This document shows positions 1-41,896 of a stretch of DNA of 41,896 nucleotides, piece by piece. Source of the DNA: Acidimicrobiia bacterium (lineage in GTDB: Bacteria > Actinomycetota > Acidimicrobiia > IMCC26256 > JAMXLJ01); assembly GCA_035651955.1 (NCBI GenBank), contig DASRES010000087.1, forward strand, positions 1 to 41,896. The letters are read 5' to 3'. A model generated the notes under the pieces. It saw only the letters and a program-made list of their open reading frames with translations. It ran no database searches and was not told the origin of the DNA. Positions within the stretch are counted from its first letter, which is position 1. Every line of letters begins with the position of its first letter. The position numbers and the translations under genes were made by a program.

Positions 1-248
1 GAGTGGTCCTGGCCGTACTGACACGCAACCGAACGCTCGTCGCGCGCACGTTCGCGCTCGTCGTCTCACAAGTGTCAGGTGCGTCACGACGGAGGGGGAA
101 AAACGTCCCTGGCGCGTGGACCGCGGTCGTCCTTACACTGCCCACGGGGACGAGGCGATGCCGACCGCCTCGGAAGGGGACCGTCACGGTGGGCTTGGAC
201 CGTCGGCGGCGCGCGCTCGCGCGCGCGTGCGAAGTGAAGGCAGGCACG
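1..248. other. Left-edge non-coding stretch
   Basis: No gene is supported here. A frame is open from base 3 into the ketoacyl synthase, but its translation is Arg-rich and has no family features, so I treat it as upstream region. TACACT at 134-139 is a possible -10 element without a convincing -35. A gene on the left may end outside the window. Confidence 0.4.
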
Positions 249-1430
249 ATGCCGACGACGATCGACGCGACGGGCGGTGGCACCCGCACGCGTGTTGGGA
301 TCTGCGGAGTCGGGGCGGTCAGCGGCTACGGGTGGGGTCGCAAACGTCTTTGGGACGGGCTCGTCTCGGGGGAGTCCGCGGTGGTACCGCGTTCCGGATA
401 CGAGCGGGTGCTCGGTCACGACGTCGCCTATGCCGCGCTCGTGTCCGATGAAGGTCCGGACGGCATGAGCCGGTTCGCTGGCGCGTTGACGGGCGCGGTC
501 GATGAAGCCGTACAGGACGCGCTCGACCGAGGTTGGCGTCCGGGACCCAACGTCGGCTTGATTCATGCGGTCGTGCTCGGCGAGGTCGACGGCTGGCACG
601 ACTTCTGGACGGTCAACGGCGGGCACGTCCGCCGGCGCCAATACCTGAGCTTGATGCCATCGACCCCACTCGTCGCAGTCATGCAGCAACACGATTTTCA
701 CGGCCCGACCATGGCGGTCACGGCTATGTGCGCATCCGGCAACGCCGCAGCGCTGACAGCGAAGCTGTGGCTCGACGCCGGGGTCGCGAGCGACGTCGTT
801 GTCGTGGCTACGGACATCTCGGCCCGTCCGGAGAACATGCGCGCGTTCGTCGAGCTCGGCGCCGCAGTGGTCGACGCGCCCGCGCTCGACGTCTGCCGGC
901 CATTCCAGGAAGGCAGTCGCGGGTTCATCGGTGGCGAGGCGTCGATCGCCTTCGTCATGTCGAGCGGCGGAGCGCCGTACCTGCGGCTCGCGGGCGGCGC
1001 GATGACGAACGACGGGTTCCACCCGATCGCGATCCAGCCTGATCTGACTCAGGTTCGTCGCGCATTCGACGGAGCACTCACCGATGCGGGCGTGTCGCCG
1101 CTCGACGTCGTCTATGTGAACGCACACGGCACGGGAACGGCGCAATGTGACGCCGCTGAGGCACACATCCTCGACACTGTGTTCACCGAGGCGGTAGGGA
1201 TCTACTCGACAAAGCCACTGACCGGGCACTGTCAGGCTGCGTCGTCGGCGATCGAGCTCGCGGCGACGTGCATGGCGTACGAGACGGGAATCATCCCGGC
1301 GTCGCCCCGGGTCGCACCCGGTCACCCGCGCCTGTTGGACGGTCCGACCCTGCGACAGCCAGGGATCACCGTGAAGTCGTCGATCGGCATGGGCGGTCAC
1401 AACGCGGTGGTAGTGCTCACTGAGCCGTAG
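249..1430 (+). CDS. Stand-alone beta-ketoacyl synthase-like protein
   Basis: Predicted cytoplasmic condensing enzyme of the thiolase fold, 393 aa, close to the usual KAS I/II length. KAS enzymes join an acyl thioester to malonyl-ACP. The Cys-His-His triad is complete: Cys161 in AMCASGNAAAL, His293 in NAHGTGT and His327 in LTGHCQAAS, followed by the glycine-rich IGMGGHN near the C-terminus. ATG 249 is chosen because GAAGG lies 8 nt upstream. No acyl carrier protein, malonyltransferase, reductase or dehydratase is adjacent, so the substrate and pathway cannot be told; both fatty-acid and specialised-metabolite roles are possible. The family call is strong, the exact function is not. Confidence 0.85.
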   Translation: MPTTIDATGGGTRTRVGICGVGAVSGYGWGRKRLWDGLVSGESAVVPRSGYERVLGHDVAYAALVSDEGPDGMSRFAGALTGAVDEAVQDALDRGWRPGPNVGLIHAVVLGEVDGWHDFWTVNGGHVRRRQYLSLMPSTPLVAVMQQHDFHGPTMAVTAMCASGNAAALTAKLWLDAGVASDVVVVATDISARPENMRAFVELGAAVVDAPALDVCRPFQEGSRGFIGGEASIAFVMSSGGAPYLRLAGGAMTNDGFHPIAIQPDLTQVRRAFDGALTDAGVSPLDVVYVNAHGTGTAQCDAAEAHILDTVFTEAVGIYSTKPLTGHCQAASSAIELAATCMAYETGIIPASPRVAPGHPRLLDGPTLRQPGITVKSSIGMGGHNAVVVLTEP

Positions 1431-1510
1431 GAGCGGGCCGACCCGGCCGATCAGGCCCTGCGGCAAAGAGCCAGCTCCTACGTCGTAGCGCCCGTCACGT
1501 GCCGAAACGT

Positions 1511-1538
1511 TCAACCCGGCCATGCGACCGGTCGATAG
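1511..1538 (+). promoter_or_regulatory. Sigma-28 (FliA/WhiG)-like promoter of the GGDEF-EAL gene
   Basis: TCAAC (1511-1515), 15 nt, then GTCGATAG (1531-1538), close to the FliA-class pattern with a GCCGATAA -10. Transcription would start about 7 nt downstream, at or next to GTG 1546, which would make the mRNA leaderless. Two more sites of this type occur in the window (13861-13889 and 40302-40329). Confidence 0.45.
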
Positions 1539-1545
1539 GACGTAG

Positions 1546-4482
1546 GTGGTCGCGCATGGCAGTGGGTACGGCGATGAAGACCGGGGGCGCCTTGGGCGCA
1601 CCTCGGTCGAACGCGGAGCGGTCGACCTCGGTGCCTGCCACGGCCTCGCCATGCGTGTCGGCAGGATGGCGAGCTTTCTGTTCACAACCGCTGACGGCCA
1701 CCTGACCTGGCACGGATCAGTCGAAGACGTCGTAGGGTCTACGCCGTCTGGCGATCGGGCATCAACGCTCGCGCCCGGTGCGGACGTCGGACGTTGGCTG
1801 GTTGACCCCGTGATCGCGGTCGTGTGCGCGGGCGCCCCGTGGACCGACTACGCGCTCGAGCGCGAGGTCGTCGACGCGGGCGGGAAGTCGCAAGTCATTG
1901 CGGTCAGCGCGGAAGCGGTCATGGCGGGCGAGTCCGTCGTCGGGTGTGTCGGCGTCGTTGCGAATGTGACCGATCCCCGTAAGACGGAGCAGGCGCTCAA
2001 GGAGCACATCGACCGCTACCGACTCCTGGTGGAGCTCAGCCCTGACGGCATCATGGTCCACCAGAACGGGATCGTCCGCTGGGGCAACACATCGGCGCTG
2101 CGTATGGTCGGGGCACCATCCATCGACGCGGTCGTGGGCGACCCCATGGTCAAGTACGTTCACCCCGACTCACTGCCGGGAGTGCTCGCCCGCATCGCCG
2201 AGATGCGCGAAGACGACGACTATTCGCAACCGGCGGAGCTGACGCTGGTCCGTCTCGATGGCGGCGTGCTCGACGTCGAATCCGTCAGCGTGCGAACGAG
2301 GTGGGAGGGCGAGCCCGCCTTCCAGGTCATCCTACGTGACCTGACCGAGCGCCGGCGCGCGGAGGCGAGCCTGCGATACCAGGCCAACCTCGTCCAACAC
2401 GTGTCCGACGCGATCATCGGCGTCGACGGCGAGGGCGTCGTCGAGAGTTGGAACCCGGCCGCCGAGAAGACGTACGGCTTCACCGCCGAGGAGGCGATCG
2501 GCCGCCGGCTCGACGAGCTCGTCGGCGCGCCCGACGGGTTCGGGCGCGAGCCGATGGAGCCCCACGAGAGCGTGCACCGGCGCGCGGACGGCTCGCCGGT
2601 CGACGTGCGCGTGTCCGTCGCGCAGGTGCGGGACGTGCACGCCGTCACCGGTTCCGTGGTCGTGTGCGCGGACATCACCGAGTCGCGTCGCGCGGAGGCC
2701 GAGCGCCGCGCTGCGGACCAGCGCTACACCGCGGTGGTCGAGGCGCTCGAAGAGGGGATCATCGTCACCGACGACGCGGGTCGCGTGGCGGCTGCGAACC
2801 CGGCCGCCGAGCGGATCCTCGGCGAGGTCACGATCGGCGCCGACTTCTTCTCCGTGTTCTCCGGCGAACGGCTCGCGACGCACACCGACGGCCGGCCCTT
2901 CGACAAGGGCGACCACCCCGCCGCGGTGACGCTGCGATCGGGCGAGCCGGGCACGGGCGTCCTGATGGGCGTCGCGCGCGACGGACGCGACCGCCGCTGG
3001 CTGTCGATCCACTCGCGGCCGCTCGTCGCCGAGGGCGAGACCCGCCCCTACGGCGTCGTGTGCTCGTTCTCGGACGTCACCGAGCGGCGCAGCGCGGAGA
3101 ACCAGCTGAGCTACCAGGCCAAGCACGACGCGCTGACGGGGCTGCGCAACCGGGCGACGTTCGTGGAGGCGCTCGAGCAGGGGCTCGCGCACGCCCGGCG
3201 GTCGGGCTCGACGGTCTCGGTGCTCTTCGTCGACCTGGACCGGTTCAAGACCGTCAACGACTCGATGGGGCACCTCGACGGTGACGAGGTGCTCGTCGCG
3301 ATCGGAAAGCGGCTCCACGCCGCGACCCGCAACATCGACACGGTCGCGCGTCTCGCCGGCGACGAGTTCGTCGTGCTGTGCCTCGACCTGCCGAGCCCGG
3401 AGGCCGCGGAGCGGCGCGCCCAGGAGCTCGCGGAGCTCGTCGAGCAGCCGATCTCGCTCTCGTCGGGCCGGCAGGTCGTCATCACCGCGAGCGTCGGCGT
3501 GTCGTTCGTGCAGGGCGGTGTCGCGGACGCGGAAGAGGTGCTGCGCGACGCCGACGTCGCGATGTACCACGCGAAGCAGAAGGGGCGCGCGCGCGTCGAG
3601 CGGTTCGACCAGGCGCTGCGTGCCCAGGCCCAGCGACGGCTCGACATCGAGCGCGACCTGCGCATCGCGATCGAGGAAGGCCAGCTCGACGTCTACTATC
3701 AGCCGATCGCGTCGATGCTGTCGAACAAGGTCGTCGGCGTCGAGGCGCTCGTCCGCTGGAACCACCCGACGCGGGGCCCGATCACGCCGGGCGAGTTCAT
3801 CCCGATCGCCGAGGAGACCGGCCTCGTGCTGCCGCTCGGCACGTGGGTGCTGGAGCAGGCCTGCGCGCAGATGGCCCGCTGGAAGGCGACGGTCCCGGGT
3901 GCGCACGCGATGCACGTGAGCGTGAACCTGTCGGGGCGCCAGCTCGGCGACCCCGAGCTCGTCGCGACGATCGCCGAGGCGCTGCGCAAGTCCGGTCTCG
4001 ACCCCGAGTCGCTGTGGCTCGAGATCACCGAGTCGGTGCTCATGGACGACGCGGCCGGCGCGGCACGCACGCTCGCCGCGGTGCGCGCCCTCGGCGTGCA
4101 CCTCGTCATCGACGACTTCGGGACCGGTTACTCGTCGCTCGCGTACCTGAAGCGGTTCCCGGTCGACATGCTGAAGATCGACCGCTCGTTCGTCGACGGT
4201 CTCGGCAGCGACCCGGAGAGCGAGGCGATCGTGCACGCGGTCGTCGAGCTCGCGCGGTCGCTCAACCTGACCGTCGTCGCCGAGGGCGTCGAGACGACCG
4301 ACCAGCTCGCGGAGATCCGCCGCCTCGGCTGCACGATGTGCCAGGGGTTCCTCATCGCCCGGCCGGTGCCGGCGAACCAGGTCTCGTTCGAGATCGCGGT
4401 CCCCGCACCGCTGTGGCGGCCGCGCGACGTCGAGGCGGAGACGCCGGAGTCGTCCGGCCGCTCGAACCGCCGGCACGGCTGA
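1546..4482 (+). CDS. PAS(4)-GGDEF-EAL cyclic-di-GMP turnover protein
   Basis: A 978-aa cytoplasmic signalling protein with no obvious membrane segment. Roughly four PAS modules (about 40-140, 150-275, 285-395, 400-525) precede a GGDEF domain (about 530-690) and an EAL domain (about 700-960). The diguanylate cyclase signature is AGDEF (604-608), a variant often active. The phosphodiesterase signatures are intact: EAL 733-735, EITESVL, DDFGTGYSSL from 856, KIDRSF and EGVET from 913. It could therefore make or degrade c-di-GMP, with PAS input choosing. GTG 1546 is favoured by AGGA 5 nt upstream and by a putative promoter placing the transcript start there; ATG 1651 is an alternative that would shorten the first PAS lead-in. 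It ends 4 nt from the convergent crotonase gene. Confidence 0.93.
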   Translation: MVAHGSGYGDEDRGRLGRTSVERGAVDLGACHGLAMRVGRMASFLFTTADGHLTWHGSVEDVVGSTPSGDRASTLAPGADVGRWLVDPVIAVVCAGAPWTDYALEREVVDAGGKSQVIAVSAEAVMAGESVVGCVGVVANVTDPRKTEQALKEHIDRYRLLVELSPDGIMVHQNGIVRWGNTSALRMVGAPSIDAVVGDPMVKYVHPDSLPGVLARIAEMREDDDYSQPAELTLVRLDGGVLDVESVSVRTRWEGEPAFQVILRDLTERRRAEASLRYQANLVQHVSDAIIGVDGEGVVESWNPAAEKTYGFTAEEAIGRRLDELVGAPDGFGREPMEPHESVHRRADGSPVDVRVSVAQVRDVHAVTGSVVVCADITESRRAEAERRAADQRYTAVVEALEEGIIVTDDAGRVAAANPAAERILGEVTIGADFFSVFSGERLATHTDGRPFDKGDHPAAVTLRSGEPGTGVLMGVARDGRDRRWLSIHSRPLVAEGETRPYGVVCSFSDVTERRSAENQLSYQAKHDALTGLRNRATFVEALEQGLAHARRSGSTVSVLFVDLDRFKTVNDSMGHLDGDEVLVAIGKRLHAATRNIDTVARLAGDEFVVLCLDLPSPEAAERRAQELAELVEQPISLSSGRQVVITASVGVSFVQGGVADAEEVLRDADVAMYHAKQKGRARVERFDQALRAQAQRRLDIERDLRIAIEEGQLDVYYQPIASMLSNKVVGVEALVRWNHPTRGPITPGEFIPIAEETGLVLPLGTWVLEQACAQMARWKATVPGAHAMHVSVNLSGRQLGDPELVATIAEALRKSGLDPESLWLEITESVLMDDAAGAARTLAAVRALGVHLVIDDFGTGYSSLAYLKRFPVDMLKIDRSFVDGLGSDPESEAIVHAVVELARSLNLTVVAEGVETTDQLAEIRRLGCTMCQGFLIARPVPANQVSFEIAVPAPLWRPRDVEAETPESSGRSNRRHG

Positions 4483-4486
4483 TCGG

Positions 4487-5263
4487 TCACCGCGCGCGCC
4501 ATTGCGGCTCGCGTCCCTCGCGTGCCGCGCTCATCCCTTCGCGCGCGTCTTCGGTCGCGCCGGCGACGCGCCGCATCGTCTCGCCCAAGCGGACGGCGTC
4601 GAGCCACGGCAGCGTCCGTCCCCGGTAGGCCATCTCCTTCGTCGCTCGGACCGCCAGCGGCGCGGCGCGCACGAGCCGGTCGGCGAGCCGGCGCGCCGCG
4701 GGCATCAGCTCGGCCGCCGGGACGACGTCCAGCACGAGGCCGATCTCCTTCGCGCGCGACGCGCCGATCCGGTCGCCGGTCAGCAGCAGCTCGAGCGCGT
4801 GCTGCATCGGGACGCGGCCTGGGAGACGGATCGCGCCGACGATCGTCGGCACACCGAGCTTGACCTCCGGGAACCCGAACTCGGCCCGTTCGCTCGCGAG
4901 GACGAAGTCGCACGCGGTGACCGCGGTGAGGCCGTAGCCGAGGCAGTAGCCGTCGACCGCCGCGATCGTCGGCTTCCACAGCTCGAGACCGCTCTCGAAC
5001 GAGTTGATCGTCGGGATCTCCCAGAACGACCCCGGCCACGCGCCCGCGGCACCGGCGCCGTCGTGGAGGTCGGCGCCCGCGCAGAACGCGCGGCCGGCGC
5101 CGGTGACGATCGCGACCCACGCGTCCTCGTCGTCCCGGAACCGCTCCCATGCCGCGTTCAGGTCACGCCGCATCTGCGCGTTGATCGCGTTGAGCGCGTC
5201 GGGTCGGTCGTACGTGATCGTTGCCACGTGCCCGTCGCGCTCGTACCGCACGGTGTCGCCCAC
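4487..5263 (-). CDS. Enoyl-CoA hydratase/isomerase (crotonase) family protein
   Basis: A 258-aa crotonase-fold enzyme, normal length for the family, acting on an acyl-CoA in the cytoplasm. The oxyanion-hole strand AFCAGADLH (about 59-67), the AAVDGYCLGYG loop and FPEVKLG are visible. Of the two catalytic glutamates of classic enoyl-CoA hydratase, the one in PE(V/I)xLG is present (Glu133). The one in GGGxELAxxCD is replaced by Thr113 (GYGLTAVTACD). The protein may be an isomerase or another crotonase rather than a simple hydratase. GTG 5263 is supported by GGAGG about 6 nt upstream; the frame stays open further but only as antisense to other genes. The next genes downstream on the minus strand's upstream side are co-directional. 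Confidence 0.88.
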   Translation of the reverse strand: MGDTVRYERDGHVATITYDRPDALNAINAQMRRDLNAAWERFRDDEDAWVAIVTGAGRAFCAGADLHDGAGAAGAWPGSFWEIPTINSFESGLELWKPTIAAVDGYCLGYGLTAVTACDFVLASERAEFGFPEVKLGVPTIVGAIRLPGRVPMQHALELLLTGDRIGASRAKEIGLVLDVVPAAELMPAARRLADRLVRAAPLAVRATKEMAYRGRTLPWLDAVRLGETMRRVAGATEDAREGMSAAREGREPQWRAR

Positions 5264-5304
5264 GCCGGTCCTCCGCTGGTCGGGAACGGCGCCAGTGTGG
5301 CGCG

Positions 5305-5958
5305 CTACGGGCGCGTCGGCGCCCACGGCGCCGCGGCCTGCGCGACGAGCTGCGCGAACGCCACCTGTCCTGCGGGTGTCAGGTGCGGGCCGGGACCGAC
5401 GTGCCACTCGGGACGGCCGGCGAACCGGCCGCTGAAGTCGACGATGTGGAGGTTCGACCACTGCTTCGCGGCCGCTTCCAGGTCGCGGTTCACGCGCGCC
5501 GCGTTGGCGGAGTCCAGCCGCCCCTCCTGGACGTTCAGCCACAGCACGTGCGGCACGTGCGCCAGCGCGTCCTTCATGGCGTCGATCGACGCCGGCACCT
5601 TCGCGCAGCAGACGTTCGGCGCGGTGTCGTTCGTCCCCAGCTCGACCACGACGACCTCGGGGAACAGGCGCTGCACGAGGCGGCGGGCCGCTCCCGGCCA
5701 CCCGCCGTGCGTCCCACCCGCGATCGTCGAGCCCGAGATGCCCTGAACCGTGGGATGCCAGCCGGCTGCCGCGAGCGCGGCCTTCACCTCGCGCGTCGAC
5801 TGCACGGTGATCGAGTCGCCGATCACGACGATGTTGGCCTTGACGGCCTCGTACCCCGATCCGCCGCACCCAGCGAGCGCGACCGCGCCGAGGAGACACG
5901 CGGCGGCGGCCGCGCCGGTTGCGAACCCGATCGTCGTGTGGGTGCTCCGCCGGCTCAC
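5305..5958 (-). CDS. SGNH/GDSL-type hydrolase lipoprotein
   Basis: A 217-aa exported protein. The N-terminus has basic residues, a hydrophobic stretch and a lipobox LAGC, so Cys31 is a likely lipidated residue and the enzyme would face the outside of the cell membrane. SGNH blocks follow: block I GDSIT with nucleophile Ser49, a Gly region near 73-86, block III GTND (108-111), and block V as PHLTPAGQ with the catalytic His. The Asp usually three residues before that His is a Pro (VGPGPHLT), so the triad looks incomplete. Members of the family remove acyl groups from lipids or glycans; the substrate here is unknown. The start is GTG 5958 without a clear ribosome site. Confidence 0.8.
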   Translation of the reverse strand: MSRRSTHTTIGFATGAAAAACLLGAVALAGCGGSGYEAVKANIVVIGDSITVQSTREVKAALAAAGWHPTVQGISGSTIAGGTHGGWPGAARRLVQRLFPEVVVVELGTNDTAPNVCCAKVPASIDAMKDALAHVPHVLWLNVQEGRLDSANAARVNRDLEAAAKQWSNLHIVDFSGRFAGRPEWHVGPGPHLTPAGQVAFAQLVAQAAAPWAPTRP

Positions 5959-5988
5959 GCGGGGAGCATTCCCTCGCGCGCGCCGTCG

Positions 5989-6726
5989 TCAGTCGAACCA
6001 GTCGAACGCGCCGTACGGATCGACCGTGCGCAGCACGCGCGCGAAGCGCAGCGACGATCCCGTGCGCGCGGTCGCGTCGGTGTAGAGGCCGCTCGCCGCG
6101 CCCGCGACCGCGGCCGGGTCGCCGTCGATCCACGCGACGTGGATCGTGCGGCGGGGCGGGTTCGCGGCCAGCGTGGTCGCAGCGTCCGGCATCGCCTCGA
6201 ACCACCACACGCCCGCGACGCCGGGAGTCGCCACGAGCGCGGGACAGAGGACGTCGTCGGTGTGGCGCGCCACCTCGTCACCCCGACGCGGGTCGTCGAC
6301 GTCGAGCAACGCGACGAGCACACCGCGGTGCGGTCGGTACGGCACGGCGTCGGGCGCGACGAGCGCGCGCGGGGCGACGTACGTCTTCACGAGCCGGAAC
6401 GGACCGCCGAGCAGCGCGCGGCGATGCCGGTGGAACCGCCCGAGCGCTCGGAGCGCGTGGCCGAGCCCGAGGAACTCGCCGAGCGTCCGGTCGGCCGGCT
6501 CGGTCATGAGGTACGCAGTCACGTAGTGCACCGCGTCGAGCGCGTCGTCGTCGCCGACGCGCGCGATGTCGCGCGTCGCGACCCACCGCTGCCCCCACAC
6601 GATCCCCGGCAGCGCGAGGTTCTCGGGCATGTGGTCGAAGAGGTGCCACTCGTTGTAGGCCGCGTGCTCGCGGGGCTCGGTGATCTCGGTGAACGAGAAG
6701 TACGCGAAGTCGACCTTCGGCGGCAC
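5989..6726 (-). CDS. Uncharacterised protein, possible dimeric alpha/beta-barrel (EthD-like)
   Basis: A 245-aa soluble protein without signal peptide or membrane helix. The N-terminal part (FAYFSFTE, then YNEWHLFDHMPENLALPG) resembles the ferredoxin-like dimeric barrel group of EthD/monooxygenase-like proteins, where a conserved His sits in a 'W-H--DH-P' stretch. A second, weaker copy of the fold may span about 120-245 (RGVLVALLDV, GVAGVWWFEA). The start is GTG 6726, only 2 nt after the stop of the upstream HhH-GPD gene, so the two are probably translationally coupled. GAAGG lies about 10 nt upstream. The biochemical role cannot be told from sequence; the fold assignment is moderately supported. 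Confidence 0.65.
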   Translation of the reverse strand: MPPKVDFAYFSFTEITEPREHAAYNEWHLFDHMPENLALPGIVWGQRWVATRDIARVGDDDALDAVHYVTAYLMTEPADRTLGEFLGLGHALRALGRFHRHRRALLGGPFRLVKTYVAPRALVAPDAVPYRPHRGVLVALLDVDDPRRGDEVARHTDDVLCPALVATPGVAGVWWFEAMPDAATTLAANPPRRTIHVAWIDGDPAAVAGAASGLYTDATARTGSSLRFARVLRTVDPYGAFDWFD

Positions 6727-6728
6727 GA

Positions 6729-7316
6729 TCAGTCGGCCTTCGACTTCCCGCGCGCCTTCTGCGCACGCTTCCACTCGCGGACGCGGGCGAGCGACGACGG
6801 CGAGTCGACGTCGGCGACCGACCGCGGTGTGGTGTCGCCGAACGGGCGCGCGGCCTGCTCCCAACCTTTCGGCGCGACACCGAGCCGCTTGCCGAGGATC
6901 GCGAGGAGGATCTTCGCCTTCTCGTCGCCGTATCCGGGCAGCGCACGCAGCCGTTCGAGCACGGTCGTCGCGTCCGGCGCGCCCTTCCAGATCTTCGACG
7001 CGTCGCCGTCGTAGTGGTCGACGACGTGCTGCGCGAGCGCGTGCGCGCGCTTCGCCATCGAGCCCGGGAACCGGTGGAGCGCGGGCTTCTCCTTGAACCG
7101 CGCCTCGACCTCTTCCGGCGACAGCGCGGCCAGGGCGCGGGCGTCCAACGTGCCGCCGAGCCGGTCACGCAGCAGCGCCGGGCCGCGGAACGCCCACTCC
7201 ATCGGCACCTGCTGGTCGAGGAGCATGCCGAGCAGGAGCGCGAACGGGTTGTCGACGAGCAGACGGTTCGCGTCGTCGTCACTCGTGATCGGGATGTCAC
7301 GCTTCGGCCGCGGCAC
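6729..7316 (-). CDS. HhH-GPD-type base excision repair family protein
   Basis: A 195-aa protein matching the short actinobacterial HhH-GPD family. LLGMLLDQQVPMEWAF resembles the helical start of EndoIII/MutY-like glycosylases, and the hairpin motif LRALPGYGDEKAKILLAI (about 123-140) is the DNA-backbone binding helix-hairpin-helix. The Lys of bifunctional glycosylases is not clearly placed, because DEK shifts it by one position, and I see neither an obvious catalytic Asp after the hairpin nor an iron-sulfur Cys cluster. Glycosylase activity is therefore uncertain. The C-terminus is very basic (KRAQKARGKSKAD), fitting DNA binding. The start is GTG 7316. It is the first gene of a pair with the barrel protein downstream, and lies after a strong hairpin at 7331-7359. 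Confidence 0.8.
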   Translation of the reverse strand: MPRPKRDIPITSDDDANRLLVDNPFALLLGMLLDQQVPMEWAFRGPALLRDRLGGTLDARALAALSPEEVEARFKEKPALHRFPGSMAKRAHALAQHVVDHYDGDASKIWKGAPDATTVLERLRALPGYGDEKAKILLAILGKRLGVAPKGWEQAARPFGDTTPRSVADVDSPSSLARVREWKRAQKARGKSKAD

Positions 7317-7330
7317 GGGGCGGCAGCCTA

Positions 7331-7359
7331 AGAGCGTGCGCCCTACAGGCGCACGCTCT
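7331..7359 (-). terminator. Perfect 12-bp hairpin after the SDR transcript
   Basis: AGAGCGTGCGCC (7331-7342) pairs perfectly with GGCGCACGCTCT (7348-7359) around a 5-nt loop. It lies downstream of the SDR gene and just upstream of the HhH-GPD gene, both on the minus strand, so a terminator is likely even though no U-run follows. The stop codon of a possible 37-aa ORF falls in the loop. Confidence 0.6.
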
Positions 7360-7456
7360 CGATGTGGCCGCTCTCGGCGCTGTTGGCGCCAGGCCGCTTG
7401 GCCACGGCTCGCTGCTCGGTGGGATACCCGCCTCGCGGCCGCTCGCCTTGAGGCAC
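7343..7456 (-). CDS. Possible 37-aa ORF ending in a hairpin loop
   Basis: After the SDR stop, GTG 7456 opens a 37-codon frame beginning VPQGERPRGGYP and ending SAESGHIESVRL. About 80% or more of its codons end in G or C, like real genes here, and the TAG stop sits in the loop of the perfect hairpin 7331-7359. It starts 4 nt after the SDR stop, so re-initiation would suffice for translation. A second frame in the same stretch is also open, so the codon bias alone is weak evidence. No family is recognised; this may instead be a non-coding conserved RNA or a read-through tail. Confidence 0.3.
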   Translation of the reverse strand: MPQGERPRGGYPTEQRAVAKRPGANSAESGHIESVRL

Positions 7457-7460
7457 ACGC

Positions 7461-8255
7461 TCACACGTCCGGCAGATCGAGTGCGAGGTTCGGCTCCTCG
7501 AGCCCGCCGTCGACCTCGAACAGCTTGCCGGTGACGAAGCTCGACGCCGGCGACGCGAGATAGAGCGCGCAGAGCGCGATGTCCTCGGGACGGCCGAGGC
7601 GGCGCAGTGGTGTACGGCGCACCATCTCGTCGTGCAGCGTCTCGTTCGTCAGGACCGTCCCGAGCGCGGACGTCGCGACGGATCCGACGGCGACACCGTT
7701 GACGCGGATGCGCGGCGCGAGGTCCGCGGCCATGAGCCGCGTCATGTGCGACAGCGCGGCCTTGGCCGTCCCGTACGCGACGAAGCCACGGTCGCGCAGG
7801 CGTCCGATCGCGGACGAGATGTTGACGACCGCGCCCCCGCCGGACTCGAGCATGCGCGGCACCGCGTGCTTCGTGAGCGCGAACGCGGTCGTCACGTTGA
7901 AGTGGAACGCACGCTCGAGGTAGCCCTCCGACGTGTCGAGCAACGGGCGCGGCGCGGTGCCGCCGGCGTTGTTGACGACGACGTCGACACGGCCGAGCTC
8001 GCTGCTCGCGCGTTCCACGAGCTCGCGGAGCAGATCGGTGTCGTTCACGTCGCCGGGCACGACCACCGCGCGGCGGCCGGCGGCCCGGACGTCGTCGGCG
8101 ACCTCGTCGAGCTGCTCCACCGTCCGCGCGGTCAGCGCCACGTCGGCACCGGCGCGCGCGTACGTCCGCGCGACCGCGGCGCCGATCCCCCGGCCGGCGC
8201 CGGTCACGATCGCCACGCGGCCCGTGAGCCGGAACGGTTCGAGCACGTCGTCCAC
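7461..8255 (-). CDS. SDR family NAD(P)-dependent oxidoreductase
   Basis: A 264-aa classical short-chain dehydrogenase. The Rossmann dinucleotide site is TGAGRGIG (about 19-26), the structural NNAG motif follows near residue 100, and the active site is Ser in NISSAIG plus the YGTAK Tyr-Lys pair, so the catalytic residues are complete. The C-terminal PLRRLGRPEDIA and FEVDGG are typical of FabG-like members. Ketone/alcohol substrates cannot be told. The start is GTG 8255: no purine-rich ribosome site exists upstream, but TACGCT stands 9 nt before it, fitting a leaderless transcript. It is divergent from the 54-aa basic protein gene. Confidence 0.92.
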   Translation of the reverse strand: MDDVLEPFRLTGRVAIVTGAGRGIGAAVARTYARAGADVALTARTVEQLDEVADDVRAAGRRAVVVPGDVNDTDLLRELVERASSELGRVDVVVNNAGGTAPRPLLDTSEGYLERAFHFNVTTAFALTKHAVPRMLESGGGAVVNISSAIGRLRDRGFVAYGTAKAALSHMTRLMAADLAPRIRVNGVAVGSVATSALGTVLTNETLHDEMVRRTPLRRLGRPEDIALCALYLASPASSFVTGKLFEVDGGLEEPNLALDLPDV

Positions 8256-8264
8256 GGGCGGGGG

Positions 8265-8270
8265 AGCGTA
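8265..8270 (-). promoter_or_regulatory. Leaderless-type -10 box of the SDR gene
   Basis: TACGCT on the minus strand, 9 nt upstream of GTG 8255, with no Shine-Dalgarno sequence between them. Confidence 0.45.
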
Positions 8271-8313
8271 CCGGGACGGCCCGGCCGGCCGGTTTGCGGG
8301 GTCCGCCGCCGCG

Positions 8314-8329
8314 GGCAGGAGTTCCCTGC
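8314..8329. promoter_or_regulatory. Small dyad GCAGG-N5-CCTGC in a divergent intergenic region
   Basis: GCAGG (8315-8319) and CCTGC (8325-8329) form a short inverted repeat 40 nt before the 54-aa protein gene. A closely matching sequence (13 of 15 bases) lies at 35757-35771 upstream of the L,D-transpeptidase. It could be an operator or a small hairpin. Confidence 0.25.
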
Positions 8330-8368
8330 GGCCGGCGACGGCCCGCGTGGTCGAGAGGGGGTGAGGGG

Positions 8369-8533
8369 ATGCCGGTACACCGGGGCAAGGACCGGGTCGG
8401 GCCCTTCTACCAGTGGGGTGACCACGGGAAGCGGTACCGCTACGAGTCCGGCGACCGAGCCAGTCGTCAGCGCGCGAAGGACCAGGCCGCGCGCCAGGGC
8501 CAGGCGGCGCACGCCCACGGGTACGGCGGCTGA
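8369..8533 (+). CDS. Small basic conserved-looking protein, 54 aa
   Basis: Short gene starting MPVHRGKDRVGPFYQWG, with ATG 8369 preceded by a good ribosome site (GAGGGG, 1-2 nt spacing after an A-G rich run from 8353). It is rich in Arg, Lys, Gln and Gly; the first half carries aromatic residues and the second half (RASRQRAKDQAARQGQAA) would form a charged helix. I recall similar small 'MPV-RGKD--GPYYQWG' proteins in actinobacteria and phages, but no function is known to me. It precedes the sigma factor gene by 270 nt, and that gene has its own putative promoter. Nucleic-acid binding is a guess from charge. Confidence 0.7.
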   Translation: MPVHRGKDRVGPFYQWGDHGKRYRYESGDRASRQRAKDQAARQGQAAHAHGYGG

Positions 8534-8803
8534 CGGCTGGGGAACAGGCACCGCCGCCGCCGCGTTGTGCCAGGGAATCCGCCACGTGCGGCGAGCGACC
8601 GTCACGCCGAGCGGACCGGCCCCGTCCCCGGTTGTGACTTCCGCCGCGGTGCGGGCGAACATGGAACAAAGCGGCACGACCCGACGTTCCCCCTCGCGTG
8701 GGTCTCCCTGAGCCGTCGCCTCGTACGGACGGGCGACGGAGCTCGGGACACCGCACCCGCCGCGAACCCCCCGTCGCGGCGGGGCGATCAACTTGGAGGT
8801 TCA
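8534..8803 (+). other. 270-nt leader/intergenic region before the sigma factor
   Basis: No gene seen. It holds a SigR/SigH-type promoter (8663-8688) and then about 108 nt of presumed 5' leader ending in the GGAGG ribosome site at 8795-8799. A longer open frame from 8567 is only the upstream extension of the sigma factor frame and lacks family similarity. Confidence 0.5.
8663..8688 (+). promoter_or_regulatory. ECF SigR/SigH-type promoter of the sigma factor gene
   Basis: GGAAC (8663-8667), 18 nt, then GTT (8686-8688), which is the spacing of the thiol-oxidative-stress ECF promoters of Streptomyces SigR and mycobacterial SigH. In those organisms such promoters drive hrdB or sigB, so the position before a primary-like sigma gene is meaningful. 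Confidence 0.5.
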
Positions 8804-9760
8804 TTGGCCCGGACGATCAAGCGAGCCGAACGCAAGGCGGAGCCGCAGGACGAGGACCTCGTCCGGCTCTACCTCGACGACATCGGCCGCCACGAGCTGC
8901 TCACGAAGGCTGACGAAGCCCGTCTCGCGCAGGAGATCGAGAACGGGCGGGCCGCGCGCGAGGCGCTGGCCCGCGCCGACAAGGCCCTGAGCCGGTCAGA
9001 GCGCGTCGAGCTCGAGCGCGCGGTGCGCCGGGGCGAGGCCGCGCGCCAGGCCTTCGTCAACGCGAACCTCCGCCTCGTCGTCTCGATCGCGAAGCGCTAC
9101 CAGGCGTCGGGGCTCCCACTGCTCGACCTCGTGCAGGAGGGCAACCTGGGCCTGATGCACGCGGTCGAGAAGTTCGACTGGCGCAAGGGCTTCAAGTTCT
9201 CGACCTACGCCACGTGGTGGATCCGCCAGGCGATCCAGCGCGGCGTCGCCAACACGGCGCGCACCATCCGTCTGCCGGTCCACGCCGGTGACGAGCTCGC
9301 GCGGCTGCAGAAGACGCGCACCAAGCTCGAGGCCGAGCTCGGCCGGACACCCACGCTGCACGAGCTCGCCGAAGCGCTCGACACGCCCGAGGCGAAGGTC
9401 ACCGAGCTGCTCCGTCACGCGGCCGAGCCGGTGTCGCTGTCGGAGCTGGTCGGTGAGGATGGCGAGACCGAGCTGGGCGACCTGATCGAGGACCGGTCCG
9501 CGGAGTCGCCGTTCGACGCGGCGGCCAGCTCGCTCCTCGCGAACGAGGTCGAGAAGCTGCTGTCGATCCTCGACGAGCGCGAGCGCGAGATCCTGCGTCT
9601 GCGGTTCGGTCTCGACCGCGGCGAGCCGCGCACGCCGGAAGAGGTCGGCGCGCTGTTCAGCCTGACGCGTGAGCGGATCCGTCAGATCGAGTCGAAGGCG
9701 CTCGCACGCCTGCGCCACCCGTCGGCCGACCGCGGCGCGCGGGAGCTGCTCGCGGGGTGA
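8804..9760 (+). CDS. RNA polymerase sigma-70 factor, group 1/2 (SigB/HrdB-like)
   Basis: A 318-aa sigma factor without region 1.1, short for a primary sigma and typical of group 2. Region 1.2 ([18 protein letters not shown]), region 2 ([16 protein letters not shown] to [13 protein letters not shown], with the -10 recognition and core-binding helices), region 3 (about 170-245) and region 4 ([15 protein letters not shown] to [17 protein letters not shown]) are complete. The start is TTG 8804, chosen because GGAGG sits 4 nt upstream; the frame is open further but without similarity. A SigR/SigH-type promoter lies about 140 nt upstream, suggesting stress induction. Whether it is the main or an alternative sigma factor cannot be decided without the rest of the genome. 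Confidence 0.93.
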
Positions 9761-9783
9761 CCCCGCGTCCGGCTCCGCACGCG

Positions 9784-9789
9784 TAGCCT
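9784..9789 (+). promoter_or_regulatory. Leaderless-type -10 box (TAGCCT)
   Basis: TAGCCT ends 9 nt before GTG 9799; the bases GGGA just before the start are too close to serve as a ribosome site. Confidence 0.4.
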
Positions 9790-9798
9790 TCCGCGGGA

Positions 9799-10785
9799 GT
9801 GGACGCGGTTGCGCTGGGTGTTGCGATCGGGCTGGTCGTCGTCGCGATCGTGGTGTTCGCCGCCGCGGCGCGTGTCGCGCGCGCCCGCCCACGCCTCGCG
9901 GACGCCGTCGAACCCGGCGACGGCGTCATCCGGCTCGACGCGCGGCGCGCCGTGGTCGCCCTCGACGACCGCGCCCACGCGATCCTCGGCTGGACCGCGG
10001 CCGACCTCGGCGAGCCCGGCCGGTTCGACGAGCGTGTGCTGCACGGCGACCGCAGTGCAGGGCGCCGCGACCTCGCCCGCGCGGACGGGTCGTCGACGCC
10101 CGTGGCGTACCGCGAGCTCCCGCTCGGCCGGTCCTGGGCCGCAATCGTGCGCGACCGCAGCGACGAGGTCGCGGTCGCGCGCCGAGCCGCGCAGGCCGAC
10201 GAGCTGACGGTCACGACCGCCGCGGCCGAGGCGCGCGCCGCCGAGCTCGCGGAACGCGTCGACGCGCTCGAGTTCGAGCTGGCGCGCGATGCGGGCCGTC
10301 GCGCGCTGCCCGACGCGCTCTGGCGCCTGGAGCTCGTCCGTCAGCACCGCGTCGGTTGGGCGCGCGGCGACGCGCCGGGCGGCGACGAGCTCGCCGATCC
10401 GGTGCCTCGGCTCGAGGCCGCGCTCGCGGCCGAGCTCGAGCTGCTGCGCGAGGACGTCGGCACGTACGCGGAGCTCGAGGAGTGGACCGCGGACCCCGCG
10501 CTCGACGCGTCGCAGACGCTCGCGGTCCTCCGCGTCGTCCAGGAGCTCCTCGCCGCGGTCGCGAAGCGGGCCGACGAGCTCTCGGTCCGGGTCACCGCGC
10601 GCGACGACGGCGTCGCCGTCCGCGTGACGTGCGCGGGCTGGTCGGACACCCACGGCGCCACCCCCGCGCTCGACGTCGTCGAGGCCGCCGTCCGCGACCT
10701 CGCCGGCAAGGTCGAGCGTCACGAGGAGCAGGGCGCGCTCGTCGTCGACGTGTCGCTGCCCCGCGCCGAGGGCGACGTCGGGTGA
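9799..10785 (+). CDS. Membrane-anchored PAS-like protein with degenerate histidine-kinase ATPase domain
   Basis: A 328-aa protein. One N-terminal helix (about 4-26) anchors it to the membrane. A PAS-like segment follows (about 35-115, GVIRLDARRAVVALDDRAHAILGW), then a coiled coil (about 130-165) and a C-terminal domain. In the last 110 residues, TLAVLRVVQELLAAVAKRAD aligns with the start of NarL-class HATPase domains (RIVQEALxNxxKHA). The N-box Asn is Ala here, and no phospho-acceptor His, G1 (DxGxG) or G2 box is visible, so it is probably not an active kinase. It may act as a sensor or scaffold. It ends 7 nt from the convergent VOC gene. Start GTG 9799, probably leaderless. Confidence 0.6.
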   Translation: MDAVALGVAIGLVVVAIVVFAAAARVARARPRLADAVEPGDGVIRLDARRAVVALDDRAHAILGWTAADLGEPGRFDERVLHGDRSAGRRDLARADGSSTPVAYRELPLGRSWAAIVRDRSDEVAVARRAAQADELTVTTAAAEARAAELAERVDALEFELARDAGRRALPDALWRLELVRQHRVGWARGDAPGGDELADPVPRLEAALAAELELLREDVGTYAELEEWTADPALDASQTLAVLRVVQELLAAVAKRADELSVRVTARDDGVAVRVTCAGWSDTHGATPALDVVEAAVRDLAGKVERHEEQGALVVDVSLPRAEGDVG

Positions 10786-10792
10786 CCCGCGC

Positions 10793-11245
10793 TCAACCGG
10801 GGCTCGACGCGTCCAGGCTCTCGCGGTAGCTCATCGGCAGCAGCTCGATGAGCTGACCGTCCGGGTCGCGGACGAAGATGCCGACGCCGATGTCCGTGCC
10901 CTCGAGCACCTCGCCGCCGTGCTCGCGCACGCGGCGACACGTGTCCGCGATGTCGTCGACGCTCACCGACAGGTGTGTCAGTCCCGGCTCGTTCATCACG
11001 CGCGCCGGGCGCGCGACCGTCGCTTTGTCCGCGTAGTGGAGGAGCTCGAGGACGAGCCCGTCCCGGCGCAGGTAGCACGCCGTCATGCCGAGCGGCGGCG
11101 TGAGCCCGAGCAGCTTCGCCGACGCGTCGTCGGGCGGCGTGATCTCGCGCTCGACCTCGAAGCCGAGCACCTCCTCGTAGAACCTCCTGCTGCGCGGCAG
11201 GTCGGTGACGCAGTGCCCGACGTGGTTGAACGCGACGCCCGCCAT
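10793..11245 (-). CDS. VOC (glyoxalase/dioxygenase fold) family metalloprotein
   Basis: A 150-aa protein of the vicinal oxygen chelate superfamily, made of two beta-alpha-beta-beta-beta modules. The four expected metal ligands are all in place: His8 (FNHVGHCV), Glu67 (LVLELLHY), His91 (LTHLSVSV) and Glu134 (LIELLP). It resembles methylmalonyl-CoA epimerase or glyoxalase I-like members, but the substrate cannot be assigned. The start ATG 11245 has TAGAAT 6 nt upstream and no ribosome site, fitting leaderless transcription. It is divergent from the GT87 gene with 92 bp between starts. Confidence 0.85.
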   Translation of the reverse strand: MAGVAFNHVGHCVTDLPRSRRFYEEVLGFEVEREITPPDDASAKLLGLTPPLGMTACYLRRDGLVLELLHYADKATVARPARVMNEPGLTHLSVSVDDIADTCRRVREHGGEVLEGTDIGVGIFVRDPDGQLIELLPMSYRESLDASSPG

Positions 11246-11251
11246 GCGCGG

Positions 11252-11257
11252 ATTCTA
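11252..11257 (-). promoter_or_regulatory. Leaderless-type -10 box (TAGAAT) of the VOC gene
   Basis: TAGAAT on the minus strand ends 6 nt before ATG 11245, a near-ideal -10 sequence for a transcript starting at or next to the start codon. Confidence 0.5.
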
Positions 11258-11323
11258 CGGACCGTCCGTGCCGGCGCCCGTCGAACGCTCCGCGCGCGAC
11301 CGGGACGGCGACGAGCGGCCGCG

Positions 11324-11329
11324 TACGAT
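11324..11329 (+). promoter_or_regulatory. Leaderless-type -10 box (TACGAT) of the GT87 gene
   Basis: TACGAT ends 8 nt before GTG 11338. The identical hexamer sits 9 nt before the NlpC/P60 gene at 34867. Confidence 0.45.
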
Positions 11330-11337
11330 TCGCCGTC

Positions 11338-12516
11338 GTGCCCGCGTCTCGTCGAATCGTGGCGGTGCTCGTCGTCGCCACCGCGGTCACGGTCGGGACC
11401 GGCGTCGGCGCCCGCCTCGCGTGCTCCCGCCCGTGCATCAGCGACCTGCCGAGCCTGTACCGGTCGCGCGCGATCCGACCCGACGCGCCCCCGTACCTCG
11501 ACCGCAACCTCGAGTACCCCGTGCTCGTCGGTGCCGCGTTCTACGCGGCGACGTTCGTGTCGTCAGGCGCCCGCTCGTTCTTCACGGTCACGGGCCTCGG
11601 CCTCGCCGTCCTCGCGCTGATCGGCACCTACCTGCTGGCACGCCGCGCAGGACGGCGCGCCTGGTACTGGGCGCTCGCGCCACCACTGCTGCTCTACGGC
11701 GCCGCGAACTGGGACCTGCTCGCAGTCGTCCCCGCGATCGCGGGCATCGTGGCGTTCGGCGAGGGTCTCGACGCGACGTCCGGCGTGATGCTCGGCATCG
11801 GTGCCGCCGCGAAGCTGTACCCGGGACTCTTCGTGCCGGTGTTCGTCGCCGCGCGTCTGCGCGATCGCGACGCGCGTGGCGCGCTCCGACTGCTGACGGG
11901 CGCGCTCGCCACCGTCGCGCTCGTCAACGTCCCCGTGCTCGCGGCATCACCGAGCGGCTGGCTCTACCCGCTGCGCTTCCAGTCGCGTCGCGACGCGACC
12001 TGGGGCAGCCTCTGGCACTACGTGCTCAGCCCTCCCGGCATCGGCGCGCTCCTCCCGGCGGGCGTCGCGCGCTCGCTCACGAACGGCGGCGCGGTGATCG
12101 CGGTCGTCGCCGGTGTCGCGGCGGTCAGTGTCCTCGTGTGGCGCGGGCGGCTCGACGCCGTCGTCGGTGCCGGCATCGCGACCGCGGTGTTCCTCGTGGC
12201 GAACAAGGTGTACTCGCCGCAGTACGACCTGTGGTTCGTCCCGTTCTTCGTCCTGCTCGCGGTGCCGTGGCGTGACTACGCGGCGTTCGTCGTCCTCGAC
12301 GCCGCGGTGTTCGGGGTCGTGTTCGGCCGGCTCGGTCACCACTACCGCTGGACGGTGACGTGGGCCTGGTTCCTCGGCGCGCTCGTGCTCGCCCGCGCGC
12401 TGACGATGGCGTGGACGCTGCGTGACGCCCGGCCGCTGCCGCAGTCCCTGCCCGAGCCGCCCCGATCCGGCCCGGCGGAGGTCCCGGCCGGCGAGGCCGA
12501 GGTGTCCGTGGCGTGA
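11338..12516 (+). CDS. GT87-like polyprenol-phosphate-sugar glycosyltransferase (DUF2029)
   Basis: A 392-aa polytopic membrane protein with about 9-10 hydrophobic helices. After the first helix it carries DRNLEYPVL (about 55-63) in the first outer loop, typical of GT-C enzymes of family 87, the mannosyltransferases that use polyprenyl-phosphate-mannose at the outer membrane face. AAKLYPGLFVPV and NKVYSPQYDLWF are further family-like stretches. In mycobacteria such enzymes build lipomannan, PIMs and arabinomannan. It overlaps the secreted glucosaminidase gene by 4 nt (GTGA), so the two are coupled and may both act on the envelope. The start is GTG 11338 with a -10 box 8 nt upstream. Confidence 0.85.
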   Translation: MPASRRIVAVLVVATAVTVGTGVGARLACSRPCISDLPSLYRSRAIRPDAPPYLDRNLEYPVLVGAAFYAATFVSSGARSFFTVTGLGLAVLALIGTYLLARRAGRRAWYWALAPPLLLYGAANWDLLAVVPAIAGIVAFGEGLDATSGVMLGIGAAAKLYPGLFVPVFVAARLRDRDARGALRLLTGALATVALVNVPVLAASPSGWLYPLRFQSRRDATWGSLWHYVLSPPGIGALLPAGVARSLTNGGAVIAVVAGVAAVSVLVWRGRLDAVVGAGIATAVFLVANKVYSPQYDLWFVPFFVLLAVPWRDYAAFVVLDAAVFGVVFGRLGHHYRWTVTWAWFLGALVLARALTMAWTLRDARPLPQSLPEPPRSGPAEVPAGEAEVSVA

Positions 12517-13832
12517 CGGTCGGGCCCGACCGAACGGGGGGCGGGAGCGCACGGGCGTCAACCCGGGCGCCCCGCGTGCCGATCAACGGTCGCGTGACGA
12601 CCACGCGCCGGCGAGCGGCCGGCGGGCTGCGCGCGCGCCGGGTCCTGGCCGTGGTGGCCGCGGCGGTGCTCGCGTCGACGGTCGCGGTCGCCGCGATCCC
12701 CGGCTCGCCGGCCACCGCCGCGCCCAACCCCGCGTCGTCGGCCACTGGCGACAACACGCCGGCGGCACGCATCGCGACGCTCGGTGCCATCGCCGACGGC
12801 GCGGACGCGACGCTCGCCACCGCGGTCGCGCGTCGGAACGGTCTCGAGCACGACCTGACGCTCGCCGTCGAGGCGCTCGGCCAGGCGGAGGCCGCGACGG
12901 CCGCGCTCAACGTCGCGGCCGCGCAGGCGCAGGCGCGCTACGACGCGAGCCGCGCCGAGGTCGACAAGGTCGCGGTCGCGGCGTACATCGACTCCAGCTC
13001 CATGTCCGAGCTCGACCTGCTCGTGAACGCGAGTGACCCGCTCGAGGCGGGGCGCGCGCAGCAGCTGCTGTCGCGTGTCGACGACGAACGGCGGCGAGTC
13101 GTCGCGCAGGCGCGCGCGGACCGCATCGCCGCGAAGCAGGCCGCGGACGCGGCCGAGGCGGAACGCCGGCGGCGCCGCGACCGTGTGCACGAGCTGCAGG
13201 ACCAGGTGCCGTCCGCGGTGACCGCGGTGACGCGGGCACAGGCCGCGGCGGCCGTCGCGCACACGCGGCTCGACCGCTGGCTGTCGATCCGCAACGGCAC
13301 CGCGACGCCGATCCTCGGGCATTCCGTCCTCACCGGCGCGCAGCTCGCGGCGTGGTTCCGCTCCACCCGTCACCGCGCGCGTACGACGATCCCGATGGAC
13401 CAGCTCGCCGGGCTGTACGTGTCGGAGGGAGCGGCCGAGGGCGTGCGCGGTGACATCGCGTTCGCGCAGTCGATCGTCGAGACCGGGTACTTCGGCTTCC
13501 CCGACGGCGGCCTCGTCGCGTGGACGGACAACAACTTCGCGGGGATCGGTGCGTGCGACAGCTGCGCGCACGGGCACGTCTATCCCGACGCGCTCACCGG
13601 CGTGCGCGTCCAGATGCAGTACCTCCACGTGTACGCGGATCCGACGATCACCGTCGCGCGTTTCGCGCACCCGCCCGTCGATCCGAACATGGACCAGAAC
13701 TTCCGCAAGGGTCAGGCGCCGACCTGGGCCGGTCTGACGCACACCTGGGCGACCGCCGACGGCTACGGCGACGCGATCCTCGGCGTGTACGAGACGATCC
13801 TCGGCTGGGTCACCGACCACGATCCGAGCTGA
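12513..13832 (+). CDS. Secreted glucosaminidase-domain peptidoglycan hydrolase with coiled-coil stalk
   Basis: Up to 439 aa. A signal peptide (RRVLAVVAAAVLASTVAVAA, ending near ATAAP) leads into a long Ala/Arg-rich coiled coil (about 95-235), like the stalk of envelope hydrolases that need activation. The catalytic domain (about 270-430) is of the FlgJ/glucosaminidase class: IAFAQSIVETGYFGF with probable catalytic Glu323, then NNFAGIGACDSC with a possible disulfide. It should cleave peptidoglycan glycan strands outside the membrane. GTG 12513 overlaps the GT87 stop (GTGA), but residues 1-27 before the signal peptide look disordered, so GTG 12576 or GTG 12594 (412 aa) may be the real start. 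The domain is closely similar to that of the protein at 40342. Confidence 0.85.
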   Translation: MTVGPDRTGGGSARASTRAPRVPINGRVTTTRRRAAGGLRARRVLAVVAAAVLASTVAVAAIPGSPATAAPNPASSATGDNTPAARIATLGAIADGADATLATAVARRNGLEHDLTLAVEALGQAEAATAALNVAAAQAQARYDASRAEVDKVAVAAYIDSSSMSELDLLVNASDPLEAGRAQQLLSRVDDERRRVVAQARADRIAAKQAADAAEAERRRRRDRVHELQDQVPSAVTAVTRAQAAAAVAHTRLDRWLSIRNGTATPILGHSVLTGAQLAAWFRSTRHRARTTIPMDQLAGLYVSEGAAEGVRGDIAFAQSIVETGYFGFPDGGLVAWTDNNFAGIGACDSCAHGHVYPDALTGVRVQMQYLHVYADPTITVARFAHPPVDPNMDQNFRKGQAPTWAGLTHTWATADGYGDAILGVYETILGWVTDHDPS

Positions 13833-13860
13833 CCTGCGCCGGACGTCGCGCGGTTCGCGT

Positions 13861-13889
13861 TCAAGCCCGAGGCCTGTTCCCGCCGATAA
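13861..13889 (+). promoter_or_regulatory. Sigma-28 (FliA/WhiG)-like promoter of the GAF gene
   Basis: TCAAG (13861-13865), 16 nt, then GCCGATAA (13882-13889), which matches the FliA-class -10 exactly. A transcript start near 13896 would leave about 21 nt of leader with the ribosome site GGGGGA (13908-13913). Confidence 0.6.
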
Positions 13890-13917
13890 CGCGTTGGAGC
13901 GAGACCTGGGGGATTCG

Positions 13918-14916
13918 ATGGGAACCACGCTCGAGGACCTGCGCGAGCAGATCCGCCGCGAGGAGCGTGTCGCCGGTCTGCGGGCCGACGGGCACGTCAC
14001 GGACGCAGCGATCCAGCGGCGACGGCTGCAGATCGCGCTCGTCTCCGTCGTCGTGTTCCTCGGTCTCGTGATGACGACGCTCGTCGACGACCTCTGGGTC
14101 GACCTCAAGCGCAACTCGTCGATCGTCGACCCGACGTCCGCGCGCCTCGCGATGATCGTGTTCGCCGTCGCGTTCATCGCGTACGCGCTCGAGAAGGAGC
14201 GTCACCTGCGCCGTCTGACGACGCTCGGGCACGAGGCGCGCGCGATCAACCTCGAGCTGGCCGAACGCATCCTCAGCTCGGCCGCGCTCGCCGATGTGGA
14301 GCGCAACCTCGCCGGCTGCCTCCGGCTCGACGACGCGCTCCGTGTCGTCCTCGACGAGGCGCTGCGGATCGTCGTGGCGGCGACCGGGTCGGTGCAGCTC
14401 CTGACGGAGGACGGCGAGCTGCACGAGGTCGTGGCGCGGCCCGTCGACGGTGGTCCGCGTGTCGCAGACTCGCTCGTCGCGCAGGTCGCGCTGGCGCGTG
14501 AGCCGATGCTGCTGTCGGGTCCGGTGCCGCTGGAGGTCGACCCGGGGGCCAAGGCACGCGGCGACGCCGTGTCGTCCGTCGTGTGCGCGCCGCTCGTGCA
14601 CGCCGACGTGCTGCTCGGCGTCTTGACGCTCGGTGCGCCGCCGACCGAGCGCTTCGGCGACGACGACCTCGCCCTCGTGCGCCAGTTCGCCGGGCGTGCC
14701 GCCGACGTGATCGCGCGTGCGCGGCGCTTCGAGGCCGCAGTGCTCATGGTCGACAAGCCCACCGATCTGCTCGCCGACGAGGTGCGGTCCGCGTCGAGCG
14801 CCATCCGCGACGTCGTGGCGGCCCTGCGGGACGACGCCGTCGCCCCGCAGGACCGCCTCGCGCTGCTCGCCGCGCTCGACGCCAACGCGCAACGCCTCCT
14901 CGGCGTCACCGCCTGA
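13918..14916 (+). CDS. Two-helix membrane protein with cytoplasmic GAF domain
   Basis: A 332-aa signalling protein. Residues 1-35 are charged and helical. Two transmembrane helices follow (about 38-56 and 76-92, IALVSVVVFLGLVMTTLV and LAMIVFAVAFIAYAL), then a coiled linker and a GAF domain (about 140-265, DALRVVLDEALRIVVAATGSVQLL to FGDDDLALVRQFAGRAADVI). The C-terminal 60 residues are helical, with no kinase, GGDEF or phosphatase output, so it probably signals through a partner. ATG 13918 is preferred over TTG 13894 because of GGGGGA 4 nt upstream and the predicted transcript start. Its promoter links it to the GGDEF-EAL gene and the glucosaminidase at 40342. Confidence 0.75.
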   Translation: MGTTLEDLREQIRREERVAGLRADGHVTDAAIQRRRLQIALVSVVVFLGLVMTTLVDDLWVDLKRNSSIVDPTSARLAMIVFAVAFIAYALEKERHLRRLTTLGHEARAINLELAERILSSAALADVERNLAGCLRLDDALRVVLDEALRIVVAATGSVQLLTEDGELHEVVARPVDGGPRVADSLVAQVALAREPMLLSGPVPLEVDPGAKARGDAVSSVVCAPLVHADVLLGVLTLGAPPTERFGDDDLALVRQFAGRAADVIARARRFEAAVLMVDKPTDLLADEVRSASSAIRDVVAALRDDAVAPQDRLALLAALDANAQRLLGVTA

Positions 14917-14936
14917 CGATCAGCCGACGGCGTCGC

Positions 14937-15566
14937 TCAGCCGATCCGAGCGATCTGGAACGGCACATTCGCCGGGTGCGTCGAGAAGTAGCCGATGTTC
15001 ACGCGCGACGCGGGAAGCGTGTGACCGTCACCCTGCAGCGCGAACCCGAGCCTCGGCGCGCACCTCGTCTGGAAGTCGACACCGTCGAGGTGACCGAAGT
15101 TCGTGAACACGAAGTGCAGCTCGTGGTGGTCGGGTCCGACCCAGGCGCGGTCGCCGCGCTCGTCGAGCACCCGCTGGAAGCGGATCTCGCCCGCGGTGGC
15201 GATCGTGCCGCTGTAGACCTGCACGTGGTCGTTGCTGTGCGTCACGCGCAGGTGCCAGCCGTCGTCGTCGTGCCACAGGTACACGCCGCCGGCGTCGCCC
15301 GCGTCGAGGCCCTTCGGGCGGCCCGTCGCGTAGAGCGGCCAGCGGTCGTCGCGGTTGACGTCGCACGTCTGTGCGGTGCTCGCGGTGCTCGTCCCGGTCG
15401 ACGCGCTCGCCAGGACCGCCGGCGTGGCGGACGCGGCGGGCGCGTTCGACGAGCTCGGCGCGACCGTCGGCGCACCGCCCGACGCGGCCGCGGGGACCGC
15501 CAGCGCGACGCCGCCGGCGATCGCGAGCGCGGCGGCCGACGTGACGAGGGTTGACTTGATGCTCAT
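14937..15566 (-). CDS. Secreted protein of unknown function
   Basis: A 209-aa exported protein. A signal peptide (about 1-28, SAAALAIAGGVALAVPAAASG) is followed by a Ser/Thr/Ala-rich linker (about 30-68) and a compact domain from TCDVNRDDRWPLYATGRPKG to the end. This domain has alternating beta-like segments (GGVYLWHDDDGWHLRVTH, VQVYSGTI, ELHFVFTNF) and two Cys that could form a disulfide. I do not recognise the family. ATG 15566 has a strong ribosome site (GGAGGAGAGGAG). Upstream, a direct-repeat box resembling PhoP-class sites lies at 15665-15682. The gene is convergent with the GAF gene and divergent from the fatty-acid hydroxylase gene. Confidence 0.75.
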   Translation of the reverse strand: MSIKSTLVTSAAALAIAGGVALAVPAAASGGAPTVAPSSSNAPAASATPAVLASASTGTSTASTAQTCDVNRDDRWPLYATGRPKGLDAGDAGGVYLWHDDDGWHLRVTHSNDHVQVYSGTIATAGEIRFQRVLDERGDRAWVGPDHHELHFVFTNFGHLDGVDFQTRCAPRLGFALQGDGHTLPASRVNIGYFSTHPANVPFQIARIG

Positions 15567-15643
15567 GGCGTCTCCTCTCCTCCGGGGGGTTGGTTCGAGA
15601 CGCCCGGGACGATGAGCCCCGACCGTTGCGGGCGCGTTCGCCG

Positions 15644-15682
15644 ACCGTGAAGGACTCGTCAGGTCGTGTGAGGGAACCGTGA
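15644..15682 (-). promoter_or_regulatory. PhoP/PhoB-class direct-repeat box
   Basis: On the minus strand TCACGGT (15676-15682) and TCACACG (15665-15671) are spaced by 4 nt, an 11-bp period. A further TCACGGT lies at 15644-15650. The layout matches OmpR/PhoP-type tandem boxes. A similar pair precedes the exported repeat protein at 39732-39749. Confidence 0.4.
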
Positions 15683-15734
15683 AGCGATCGGCCGAGCGCT
15701 TCCCATCGCGCCGGCTCGGGTCGACACTCGACGC

Positions 15735-16616
15735 ATGGAGACCTCGACCTACGCACCCCACGCCGACGAGCACGACGCTCCCACGCGCTCCGGGATCCTC
15801 GTCGGGCTCGGGACGCTCGCCCTGTTCCTCGTGGCGCTCGCCGTCCGCGACGGCATCCTGTTCGGCCTCGTCGTGGCGGCCGCGATCTTCGTGCCGATCG
15901 AGCGGCTGTTCTCGCTGCACCCGCAGCACGTGTTCCGCGCCGGGTGGCGGACGGACGTCGTGCACTTCGTCGTCAACAACGTCCTGACGACCGTCGGGCT
16001 CGTCGTCGCGGTCGTCGCCGTCGGCGGCTCGCTGCACGCGGTCGTGCCCGACGGCGTGCGTACCGCGGTCGCCTCGCAGCCGTGGGCCGCACAGTTCGGG
16101 GAAGCGTTGCTCGTCACGTCGTTCGCGGGGTACTGGGCCCATCGCACGACGCACCGCGTCCCGTGGCTGTGGCGCTTCCACAAGGTGCACCACTCGATCC
16201 GCGAGATGGACTGGCTCGCGGCGGCGCGCCTGCACCCCGTGGACCAGGCGTTCACGCGGTCGTGCGTCGTGATCCCGTTGTACGTGCTCGGCTTCTCGCG
16301 CGCGACGTTCGGCGCGTTCCTCGTCTTCACCACGCTGCAGGCGCTGTTCATCCACGCGAACGTCCGGCTGACGTTCGGCCCGCTGCGCTACGTGCTCGCG
16401 ACGCCCGAGTTCCACCACTGGCACCACGGCAACGTCGAGGCCGCCTACGACACGAACTTCGCGGGCGAGTTCCCGTTCGTCGACAAGCTCTTCGGCACGC
16501 TCCACCTCCCGCACCGCGAGTGGCCCGAGCGCTACGGCGTCGACGACGAGCTTCCGTCCGGCTACCTCCGCCAGCTCGCGTGGCCGTTCCGCAGCTCGTC
16601 GACGACTTCTGGGTGA
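15735..16616 (+). CDS. Sterol desaturase/fatty acid hydroxylase superfamily membrane diiron enzyme
   Basis: A 293-aa integral membrane protein with about four to five helices. The three histidine boxes of the family are present: HRTTH (136-140), HKVHH (149-153) and HHWHH (227-231), with a further His207 in LFIHANV. These bind two irons for oxygen-dependent hydroxylation or desaturation of lipids such as fatty acids, carotenoids or sterol-like substrates. Length and spacing are normal. The start ATG 15735 has GACACT 6 nt upstream, a weak leaderless-type -10, and no ribosome site. Its 168-bp divergent region with the secreted-protein gene contains PhoP-like repeats that could affect either gene. 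The substrate is unknown. Confidence 0.9.
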   Translation: METSTYAPHADEHDAPTRSGILVGLGTLALFLVALAVRDGILFGLVVAAAIFVPIERLFSLHPQHVFRAGWRTDVVHFVVNNVLTTVGLVVAVVAVGGSLHAVVPDGVRTAVASQPWAAQFGEALLVTSFAGYWAHRTTHRVPWLWRFHKVHHSIREMDWLAAARLHPVDQAFTRSCVVIPLYVLGFSRATFGAFLVFTTLQALFIHANVRLTFGPLRYVLATPEFHHWHHGNVEAAYDTNFAGEFPFVDKLFGTLHLPHREWPERYGVDDELPSGYLRQLAWPFRSSSTTSG

Positions 16617-16629
16617 TCAGCGGGACGCG

Positions 16630-17583
16630 TCATCGCTCCTGCCCCAAAGGTCGTCGAAGGGCGTCGCGCACGACGCGGACGACGAGCTCGGGCCGCTCCC
16701 GAACCATGACCGCGGTGACGTGGACGAGGTGCCACCCCGCGGCGCGAAGCGCGTTCCGCCGGTGCGAGTCGTGCTCGATGCGTGCCCGGCCCGAGTGCCA
16801 ACGCAGGCTGTCGAACTCGATGCCCACGTGCTCGTCGACGTACGCGAGGTCGAGGCGGAAGCGGTGACCGTCGTGCACGACCTCGTGCTGACGCGCCGGC
16901 ACGGGGAGACCGTGCCTCACGAGCAGACGCGCGACGCGGACCTCCCACCCGCTCTCGCTCCGCGGGCCGGGCCGGCGCTCCGCGAGCAGCACGCGGAGCT
17001 GCGCGAGCCCGCGCCGTCCGCGCGCCGGGTGCTCGACCGCGTCCTCGACGGCCCGGGGCGTCGAGAGCTCGCGCCGGAATGCGTCCTCGAGCGCGAGCTC
17101 GAGTGCGTCGCGCCGGAGCACGCCGGCGAGGTCGATGAGCGTACGGGTCGCTGACGTGACCGGCACACCGCCGACCTCGTCGAGGTCGTCGTCGCACCAG
17201 AAGGACGTCCTGTGCACCGTCAACCTGTTCGACCGATGGTCGACGGTCTTGGGGACCGTGATGTCGATCCGGTCCGCCGACACGCCGTCGAGCCCCCACA
17301 GGACACCGGCCGATCGATGGGAGACGACCGCCCCGTGGCCGGCCCACAGGCACGCGGCCAGGCATTCCTGGCGCCCCGACCTCGGGACGCCGCCGATCAC
17401 GTACACGCCCGGCAGGACCCGGCGCCAGCGTCCGGTGTCCACGCGGTGCCGGACCATCTCGGCCGACATGCCGACGAGGAGTGCCTGCCCGCGCGTGACG
17501 ACACCGTGTTGGGCCTCGGCGAGGCGGGCGACCGCCGCGTCCGGGCGACCTCTGGGAGATCGCAGGTGCTCAGTACCGTTCAT
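16630..17583 (-). CDS. AbiEi-type winged-helix plus DUF559 nuclease-fold protein
   Basis: A 317-aa protein. Its N-terminus (about 15-75, AVARLAEAQHGVVTRGQALLVGMSAEMV to RVLPGVYVIGG) matches the winged-helix domain of AbiEi-family antitoxins. Its C-terminus (about 215-310) looks like the DUF559/Vsr-like PD-(D/E)xK fold, with RLDLAYVDEHVGIEFDS giving the Asp and Glu, then HDSHRRNALRAAGWHLVHVT. Such fusions are common in actinobacteria and their role is unclear. No AbiEii nucleotidyltransferase toxin is next to it, so a toxin-antitoxin function is not supported. ATG 17583 directly follows GGGGG, which can pair with CCCCC 12 nt further upstream. It is 30 nt downstream of the next minus-strand gene. 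Confidence 0.8.
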   Translation of the reverse strand: MNGTEHLRSPRGRPDAAVARLAEAQHGVVTRGQALLVGMSAEMVRHRVDTGRWRRVLPGVYVIGGVPRSGRQECLAACLWAGHGAVVSHRSAGVLWGLDGVSADRIDITVPKTVDHRSNRLTVHRTSFWCDDDLDEVGGVPVTSATRTLIDLAGVLRRDALELALEDAFRRELSTPRAVEDAVEHPARGRRGLAQLRVLLAERRPGPRSESGWEVRVARLLVRHGLPVPARQHEVVHDGHRFRLDLAYVDEHVGIEFDSLRWHSGRARIEHDSHRRNALRAAGWHLVHVTAVMVRERPELVVRVVRDALRRPLGQER

Positions 17584-17613
17584 CCCCCAGAGATGACCAC
17601 GGGGGTGTGACGG

Positions 17614-19851
17614 TCACGTCGCGTGCGGTCTCAGCGCGAACCGCGCCGCGAGGTACACGAACGCGGCGTTCGCGACGCCGAGCATCATCCCGGGGACGGC
17701 GATGCCGGAGTCCTTCAGCGCGACGCCGAGCACGAGGAGGACGAGCAACGCGACGAGCGCGGCGCGCAACGTCGGGACGCGCTGCTCGATCGCGGCGAGC
17801 GGACGCGGCGTCGCCCACGCGAGGAACGCGAGGAACAGCAGGATCCCGATCGTCATCAGCGTCCAGACCGAGTGTCCGAACGTGCCCAGGCTCTCGTCGG
17901 CCTTGCGGTGGATCACCAGCCAGAATCCGTGCCATCCCTCGTTGGCGACCTGCTCGAAGAAGCGCCCGACGTGCGTCCGGCTCGCGGCGGGCCGCGCGAG
18001 ATCGACGAAACCGATCGCGACGCCGATGACGACGGCCAGCGCGCCGAGACCGAGCACCGTGCGCAGGTTCGGTGTCCGCCCGCTCAGCAACAGCAGCGCC
18101 AGCGCGAACACGGGCGCGGCCGCGAGCGAGCCGCCGAAGTTCTGGCCCCAGAACGGGGCTGCGACGACGACGAGCACGGCGACGAGCAGGCCGCACGCGA
18201 CCGCGAACCCGCCGCGCCCGCGCCACCGCCACGCGACGAGACCAGCGAGCAGCAGCGCCGCCGCGGTGAGCTGCGAGTACGCCATGTTGCCGAGCCCGGC
18301 GACACGGATGCCGACGGTCGGCGTGTAGCCGAAGACCGAGTTCAGCTCGAGGTGCGCGCCGCTCAGCGCGTCGCCGACGTGCAGGACGACGAGGGCGCCG
18401 AGCGCGAGCAGCAGCGGGACGAGCGCCCCCCGGCGGCCGAGCACGATGCACAGCGAGCCGAACAGTGCCGCCGTGCCGACGAGGAACGCCCAGTAGGCCA
18501 CGCTGCCGCGGGCGCTGAAGCCGAGCACCGGCGCGAGGTATGTCGCCGCGAGGAACCCGACGAGCGCGAGGGCCGTGATCTCGAGGTACGCGCCGACACG
18601 TGTCGCGCGTGTCGCGAGCGCGAGCACCGTCAGCGCGGCGAGGAACATCGACAGGGCGACGAACACCGCGGCGGCCGTCCCGAGCGTCGCGTCACGGAAG
18701 CGTGCTGCGCCGTTCGCGTCCGCCAGGAACGAGATGTGCTGGGCGAACGACCCGCCGGCCGACGCGTCGACCATCGGTCGCCCCTCCATCGTGTCCGGTC
18801 GCGCGACGCCCGCGAGCTGCAGCACCGTCGGCGCGACGTCGACGATCTGGACGAAGCCCGCGCGTCGTGTCGTGGACGAGCGCAGCAGGCCGGGCTCGAC
18901 GCCGGGCGCGCGCAACGCGGCGACCGTCAACGCGAGATGCCCGGCCGGGTGGTACGGCCCGACGACGAGCACCGCGTCGCGACGCGGATCGACGCGTTGC
19001 AGCAGCCGGCCGACGAGCTGGTCGGCGCGCTCCAGCGCGTCTTCGCGCGTCACGGCGCGCGCGAAGTTCCCGAGCGTCGGGCGGGCGGCATCGGCGCGGG
19101 CGAGGTCGGATGCCTCGACGAGCACGACCGAGCGGTCCTTCCACACCGCGTCGAACGCGCGGAGCACCGCGGCCTGGTTCGTGCGCACGCCGAACGGTGC
19201 CGACGGGCTGCGTGTCAGCAGTGACTCGTCGACGACCCCACCGTCCACTTGTCCGGTGCTGTCCGCGAGCCCGAGGGCGGCCTCGCGGTGGAGCGTGACG
19301 GACGGCGGCCGCGGTCCGGGTTGGTCGGCGTTCGCGATGACCGCGGTGTGCCATCCCGCGCCGTGCAACGCGTCGGCGAGCGCGCCCGGGTGCGCGTCGA
19401 ACAGCAGACGGGCGTTCCGAGCCGCGATCTCCGGTGCGCCGAGCGCGAGGACCGCGCCGTGAGGAGGGCGTCCCGTGCGACGCTCGAACGCGTTCGCCGC
19501 GGTGTCCGTCCCGAACCGCTCGCCCGGTCCGAGGGCGAGGCCGTCGGCGGTCGGGACGCCGACGACGCGCGTCCCCGCGCCGATCGTGCCGTAGCCGTCG
19601 CCCGGCGTCGTCTGCGAGGCGACCGAGCGCGTCGACAGGTCGGCGATGCCCGATCCGGCGAGGAGCCGGCGCAGGTTGGGCAGGTTCGCGTCGCGCACGT
19701 CTGCCCACGAGACCGTCGGCAACGAGACGACGAGCACACGCCGGACGGGCGCGGTCGTGGTCGCGCGGCCTGCGCCGGCGGGTGCCGCGGCCACCACGAC
19801 CAGCACGAACGTCACGAGCGCGCTCGTGACGAGCACGCGGCGGCGGTTCAT
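17614..19851 (-). CDS. Alkaline-phosphatase-like ectodomain fused to a multi-TM membrane domain
   Basis: A 745-aa protein. A signal peptide or first helix (about 8-27) is followed by an extracellular domain (about 35-385) with the overall pattern of alkaline phosphatase-superfamily enzymes: LPNLRRLLAGSGIADLST, PGDGYGTIGAGTR, then FVQIVDVAPTVLQLAGV near its end. The metal-binding Asp and the DHG/H ligands of active members are not seen (VLVVSLPTVSWAD, VLVVGPYHPAGH), so it is probably not a metal-dependent hydrolase. The C-terminal half has about 11 membrane helices (390-740). It is divergent from the GT39-like gene, which fits a role in envelope glycan or lipid-linked sugar handling, but no reaction can be assigned. 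Confidence 0.7.
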   Translation of the reverse strand: MNRRRVLVTSALVTFVLVVVAAAPAGAGRATTTAPVRRVLVVSLPTVSWADVRDANLPNLRRLLAGSGIADLSTRSVASQTTPGDGYGTIGAGTRVVGVPTADGLALGPGERFGTDTAANAFERRTGRPPHGAVLALGAPEIAARNARLLFDAHPGALADALHGAGWHTAVIANADQPGPRPPSVTLHREAALGLADSTGQVDGGVVDESLLTRSPSAPFGVRTNQAAVLRAFDAVWKDRSVVLVEASDLARADAARPTLGNFARAVTREDALERADQLVGRLLQRVDPRRDAVLVVGPYHPAGHLALTVAALRAPGVEPGLLRSSTTRRAGFVQIVDVAPTVLQLAGVARPDTMEGRPMVDASAGGSFAQHISFLADANGAARFRDATLGTAAAVFVALSMFLAALTVLALATRATRVGAYLEITALALVGFLAATYLAPVLGFSARGSVAYWAFLVGTAALFGSLCIVLGRRGALVPLLLALGALVVLHVGDALSGAHLELNSVFGYTPTVGIRVAGLGNMAYSQLTAAALLLAGLVAWRWRGRGGFAVACGLLVAVLVVVAAPFWGQNFGGSLAAAPVFALALLLLSGRTPNLRTVLGLGALAVVIGVAIGFVDLARPAASRTHVGRFFEQVANEGWHGFWLVIHRKADESLGTFGHSVWTLMTIGILLFLAFLAWATPRPLAAIEQRVPTLRAALVALLVLLVLGVALKDSGIAVPGMMLGVANAAFVYLAARFALRPHAT

Positions 19852-20003
19852 GCGCGGCCGCCGATCCCGACCGTGACGCAGGGTGACGGCATGGGCAAGT
19901 ATTCGGGTGGCAGGCTCGGTGGTGGAGCCGCCAGGCGTGATCCCGAGCGGGTCGCGACCTGCGCGTCACAATGTCCGAGGCGACGACCGGGTGAGGGAGC
20001 CGC

Positions 20004-21551
20004 GTGGATTCCGGGACGGTGCTCCGCGCCGGGCCAGCGACCAGCGTCGAGGCGCGCGAAGGCGCCGGCGCGGCGGATCGCGGCCTGTCGCGCCCGTTCC
20101 GGCCGTGGCGCCTGCTCGCGTGCCTGCTCCTGCTGCTCGCCGCGCTGCACGCCGCGGGGTACGTCGTCGACGTCTTCAATTCCGACGAGACGTACCTCGC
20201 GACGCAGGCGCAGGTCCTCAACCACGGCGGCCGTCTCTATCACGACGCCGTCGACCGCAAGCCACCGCTCGTCCCGTACCTGTATGCCGTCACGTTCCGC
20301 GTCTTCCACACCAACGGACTCTGGACGGTACGCGTTCTCGCGGTGATCGCGGCCGCGCTCACGGCCTGGCTCGTCGCGATCGAGGCGCGCCGCCGGTACG
20401 GGGACCGCGCCGCATGGATCGCCGGGCTCCTGTGCGCGTTCGGCACGCTGCTGTTCGTCCCGCAGGACGGGCAGGCCGCGAACTTCGAGATCTTCATGCT
20501 CCCCGCGATGACGGCAGGCTTCGTCCTGGCGCGCCGCAAGCAACCAGCCGCGTCGGGCGCGGCACTCGCGGTCGCCACGCTCGCGAAGCAGACGGCGGCC
20601 GCGACGCTGCTGCCGGTGCTGTACGTCGTCGCGAAGACGAAGGGCAAACGTGGGGTACGCGACGCGCTGCTCGGGTTCGTCGTGCCGATCGCCATCGTGG
20701 CGTTGCTCGTCGGACCGGGCGAGCTGCTGTTCTGGGCCGTGCTCGGCAACGGGAGCTACATCGAGGTCAAGAACGCGTCGATGTTCGTCGTCGCGCGCTT
20801 CCTCGGGAAGACCGGCGCGTACGTGGGTGCCAACCTGCCGCTGCTCTGGGCGGTGCCGTTCACACTGCGCTCGCGCCGCGAGAACGCCGACCTGTGGTTG
20901 TGGCTCCTGTCGGGCGCCGTCTCCGTCGCGATCGGCTTCCGGTTCTTCGGCCACTACTACCTGCAGCTGCTCCCGCCGCTCGCGCTCCTCGCCACCGGCT
21001 TCCTCGCGCGGCGCCACGTCGCGTTCGCGGTCGGCACGATCGTGTTCGCGGCGATGATCGCTACCGGCTTCTCGATCGCCGCGTTCTGGGCCGACCGCAT
21101 CGACAACGAGCCCGCGTACGCGCAGGTCAGCCGGTTCCTCGAGAGCCACACCCGCCCGCAGGACCGTGTCCTCGTGTGGGGTCACCTGCCCGAGATCTAC
21201 TGGGCGTCGGGTCGCGAGCCGGCGACGCGGTTCATCACGACGGGGTTCCTCACGGGGCACTGGGGCGGGCGGCCGCCCCAGGAGGTCTCCCCGGACCTCG
21301 CGACGCCGGGCGCGTGGGCCGAGTTCTACCAGGACTTCGCGACGCATCCGCCCGAGTACCTGCTCGACACGTCGCCCGCGAAGGTGCGCGGCTCGCAGTA
21401 CTACCCGATCGTCAACTACCCGAGCCTCGCCGCGCTCGTGGCGGACAACTACACGTACGTGCGGTCGATCGACAAGATCGGCGTGTACCGCCTGCACGCC
21501 ACGCCGAGCAGCCTGCGCGAGCAGGCGCTGACGCTGGCGGCCGCGAGTTGA
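20004..21551 (+). CDS. GT39/ArnT-like membrane glycosyltransferase
   Basis: A 515-aa GT-C fold membrane protein. After the first helix (about 36-56) the outer loop has FNSDETYLATQAQVL with Asp61-Glu62, the acidic pair that binds the metal and polyprenyl-phosphate sugar in PMT_2-type enzymes, then GRLYHDAVDRKPPLVPYLYA. About 9-10 helices follow, and a soluble C-terminal region (about 375-505) faces outside. It should transfer a sugar from a lipid carrier to an envelope acceptor. GTG 20004 has a good ribosome site (GAGGGAG). It overlaps the following small membrane protein gene by 4 nt (TTGA) and is divergent from the phosphatase-like gene. Confidence 0.85.
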   Translation: MDSGTVLRAGPATSVEAREGAGAADRGLSRPFRPWRLLACLLLLLAALHAAGYVVDVFNSDETYLATQAQVLNHGGRLYHDAVDRKPPLVPYLYAVTFRVFHTNGLWTVRVLAVIAAALTAWLVAIEARRRYGDRAAWIAGLLCAFGTLLFVPQDGQAANFEIFMLPAMTAGFVLARRKQPAASGAALAVATLAKQTAAATLLPVLYVVAKTKGKRGVRDALLGFVVPIAIVALLVGPGELLFWAVLGNGSYIEVKNASMFVVARFLGKTGAYVGANLPLLWAVPFTLRSRRENADLWLWLLSGAVSVAIGFRFFGHYYLQLLPPLALLATGFLARRHVAFAVGTIVFAAMIATGFSIAAFWADRIDNEPAYAQVSRFLESHTRPQDRVLVWGHLPEIYWASGREPATRFITTGFLTGHWGGRPPQEVSPDLATPGAWAEFYQDFATHPPEYLLDTSPAKVRGSQYYPIVNYPSLAALVADNYTYVRSIDKIGVYRLHATPSSLREQALTLAAAS

Positions 21552-21805
21552 TCCCCTCGCAGCGCGTGCCCTGGTTCCGCGAGCGGCGGCTCGCTCTCGC
21601 GCTCGCGATCCTCGTCGCCGCGCTGTTCGCCGGTCGCATCATCGGGTTCGTCGTCGACGTCCTGGGCATCCACGCGCTGCACGGGCTGTCGTCACCGGCG
21701 GCGAAGGTCGTCGGCGCGATCGGCTTCGTCTACTCGGTCATGCTGATCTTCGAGACGTTCAGCGGCGCGCGCGGCGCGACCGACGAGCGCGACGAGCGCG
21801 GCTGA
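21548..21805 (+). CDS. Small two-helix membrane protein
   Basis: An 85-aa protein coupled to the GT39-like gene: TTG 21548 overlaps its stop (TTGA). GTG 21566 is an in-frame alternative. Two hydrophobic helices (about 16-40, LALALAILVAALFAGRIIGF, and 50-70, VVGAIGFVYSVMLIFET) are joined by a short loop, and a charged tail (ATDERDERG) follows. No family is recognised. The overlap suggests it is a partner or accessory of the glycosyltransferase. Confidence 0.6.
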   Translation: MIPSQRVPWFRERRLALALAILVAALFAGRIIGFVVDVLGIHALHGLSSPAAKVVGAIGFVYSVMLIFETFSGARGATDERDERG

Positions 21806-21845
21806 TTCACCCGGGGACGGGTCCGCACGGACAACGGAGGTTGGG

Positions 21846-23783
21846 ATGGCTTCGGTCGAGGTTCCCGCGTCGGAGACGGTCGTGACGCATCCGCTGGAGC
21901 CGTTGAGCGCCGAGGAGATCTCGTCGGCGGTGGAGCTCCTGCGCGAGAAGCGTTCGCTGCCCGACACGGCGAGGTTCTCGTACGTCGCGCTGCACGAGCC
22001 CGACAAGGACGCGCTCGCAGCCTTCGAGTCGTCGGGCACGGAGGTCGACCGGTGCGCGGACGCGATCGTCATCGACCGCGCCACCGGTGTCGTCTCGGAG
22101 GCCGTCGTGTCGTTGACCGCGCGTGACGTCGTCTCGTTCGTCGACGTCCCCGACGTGCAGCCCGCGCTGCTGTTCGAGGACTGTCTCGAGGCGATCCTCG
22201 CGGTCAAGGAGGACGCGCGCTGGCAGGAGGCGATGCGCCGCCGCGGCATCACCGACTTCGACCACGTCCAGCTCGACCCGTGGCCCGCCGGGCGGTTCGG
22301 CGTCGACGTCGAGGACGGCCGCCGGCTGACCCGCGTCGTGTCCTACGTGCGCCACGGCGACGCCGACAACGGCTACGCGCACCCGATCGAGGGCGTGCTC
22401 GTCTACTACGACTTCCATGGGCACGAGGTGGTGCAGGTCGAGGACTTCGGGATCACGCCGATCCCGCACGAGTGCTCGAACTACGACGCCGAGAGTCTCG
22501 GCGCCCCGTTGCGCACGGATCGCAAGCCGCTCGAGATCACGCAGCCCGAGGGGCCGAGCTTCACGGTGGAGGGCCACGAGGTGCGGTGGCAGCGGTGGAG
22601 CTTCCGCGTGTCGATGCACCCGATGCACGGTCTCGTCCTGCACACCGTCGGCTACGAGGACGGCGGCCGTGTCCGGCCGATCCTGCACCGCGCCGCGCTG
22701 AGCGAGATGGTCGTGCCGTACGGCCACCCGAGCCCGATGCACGCGTGGAAGAACGCGTTCGACGCGGGGGAGTGGGGCCTCGGCCGGATGGTGAACTCGC
22801 TCGCGCTCGGGTGCGACTGCCTCGGTGTCATCCGGTACTTCGACGCCGTGATGGCGACCGAGACCGGTGACCCGTACGTCGTGGAGAAGGCGATCTGTCT
22901 CCACGAGGAGGACTACGGGATCCTGTGGAAGCACGTCGACATGCACACCGGCAACGTCGAGGTGCGCCGCCGCCGCCGGCTGGTCGTCAGCTCGATCCAC
23001 ACGGTCGGCAACTACGAGTACGGGTTCTACTGGTACCTGTACGAGGACGGCATGATCCAGCACGAGGCGAAGCTCACCGGGATCATGCAGACGATGGCCG
23101 TCGACCCGGGCGCGAACGGCGACGGGTTGCGCTGCGCGGAGATGGTCGCGCCCGGTCTCGCCGCGCCGAACCACCAGCACCTGTTCAACTTCCGTCTCGA
23201 CTTCGACGTCGACGGCACGACCAACTCGGTGTACGAGGTCGACGTCGAGCCGCTGCCGACGGGTTCGGACAACCCGCTCGCGAACTCGTTCGTCACGAAG
23301 CCGACGCTGCTCGCGCGTGAGTCGGACGCGCAGCGGGTCGTCGACCCCGGGCGCAGCCGCACGTGGAAGATCGTCAACCCGCACCGCACGAACCGGCTCG
23401 GCCAGCCCGTCGGCTACAAGCTCATCCCGGGTTCCACGCCGACCTTGCTCGCGTCACCCGACTCGAGCATCTCGCGTCGCGCGACGTTCGCGACCAAGAA
23501 CCTGTGGGTGACGCCGTACGCGCGCGACGAGATGCGCGCCGCCGGCGAGTACCCCAACCAGCACGCAGGCGGCGCGGGCCTCCCGGAATGGACGGCGCGC
23601 GACCGACCCCTCGAGGACACCGACGTCGTCGTCTGGTACACGTTCGGCGTCACCCACGTGCCGCGCCCCGAGGACTGGCCGGTGATGCCCGTGGAGTACG
23701 CGGGCTTCACGCTCGTGCCGGTCGGCTTCTTCGACCGCAACCCGAGCCTGGACGTCGCGCCGCAGGAGCACTGCGCCCACTGA
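21846..23783 (+). CDS. Copper-containing primary-amine oxidase
   Basis: A 645-aa enzyme, normal for cytoplasmic actinobacterial amine oxidases such as the Arthrobacter enzymes; no signal peptide. It oxidises primary amines to aldehydes with ammonia and hydrogen peroxide. The topaquinone precursor is Tyr390 in TVGNYEYG, the catalytic base is Asp306 in NAFDAGEWGLG, and the copper ligands are His443 and His445 (NHQHLF) and His604 (GVTHVPRPEDWPVMP). All are present, so an active, self-processing enzyme is expected. ATG 21846 follows a GGAGG ribosome site at 7-8 nt. A long hairpin lies between its stop and lysS. Aldehyde dehydrogenase, the usual partner, is not in the window. Confidence 0.95.
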   Translation: MASVEVPASETVVTHPLEPLSAEEISSAVELLREKRSLPDTARFSYVALHEPDKDALAAFESSGTEVDRCADAIVIDRATGVVSEAVVSLTARDVVSFVDVPDVQPALLFEDCLEAILAVKEDARWQEAMRRRGITDFDHVQLDPWPAGRFGVDVEDGRRLTRVVSYVRHGDADNGYAHPIEGVLVYYDFHGHEVVQVEDFGITPIPHECSNYDAESLGAPLRTDRKPLEITQPEGPSFTVEGHEVRWQRWSFRVSMHPMHGLVLHTVGYEDGGRVRPILHRAALSEMVVPYGHPSPMHAWKNAFDAGEWGLGRMVNSLALGCDCLGVIRYFDAVMATETGDPYVVEKAICLHEEDYGILWKHVDMHTGNVEVRRRRRLVVSSIHTVGNYEYGFYWYLYEDGMIQHEAKLTGIMQTMAVDPGANGDGLRCAEMVAPGLAAPNHQHLFNFRLDFDVDGTTNSVYEVDVEPLPTGSDNPLANSFVTKPTLLARESDAQRVVDPGRSRTWKIVNPHRTNRLGQPVGYKLIPGSTPTLLASPDSSISRRATFATKNLWVTPYARDEMRAAGEYPNQHAGGAGLPEWTARDRPLEDTDVVVWYTFGVTHVPRPEDWPVMPVEYAGFTLVPVGFFDRNPSLDVAPQEHCAH

Positions 23784-23791
23784 CCCTGCGA

Positions 23792-23838
23792 AAGATGCGG
23801 CACTGACATACGGAAGGCGTACGTCAGTGCCGCATCTT
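23792..23838 (+). terminator. 21-bp hairpin between amine oxidase and lysS
   Basis: Arms 23792-23812 and 23818-23838 pair over 20 of 21 positions (one A-C mismatch) around loop GAAGG. There is no U-run. The right arm ends 1 nt before the -10 box of lysS (23840-23845), so the element could end the amine oxidase transcript, influence lysS initiation, or both. Confidence 0.6.
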
Positions 23839-23839
23839 C

Positions 23840-23845
23840 TAACGT
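23840..23845 (+). promoter_or_regulatory. Leaderless-type -10 box (TAACGT) of lysS
   Basis: TAACGT ends 7 nt before ATG 23853. It overlaps an alternative GTG start (23844), which is the argument for ATG 23853 as the true start. Confidence 0.5.
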
Positions 23846-23852
23846 GAGCGCG

Positions 23853-25343
23853 ATGCCCGACCCGTCAACACCCGACGACGAGCGCGCGCGCCGTCAGGCC
23901 GACGTCGACGACCTGCGCGCGCGCGGCGTCGATCCGTACCCGGTGCGCTTCGACCGTGACCGCACGCTCGCACAGCTGCGCGACGAGTTCGGCGGGCTCG
24001 GGCCCGGTGAGGAGACCGGCGTCGAGGTCCGCGTCGCCGGCCGGATCATGCTGCTGCGTCGGCAGGGGAAGCTGACGTTCGCGACGATCCGCGACCGCGA
24101 CGGGTCGGTGCAGCTGTTCGTGTCGCGCGCCGTGATCGGCGAGGAGGCACACGAGGCGTTCGACCGCCTCGACCTCGGCGACTGGGTCGGCGTCCACGGC
24201 ACGGTGATGACGACGAAGAAGGGCGAGCTGTCGGTCAAGGTCGAGTCGTTCGTGCTGCTCGCCAAGGCCGTGCGCCCGTTGCCCGACAAGTGGCACGGGC
24301 TCACGGACGTCGACACGCGCTTCCGCCAGCGCTACGTCGACCTCGTCGTCAACGAGGACGCGCGGCGTGTCTTCGCGATCCGCAGCGCGGCGATCACCGA
24401 GATCCGGCGGTTCCTGACCGAGCGCGGGTACGTCGAGGTCGAGGGGCCCGTCCTGCAGCTGGAGGCCGGCGGTGCGAACGCGCGCCCGTTCGTCGCGCAC
24501 CACAACGCGCTCGACCTCGACCTGTTCCTGCGCGTCGCGCTCGAGCTGCACCTCAAGCGGCTGATCGTCGGCGGGCTCGAGAAGGTGTTCGAGATCGGGC
24601 GCGTGTTCCGCAACGAGGGCGTCGACACCAGCCACAACCCCGAGTTCACGATGCTCGAGCTCTACGAGGCGTTCGTCGACTACCGCGAGATGATGACGCT
24701 GACCGAGGAGCTCGTCGCGTCGGCGGCGCGCGCCGCGCTCGGCACGACCGTCGTCCCGCTCGCGGGGCGCGACGTCGACCTCGCGCCCCCGTGGCCGCGC
24801 GTCGCGATGCTGGACCTGATCGAGAAGCACGCGGGCGTGCGCGTCCACCCGTCGCAGCCCGTCGACGAGCTGCGCGTCACGCTCGAGCGGCTCGGTCTCG
24901 GGTACGACCCGGCCTGGGGATCGGGTCGGCTCGTCGTCGAGATCTACGACGAGCGCGTCGAGCCCGAGATCGTCGAGCCGGTCATCGTCACCGACCATCC
25001 GCTCGAGGTGTCCCCGCTCGCGCGCGTCCACCGGGACGACCCCCTGCTCGTCGAGCGCTTCGAGGCCGTCGTCGCCGGACGCGAGCTCGCCAACGCGTTC
25101 AGCGAGCTGAACGACCCCGTCGACCAGCGACGCCGCTTCGAGGAGCAGGCCCGGCGGCGCGCCGCGGGCGACGAGGAGGCGGGCGGCGTCGACGAGGACT
25201 ACGTGCGCGCGCTCGAGTACGGCATGCCGCCCACCGGCGGGCTCGGCATCGGGATCGACCGTCTCGTCATGCTGCTCGCCGGCGTGACGTCCATCCGCGA
25301 GGTCATCCTCTTCCCGACCCTGCGTCCCGAGCCCCGTACCTGA
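23853..25343 (+). CDS. lysS: Lysyl-tRNA synthetase, class II
   Basis: A 496-aa enzyme that charges tRNA-Lys. The N-terminal OB-fold anticodon-binding domain (about 45-145, VRVAGRIMLLRRQGKLTFATIRD) is followed by the class II core. Motif 1 is around YVEVEGPVLQ, motif 2 is FEIGRVFRNEGVDTSHNPEF, and motif 3 is GLGIGIDRLVMLLAG. The AGGANARPF and HHNALDLDLFLR stretches for lysine and ATP are present. Length is normal. ATG 23853 is preferred to GTG 23844 because a -10 box covers the latter. Two hairpins flank the gene (23792-23838 and 25362-25405), so it is probably monocistronic. Confidence 0.95.
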   Translation: MPDPSTPDDERARRQADVDDLRARGVDPYPVRFDRDRTLAQLRDEFGGLGPGEETGVEVRVAGRIMLLRRQGKLTFATIRDRDGSVQLFVSRAVIGEEAHEAFDRLDLGDWVGVHGTVMTTKKGELSVKVESFVLLAKAVRPLPDKWHGLTDVDTRFRQRYVDLVVNEDARRVFAIRSAAITEIRRFLTERGYVEVEGPVLQLEAGGANARPFVAHHNALDLDLFLRVALELHLKRLIVGGLEKVFEIGRVFRNEGVDTSHNPEFTMLELYEAFVDYREMMTLTEELVASAARAALGTTVVPLAGRDVDLAPPWPRVAMLDLIEKHAGVRVHPSQPVDELRVTLERLGLGYDPAWGSGRLVVEIYDERVEPEIVEPVIVTDHPLEVSPLARVHRDDPLLVERFEAVVAGRELANAFSELNDPVDQRRRFEEQARRRAAGDEEAGGVDEDYVRALEYGMPPTGGLGIGIDRLVMLLAGVTSIREVILFPTLRPEPRT

Positions 25344-25361
25344 GCCGCCCTCCCCCGCCCG

Positions 25362-25405
25362 GTTGGTACACAAGTCGCGCTCAGGACCGCGAGTTGTGTA
25401 CCAAC
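25362..25405. terminator. 18-bp hairpin after lysS, copy A of a shared element
   Basis: Arm GTTGGTACACAAGTCGCG (25362-25379) pairs with 25388-25405 at 17 of 18 positions around an 8-nt loop. The same arm sequence recurs at 31608-31625. No U-run follows. It is likely a terminator or REP-like element. Confidence 0.6.
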
Positions 25406-25454
25406 GCGCCGCTCCGGGAGGGGTTGGCGGCGCGCACCGGGCGTGCGAAGATCC

Positions 25455-25470
25455 CTGACGCGCACGTCAG
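25455..25470 (+). promoter_or_regulatory. Short inverted repeat before the amidohydrolase operon
   Basis: CTGACG (25455-25460) and CGTCAG (25465-25470) form a 6-bp perfect dyad with a 4-nt spacer. The ribosome site AGGGGG follows 2-3 nt later, so this could be an operator or a leader hairpin next to the ribosome site. Confidence 0.3.
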
Positions 25471-25485
25471 TCAGGGGGTCCGGCG

Positions 25486-26691
25486 ATGGCGATGACGAAG
25501 CCGCTCGTGATCGACGCCGACGGCCACACGATGGAGCCCGACGACCTGTGGACGCAGCGGATGGACGCGTCGCGGTGGGGCGACTGGATCCCGCGCAAGG
25601 GCGTCGAGGACGGCTGCTACGAGATCACGTACACGGGGGGCGTCGTGCGCGCCGGCGGCCGGGAGCTGCAGGATCGGCTGGCCGCGGGCGCGGGCATCAC
25701 GCCGCAGCAGTTCTACGACCTGCTCGCGAGCCTGCGCGTCCCCGGCGGCTACGACCCGCACGCGCGCCTCGCCGACATGGATCGCGACGGCATCGACGTC
25801 GCGGTGCTGTACCCCAGCCAGGCGATGTTCTTCGGCCCGCTCGACCCGATCCCCGCGTTGCGCGACATCGACTTCGTGGCGGACTGCATCCGCGCGTACA
25901 ACGACTGGGTCGCCGAGTACTGCTCGGCCGCGCCGACGCGCCTGTTCGCGATGGCGGCCGTCCCACTGCAGGACGTCGACCGCGCGGTCGCCGAGTTGCA
26001 GCGCGCGGTGGACGACCTCGGGTTGCGCGGCGCGTTCATCCGCCCGTCTGCGTACGTCGACGAGTTGCCGTTGAGCCACCCGGTGTACGACCCGTTCTGG
26101 GCGGCCGCGCAGGAGCTCGACGTCCCGGTCGCGCTGCACCCCGGCGTGCACGTCGACACGCCCGGCGCGTGCCGCAAGTTCGGCCTCGTCGCCGACAGCG
26201 AGAACATGATGGTCACGAACTCGTCGGTGGACGAGCTGCACGGCGGATCGGGGCTCGGCCAGGCCGTCGGCAACACCGTCGACATGGTGGTGACGATGGG
26301 TCGCCTGCTCATGGGCGGGGTGTGCGAGCGGTTCCCGCGCTTGCGCTTCCTCTTCCTCGAGGCGGGTGGCGGGTGGATCCCGACCCAGCTCGAGCGCATG
26401 GACGAGCAGGTGAAGGCGTTCCCGCTCGAGAAGCGGTGGCTCAGCCTCCTGCCGAGCGAGTACTTCAAGCGCCAGTGCTACGCGGGCTTCGAGGCCGAGG
26501 AGTGGAACCTCGCCGCGTGCGCGCGGTGGCTCGGGGCGGACCGCGTGCTGTGGGCGTCGGACTATCCGCACCCCGAGTACCACCCCGGGGTCGCGAAGGA
26601 GGTCGAGGAGGCGATCGCCGAGCTCACCGACGACGAGCAGGCGCGCATCCTCGGGCGGAACGCCGTCGACGCCTACCGTCTGCCGCTGTGA
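25486..26691 (+). CDS. Amidohydrolase-2 family metal-dependent hydrolase
   Basis: A 401-aa TIM-barrel protein of the ACMSD/amidohydrolase-2 group. The N-terminal metal motif is IDADGHTMEP (Asp10/Asp12 and His14), a middle His is in VALHPGVH (about 222), and the C-terminal Asp is in WASDYPHPE (about 361). Members hydrolyse or decarboxylate aromatic acids and related compounds; many actinobacterial copies have unknown substrates. ATG 25486 has AGGGGG upstream. It is the first of three tightly overlapping genes (GTGA with the M24 gene, then ATGA with the M24-like gene), so the three products probably work in one catabolic pathway, for instance trimming and hydrolysing an amide or peptide-like compound. 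That pathway role is inference. Confidence 0.88.
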   Translation: MAMTKPLVIDADGHTMEPDDLWTQRMDASRWGDWIPRKGVEDGCYEITYTGGVVRAGGRELQDRLAAGAGITPQQFYDLLASLRVPGGYDPHARLADMDRDGIDVAVLYPSQAMFFGPLDPIPALRDIDFVADCIRAYNDWVAEYCSAAPTRLFAMAAVPLQDVDRAVAELQRAVDDLGLRGAFIRPSAYVDELPLSHPVYDPFWAAAQELDVPVALHPGVHVDTPGACRKFGLVADSENMMVTNSSVDELHGGSGLGQAVGNTVDMVVTMGRLLMGGVCERFPRLRFLFLEAGGGWIPTQLERMDEQVKAFPLEKRWLSLLPSEYFKRQCYAGFEAEEWNLAACARWLGADRVLWASDYPHPEYHPGVAKEVEEAIAELTDDEQARILGRNAVDAYRLPL

Positions 26692-27890
26692 GCACGCGCG
26701 AGACCGGGACCGCCGCGATCGACTTCGACGCGCCGCCCGTCGACTTCGCGCGCCTGCACCACGATCGCGTCGCCAAGCTGCGCGGCGCGATGCAGGCAAA
26801 CGGCGTCGACTCGCTCGTGCTCCTCGGCCAGTCCAACGTCGTGTACGCCACGGGTGCGCGCGCGCCGGCGGCCGACTCGTCGCTCGCCGCGCACCGTCGC
26901 ATGGTCGCGATCGTCGAGGCCGGCGACGCGTCGCCGCACCTCTACACGTCGTTCCCTGACGGTGTGCCTGGCGACCTGCCCGTTGACCACGTGCACGACG
27001 GCCTCCTCGTCGAGACCGACGCGGGCGCGGCCGAGCTCGTCGTGCGTTGGCCACGTGGTCGCGTCGCGCTCGACGAGTACACGATGCCGCTGCTGCGCGC
27101 GCTCGACGGGCGCGAGGTGCTCGACGCCACGGCCGTGACGAGCGCGGCGAAGATCGTGAAGACGGCCGACGAGATCGCGCTCATCCGCACCGCCGAGCTG
27201 CTCAACGAGGCGGCCATGCGCGACGTCGAGCCGCTCGTGCAGCCCGGCGTTCACGCGACGGAGCTGAGCGGCCGGTTCCTCCGCCGGATCTTCGAGCTCG
27301 GCGCGACCGCGAACACGGTGGACCCGATCTTCCAGCTCATGCCGCACTCGATCGACGACGGTCCGTACAGCGCGACCGGCGACCTCGTCTTCCCGACGGT
27401 CACGCGCGACGTCGTGCTGCAGCGTGGCGACGTCGTGTGGGTCGACACCGGCATCAACTACCACGGCTACGCGTCGGACTTCGGCCGGACGTGGATCGTG
27501 GGGCAGGAGCCGACCGCCCGGCAGCGCGACCAGTTCGCGCGTTGGCGCGAGGTGATCACGCGCGTCAGCGACGTCGTGCGGCCCGGCGCGTCCGCCGCAG
27601 ATCTCGTGCGCGCAGCCGGCGAGGTGTACGGACGCCGCCCGTGGCCCGCGCACCTGTACCTCGGTCACGGCATCGGCACCGACAGCGCCGAGATGCCGCT
27701 CGTCGGGACGGACCTCGGCCTCGACTTCGACGAGACGTTGGTGCTCGCGGCCGGGATGATCGTGGTGCTCGAGCCGATCGCGTGGGAGGACGGCCACGGC
27801 GGATTTCGCGCCGAGGAGATCCTCGCCGTCACCGACGACGGCTGCGAGCCCCTGACCCACTACCACTACTGGCCGTTCGAGACATCATGA
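26688..27890 (+). CDS. M24-family metallopeptidase (Xaa-Pro aminopeptidase/creatinase fold)
   Basis: A 400-aa protein with an N-terminal creatinase-type domain (about 25-150) and a pita-bread catalytic domain (about 165-395). All five dinuclear metal ligands are present: Asp253 and Asp264 (VDTGINYHGYASDFGRTW), His327 (YLGHGIGTD), Glu362 (VVLEPIAW) and Glu376 (GFRAEEIL). It should cleave an N-terminal residue before proline or act on a related amide. GTG 26688 overlaps the amidohydrolase stop (GTGA) and its own stop overlaps the start of the next gene (ATGA). The third gene product is a relative that has lost most ligands. Confidence 0.92.
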   Translation: MSTRETGTAAIDFDAPPVDFARLHHDRVAKLRGAMQANGVDSLVLLGQSNVVYATGARAPAADSSLAAHRRMVAIVEAGDASPHLYTSFPDGVPGDLPVDHVHDGLLVETDAGAAELVVRWPRGRVALDEYTMPLLRALDGREVLDATAVTSAAKIVKTADEIALIRTAELLNEAAMRDVEPLVQPGVHATELSGRFLRRIFELGATANTVDPIFQLMPHSIDDGPYSATGDLVFPTVTRDVVLQRGDVVWVDTGINYHGYASDFGRTWIVGQEPTARQRDQFARWREVITRVSDVVRPGASAADLVRAAGEVYGRRPWPAHLYLGHGIGTDSAEMPLVGTDLGLDFDETLVLAAGMIVVLEPIAWEDGHGGFRAEEILAVTDDGCEPLTHYHYWPFETS

Positions 27891-28912
27891 CGAACGAGCA
27901 CCTGCAGCGGTGCCTCGACGAGATGGCGCGCGACGACGTGGACGTCCTCGTGCTCGGACGCGAGGCGAACGCGCGGTACGTCTCGGGCGCGACGCGGCTG
28001 TGGCTCGCGGGCACGCGGCCGTTCGGGCCCGGGTGCGTCGTCGTCCGCTCGACGGGCGCGGTGCACCTCCTCAGCGGGACGGACGATCTGGTCCCGCTTC
28101 CGCGTGACCGCCTGTTCCCGATGAGCTGGAGCCCGGGGAACATCGTGCGCGCGCTGACCGCGATCCCGGGCGTCGCCGACGCGCACCGCATTGCTGTCGA
28201 CTCGCTCACCCCCGGGTTCGACGGGCTGCTGCGCGACGCGCTGCCGGACGCCCGGCTCGTCGACGGCTCCGACCTCGTCGCGCGGGTGCGCCGCTTCAAG
28301 ACCGCGGACGACGTCGTCGCGATCCGCGACGCGGTCGCGGTCGCCGAGCATGCGCTGTCGTGCGCGCTCGGTTCGCTGCGTCCCGGCGTCCGCGAGCGCG
28401 ACCTCGTCGGCGCGTTCGTCGAGGCGTCGTCCGAGCAGGGCGTGACGACACCCGCGTTCGACCCGGTGTTCTCCGTGGTGGTCGACGGCTCGGCGCGCGC
28501 GTTCGCGACGGCCCGCACGGTCGCCGCCGGCGACCTCGTCGACGCGACCGTCGGCGTGCTCGCGCACGGCTGGGAGGGACGGCTCGCGCGGACGTGGGTG
28601 TGCGGCGAGCCCGGCGACGCGCCGCGGGACGCGTGGCGGGCGTGGACGAACCAGCGCGACCGGATCGTCCCGCTCGTACGTCCGGGCACGCGCGTGGGCG
28701 ATCTCCAATGCGGCGACGGCGTCGAGATCCGTGGCGTCGGGACGGGCGACGAGCTGCTCGACGACGACGTCACGCTCGCGCCCGGCATCGTCGTCGCGGT
28801 CTCGATCCGTCACGCGGGCGTCCACGTGGAGGACACGCTGCTCGTCACCGAGACCGGTTACGAACGGCTCACGACGTTCCCGTACGGCCCCCTGGCCGAC
28901 GCGGCGTCCTGA
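27887..28912 (+). CDS. Degenerate M24-fold protein, probably non-catalytic
   Basis: A 341-aa relative of the preceding protein, with both the creatinase-type N-terminal domain (LQRCLDEMARDDVDVLVL) and the pita-bread domain (FKTADDVVAIRDAVAVAEHAL). Of the five metal ligands only Asp219 (DLVDAT) and Glu315 (VHVEDTLL) remain. The second Asp is Arg232 or shifted to Glu230, the GHGIG His is Arg282 (IRGVG), and the LEP Glu is Ser306. It is about 60 aa shorter. ATG 27887 overlaps the upstream stop (ATGA). M24 creatinase-type enzymes work as dimers, so this could be a regulatory or substrate-binding partner of the active copy. Alternatively it has taken a different reaction. Confidence 0.8.
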   Translation: MTNEHLQRCLDEMARDDVDVLVLGREANARYVSGATRLWLAGTRPFGPGCVVVRSTGAVHLLSGTDDLVPLPRDRLFPMSWSPGNIVRALTAIPGVADAHRIAVDSLTPGFDGLLRDALPDARLVDGSDLVARVRRFKTADDVVAIRDAVAVAEHALSCALGSLRPGVRERDLVGAFVEASSEQGVTTPAFDPVFSVVVDGSARAFATARTVAAGDLVDATVGVLAHGWEGRLARTWVCGEPGDAPRDAWRAWTNQRDRIVPLVRPGTRVGDLQCGDGVEIRGVGTGDELLDDDVTLAPGIVVAVSIRHAGVHVEDTLLVTETGYERLTTFPYGPLADAAS

Positions 28913-28924
28913 CCCGTCACCCCG

Positions 28925-28971
28925 TTCATGCGTCGCTCGTTGTCGCTCTACGACGCTGAACGACGCATGAA
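28925..28971. terminator. Long imperfect hairpin between convergent genes
   Basis: TTCATGCGTCG (28925-28935) pairs perfectly with CGACGCATGAA (28961-28971). The stem continues inward, with two mismatches and two G-U pairs, to the loop at 28946-28950. It lies between the ends of the M24-like gene and the pyruvate kinase gene, so it can serve both. Confidence 0.6.
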
Positions 28972-28982
28972 GGTTCCGGGGG

Positions 28983-30392
28983 TCAGGCGCGCACCACGCG
29001 GACGAGGTCGGTCGTGCCGGCACCGCTCCCGGGTGAGCCGGCGACGACCGCGACGAGCCGCCCCTGCTGCACGAGCCCGGCGGCGCGCGCGTCGTCGATC
29101 GCGCGCTCGACGACGTCGTCCGTGTCGCCGCTCTCGCTGCCCCGGCACGCCTGCACGCCCCACGTCACGCCGAGACCGGCGAGCACGTGCTCGGAGGGTG
29201 ACAGCGCGACGATCGGCACCCGCGGCCGGAACGCGGCCAGCCGGCGTGGCGTCGCTCCCGTACGGGTCGGGCTGAGGATCGCGGCGACGCCCAGGTCCTC
29301 GGCCGCCGCGATCGCCGCGTGCGCGACCGCCCATCCCGTCGCGTCGTCACCGCCGAGCGCGCCGGCCGGTGTCGCGCGCGCACGGGGCCACGCCTCGGCC
29401 GCCACCGCGACGCGTGCCATCGTCGTGACCGTCTGGACGGGATACGCGCCGACCGCGGTCTCCTCCGACAGCATCAGCGCGTCCGTCCCGTCGAGCACCG
29501 CGTTCGCGACGTCCGTCACCTCGGCACGCGTCGGCAGCGGCGCGTCCGTCATCGACTCGAGCATCTGCGTCGCGGTGATGACGGGCGTCCCCGACAGGTT
29601 GCACACCTGGATGATCTCCTTCTGCAGCAACGCGACGCGCGCCAGGTCGACCTGGATCCCGAGGTCACCGCGCGCCACCATCACCGCGTCGGCCGCGGCG
29701 ACGATCGCGGTGAGGTCGCCGAGCGCCGCGCGCGTCTCGATCTTCGCGACGAGCTGCGGGGGCCGCGGATGCGCACTGACACGACGGCGCATCGCGGCGA
29801 CGTCGTCCGCCGATCGGACGAACGACAGGCCGACGAAGTCGGCGCCGATCGCGGCCGCCATGTCGAGCGCGGCCTCGTCGGCTGCCGTGAACGGCGGGAC
29901 GCGCCGCTCGGCACCGGGCACGAACATGCCCTTGCGGGACCGCAGGGCGCCGCCGCGCACGACGTCGGTCACGACGTCGTCGCCGTCGACGCGCGTGACG
30001 TGGAGCGCGATCGCGCCGTCGGCCAGGTAGATGTCGTCGCCGGGTCCGACGAACGACGCGAGCTCGGGGATCGTCGTCGCGACCCGGCCGGCGTCGCCCG
30101 GGCCTTCCGTCGGGCCGAGCACGAAGATCGCTCCCGGTTCGAGCTCGACCTCGCCGTCGACGACCGCACCCGTGCGCATCTTCGGTCCCGGCAGGTCGAC
30201 GAGCACGCCGACGGTCACGCCGACCGTGCCGGCCTGCTCACGCGCGGTCGCCGCCGTCGCGACGTGGACGTCGGGCCGGTCGTGCGCCGCGTTCAGACGG
30301 ACGACGTCCGCACCCGCCTCGACCACGCCGCGCACGGTCGCCGGATCGCGCGTCGCGGGACCGAGCGTGGCCACGATGCGGGTGCGGCGCAT
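28983..30392 (-). CDS. pyk: Pyruvate kinase family protein with potassium-independent signature
   Basis: A 469-aa enzyme of normal length that makes pyruvate and ATP from phosphoenolpyruvate and ADP. The TIM-barrel active site is visible: Arg32 and Asn34 (RLNAAH), Lys217-Glu219 (VAKIET), Asp243 (ARGDLG) and TQMLESM. The position equal to rabbit Glu117 is Lys71 (PGPKMRTG), the known mark of potassium-independent pyruvate kinases. The K+-site residues Ser76 and Thr113 are Ala36 and Leu67. The usual DTKGP is DLPGP. The C-terminal domain (about 345-465) is present. ATG 30392 has no ribosome site; GACGAT lies 6 nt upstream. It may be one of two paralogues in the genome, so pyk is a family-level symbol. 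Confidence 0.88.
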   Translation of the reverse strand: MRRTRIVATLGPATRDPATVRGVVEAGADVVRLNAAHDRPDVHVATAATAREQAGTVGVTVGVLVDLPGPKMRTGAVVDGEVELEPGAIFVLGPTEGPGDAGRVATTIPELASFVGPGDDIYLADGAIALHVTRVDGDDVVTDVVRGGALRSRKGMFVPGAERRVPPFTAADEAALDMAAAIGADFVGLSFVRSADDVAAMRRRVSAHPRPPQLVAKIETRAALGDLTAIVAAADAVMVARGDLGIQVDLARVALLQKEIIQVCNLSGTPVITATQMLESMTDAPLPTRAEVTDVANAVLDGTDALMLSEETAVGAYPVQTVTTMARVAVAAEAWPRARATPAGALGGDDATGWAVAHAAIAAAEDLGVAAILSPTRTGATPRRLAAFRPRVPIVALSPSEHVLAGLGVTWGVQACRGSESGDTDDVVERAIDDARAAGLVQQGRLVAVVAGSPGSGAGTTDLVRVVRA

Positions 30393-30477
30393 GCACCCAT
30401 CGTCCACCGTGGCCCGGCGCGACCGGTGGATGAGTGGGACAATCGATCGAGGTTCACCCGCGGCGTGAGGAGCAGGC

Positions 30478-31569
30478 ATGGACGCGCACGACGACGACCT
30501 CCGGTCGGGCACGCTCGACGAGCTCGCCGAGACGATCTCCGATGCCGACAAGCGCGACGCGATCCACGCGGTGCGGTCGGTCGGCGACACCTTGTTCACG
30601 TGGAACTACGAGCAGAGCCGTCCCGCCCTCGTGAAGCTGTACGAGAAGGCAAAGACGTCCATGTGGAACGTCGCGACGGACATCGACTGGGACATCGACG
30701 TCGACCCGTGGAAGATCGCACGCGACCCGAACAACCCGATGAACACGACGATGGTGATCGACCGCGTGGGGACACCGTTCGAGAAGCTCACCGAGGACGA
30801 GTGGTACGACCTCGGTGCCGCCGCCCAGGCCTGGACGCTGTCGCAGTTCATGCACGGCGAGCAGGGCGCGCTCATCTGCACGGCGAAGATCGTCGAGCAG
30901 GTGCCGTGGATCGACGCCAAGTACTACGCGGCGACCCAGGTGATGGACGAGGCGCGCCACGTCGAGGTGTACGCGCGCTACCTGAAGACCAAGCTCGCGC
31001 ACGAGTTCCCGATCAACCTGCACCTGCGCGCGCTGCTCGACGACGTCGTGTCCGACCCGCGCTGGGACATGACGTACCTCGGCATGCAGATCATGATCGA
31101 AGGGCTCGCGCTCGCCGCGTTCGGCTTCCAGTACCAGACGTCGCCCGACCCGCTGCTCAAGCAGATCACGCGCTACGTCATGGCCGACGAGGCCCGCCAC
31201 GTCGCGTTCGGCGTGCTGTCGCTCCAGGAGGCGTATCGCGAGCTCAGCGGCGCCGAGATCCGCGAGCGCCAGGAGTTCTGCTACGAGGCCGCCGTGAAGA
31301 TGCGCGACCGCTTCCTCACGCAGGAGGTGTGGGAGTGGGCCGGGCTGCCCGTCCGCGAGTGCTGCGATGTCATGCTGCACTCCGAGATGCAGCGGGAGTT
31401 CCGCAAGCTGCTGTTCTCGAAGATCGTCCCGAACCTGAAGAAGCTCGGGCTCCTCGACGCCGGCGACGGTTGGCTGCGGGCGCGCTTCGGCGAGCTCGGC
31501 GTCCTGCAATTCGAGGACTGGGAGGACACCGGCGCGGAGTACGAGCGCATGCAGCTCGAGACCGCGTGA
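30478..31569 (+). CDS. Ferritin-like diiron protein (ribonucleotide reductase R2-like fold)
   Basis: A 363-aa soluble helical protein. The carboxylate-bridged diiron site is complete: Glu128 (FMHGEQGAL), Glu158 and His161 (DEARHVEVY), Glu208 (MIEGLALAA), Glu238 and His241 (DEARHVAFG), that is, E-x29-ExxH twice. Such sites activate oxygen; relatives include R2 subunits, aromatic N-oxygenases and uncharacterised actinobacterial ferritin-like proteins. No large RNR subunit, reductase or ferredoxin is nearby, so an R2 role is unlikely and the substrate is unknown. ATG 30478 has the ribosome site GAGGAG, and GACAAT about 35 nt further up may be its -10. A shared-type hairpin follows it. Confidence 0.85.
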   Translation: MDAHDDDLRSGTLDELAETISDADKRDAIHAVRSVGDTLFTWNYEQSRPALVKLYEKAKTSMWNVATDIDWDIDVDPWKIARDPNNPMNTTMVIDRVGTPFEKLTEDEWYDLGAAAQAWTLSQFMHGEQGALICTAKIVEQVPWIDAKYYAATQVMDEARHVEVYARYLKTKLAHEFPINLHLRALLDDVVSDPRWDMTYLGMQIMIEGLALAAFGFQYQTSPDPLLKQITRYVMADEARHVAFGVLSLQEAYRELSGAEIRERQEFCYEAAVKMRDRFLTQEVWEWAGLPVRECCDVMLHSEMQREFRKLLFSKIVPNLKKLGLLDAGDGWLRARFGELGVLQFEDWEDTGAEYERMQLETA

Positions 31570-31606
31570 GCGCGCGCGGGTAGAACGCGCGCCTCACCTA
31601 CCGCCG

Positions 31607-31652
31607 CGTTGGTACACAAGTCGCGGTCATAGGCGCGACTTGTGTACCAACG
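31607..31652. terminator. Perfect 19-bp hairpin, copy B of the shared element
   Basis: CGTTGGTACACAAGTCGCG (31607-31625) pairs perfectly with 31634-31652 around an 8-nt loop. The arm equals that of the hairpin at 25362-25405. It lies between the convergent diiron protein and dehalogenase genes, fitting a bidirectional terminator, but there is no U-run. Confidence 0.65.
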
Positions 31653-31671
31653 GCGCGACCGGGTGGCCGTC

Positions 31672-32592
31672 TCAGCTCGTGGATCGGACGAAGTCGACGA
31701 CGACGCGGGCGAGCTCCTCGCCCTTGTCCTCCTGGAGGAAGTGCCCGCCGCCCGTGATCGTCGGGTGCGCGCGCCCGCGGGCCCCCGGAACGACCGACTG
31801 GAACACCTTCTCGCCGCCGCGCGTGATCGCGTCCTGGTCGCTGAACGCGGTGAGGAACGGCTTCTCCCACGCCTCGAAGACCTTCCACGCCTCGCGGTTC
31901 GGCTCGGCGGCCGGGTCGTCGGGTGACGTCGGCACCAGCATCGGGAACTGGCGGGCTCCCTCCTTGTAGGAGTCGTCCGGGAACGGCGCGTCGTACGCCG
32001 CGACGACCGCGTCGGACAGCTTCGACGTGCAGCCCCCCTTCACGATCCCGCCGACGTGGAAGTCCGGCGTCTCCTGCGAGTAGCGCTGCCACGCGAGGAA
32101 CGCGTCACCGGGATGGCGGTCGCCGGTCGGCAGGAACGTGTTCGCGGCGACGACGCGCGCGAACCGGTCCGGCTCGGCCGCGACGATCCGGAGACCGATC
32201 AGCCCGCCCCAGTCCTGGCCGACGAACGTCGCGTCCCGCAGGTCGATCGCGTCGACGGCCGCGCGCATCCAGTCGACGTGGCGCTGGTAGGTGTAGTCGG
32301 TCCGCTTCGCAGGCTTGTCGGAGCGGCCGAAGCCGACCTGGTCGATCGCGACCGCGCGCAACCCGGCATCCGTGATGACGGGGATCATCGTGCGGTACAG
32401 GTAGCTCCACGACGGCTCACCGTGCAGCAGGAGCACCGGCGGCGCGTCTCGCGGTCCCTCGTCGACGTAGTGCACGCGCAGCGTCTCGCCGCCGGGCGCA
32501 CCGGCGTCGCGGGCGACGTCGACGTAGCGCGGCTCGTAGGGCCAGTCGGGCAGGTTGCGGAAGCGGTCGTCGGGTGTGCGCAGCACGTCCAT
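31672..32592 (-). CDS. Haloalkane dehalogenase-like alpha/beta hydrolase (HLD-I type)
   Basis: A 306-aa alpha/beta-hydrolase that would replace halogen by hydroxyl in alkyl halides. The oxyanion region is LLLHGEPSWSYLYR, the nucleophile is Asp127 in VGQDWGG with halide-binding Trp128, Trp168 (FLAWQRY) is a candidate second halide ligand, the acid is Asp254 (FSDQDAIT) and the base is His284 (GGGHFLQED). This is the full subfamily I set. Its start overlaps the stop of the TetR gene by one base (TGATG), so expression is coupled to the regulator. Related hydrolases without dehalogenase activity share some motifs, so activity is likely but not certain. Confidence 0.88.
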   Translation of the reverse strand: MDVLRTPDDRFRNLPDWPYEPRYVDVARDAGAPGGETLRVHYVDEGPRDAPPVLLLHGEPSWSYLYRTMIPVITDAGLRAVAIDQVGFGRSDKPAKRTDYTYQRHVDWMRAAVDAIDLRDATFVGQDWGGLIGLRIVAAEPDRFARVVAANTFLPTGDRHPGDAFLAWQRYSQETPDFHVGGIVKGGCTSKLSDAVVAAYDAPFPDDSYKEGARQFPMLVPTSPDDPAAEPNREAWKVFEAWEKPFLTAFSDQDAITRGGEKVFQSVVPGARGRAHPTITGGGHFLQEDKGEELARVVVDFVRSTS

Positions 32593-33197
32593 CAGGAGTC
32601 CCTCCGTCTGTTCACGATCGCGTGGACCGTCTCGGTCATCGTGCGGCGCGCGACGGCCGGCGACAGGCCGTGATGCGTCCGCAACGTCTCCCACGCGGGC
32701 CAGCCCGTCGCCACGTCGAGTGCGGCGCACACGCGACGCCGTGTGTCCGCCTTCAACGTGGCGAGCTCGGGCGCGAACGCATGCTCGACCTCGCGCCGCT
32801 CGTGCCCGCGCGCTGCGTCGAGCAACCGCGCGAGCGCGGGCAGGAACGGTTCGTGGAGCAACGCGGCGCGGCGAACGGGCGCGATCGCCTCGAGCACACG
32901 CGCGCGCGACCGGACGAACGCGTCGACCCGGTCCGCGAGCGGCGCGCCGGCCGGGACGTCCTCCACGAGCGAGCCGAACCGCTCGGTCTGCCGGTGCGCG
33001 GCGGCGGCGAAGAGGTCGTCGAGGTCGTCGAAGTGCACGTACACGGAGCGGGCCGAGATGCCGGCGCGCTCCGCGATGCGGCCGACGGTGGGTCGCAGCT
33101 CACCCTCCTCGAGCAGCGTGAGCAGCGCGTCGACGACGGCGGCCCGGGTCCGCGCCGAGCGCGCCGCACGCCCGTCGACCGGGATCTCCACCGTCAC
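32592..33197 (-). CDS. TetR/AcrR-family transcriptional regulator
   Basis: A 201-aa repressor-type protein. The N-terminal helix-turn-helix (about 20-62, VVDALLTLLEEGELRPTVGRIAERAGISARSVYVHFDDLDDLF) is typical, and the C-terminal ligand-binding helices fill the rest. It leads a two-gene operon with the haloalkane dehalogenase and is divergent from a sulfatase gene with 77 bp between starts. It probably controls its own operon, the sulfatase, or both. GTG 33197 has TAGCCT 7 nt upstream and no ribosome site, suggesting a leaderless message. Confidence 0.9.
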   Translation of the reverse strand: MTVEIPVDGRAARSARTRAAVVDALLTLLEEGELRPTVGRIAERAGISARSVYVHFDDLDDLFAAAAHRQTERFGSLVEDVPAGAPLADRVDAFVRSRARVLEAIAPVRRAALLHEPFLPALARLLDAARGHERREVEHAFAPELATLKADTRRRVCAALDVATGWPAWETLRTHHGLSPAVARRTMTETVHAIVNRRRDS

Positions 33198-33274
33198 GTA
33201 CGAGAGGCTATGGATTTTTCAGACCCTCTGCAATAGGTTTCCCTGGGCGACACGACGACGCGCGGGAGGCCCGC
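33198..33274. promoter_or_regulatory. Divergent promoter region between TetR and sulfatase genes
   Basis: TAGCCT (minus strand, 33205-33210) serves the TetR gene. TAGGTT near 33233-33238 may serve the sulfatase gene, which also has the ribosome site GGGAGG. AGAGG (33203-33207) and CCTCT (33224-33228) form an inverted repeat spanning the centre, a candidate operator. The A/T-rich run GGATTTTTC in the middle is unusual for this GC-rich window. Confidence 0.4.
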
Positions 33275-34804
33275 ATGAACGTCCTGCTCCTCACGACGGA
33301 TCAGCAGCGCGCCGACTCGATCGGCGCGTACGGCAACCCGGTCTGCCGGACGCCGAACATCGACGCGCTGGCCGCGGCCGGGACCCGCTTCGACGCCGCG
33401 CGCACCCAGAACCCGTTCTGCCAGCCGGCGCGCGCCACGATCCTCACCGGGACCTACCCGTCGACGCACGGGGTGACGTGCAACGGCATCGATCTGCCGG
33501 AGCGCGCCGTCGACGCGTCGGTCGCGACGCACCTCGCGAGCGCGGGCATGCGGACCGCGCTGTTCGGCAAGGCGCACTTCGCGTCCGTGTTCCCGTTCGT
33601 GCCGACCGGGCGGCTCGAGTCGGTCGAGGGCTCGATGACCATGCCCGACGGGTGGACGGGGCCGTACTTCGGCTTCGAGCACGTCGAGCTCGTCCTGTTC
33701 GGGCACAACCTCCGGATGGCGCCGCTGCAGGGCAACTGGAACTGGTGCTTCGGCCCCGCCCCCATGGGTCTGCACTACGGGCGCTTCCTGTTCCGCGACG
33801 GGGCCGACAAGGGGCGCGCGCGTCTCGCCGCCATGCAGCCCGAGGCCGCGGGCCGGGCTTGGGACCGGACGCAGACGTGGCGGAACCGCCTCGACGAGGA
33901 GGATCACCCGACGACCTGGATCGCCGAGCGCGCGATCGAGTGGCTGCGCGACGTCGACGGTCCGTTCTTCGCGTGGGTGAGCTTCACCGACCCGCACCAT
34001 CCGATGGACGCGCCCGAGCCGTGGTGCGACGAGTACGCGCCCGAGGACGTGCTCGAGGTGCTCCCCGAGCCGCACCCCGACGAGTTCGACGCGAAGCCGC
34101 CCTTGCACCGCTTCTGGACGACCGGCGGCGGCGCGGGCTCGCTGTTCGACTTCGCCAATCCCGGCGGTGCGAACTACTCGCGTGAGGAGCTCGCGCTGAT
34201 GACCGCGGGCTACTACGGCATGGTCACCCAGATCGACCACCAGATCGGCCGTGTCCTCGCGGTGCTCGACGAGCGCGGCATGGCCGACGACACGCTCGTG
34301 ATCATGACGACCGACCACGGCGAGTTCCTCGGGCACCACCAGATGATGTTCAAGGGGCCGTTGCACTACGACGACCTGCTGCGCGTCCCGTTGATCGCGC
34401 GGGGGCCCGGCTTCGACCCGGGCGCGGTGCGCGACGACCCGGTCGGCACGATCGACCTCGCGGCGACCGCGCTCCGAGCGGTCGGCGTGCCCGTGCCCGA
34501 CCACATGGAGGGTCGCCCCCTGCACGACACGTCCGCGCGCGACGCCGTGTTGACCGAGGACGACTTCGACATCGTCTTCAAGACGTCGTTGCGGACGATC
34601 ACGACGCGCCGGCACAAGCTCACGAACAACCTCGACGTCGCCGACGGAGGCGTGCTGTACGACCTCGAGGACGACCCCGGCGAGCTCGTGAACCGGTGGG
34701 CCGACCCCGCGTGCAAGGCGGTGCGCGAGGACCTCCTCGCCCGGCTCGCCGAGCTGACGGCTCGTCCGGTCCACCACGAGCCGAAGGTCGGCATCGTGGG
34801 CTGA
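33275..34804 (+). CDS. Sulfatase / phosphonate monoester hydrolase family protein
   Basis: A 509-aa cytoplasmic enzyme (no signal peptide) of the alkaline phosphatase superfamily. The N-terminal metal motif is LLTTDQQRAD (Asp9), the Cys-type formylglycine site is Cys49 in CQPARATILTG (CxPxR), Lys99 and His101 are in FGKAHF, and the second metal motif is TTDHGEFLGHH. A formylglycine-generating enzyme must exist elsewhere in the genome. Length suits arylsulfatases and the related phosphonate monoester hydrolases; the substrate is unknown. ATG 33275 has the ribosome site GGGAGG. It is divergent from the TetR-dehalogenase operon, which suggests shared control and catabolism of a sulfated or phosphorylated and halogenated compound. 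Confidence 0.9.
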   Translation: MNVLLLTTDQQRADSIGAYGNPVCRTPNIDALAAAGTRFDAARTQNPFCQPARATILTGTYPSTHGVTCNGIDLPERAVDASVATHLASAGMRTALFGKAHFASVFPFVPTGRLESVEGSMTMPDGWTGPYFGFEHVELVLFGHNLRMAPLQGNWNWCFGPAPMGLHYGRFLFRDGADKGRARLAAMQPEAAGRAWDRTQTWRNRLDEEDHPTTWIAERAIEWLRDVDGPFFAWVSFTDPHHPMDAPEPWCDEYAPEDVLEVLPEPHPDEFDAKPPLHRFWTTGGGAGSLFDFANPGGANYSREELALMTAGYYGMVTQIDHQIGRVLAVLDERGMADDTLVIMTTDHGEFLGHHQMMFKGPLHYDDLLRVPLIARGPGFDPGAVRDDPVGTIDLAATALRAVGVPVPDHMEGRPLHDTSARDAVLTEDDFDIVFKTSLRTITTRRHKLTNNLDVADGGVLYDLEDDPGELVNRWADPACKAVREDLLARLAELTARPVHHEPKVGIVG

Positions 34805-34815
34805 TCGGCTCATTT

Positions 34816-34834
34816 CGACCACGAACTGTGGTCG
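34816..34834 (+). terminator. Short hairpin between sulfatase and NlpC/P60 genes
   Basis: CGACCAC (34816-34822) pairs with GTGGTCG (34828-34834) around loop GAACT, 11 nt after the sulfatase stop. A weak terminator is likely; an operator for the next gene is possible because its -10 box lies 18 nt downstream. Confidence 0.35.
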
Positions 34835-34851
34835 TCTCGCCGCGATGAGCG

Positions 34852-34857
34852 TACGAT
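34852..34857 (+). promoter_or_regulatory. Leaderless-type -10 box (TACGAT) of the NlpC/P60 gene
   Basis: TACGAT ends 9 nt before ATG 34867, with no ribosome site. It is identical to the hexamer before the GT87 gene. Confidence 0.45.
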
Positions 34858-34866
34858 CCGCGGCAC

Positions 34867-35739
34867 ATGTCCGATTCCTGCGCCGTCCTCGCGCGCGCCC
34901 GCGCCCAGGCCGCCCTCCTCGTCGTGCTGCTCGTCACCGCCGTCGTCGGCCTCGTTGCCGCGCCTGCCGGCGCGGCCGCGGCGGGACCGCACAGCGATGC
35001 CCTGGCCGCCCTGGCGCGCTCCTGGCAGGACGCGCGAGCCGCGGTGACGCTCGACCGCCTCGGACTCGGTGCCGCCCAGGCCACCCTCGCCACGGCGCAG
35101 GCGGCGTACGACACGGTCGACGCGACCGTCGCCGCGGGCGGTCCGACGCGCCGACTCGACCCCCGTGACGGCAGCGTCGGGTCGAGGGCGCTGTTCGACG
35201 CGCGAGACGCCGCGCTGGCCGCTCGCGATCAGGCCGCGACCGGTGTGGCACTGCGCGGTGCGGCGTTGATCGATGCCACGCAGCGCGCGACCGCGGCCGA
35301 GGACGCCGTGGTCGGCGAGGTCAGACGACGCGAGCACGTCGACGCTCCGCGGTTGCGGGCGGCGTGGGACGCGGCGCCCGACGCGGATCTCGACGTCGTC
35401 GCGTTCGCGCTCGCGCAGGCAGGCAAGCCGTACGTCTTCGCGGCAGCCGGTCCCGACGCGTACGACTGCTCGGGGCTGACCATGGCCGCATGGGCCACGC
35501 AAGGCGCGCACCTGGCACACTTCGCCGCCACCCAGTACGGACAAACCGAGCGCATCCGCTCGAACGACCTCCGCCCCGGCGACCTCGTCTTCTTCGGGGA
35601 CGACCTCGGCCACGTCGGGTTGTACCTCGGCGGTCACCTCATGGTGCACGCGCCGCACACCGGCGACGTCGTGCGCATCGCGTCGGTGAACGGCCGCGAC
35701 GCGATGCGTACGGGTCGCGTGCGGATCCCGTCCGGGTAG
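34867..35739 (+). CDS. Secreted NlpC/P60-family peptidoglycan endopeptidase
   Basis: A 290-aa exported enzyme. A signal peptide (about 12-38, ALLVVLLVTAVVGLVAAPAGA) is followed by an Ala-rich helical region (about 45-160) and an NlpC/P60 domain (about 172-288). The catalytic residues are Cys201 (YDCSGLTM), His249 (GHVGLYLGG) and His261 (MVHAPHTG). Such enzymes cut gamma-D-Glu-diaminopimelate bonds in peptidoglycan stems, like RipA and RipB of mycobacteria. The coiled N-terminus may keep the enzyme inactive until needed. It begins an envelope gene block that includes an L,D-transpeptidase directly downstream. Confidence 0.92.
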   Translation: MSDSCAVLARARAQAALLVVLLVTAVVGLVAAPAGAAAAGPHSDALAALARSWQDARAAVTLDRLGLGAAQATLATAQAAYDTVDATVAAGGPTRRLDPRDGSVGSRALFDARDAALAARDQAATGVALRGAALIDATQRATAAEDAVVGEVRRREHVDAPRLRAAWDAAPDADLDVVAFALAQAGKPYVFAAAGPDAYDCSGLTMAAWATQGAHLAHFAATQYGQTERIRSNDLRPGDLVFFGDDLGHVGLYLGGHLMVHAPHTGDVVRIASVNGRDAMRTGRVRIPSG

Positions 35740-35756
35740 CTACGCGCGGCCGACGC

Positions 35757-35771
35757 GGCAGGACTGCCCTG
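35757..35771. promoter_or_regulatory. Second copy of the GGCAGGA-T-CCCTG motif
   Basis: GGCAGGACTGCCCTG matches 13 of 15 bases with 8314-8328. It lies 95 nt upstream of the L,D-transpeptidase gene in a 126-nt intergenic stretch that is otherwise without clear promoter elements. Confidence 0.25.
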
Positions 35772-35865
35772 TCCGCGCGGTGGGTAGGCGGCTTGCCACG
35801 CCGACCTTCCGCGGCGATCATGCAGGGTTCACGACGCGGCGCCGCGATACGGATTCCCCCCACGT

Positions 35866-37110
35866 ATGACGAAGCGACAGGCACGGAGAGGCGGCATCGT
35901 CGTCCTCACGCTCGCGGTGCTCGGTGGCATCGGCGCGGCCACGTGGCGGCTCGCGCCCTCGTCGTCGAGCGAGCACGCGCAGAGTGCGACGGCGAAGCGC
36001 GTCACGTCGTCCGCTCCTGCCGCCGTGACGTTCACGCCGCCCGACGGCGCGACGGGCGTCGCGCTGTCGCAGCGCGTGCAGGTGCAGGTCGATCACGCGC
36101 GCATCCTCGGTGCGCAGCTGCGTGATCCCGCGGGCGTCACCGTCGCGGGCATGACCGTCGCCGACGGCTCCCTGTGGTACGCGGGAGCACCGTCGCTCGA
36201 GCCGTCGACGCGCTACCAGATCGACGTGCGCGTCGTCGACGACCACGGTCGCCAGCGTGACGTGCAGTCGGCGTTCACCACGTTGACGCCGAGCGCGAAC
36301 CTGTCGTGGACCATGACGCCGGGCGACAACGACACCGTCGGCGTCGGGATGCCGGTGATCGTCAAGTTCCACCAGTCGGTCGCGGACAAGGCCGCCGTCG
36401 AGCAGCACCTCGTCGTGCAGGCGTCGAAGCCCATCACGGGTGCGTGGCACTGGTTCGGCGACAAGGAGGTCGACTTCCGGCCGGCGACGTACTGGCCCGC
36501 GAACACCGATGTCGCCGTCATCGCCGACATGAGCGGCGTCGACGCCGGCAACGGCGTGTGGGGCAGCGACCTTCACAGCGTGCACTTCCACATCGGTGAC
36601 GCGCACGTGAGCATCGCGGACGCGAACGCGCACACGTTCACGGTCTACGACAACGGCCAGCAGATCGCGTCCTACCCGGCGAGCCTCGGCCGCGAGAAGT
36701 ACCCGACCATGAGCGGGATCCACATCGTGCTCAACAAGCAGCCGAGCGTGGTCATGGACTCCGCGACGAACGGGATCCCGCGCAACTCGCCCGACGGCTA
36801 CTACGAGACCGTGTTCCAGGACGTGGCGATCAGCGATCACGGCGAGTACGTGCACGCGGCGCCGTGGTCCGTGAGCGAGCAGGGGCACACGAACGTCTCG
36901 CACGGTTGCGTGAACCTCGCGCCCGACGCCGCCGCCAACTTCTTCAACTTCAGCCAGCGCGGCGACATCGTGAACGTCGTGGGCACGGGCCGCCCGCCCG
37001 ACACGACCGACACCGCGATGAAGGACTGGAACATGACGTGGGCGCAGTGGGTCGCGGGCAGCGCGCTCCCGCACACGCCCGGACCCAACCCGTCGACCGT
37101 CATTCGCTGA
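35866..37110 (+). CDS. Exported L,D-transpeptidase with Ig-like domains
   Basis: A 414-aa membrane-anchored or secreted enzyme that forms 3-3 cross-links in peptidoglycan. A signal anchor (about 9-30) is followed by two Ig-like modules (about 50-145 and 148-245) as in mycobacterial LdtMt2, then a YkuD domain (about 250-385). The active site is complete: HGEYVHAAPWS supplies the conserved His and SHGCVN (345-350) the Cys348 nucleophile and His346. The C-terminal tail with MTWAQWVAGSALP resembles the LdtMt extension. No clear ribosome site precedes ATG 35866. It follows the NlpC/P60 gene in the same direction. Confidence 0.93.
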   Translation: MTKRQARRGGIVVLTLAVLGGIGAATWRLAPSSSSEHAQSATAKRVTSSAPAAVTFTPPDGATGVALSQRVQVQVDHARILGAQLRDPAGVTVAGMTVADGSLWYAGAPSLEPSTRYQIDVRVVDDHGRQRDVQSAFTTLTPSANLSWTMTPGDNDTVGVGMPVIVKFHQSVADKAAVEQHLVVQASKPITGAWHWFGDKEVDFRPATYWPANTDVAVIADMSGVDAGNGVWGSDLHSVHFHIGDAHVSIADANAHTFTVYDNGQQIASYPASLGREKYPTMSGIHIVLNKQPSVVMDSATNGIPRNSPDGYYETVFQDVAISDHGEYVHAAPWSVSEQGHTNVSHGCVNLAPDAAANFFNFSQRGDIVNVVGTGRPPDTTDTAMKDWNMTWAQWVAGSALPHTPGPNPSTVIR

Positions 37111-37126
37111 TCCCCGCCCCGCGTCG

Positions 37127-37132
37127 TACGCT
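37127..37132 (+). promoter_or_regulatory. TACGCT -10 box of the beta-helix protein gene
   Basis: TACGCT lies 34 nt before ATG 37167. Here the leader carries a strong ribosome site (GGGGGGAGG, 37153-37161). The same hexamer, in the same arrangement, precedes the LPFTG gene on the minus strand. Confidence 0.35.
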
Positions 37133-37166
37133 GCGCCGGTCCGGGCGCGGCCGGGGGGAGGCACGC

Positions 37167-38801
37167 ATGACGAGATGGATGCGCGCGGTGCTCGTTGCGC
37201 TCGGCGCGCTCGCGACGGCGGTCGTTCCCGCGAGCGTCGCGTCGGCACACGACGCGAACGCGAACGCGCACGACGCAAAACCGCGCACGCTCCAGGTCGG
37301 TACGTGGCACCGCAGGCAAGGGCAGTACACGTCGATCCAGGCCGCGGTCGACGCCGCCCGGCCGGGAGACTGGATCCTCGTCGCGCCCGGCGACTACCAC
37401 GAGCGGGGCGACTACACCGGCCATCTCGTCGCGCCCGACGTGTCGGGCGCGGGCGTGATGATCCGCACACCCGACATCCACCTGCGCGGCCTCGATCGCA
37501 ACCGCGTGATCGTCGACGGTACGAAGCCCGGCTCGGCGCCGTGCGACGCCTCACCGGCCGCGCAGGACCCGGGGCCGCCGGGACCCGACAGCCGGCCGCT
37601 CGGGCGCAACGGCGTCGAGGTCTACGAGGCCGACGGCGTGACCGTCGAGAACATGACCGTGTGCAACTTCCTGACCGGCGCGGGCGGCGGCGGCAACCAG
37701 GTGTGGTTCAACGGCGGAGACGGCAGCGGCTCGGTGCACCTCGGCTCGTACCGCGGCGCGTACCTGTCCGCGACGAGCACCTACTACGGCGGCGCCAACG
37801 CGCCCGCGGGCGAGTACGGGATCTTCGCGAGCAACTCACGCGGGCCGGGCCTCATCGCGCACACGTACGCGAGCAACATGGCCGACGCGAGCTACTACAT
37901 CGGCGCCTGTCCCGACTGCAACGCGGTCGTCACCGACGCGCACGCACAGAACTCGGCGCTCGGGTACTCGGGGACGAACTCCGGCGGTCACCTCGTGCTC
38001 GAGGACTCGGAGTGGGACCACAACAAGACCGGCATCTCGACGAACAGCCAGAACAACGACGACGCGCCGCCGCCGCAGGACGGCTCGTGCCCGGGAACGT
38101 CCGGCGCGCGCTCGTGCACGTTCTTCCGCGACAACTGGATCCACGACAACGACAACCCGAACGTCCCCGGCTCGGGGACCGCGGAGCTCGGACCCGTCGG
38201 CACGGGGATCGTCGTCGCCGGCGGCCGCTTCGACACGATCACGGGCAACCGCATCGAGCGCAACGGCGCGTGGGGCGTGCTGCTCGTCCCGTATCCCGAC
38301 ACGGAGACGCCGCCTCCGATCGCGCACTGCCAGGGCGGGACGCAGCAGTCGCCGGGGCTCTGCTACTTCGACGACTGGGGCAACGAGGTCGCCCACAACG
38401 ACTTCGCGAGCAACGGCGGTTTCGGCAACGTGACCAACGGTGACCTCGGGGACGTGAGCGGGCTCCACACCCCGGGCAACTGCTGGCACGACAACCGCGA
38501 TCGTTCGGGGGTCGTGTCGAGCGCGCCGGCGAACCTGCAGACGACCCACGCGACGTGCGGCGTCGCGAACCAGGGCGCCGACCTGTCGAGCCCGCTCGCC
38601 GCGCAGGTCATCTGCGACACGCAGGTGTTCGGGCCCTGTGCCGACACGCCGGGGATGCACTACCCGCGCCAGACGGTCGTGCAGCTGATGCCGTTGCCGC
38701 GCGAGCGGACGATGGACGACGTCTGCGACGACGTGCCGTCGGGTTCCTGGTGTCACGGGAACGACCACCCGTCGCACCATCGGCACGTTCACGACGACTG
38801 A
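37167..38801 (+). CDS. Secreted right-handed beta-helix (pectin lyase-like) protein
   Basis: A 544-aa exported protein. A signal peptide (about 5-28, AVLVALGALATAVVPASVASAH) is followed by the typical start of parallel beta-helix proteins, YTSIQAAVDAARPGDWILVAPGDYHE, then repeated coils with Asn/Gly turns (GNGRIERNGAW-like steps such as TITGNRIERNGAWGVLLV and GNEVAHNDFASNGG). At least ten Cys suggest disulfides. These proteins bind or cleave polysaccharides; no lyase catalytic pattern is seen, so binding or a structural role is as likely. The tail is His/Asp-rich (HPSHHRHVHDD), which could bind metal. ATG 37167 has an ideal ribosome site. A strong terminator follows. Confidence 0.82.
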   Translation: MTRWMRAVLVALGALATAVVPASVASAHDANANAHDAKPRTLQVGTWHRRQGQYTSIQAAVDAARPGDWILVAPGDYHERGDYTGHLVAPDVSGAGVMIRTPDIHLRGLDRNRVIVDGTKPGSAPCDASPAAQDPGPPGPDSRPLGRNGVEVYEADGVTVENMTVCNFLTGAGGGGNQVWFNGGDGSGSVHLGSYRGAYLSATSTYYGGANAPAGEYGIFASNSRGPGLIAHTYASNMADASYYIGACPDCNAVVTDAHAQNSALGYSGTNSGGHLVLEDSEWDHNKTGISTNSQNNDDAPPPQDGSCPGTSGARSCTFFRDNWIHDNDNPNVPGSGTAELGPVGTGIVVAGGRFDTITGNRIERNGAWGVLLVPYPDTETPPPIAHCQGGTQQSPGLCYFDDWGNEVAHNDFASNGGFGNVTNGDLGDVSGLHTPGNCWHDNRDRSGVVSSAPANLQTTHATCGVANQGADLSSPLAAQVICDTQVFGPCADTPGMHYPRQTVVQLMPLPRERTMDDVCDDVPSGSWCHGNDHPSHHRHVHDD

Positions 38802-38803
38802 CA

Positions 38804-38839
38804 GAAGGAGCGGCCGGCGGGGGTACCGGCCGCTCCTTC
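38804..38839. terminator. Perfect 14-bp terminator between convergent genes
   Basis: GAAGGAGCGGCCGG (38804-38817) pairs with CCGGCCGCTCCTTC (38826-38839) around an 8-nt loop. It lies 3 nt after the beta-helix gene stop and 31 nt from the end of the convergent repeat-protein gene, so it may act in both directions. Confidence 0.8.
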
Positions 38840-38870
38840 GTCTCCGCGCGCCAGGGGTGGCGCGTCCGGT

Positions 38871-39686
38871 TCAGGCTGCGATGCTCGACTGCTGCGCGTC
38901 GCCGCCGGTGCCGTTCGTCGTCGCGGGCGCGTGCTGACCGCGTGTCCGGTTGACGAGCTTGTCGACGGCCTGGGGGAGTCGCTGCTCGATCTTCTGGACC
39001 TGGTCCGCGGTGAGCTTGCCGCTCGACTGGAGGCTCGAGAGCTGCTTCGTCGCGGCGTCGACGATGGCCTTGCTCACCGTGTCGGGCGAGACGTTGTGCT
39101 CGTTCGCGACGTCCGCGATCGACTTCCCGGACCGCAGCTCCTGCACGAGGGTCGCGCGGTCGATGTGGATCGTGTCCGCCGCGGTCTGCAGCGCGCCCTT
39201 CAGCACCTGCTGGCGCAACCGTGCGCGCGCCGTGCCCTTCGCCGTGCCCTTGTGGTTGACGAGCTTGTCGACGGCCTGGGGGAGTCGCTGCTCGATCTTC
39301 TGGACCTGGTCGGCGGTGAGCTTGCCGCTCGACTGGAGGCTCGAGAGCCGGTTGGTCGCGGCGTCGACGATGGCCTTGCTCACGGTGTCGGGCGAGACGT
39401 TGTGCTCGTTCGCGACGTCCGCGATCGACTTCCCGGAGCGAAGCTCCTGCACGAGGGTCTTGCGGTCGACGTGGATCGTGTCCGCCGCGGTCTTGACGGC
39501 GAGCGCGGCGAGCATGCGCCGCAGGGCGGGGTGCGCGCCGGTGGCGGTCGCGGCGGCCGCGGTCACAGCGTCGGGGGTCGCGGCCGGCCCGGACGACGTG
39601 CCGCCGCCCGAGGTCGCCGACCAGGCCACCCCGACGCCGCCGAGCACGACGGCTGCGACGACGAGTGCGACGAGGGTCTTCTTCAT
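38871..39686 (-). CDS. Exported protein with two nearly identical helical repeat domains
   Basis: A 271-aa protein. A signal peptide or anchor (about 4-24, TLVALVVAAVVLGGVGVAWSA) and a Gly/Ser/Ala linker precede two copies of a roughly 80-aa helical unit (about 65-147 and 167-249). Each unit contains LVQELRSGKSIADVANEHNV, then SPDTVSKAIVDAA and LTADQVQKIEQRLPQAVDKLVN. The SIADVA-EHNVSPDTV part looks like a helix-turn-helix, but the protein is exported, so DNA binding is unlikely; similar 'GKSIADVA' units occur in exported actinobacterial proteins of unknown role. At DNA level the copies are about 96% identical with a 306-bp period, so the duplication is recent. A PhoP-like box lies 46 nt upstream of ATG 39686; the ribosome site is AGGAGG. 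Confidence 0.85.
   Translation of the reverse strand: MKKTLVALVVAAVVLGGVGVAWSATSGGGTSSGPAATPDAVTAAAATATGAHPALRRMLAALAVKTAADTIHVDRKTLVQELRSGKSIADVANEHNVSPDTVSKAIVDAATNRLSSLQSSGKLTADQVQKIEQRLPQAVDKLVNHKGTAKGTARARLRQQVLKGALQTAADTIHIDRATLVQELRSGKSIADVANEHNVSPDTVSKAIVDAATKQLSSLQSSGKLTADQVQKIEQRLPQAVDKLVNRTRGQHAPATTNGTGGDAQQSSIAA
38948..39186. repeat. In-frame tandem domain duplication, copy 1
   Basis: This 239-nt unit matches 39254-39492 at 229 of 239 positions (10 differences by eye), offset 306 nt (102 codons). It encodes the C-terminal helical domain of the exported repeat protein. Confidence 0.9.
39254..39492. repeat. In-frame tandem domain duplication, copy 2
   Basis: Partner of 38948-39186. 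The 67 nt between the copies encode a basic linker (HKGTAKGTARARLRQQVLKG). Confidence 0.9.
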
Positions 39687-39731
39687 CGTGTCCTCCTGAA
39701 GGGGGCGTGTCGACGCTCAGTCAACGGCACC

Positions 39732-39749
39732 CTTGTGAGGACCGTGTGA
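39732..39749 (-). promoter_or_regulatory. PhoP/PhoB-class direct-repeat box
   Basis: On the minus strand TCACACG, 4 nt, TCACAAG: two half-sites with an 11-bp period, as in mycobacterial PhoP boxes (TCACAGC-N4-TCACAGC). It ends 46 nt before ATG 39686. TTGACT just downstream may be the -35. Confidence 0.45.
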
Positions 39750-39795
39750 AGTGCGGGCGAGGAGTCGGCCAGGCCGGCCGGCGCCCGCGCGGCCG

Positions 39796-40128
39796 TCAGC
39801 CCTGGATGCGGGTGCGGGTGCGGGCCCGGCGGTGCATCGCGTAGCCCACGCCGATCGCGACGACGCCGATCGCCGTGAGACCGGCGATGTCGGCACCGGT
39901 GAACGGCAGCGACGAGCCGTTCGAGGCCTGCGCGCCCTCGACGGCCGTCGTCGCGCCAGCCGTCGTCGGCGTGGTCGTCTCGCCGAGCACGCTCGCGGGC
40001 GGCTGGCAGTTCGGGTAGCAAGTCGTCTGCGTCGCGCTCGCGGCCCACGCGACCGTTGGCAGCGCGAGCACGAACAGCGCGGCGGCCACCGCCACCATCC
40101 AACGGGCGTGCTTGATCGCGACCTTCAT
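39796..40128 (-). CDS. Small LPXTG-type cell-wall anchored surface protein
   Basis: A 110-aa exported protein with a signal peptide (about 1-30, MVAVAAALFVLALPTVAWAA), a short mature part containing CYPNC (37-41), a Thr/Ala-rich linker and a complete sorting signal: LPFTG (74-78), a hydrophobic helix (about 80-98) and an Arg-rich tail (HRRARTRTR). Sortase should cleave after Thr and link it to peptidoglycan. The mature protein is only about 46 aa, so it may be a surface stalk or pilin-like element. ATG 40128 has a GGAGGGG ribosome site. TACGCT at 40163-40168 is the likely -10. No sortase gene is in the window. Confidence 0.82.
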   Translation of the reverse strand: MKVAIKHARWMVAVAAALFVLALPTVAWAASATQTTCYPNCQPPASVLGETTTPTTAGATTAVEGAQASNGSSLPFTGADIAGLTAIGVVAIGVGYAMHRRARTRTRIQG

Positions 40129-40162
40129 CGCCGGCCCCTCCACTTCCTGGCGTGCGCATGTC

Positions 40163-40168
40163 AGCGTA
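40163..40168 (-). promoter_or_regulatory. TACGCT -10 box of the LPFTG gene
   Basis: TACGCT on the minus strand, 34 nt before ATG 40128, with a ribosome site in the leader. No strong -35 is seen. Confidence 0.35.
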
Positions 40169-40250
40169 CCCGAGCGCCCGACACGTTTCGTCGATGGCCC
40201 GCCACACCGCGGCGCAGACGGGTCCCGGTGCGCGCTGGAAGAATGCACCA

Positions 40251-40279
40251 TTGTTCCGATGTCGCCTGCTGAGTAGCGT
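40251..40279 (+). promoter_or_regulatory. Possible sigma-70 promoter TTGTTC-N17-TAGCGT
   Basis: TTGTTC (40251-40256) and TAGCGT (40274-40279) are 17 nt apart, with about 55 nt from the predicted start to ATG 40342. It may provide basal expression beside the sigma-28-like site closer to the gene. Confidence 0.35.
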
Positions 40280-40301
40280 CCGCGCGCTCGTCGCGGCCCG
40301 C

Positions 40302-40329
40302 TCAAGGCACCTCGCGAACGGGTCGATAT
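40302..40329 (+). promoter_or_regulatory. Sigma-28 (FliA/WhiG)-like promoter of the glucosaminidase-propeller gene
   Basis: TCAAG (40302-40306), 15 nt, then GTCGATAT (40322-40329). The expected transcript start is about 5 nt before ATG 40342. This is the third site of this pattern in the window, after 1511-1538 and 13861-13889. Confidence 0.5.
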
Positions 40330-40341
40330 CCCCGGCTGATC

Positions 40342-41772
40342 ATGCGTCTGCGCCGCTGCCTCCCGTCGCTCGTCGCTGCTCTCGCGCTCGCCGCCGCGCT
40401 CGTCGTCCCCGTCGTCGCGGGCAGCACGCCCGCGGGAGCGGTCGACACGAGCGGCCAGCCGGTGATGGGAACGTCGAGACTGACCGCCGCGCAGCTCGCC
40501 GCGTTCTTCCGCGCGAACACGAGCTCCGCGTATCGCGCGACGGTGCCGATCGACGTCCTCGCGCAGTACTACGTCGACGAGGGGAACGCGGAGAACGTGC
40601 GCGGCGACGTCGCGTTCGCGCAGTCGATCGTCGAGACGGGCTGGTTCGACTTCCCGGACTACGGGATGGTCCGGCCCTGGTACAACAACTTCGCCGGCAT
40701 GAACGCGTGCGGCGGGTGCACCGTGTTCCAGGCGCCGACGGCGCAGCTCGGCGTGCGCGCGCAGATCCAGCACTTGCGGCTCTACGCGGACCCGACCGTG
40801 ACGTGGCAGCAGCTCCACTTCCCGCTCGTCGACCCGCTCGGCCCCACCGGTTACAACACGTTCTTCAAGCGCGGCGTCGCGCCCACGTGGAGCCAGATGG
40901 GCAACGGCAACTGGGCGATGGACCCGACGTACGCGACGAAGGTGCTCGGGCTCTACAACCGGATGCTGCTCTTCGCCGGTCTGCCGAGCGCCTGTCCGCC
41001 TGACGCGCTCGGCGTCGGCAGCCCGTTCTTCGCGGTCGGCTGCCCGCTCGCGCTGCGCCAGCCCGGCCGTGCGGTGGCGGCGAACCCGCGCGGCGGCTAC
41101 TACGTGCTGAACGGCGACGGTCACGTGAGCGCGTTCGGCGGTGCACCGGACTACGGATCGCCGGCGTTCAGCTTCGAGATCGCGCGCGACATCGCCGTGA
41201 CGCCCGACGGCGGCGGGTACGTGGTGCTCGACGGGTTCGGCGCCGTGCACGAGTTCGGTGACGCGGTGTCGATCCCCGTCCCGAACGCGTACTGGCCGAA
41301 CTGGGACATCGCGCGTTCGGTCGCGATCACCCGCGACGGTCGCGGGATCGTCGTGCTGGATGCGTGGGGCGGGCTCCACACGTCCGGGACGGCAGCTTCG
41401 CTCCCCGCGCCGTCGACGTACTGGCCCGGATGGGACATCGGCCGTGTGGTCGCGCTGTCGTCCGCCGACGGCATCCACTCCACCGGCGTGTACGTGCTCG
41501 ACGGGTGGGGCGGCCTCCACGTCTCCGGGACGGCGCGCCCGTTCGCGTTGCCGTACTGGCACGGGTGGGACATCGCTCGGTCGCTATTCGTCCAGGCGGA
41601 CGGTTCCGGCCTCGCGGTCCTGGACGGCTGGGGCGGTGTCCACGCGACCGGGTCGCTGCGGATCGCGATGGCGAGCGGGTACGTCAGGGCCGACCGCTGG
41701 CGCGGGCTGACCGTGGTCCAGGGCGTCGGCTACGTCTCGCTCCGCAGCGACGGGTACGCGGCCACGGAGTGA
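40342..41772 (+). CDS. Secreted glucosaminidase with C-terminal beta-propeller-like repeats
   Basis: A 476-aa exported protein. A signal peptide (about 5-33) precedes a FlgJ/glucosaminidase-type domain (about 45-215) with VAFAQSIVETGWFDFPD (probable catalytic Glu98) and YNNFAGMNACGGCT, strongly similar to the protein at 12513. From about residue 250 there are five or six repeats of 40-47 aa, each with a strand like GIVVLDAWGGLHTSG and a following W-P-WDIAR stretch, giving a propeller-like fold that could bind glycan or protein. Such Trp/Asp repeats are frequent in Acidimicrobiia surface proteins as far as I know. A sigma-28-like promoter ends 12 nt before ATG 40342, hinting at a flagellum-related wall hydrolase. 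It is convergent with the last gene. Confidence 0.88.
   Translation: MRLRRCLPSLVAALALAAALVVPVVAGSTPAGAVDTSGQPVMGTSRLTAAQLAAFFRANTSSAYRATVPIDVLAQYYVDEGNAENVRGDVAFAQSIVETGWFDFPDYGMVRPWYNNFAGMNACGGCTVFQAPTAQLGVRAQIQHLRLYADPTVTWQQLHFPLVDPLGPTGYNTFFKRGVAPTWSQMGNGNWAMDPTYATKVLGLYNRMLLFAGLPSACPPDALGVGSPFFAVGCPLALRQPGRAVAANPRGGYYVLNGDGHVSAFGGAPDYGSPAFSFEIARDIAVTPDGGGYVVLDGFGAVHEFGDAVSIPVPNAYWPNWDIARSVAITRDGRGIVVLDAWGGLHTSGTAASLPAPSTYWPGWDIGRVVALSSADGIHSTGVYVLDGWGGLHVSGTARPFALPYWHGWDIARSLFVQADGSGLAVLDGWGGVHATGSLRIAMASGYVRADRWRGLTVVQGVGYVSLRSDGYAATE
41095..41766 (+). repeat. Tandem VLDGWGG-type protein repeats
   Basis: The 3' half of the glucosaminidase gene encodes repeated units of 40-47 codons with the core (Y/V)VLDGWGG(L/V)H and WDIAR. 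Copies differ at DNA level, so they are old compared with the duplication at 38948-39492. Confidence 0.75.
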
Positions 41773-41790
41773 CGGCGCGCGCACACGGCG

Positions 41791-41896
41791 TCAGTTGCCG
41801 CGCGCGATCCACTCGTCGAGGTGGGGTGCCTCGGCGCCGATCGTCGTGTCGTCACCGTGGCCGGTGTGCACGACGGTCTCGTCCGGGAGCGTGAGC
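41791..41896 (-). CDS. Partial metallo-beta-lactamase-fold hydrolase (C-terminus only)
   Basis: The last 34 codons of a minus-strand gene whose start lies beyond the window. The translation runs LTLPDETVVHTGHGDDTTIG and ends in LDEWIARGN. The H-T-GHG-DTTIG-E pattern is the C-terminal metal-binding part of glyoxalase II-like MBL-fold proteins, with His in TGHG as a zinc ligand. The substrate is not known. It is convergent with the propeller gene (18 nt between stops). Confidence 0.8.
   Translation of the reverse strand, partial: LTLPDETVVHTGHGDDTTIGAEAPHLDEWIARGN

Follow-up and report, generated by a model that had tools for sequence, protein, structure and literature searches.

Two neighbouring genes code for proteins of the M24B fold, one with a complete metal site and the other without, and the question raised by this locus is whether they specify two enzymes or the two chains of a single one. 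Both genes, named here M24-A and M24-B, lie behind an amidohydrolase gene in a stretch of 41,896 nucleotides from an Acidimicrobiia bacterium (contig DASRES010000087.1, assembly GCA_035651955.1), which was analysed at its full length and is referred to as the window (Table 1).

Table 1. Features of the three-gene unit, with positions in the window.
Feature	Position	Strand	Basis or remark
Amidohydro_2 (PF04909) protein of 401 aa, leading gene of the unit	25486..26691	+	Pfam E 9e-43
M24-A, 400 aa, GTG start, proposed catalytic subunit	26688..27890	+	Pfam M24 E 7e-32, Creatinase_N
M24-B, 341 aa, partner without metal site	27887..28912	+	Pfam M24 E 2.7e-18, Creatinase_N
Overlap of M24-A stop and M24-B start, ATGA	27887..27890	+	sequence
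Cap-loop codons of M24-B, residues 34-53 (GATRLWLAGTRPFGPGCVVV)	27986..28045	+	best-kept stretch of M24-B

Both proteins displayed a Creatinase_N and a Peptidase_M24 domain above the Pfam cut-offs and shared about 32% identity in a two-sequence alignment; they account for two of the five M24 domain matches in the window's genome. The three genes are tightly packed, since the amidohydrolase stop and the GTG start of M24-A have GTGA in common and M24-A and M24-B are joined by ATGA. The compact unit and the ATGA junction described in the original prediction were thus both recovered; the interval that it assigned to the pair is exactly that of M24-B, M24-A lying outside it. The unit is flanked by a gene upstream and a gene on the opposite strand downstream which, from reading their translations, we take to be lysyl-tRNA synthetase-like and pyruvate kinase-like, respectively.

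The metal ligands of M24-A are Asp253, Asp264, His327, Glu362 and Glu376. All five had already been recognized in the window, and this DDHEE set was invariant in the 50 M24-A sequences of the family alignment. In the window's M24-B, Glu315 was the sole residue occupying a ligand column. Asp219, the second residue thought to be retained, aligned with Trp251 of M24-A without gaps nearby, two residues before the ligand column. Thr221, Arg232 and Arg282 were found in the columns of Asp253, Asp264 and His327, respectively, and the Glu362 column contained Ser in one alignment and a gap in another. These columns were taken from family alignments (excluding L101 and L013, which are not pair loci) and not from the two-sequence A/B alignment, which sets the His327 stretch against a gap in M24-B. 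None of the 48 readable M24-B sequences, out of 49 aligned, possessed the full set, so that ligand loss goes beyond a single aberrant gene; the 49 rows matched at most two of the five ligand letters, a figure that depends on the alignment. An assembly error or a frameshift behind the loss was rejected, as the losses recur in many genomes.

Far from usually occurring without the first gene, the second one had M24-A directly upstream in all 49 loci with a B, window included. These adjacency counts come from tblastn, gene calling having placed the anchor in just 33 of the 49 sequences. In the order (58 genomes, all candidates of the A and B searches scored), B occurred at 22 places and A at 23, and every B was directly preceded by A; A proteins made up eight of the 30 rows of the B search. 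The class sample of 395 genomes, which includes those of the order, yielded A at 36 places in 33 genomes and B at 35 places in 32, with B adjoining 35 of the 36 A places (best 4 to 9 candidates per genome scored, a limit that may hide an isolated additional copy); among the 37 rows of its B search were two A proteins. At the thresholds used, A was found without B in G042 only, the same case in order and class, where A sits at a contig end. Of 396 genomes sampled across the phylum, 12 contained B, including two known from the searches above; here and in the family search that follows, scoring covered the best 4 to 9 candidates of each genome, with the same limit as in the class. The ten newly found genomes are part of a 201-genome set from the family of G463, in which 24 A and 24 B places were one-to-one, adjacent and in the same 20 genomes, with one B gene truncated at the edge of its contig. 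We take this family (f83) to be Mycobacteriaceae, since the same gene set occurs on a plasmid of Mycobacterium branderi, and its loci are called mycobacteria-like here. Spacing was also constrained: the M24-B start overlapped the M24-A stop in 14 of the 20 order loci listed (start codons picked by script), and the gap between the genes was at most 149 bases across the 49 loci (starts and stops picked by script).

Searches in other material returned 17 plasmid records, of which H1, H2, H3, H5 and H9 were read. H1 was the A/B pair. Records H3, H5 and H9 contained alphaproteobacterial M24 genes beside which an incomplete gene table lists no second M24, and in H2, a record free of annotation, tblastn detected a single M24 that is closer to A than to B. 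A contig scan with M24-B gave 102 pattern stretches, in which an M24 of an Agrobacterium MAG was the sole, weak relative, and a viral contig scan with the A alignment gave 50 pattern stretches and no relative. By eye, the usual ligand motifs were also absent from an M24 protein of an Agrobacterium MAG (L013, 5959-7110).

The constant side-by-side occurrence of a live and a dead gene suggests one two-part enzyme. With a probability of roughly 0.7, M24-A and M24-B would be the two chains of an obligate heterodimeric enzyme of the M24B fold, with A:B as its working form. In this arrangement M24-A holds the intact two-metal site, and M24-B, its own metal site lost, would cap the active site of A in trans with its N-terminal loop. 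Taken alone, co-inheritance and adjacency would likewise be compatible with two proteins that share a pathway without touching. The loss of metal ligands could furthermore mark M24-B as a decaying duplicate without function, which is highly improbable given that B is kept in the window's class and in another class of the phylum, is constantly linked to A and displays strong conservation of its cap loop (see below).

The history of the two genes was followed in a 67-row tree that comprised nine other M24 proteins besides A (29 of 50 sequences) and B (29 of 49). A, B and the other M24 proteins were each set apart from the rest by a branch with support 100/99. This topology fits one split into A and B. 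Midpoint rooting was used for drawing only, and the idea of A and B as sister clades was dropped, since a midpoint-rooted tree with three single groups cannot tell nearest relatives. Across 46 loci, the pairwise identities of A correlated with those of B at 0.93. In the 13 genomes that also supplied a prolidase control, the correlation was 0.80 between A and B versus 0.36 between A and control and 0.45 between B and control, and a partial A-B correlation of 0.76 was left after taking out the control. This shows, at the level of sequence, that the A and B genes travel as a unit; correlation alone says nothing on contact.

A sharper expectation concerns the distribution of conservation within each protein. 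Were A:B the working dimer with one live site, the loop of B and the catalytic domain of A would be kept and the rest would drift. Over 46 loci (L060, L049 and L051, cut by contig ends, being left out), mean pairwise identities were 41.4% and 52.9% for the N- and C-domains of A, and 49.3% and 38.5% for those of B. The N-domain of B was more conserved than that of A in 925 of 1035 pairs, and the C-domain of A more than that of B in 1032 of 1035. In the order (L060, L049, L051 and L063 left out), the N/C ratio was 0.80 for 19 A sequences and 1.33 for 19 B sequences, N exceeding C in 3% and 98% of pairs, respectively. The mycobacteria-like set, taken together with the window, gave 0.86 (0% of pairs) for 15 A sequences and 1.18 (98%) for 15 B sequences. 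Thirty single-gene prolidases of the order, those of 41 listed prolidase places with loci given, had a ratio of 0.89 with N above C in 9% of pairs, this control set showing lower divergence than those of A and B. The pattern is inverted in B, and A and control both keep N below C; the A ratio of 0.80, not far under the 0.89 of the control, counts against the expectation on the A side.

The best-conserved 15-residue segment of M24-B in the order set was its cap loop (LAGTRPFGPGCVVVR), as was the case in the prolidase control. Taking the best segment within the loop in each set, the B loop reached percentile 1.00 (rounded) in the order, the other class members and the mycobacteria-like set; the corresponding values for the A loop were 0.59, 0.51 and 0.94. 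Relaxation of the A cap is thus not general, the mycobacteria-like A loop being well kept. The M24-B loop aligned with the FGRKYG loop of a creatinase, in which Phe62 and Arg64 play the part of the residues that reach into the partner's active site. Excerpts of published reports describe Asp45 of E. coli PepQ, on an N-domain loop, as reaching the partner's active site (PMC4213023), a loop of P. aeruginosa PepP as contributing to the site of the adjacent subunit (PMC5723419), and the DddP tunnel as built by both chains, with all metal ligands coming from one (PMC4108388). The distribution expected for a working A:B dimer, kept parts and drifting parts alike, mostly matches the data. A mixed dimer with one catalytic chain had been put forward in the original prediction; it is supported, indirectly, by the 49/49 pairing and by this conservation pattern, and the case for it appears much stronger than the window alone could make it.

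Two other arrangements have to be weighed against these data. M24-A could be an active homodimer into which M24-B swaps as a regulator or inhibitor, giving an inactive or altered dimer. The conserved A cap loop of the mycobacteria-like loci would agree with this, as would C. elegans PID-5/APP-1, for which the excerpted report describes a link between an inactive and an active M24 protein by IP-MS (PMC10377022). We consider it unlikely, since genes that adjoin one-to-one and mostly overlap point to equal dosage, unexpected for an optional regulator, and since the A loop is merely average in the order and other-class sets. Somewhat less likely again is a separate M24-B homodimer, for example a binding protein or, with a remodelled active site, an enzyme in its own right, serving the same pathway without pairing with A. 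A new site could be marked by recurrent replacements, e.g. Arg in the Glu376 column of 27 of 49 B rows, and by the conserved G283, G285 and G287 of B. Yet, these replacements differ between groups, conservation within B is lower in the pseudo-catalytic domain than in the remainder, and the best-kept part of B is equivalent to the loop facing the partner's active site in relatives.

If the A:B heterodimer is retained as the preferred reading, its chemistry would depend on M24-A. Two columns, matched by motif and presumably equivalent to His243 and His361 of E. coli PepP, displayed His at both positions in 30/30 control prolidases and in 0/48 A rows; the first was a gap in all 48 A rows and the second Ala in 46 and Gly in two. 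A third active-site histidine was kept in 44 of the 48 A rows. The active-site histidines of E. coli aminopeptidase P are given as His243, His350 and His361 in excerpts of two reports (PMC5774706, PMC5723419). Because two histidines of Xaa-Pro peptidases are absent, M24-A is probably not a peptidase, and the label 'Xaa-Pro peptidase' probably wrong; M24-A is more likely to be a hydrolase or lyase of small molecules, although within the proposed mechanism action on a small molecule rather than on peptides is held less firmly than the division of roles between the chains. The missing histidines do not liken A to creatinase, since three creatinase-like plasmid proteins keep both.

M24-A did not reach the cut-off of any of the 14 listed NCBIfam families, among them DddP (53.7 bits versus 600), PepQ (71.7 versus 630) and ectoine hydrolase DoeA (42.4 versus 575 and 29.9 versus 613). 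Its single-chain model, built from a three-row alignment, was of middling quality (pLDDT 65.8, pTM 0.71) and serves for fold assignment only; it matched prolidases, the DMSP lyase DddP, ectoine hydrolase and creatinase in the PDB, with no choice among them. The single-sequence AlphaFold model of M24-B (pLDDT 40.6) was too poor to use.

The pair resembles several known systems in part. Like creatinase, prolidase and aminopeptidase P (M24B), it displays the two-domain fold, with the five metal ligands in A. These relatives are described, in the excerpts considered, as assemblies of identical chains, in contrast to the present pair where one chain lost its metal site; M24-A further differs from Xaa-Pro peptidases in the two histidines discussed above. 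PepP of P. aeruginosa is reported in an excerpt as a monomer in solution (PMC5723419). The C. elegans case likewise associates an inactive M24 domain with an active aminopeptidase P, and a heterodimer was modelled there, according to the excerpt of that report (PMC10377022). PID-5/APP-1 is eukaryotic, comprises an eTudor domain and has a proposed regulatory role; the A/B pair is bacterial, encoded by adjacent genes in a one-to-one relationship and probably no peptidase. Heterodimers with the zinc motif in one chain are described in an excerpt for family M16B (mitochondrial processing peptidase, SPH2681/SPH2682, TTHA1264/TTHA1265 and AlbF/AlbE), TTHA1264 and TTHA1265 being neighbouring genes (PMC12731061); they differ by their family, their HXXEH zinc motif and their clam-shell architecture. 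EBP1, like M24-B, combines an M24 fold with lost ligands and keeps two of five; it differs by its own role in cell growth, and the excerpted report names no adjacent active M24 partner (PMC11266112). No publication on the M24-A/M24-B pair was found among the matches listed in our literature searches, as far as their excerpts tell.

Conservation of the amidohydrolase together with the pair was only partly borne out. In 31 of 50 loci, a same-strand Amidohydro_2-type gene was located no more than 400 bp from the pair, belonging to the window type (upstream, 11 loci), a mycobacterial type (upstream, 16) or a third type (downstream, 4), and the Amidohydro_2 domain was confirmed in one member each of the last two. 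It was absent beside the pair in the other 19, of which only L049 lacked upstream room. The window-type gene occurred at 19 places in 13 of the 58 genomes, 11 of them being those beside the pair. The amidohydrolase is a frequent, not obligatory, third gene.

Genes for P450, crotonase-type and double class III CoA-transferase proteins recurred in mycobacteria-like loci, and AMP-ligase genes both there and elsewhere. The SDR gene at pair loci owes its name to the Mycobacterium branderi annotation, and genes that we take to be TetR and acyl-CoA dehydrogenase genes, from reading translations, were also found near the pair. These surroundings look like a CoA-linked catabolic cluster. As a less firm part of the mechanism, the enzyme may act with the amidohydrolase in a catabolic route to which mycobacteria-like loci would add P450, SDR, enoyl-CoA hydratase and CoA-transferase.

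A wider proposal, to which we give somewhat less than an even chance, is that Actinomycetota possess a family of obligate asymmetric heterodimeric M24 enzymes. It would probably have arisen when, after a duplication, the two functions of a homodimer were divided between the copies, A keeping the metals and B a trans substrate-binding cap. The reaction, not that of a peptidase, would be part of a catabolic route yet to be described, linked to the amidohydrolase, dependent on CoA and common to the window's lineage and mycobacteria. If true, this would be a bacterial case of a symmetric metalloenzyme turned into a split one, in which one chain is live and the other dead and the separated roles are visible in sequence conservation. 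Genes annotated 'Xaa-Pro peptidase family protein' and 'M24 family metallopeptidase', as is the pair on the Mycobacterium branderi plasmid, may then be neither peptidases nor separate enzymes, and the pair would point to a recurring catabolic cluster.

Several further elements were recorded near the pair. An 815-aa protein (L102, 10008-12455) displayed two matched CoA_transf_3 stretches, and its cluster occurred near the pair in 13 loci. An APH-type phosphotransferase was observed near the pair in L077, L078 (369 aa), L079, L080, L081 and L085, sometimes with genes read as acyl-CoA dehydrogenases. In the window, a copper amine oxidase gene (PF01179, E 1.8e-162) lies upstream of the unit at 21846-23783. 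Just past M24-B, and before a gene read as convergent, an 11-base perfect inverted repeat (TTCATGCGTCG, 28925-28971) is a possible terminator; within the window, its pattern is not clearly more frequent than expected by chance. Two sites, 25363-25404 and 31609-31650, contain a palindromic element whose arms are 16 bases long (TTGGTACACAANTCGC). Genome-wide, 49 arms were counted as 23 complete palindromes and three single arms, versus zero for the pattern read backwards, and the element may be a terminator, an operator or a REP-like repeat.
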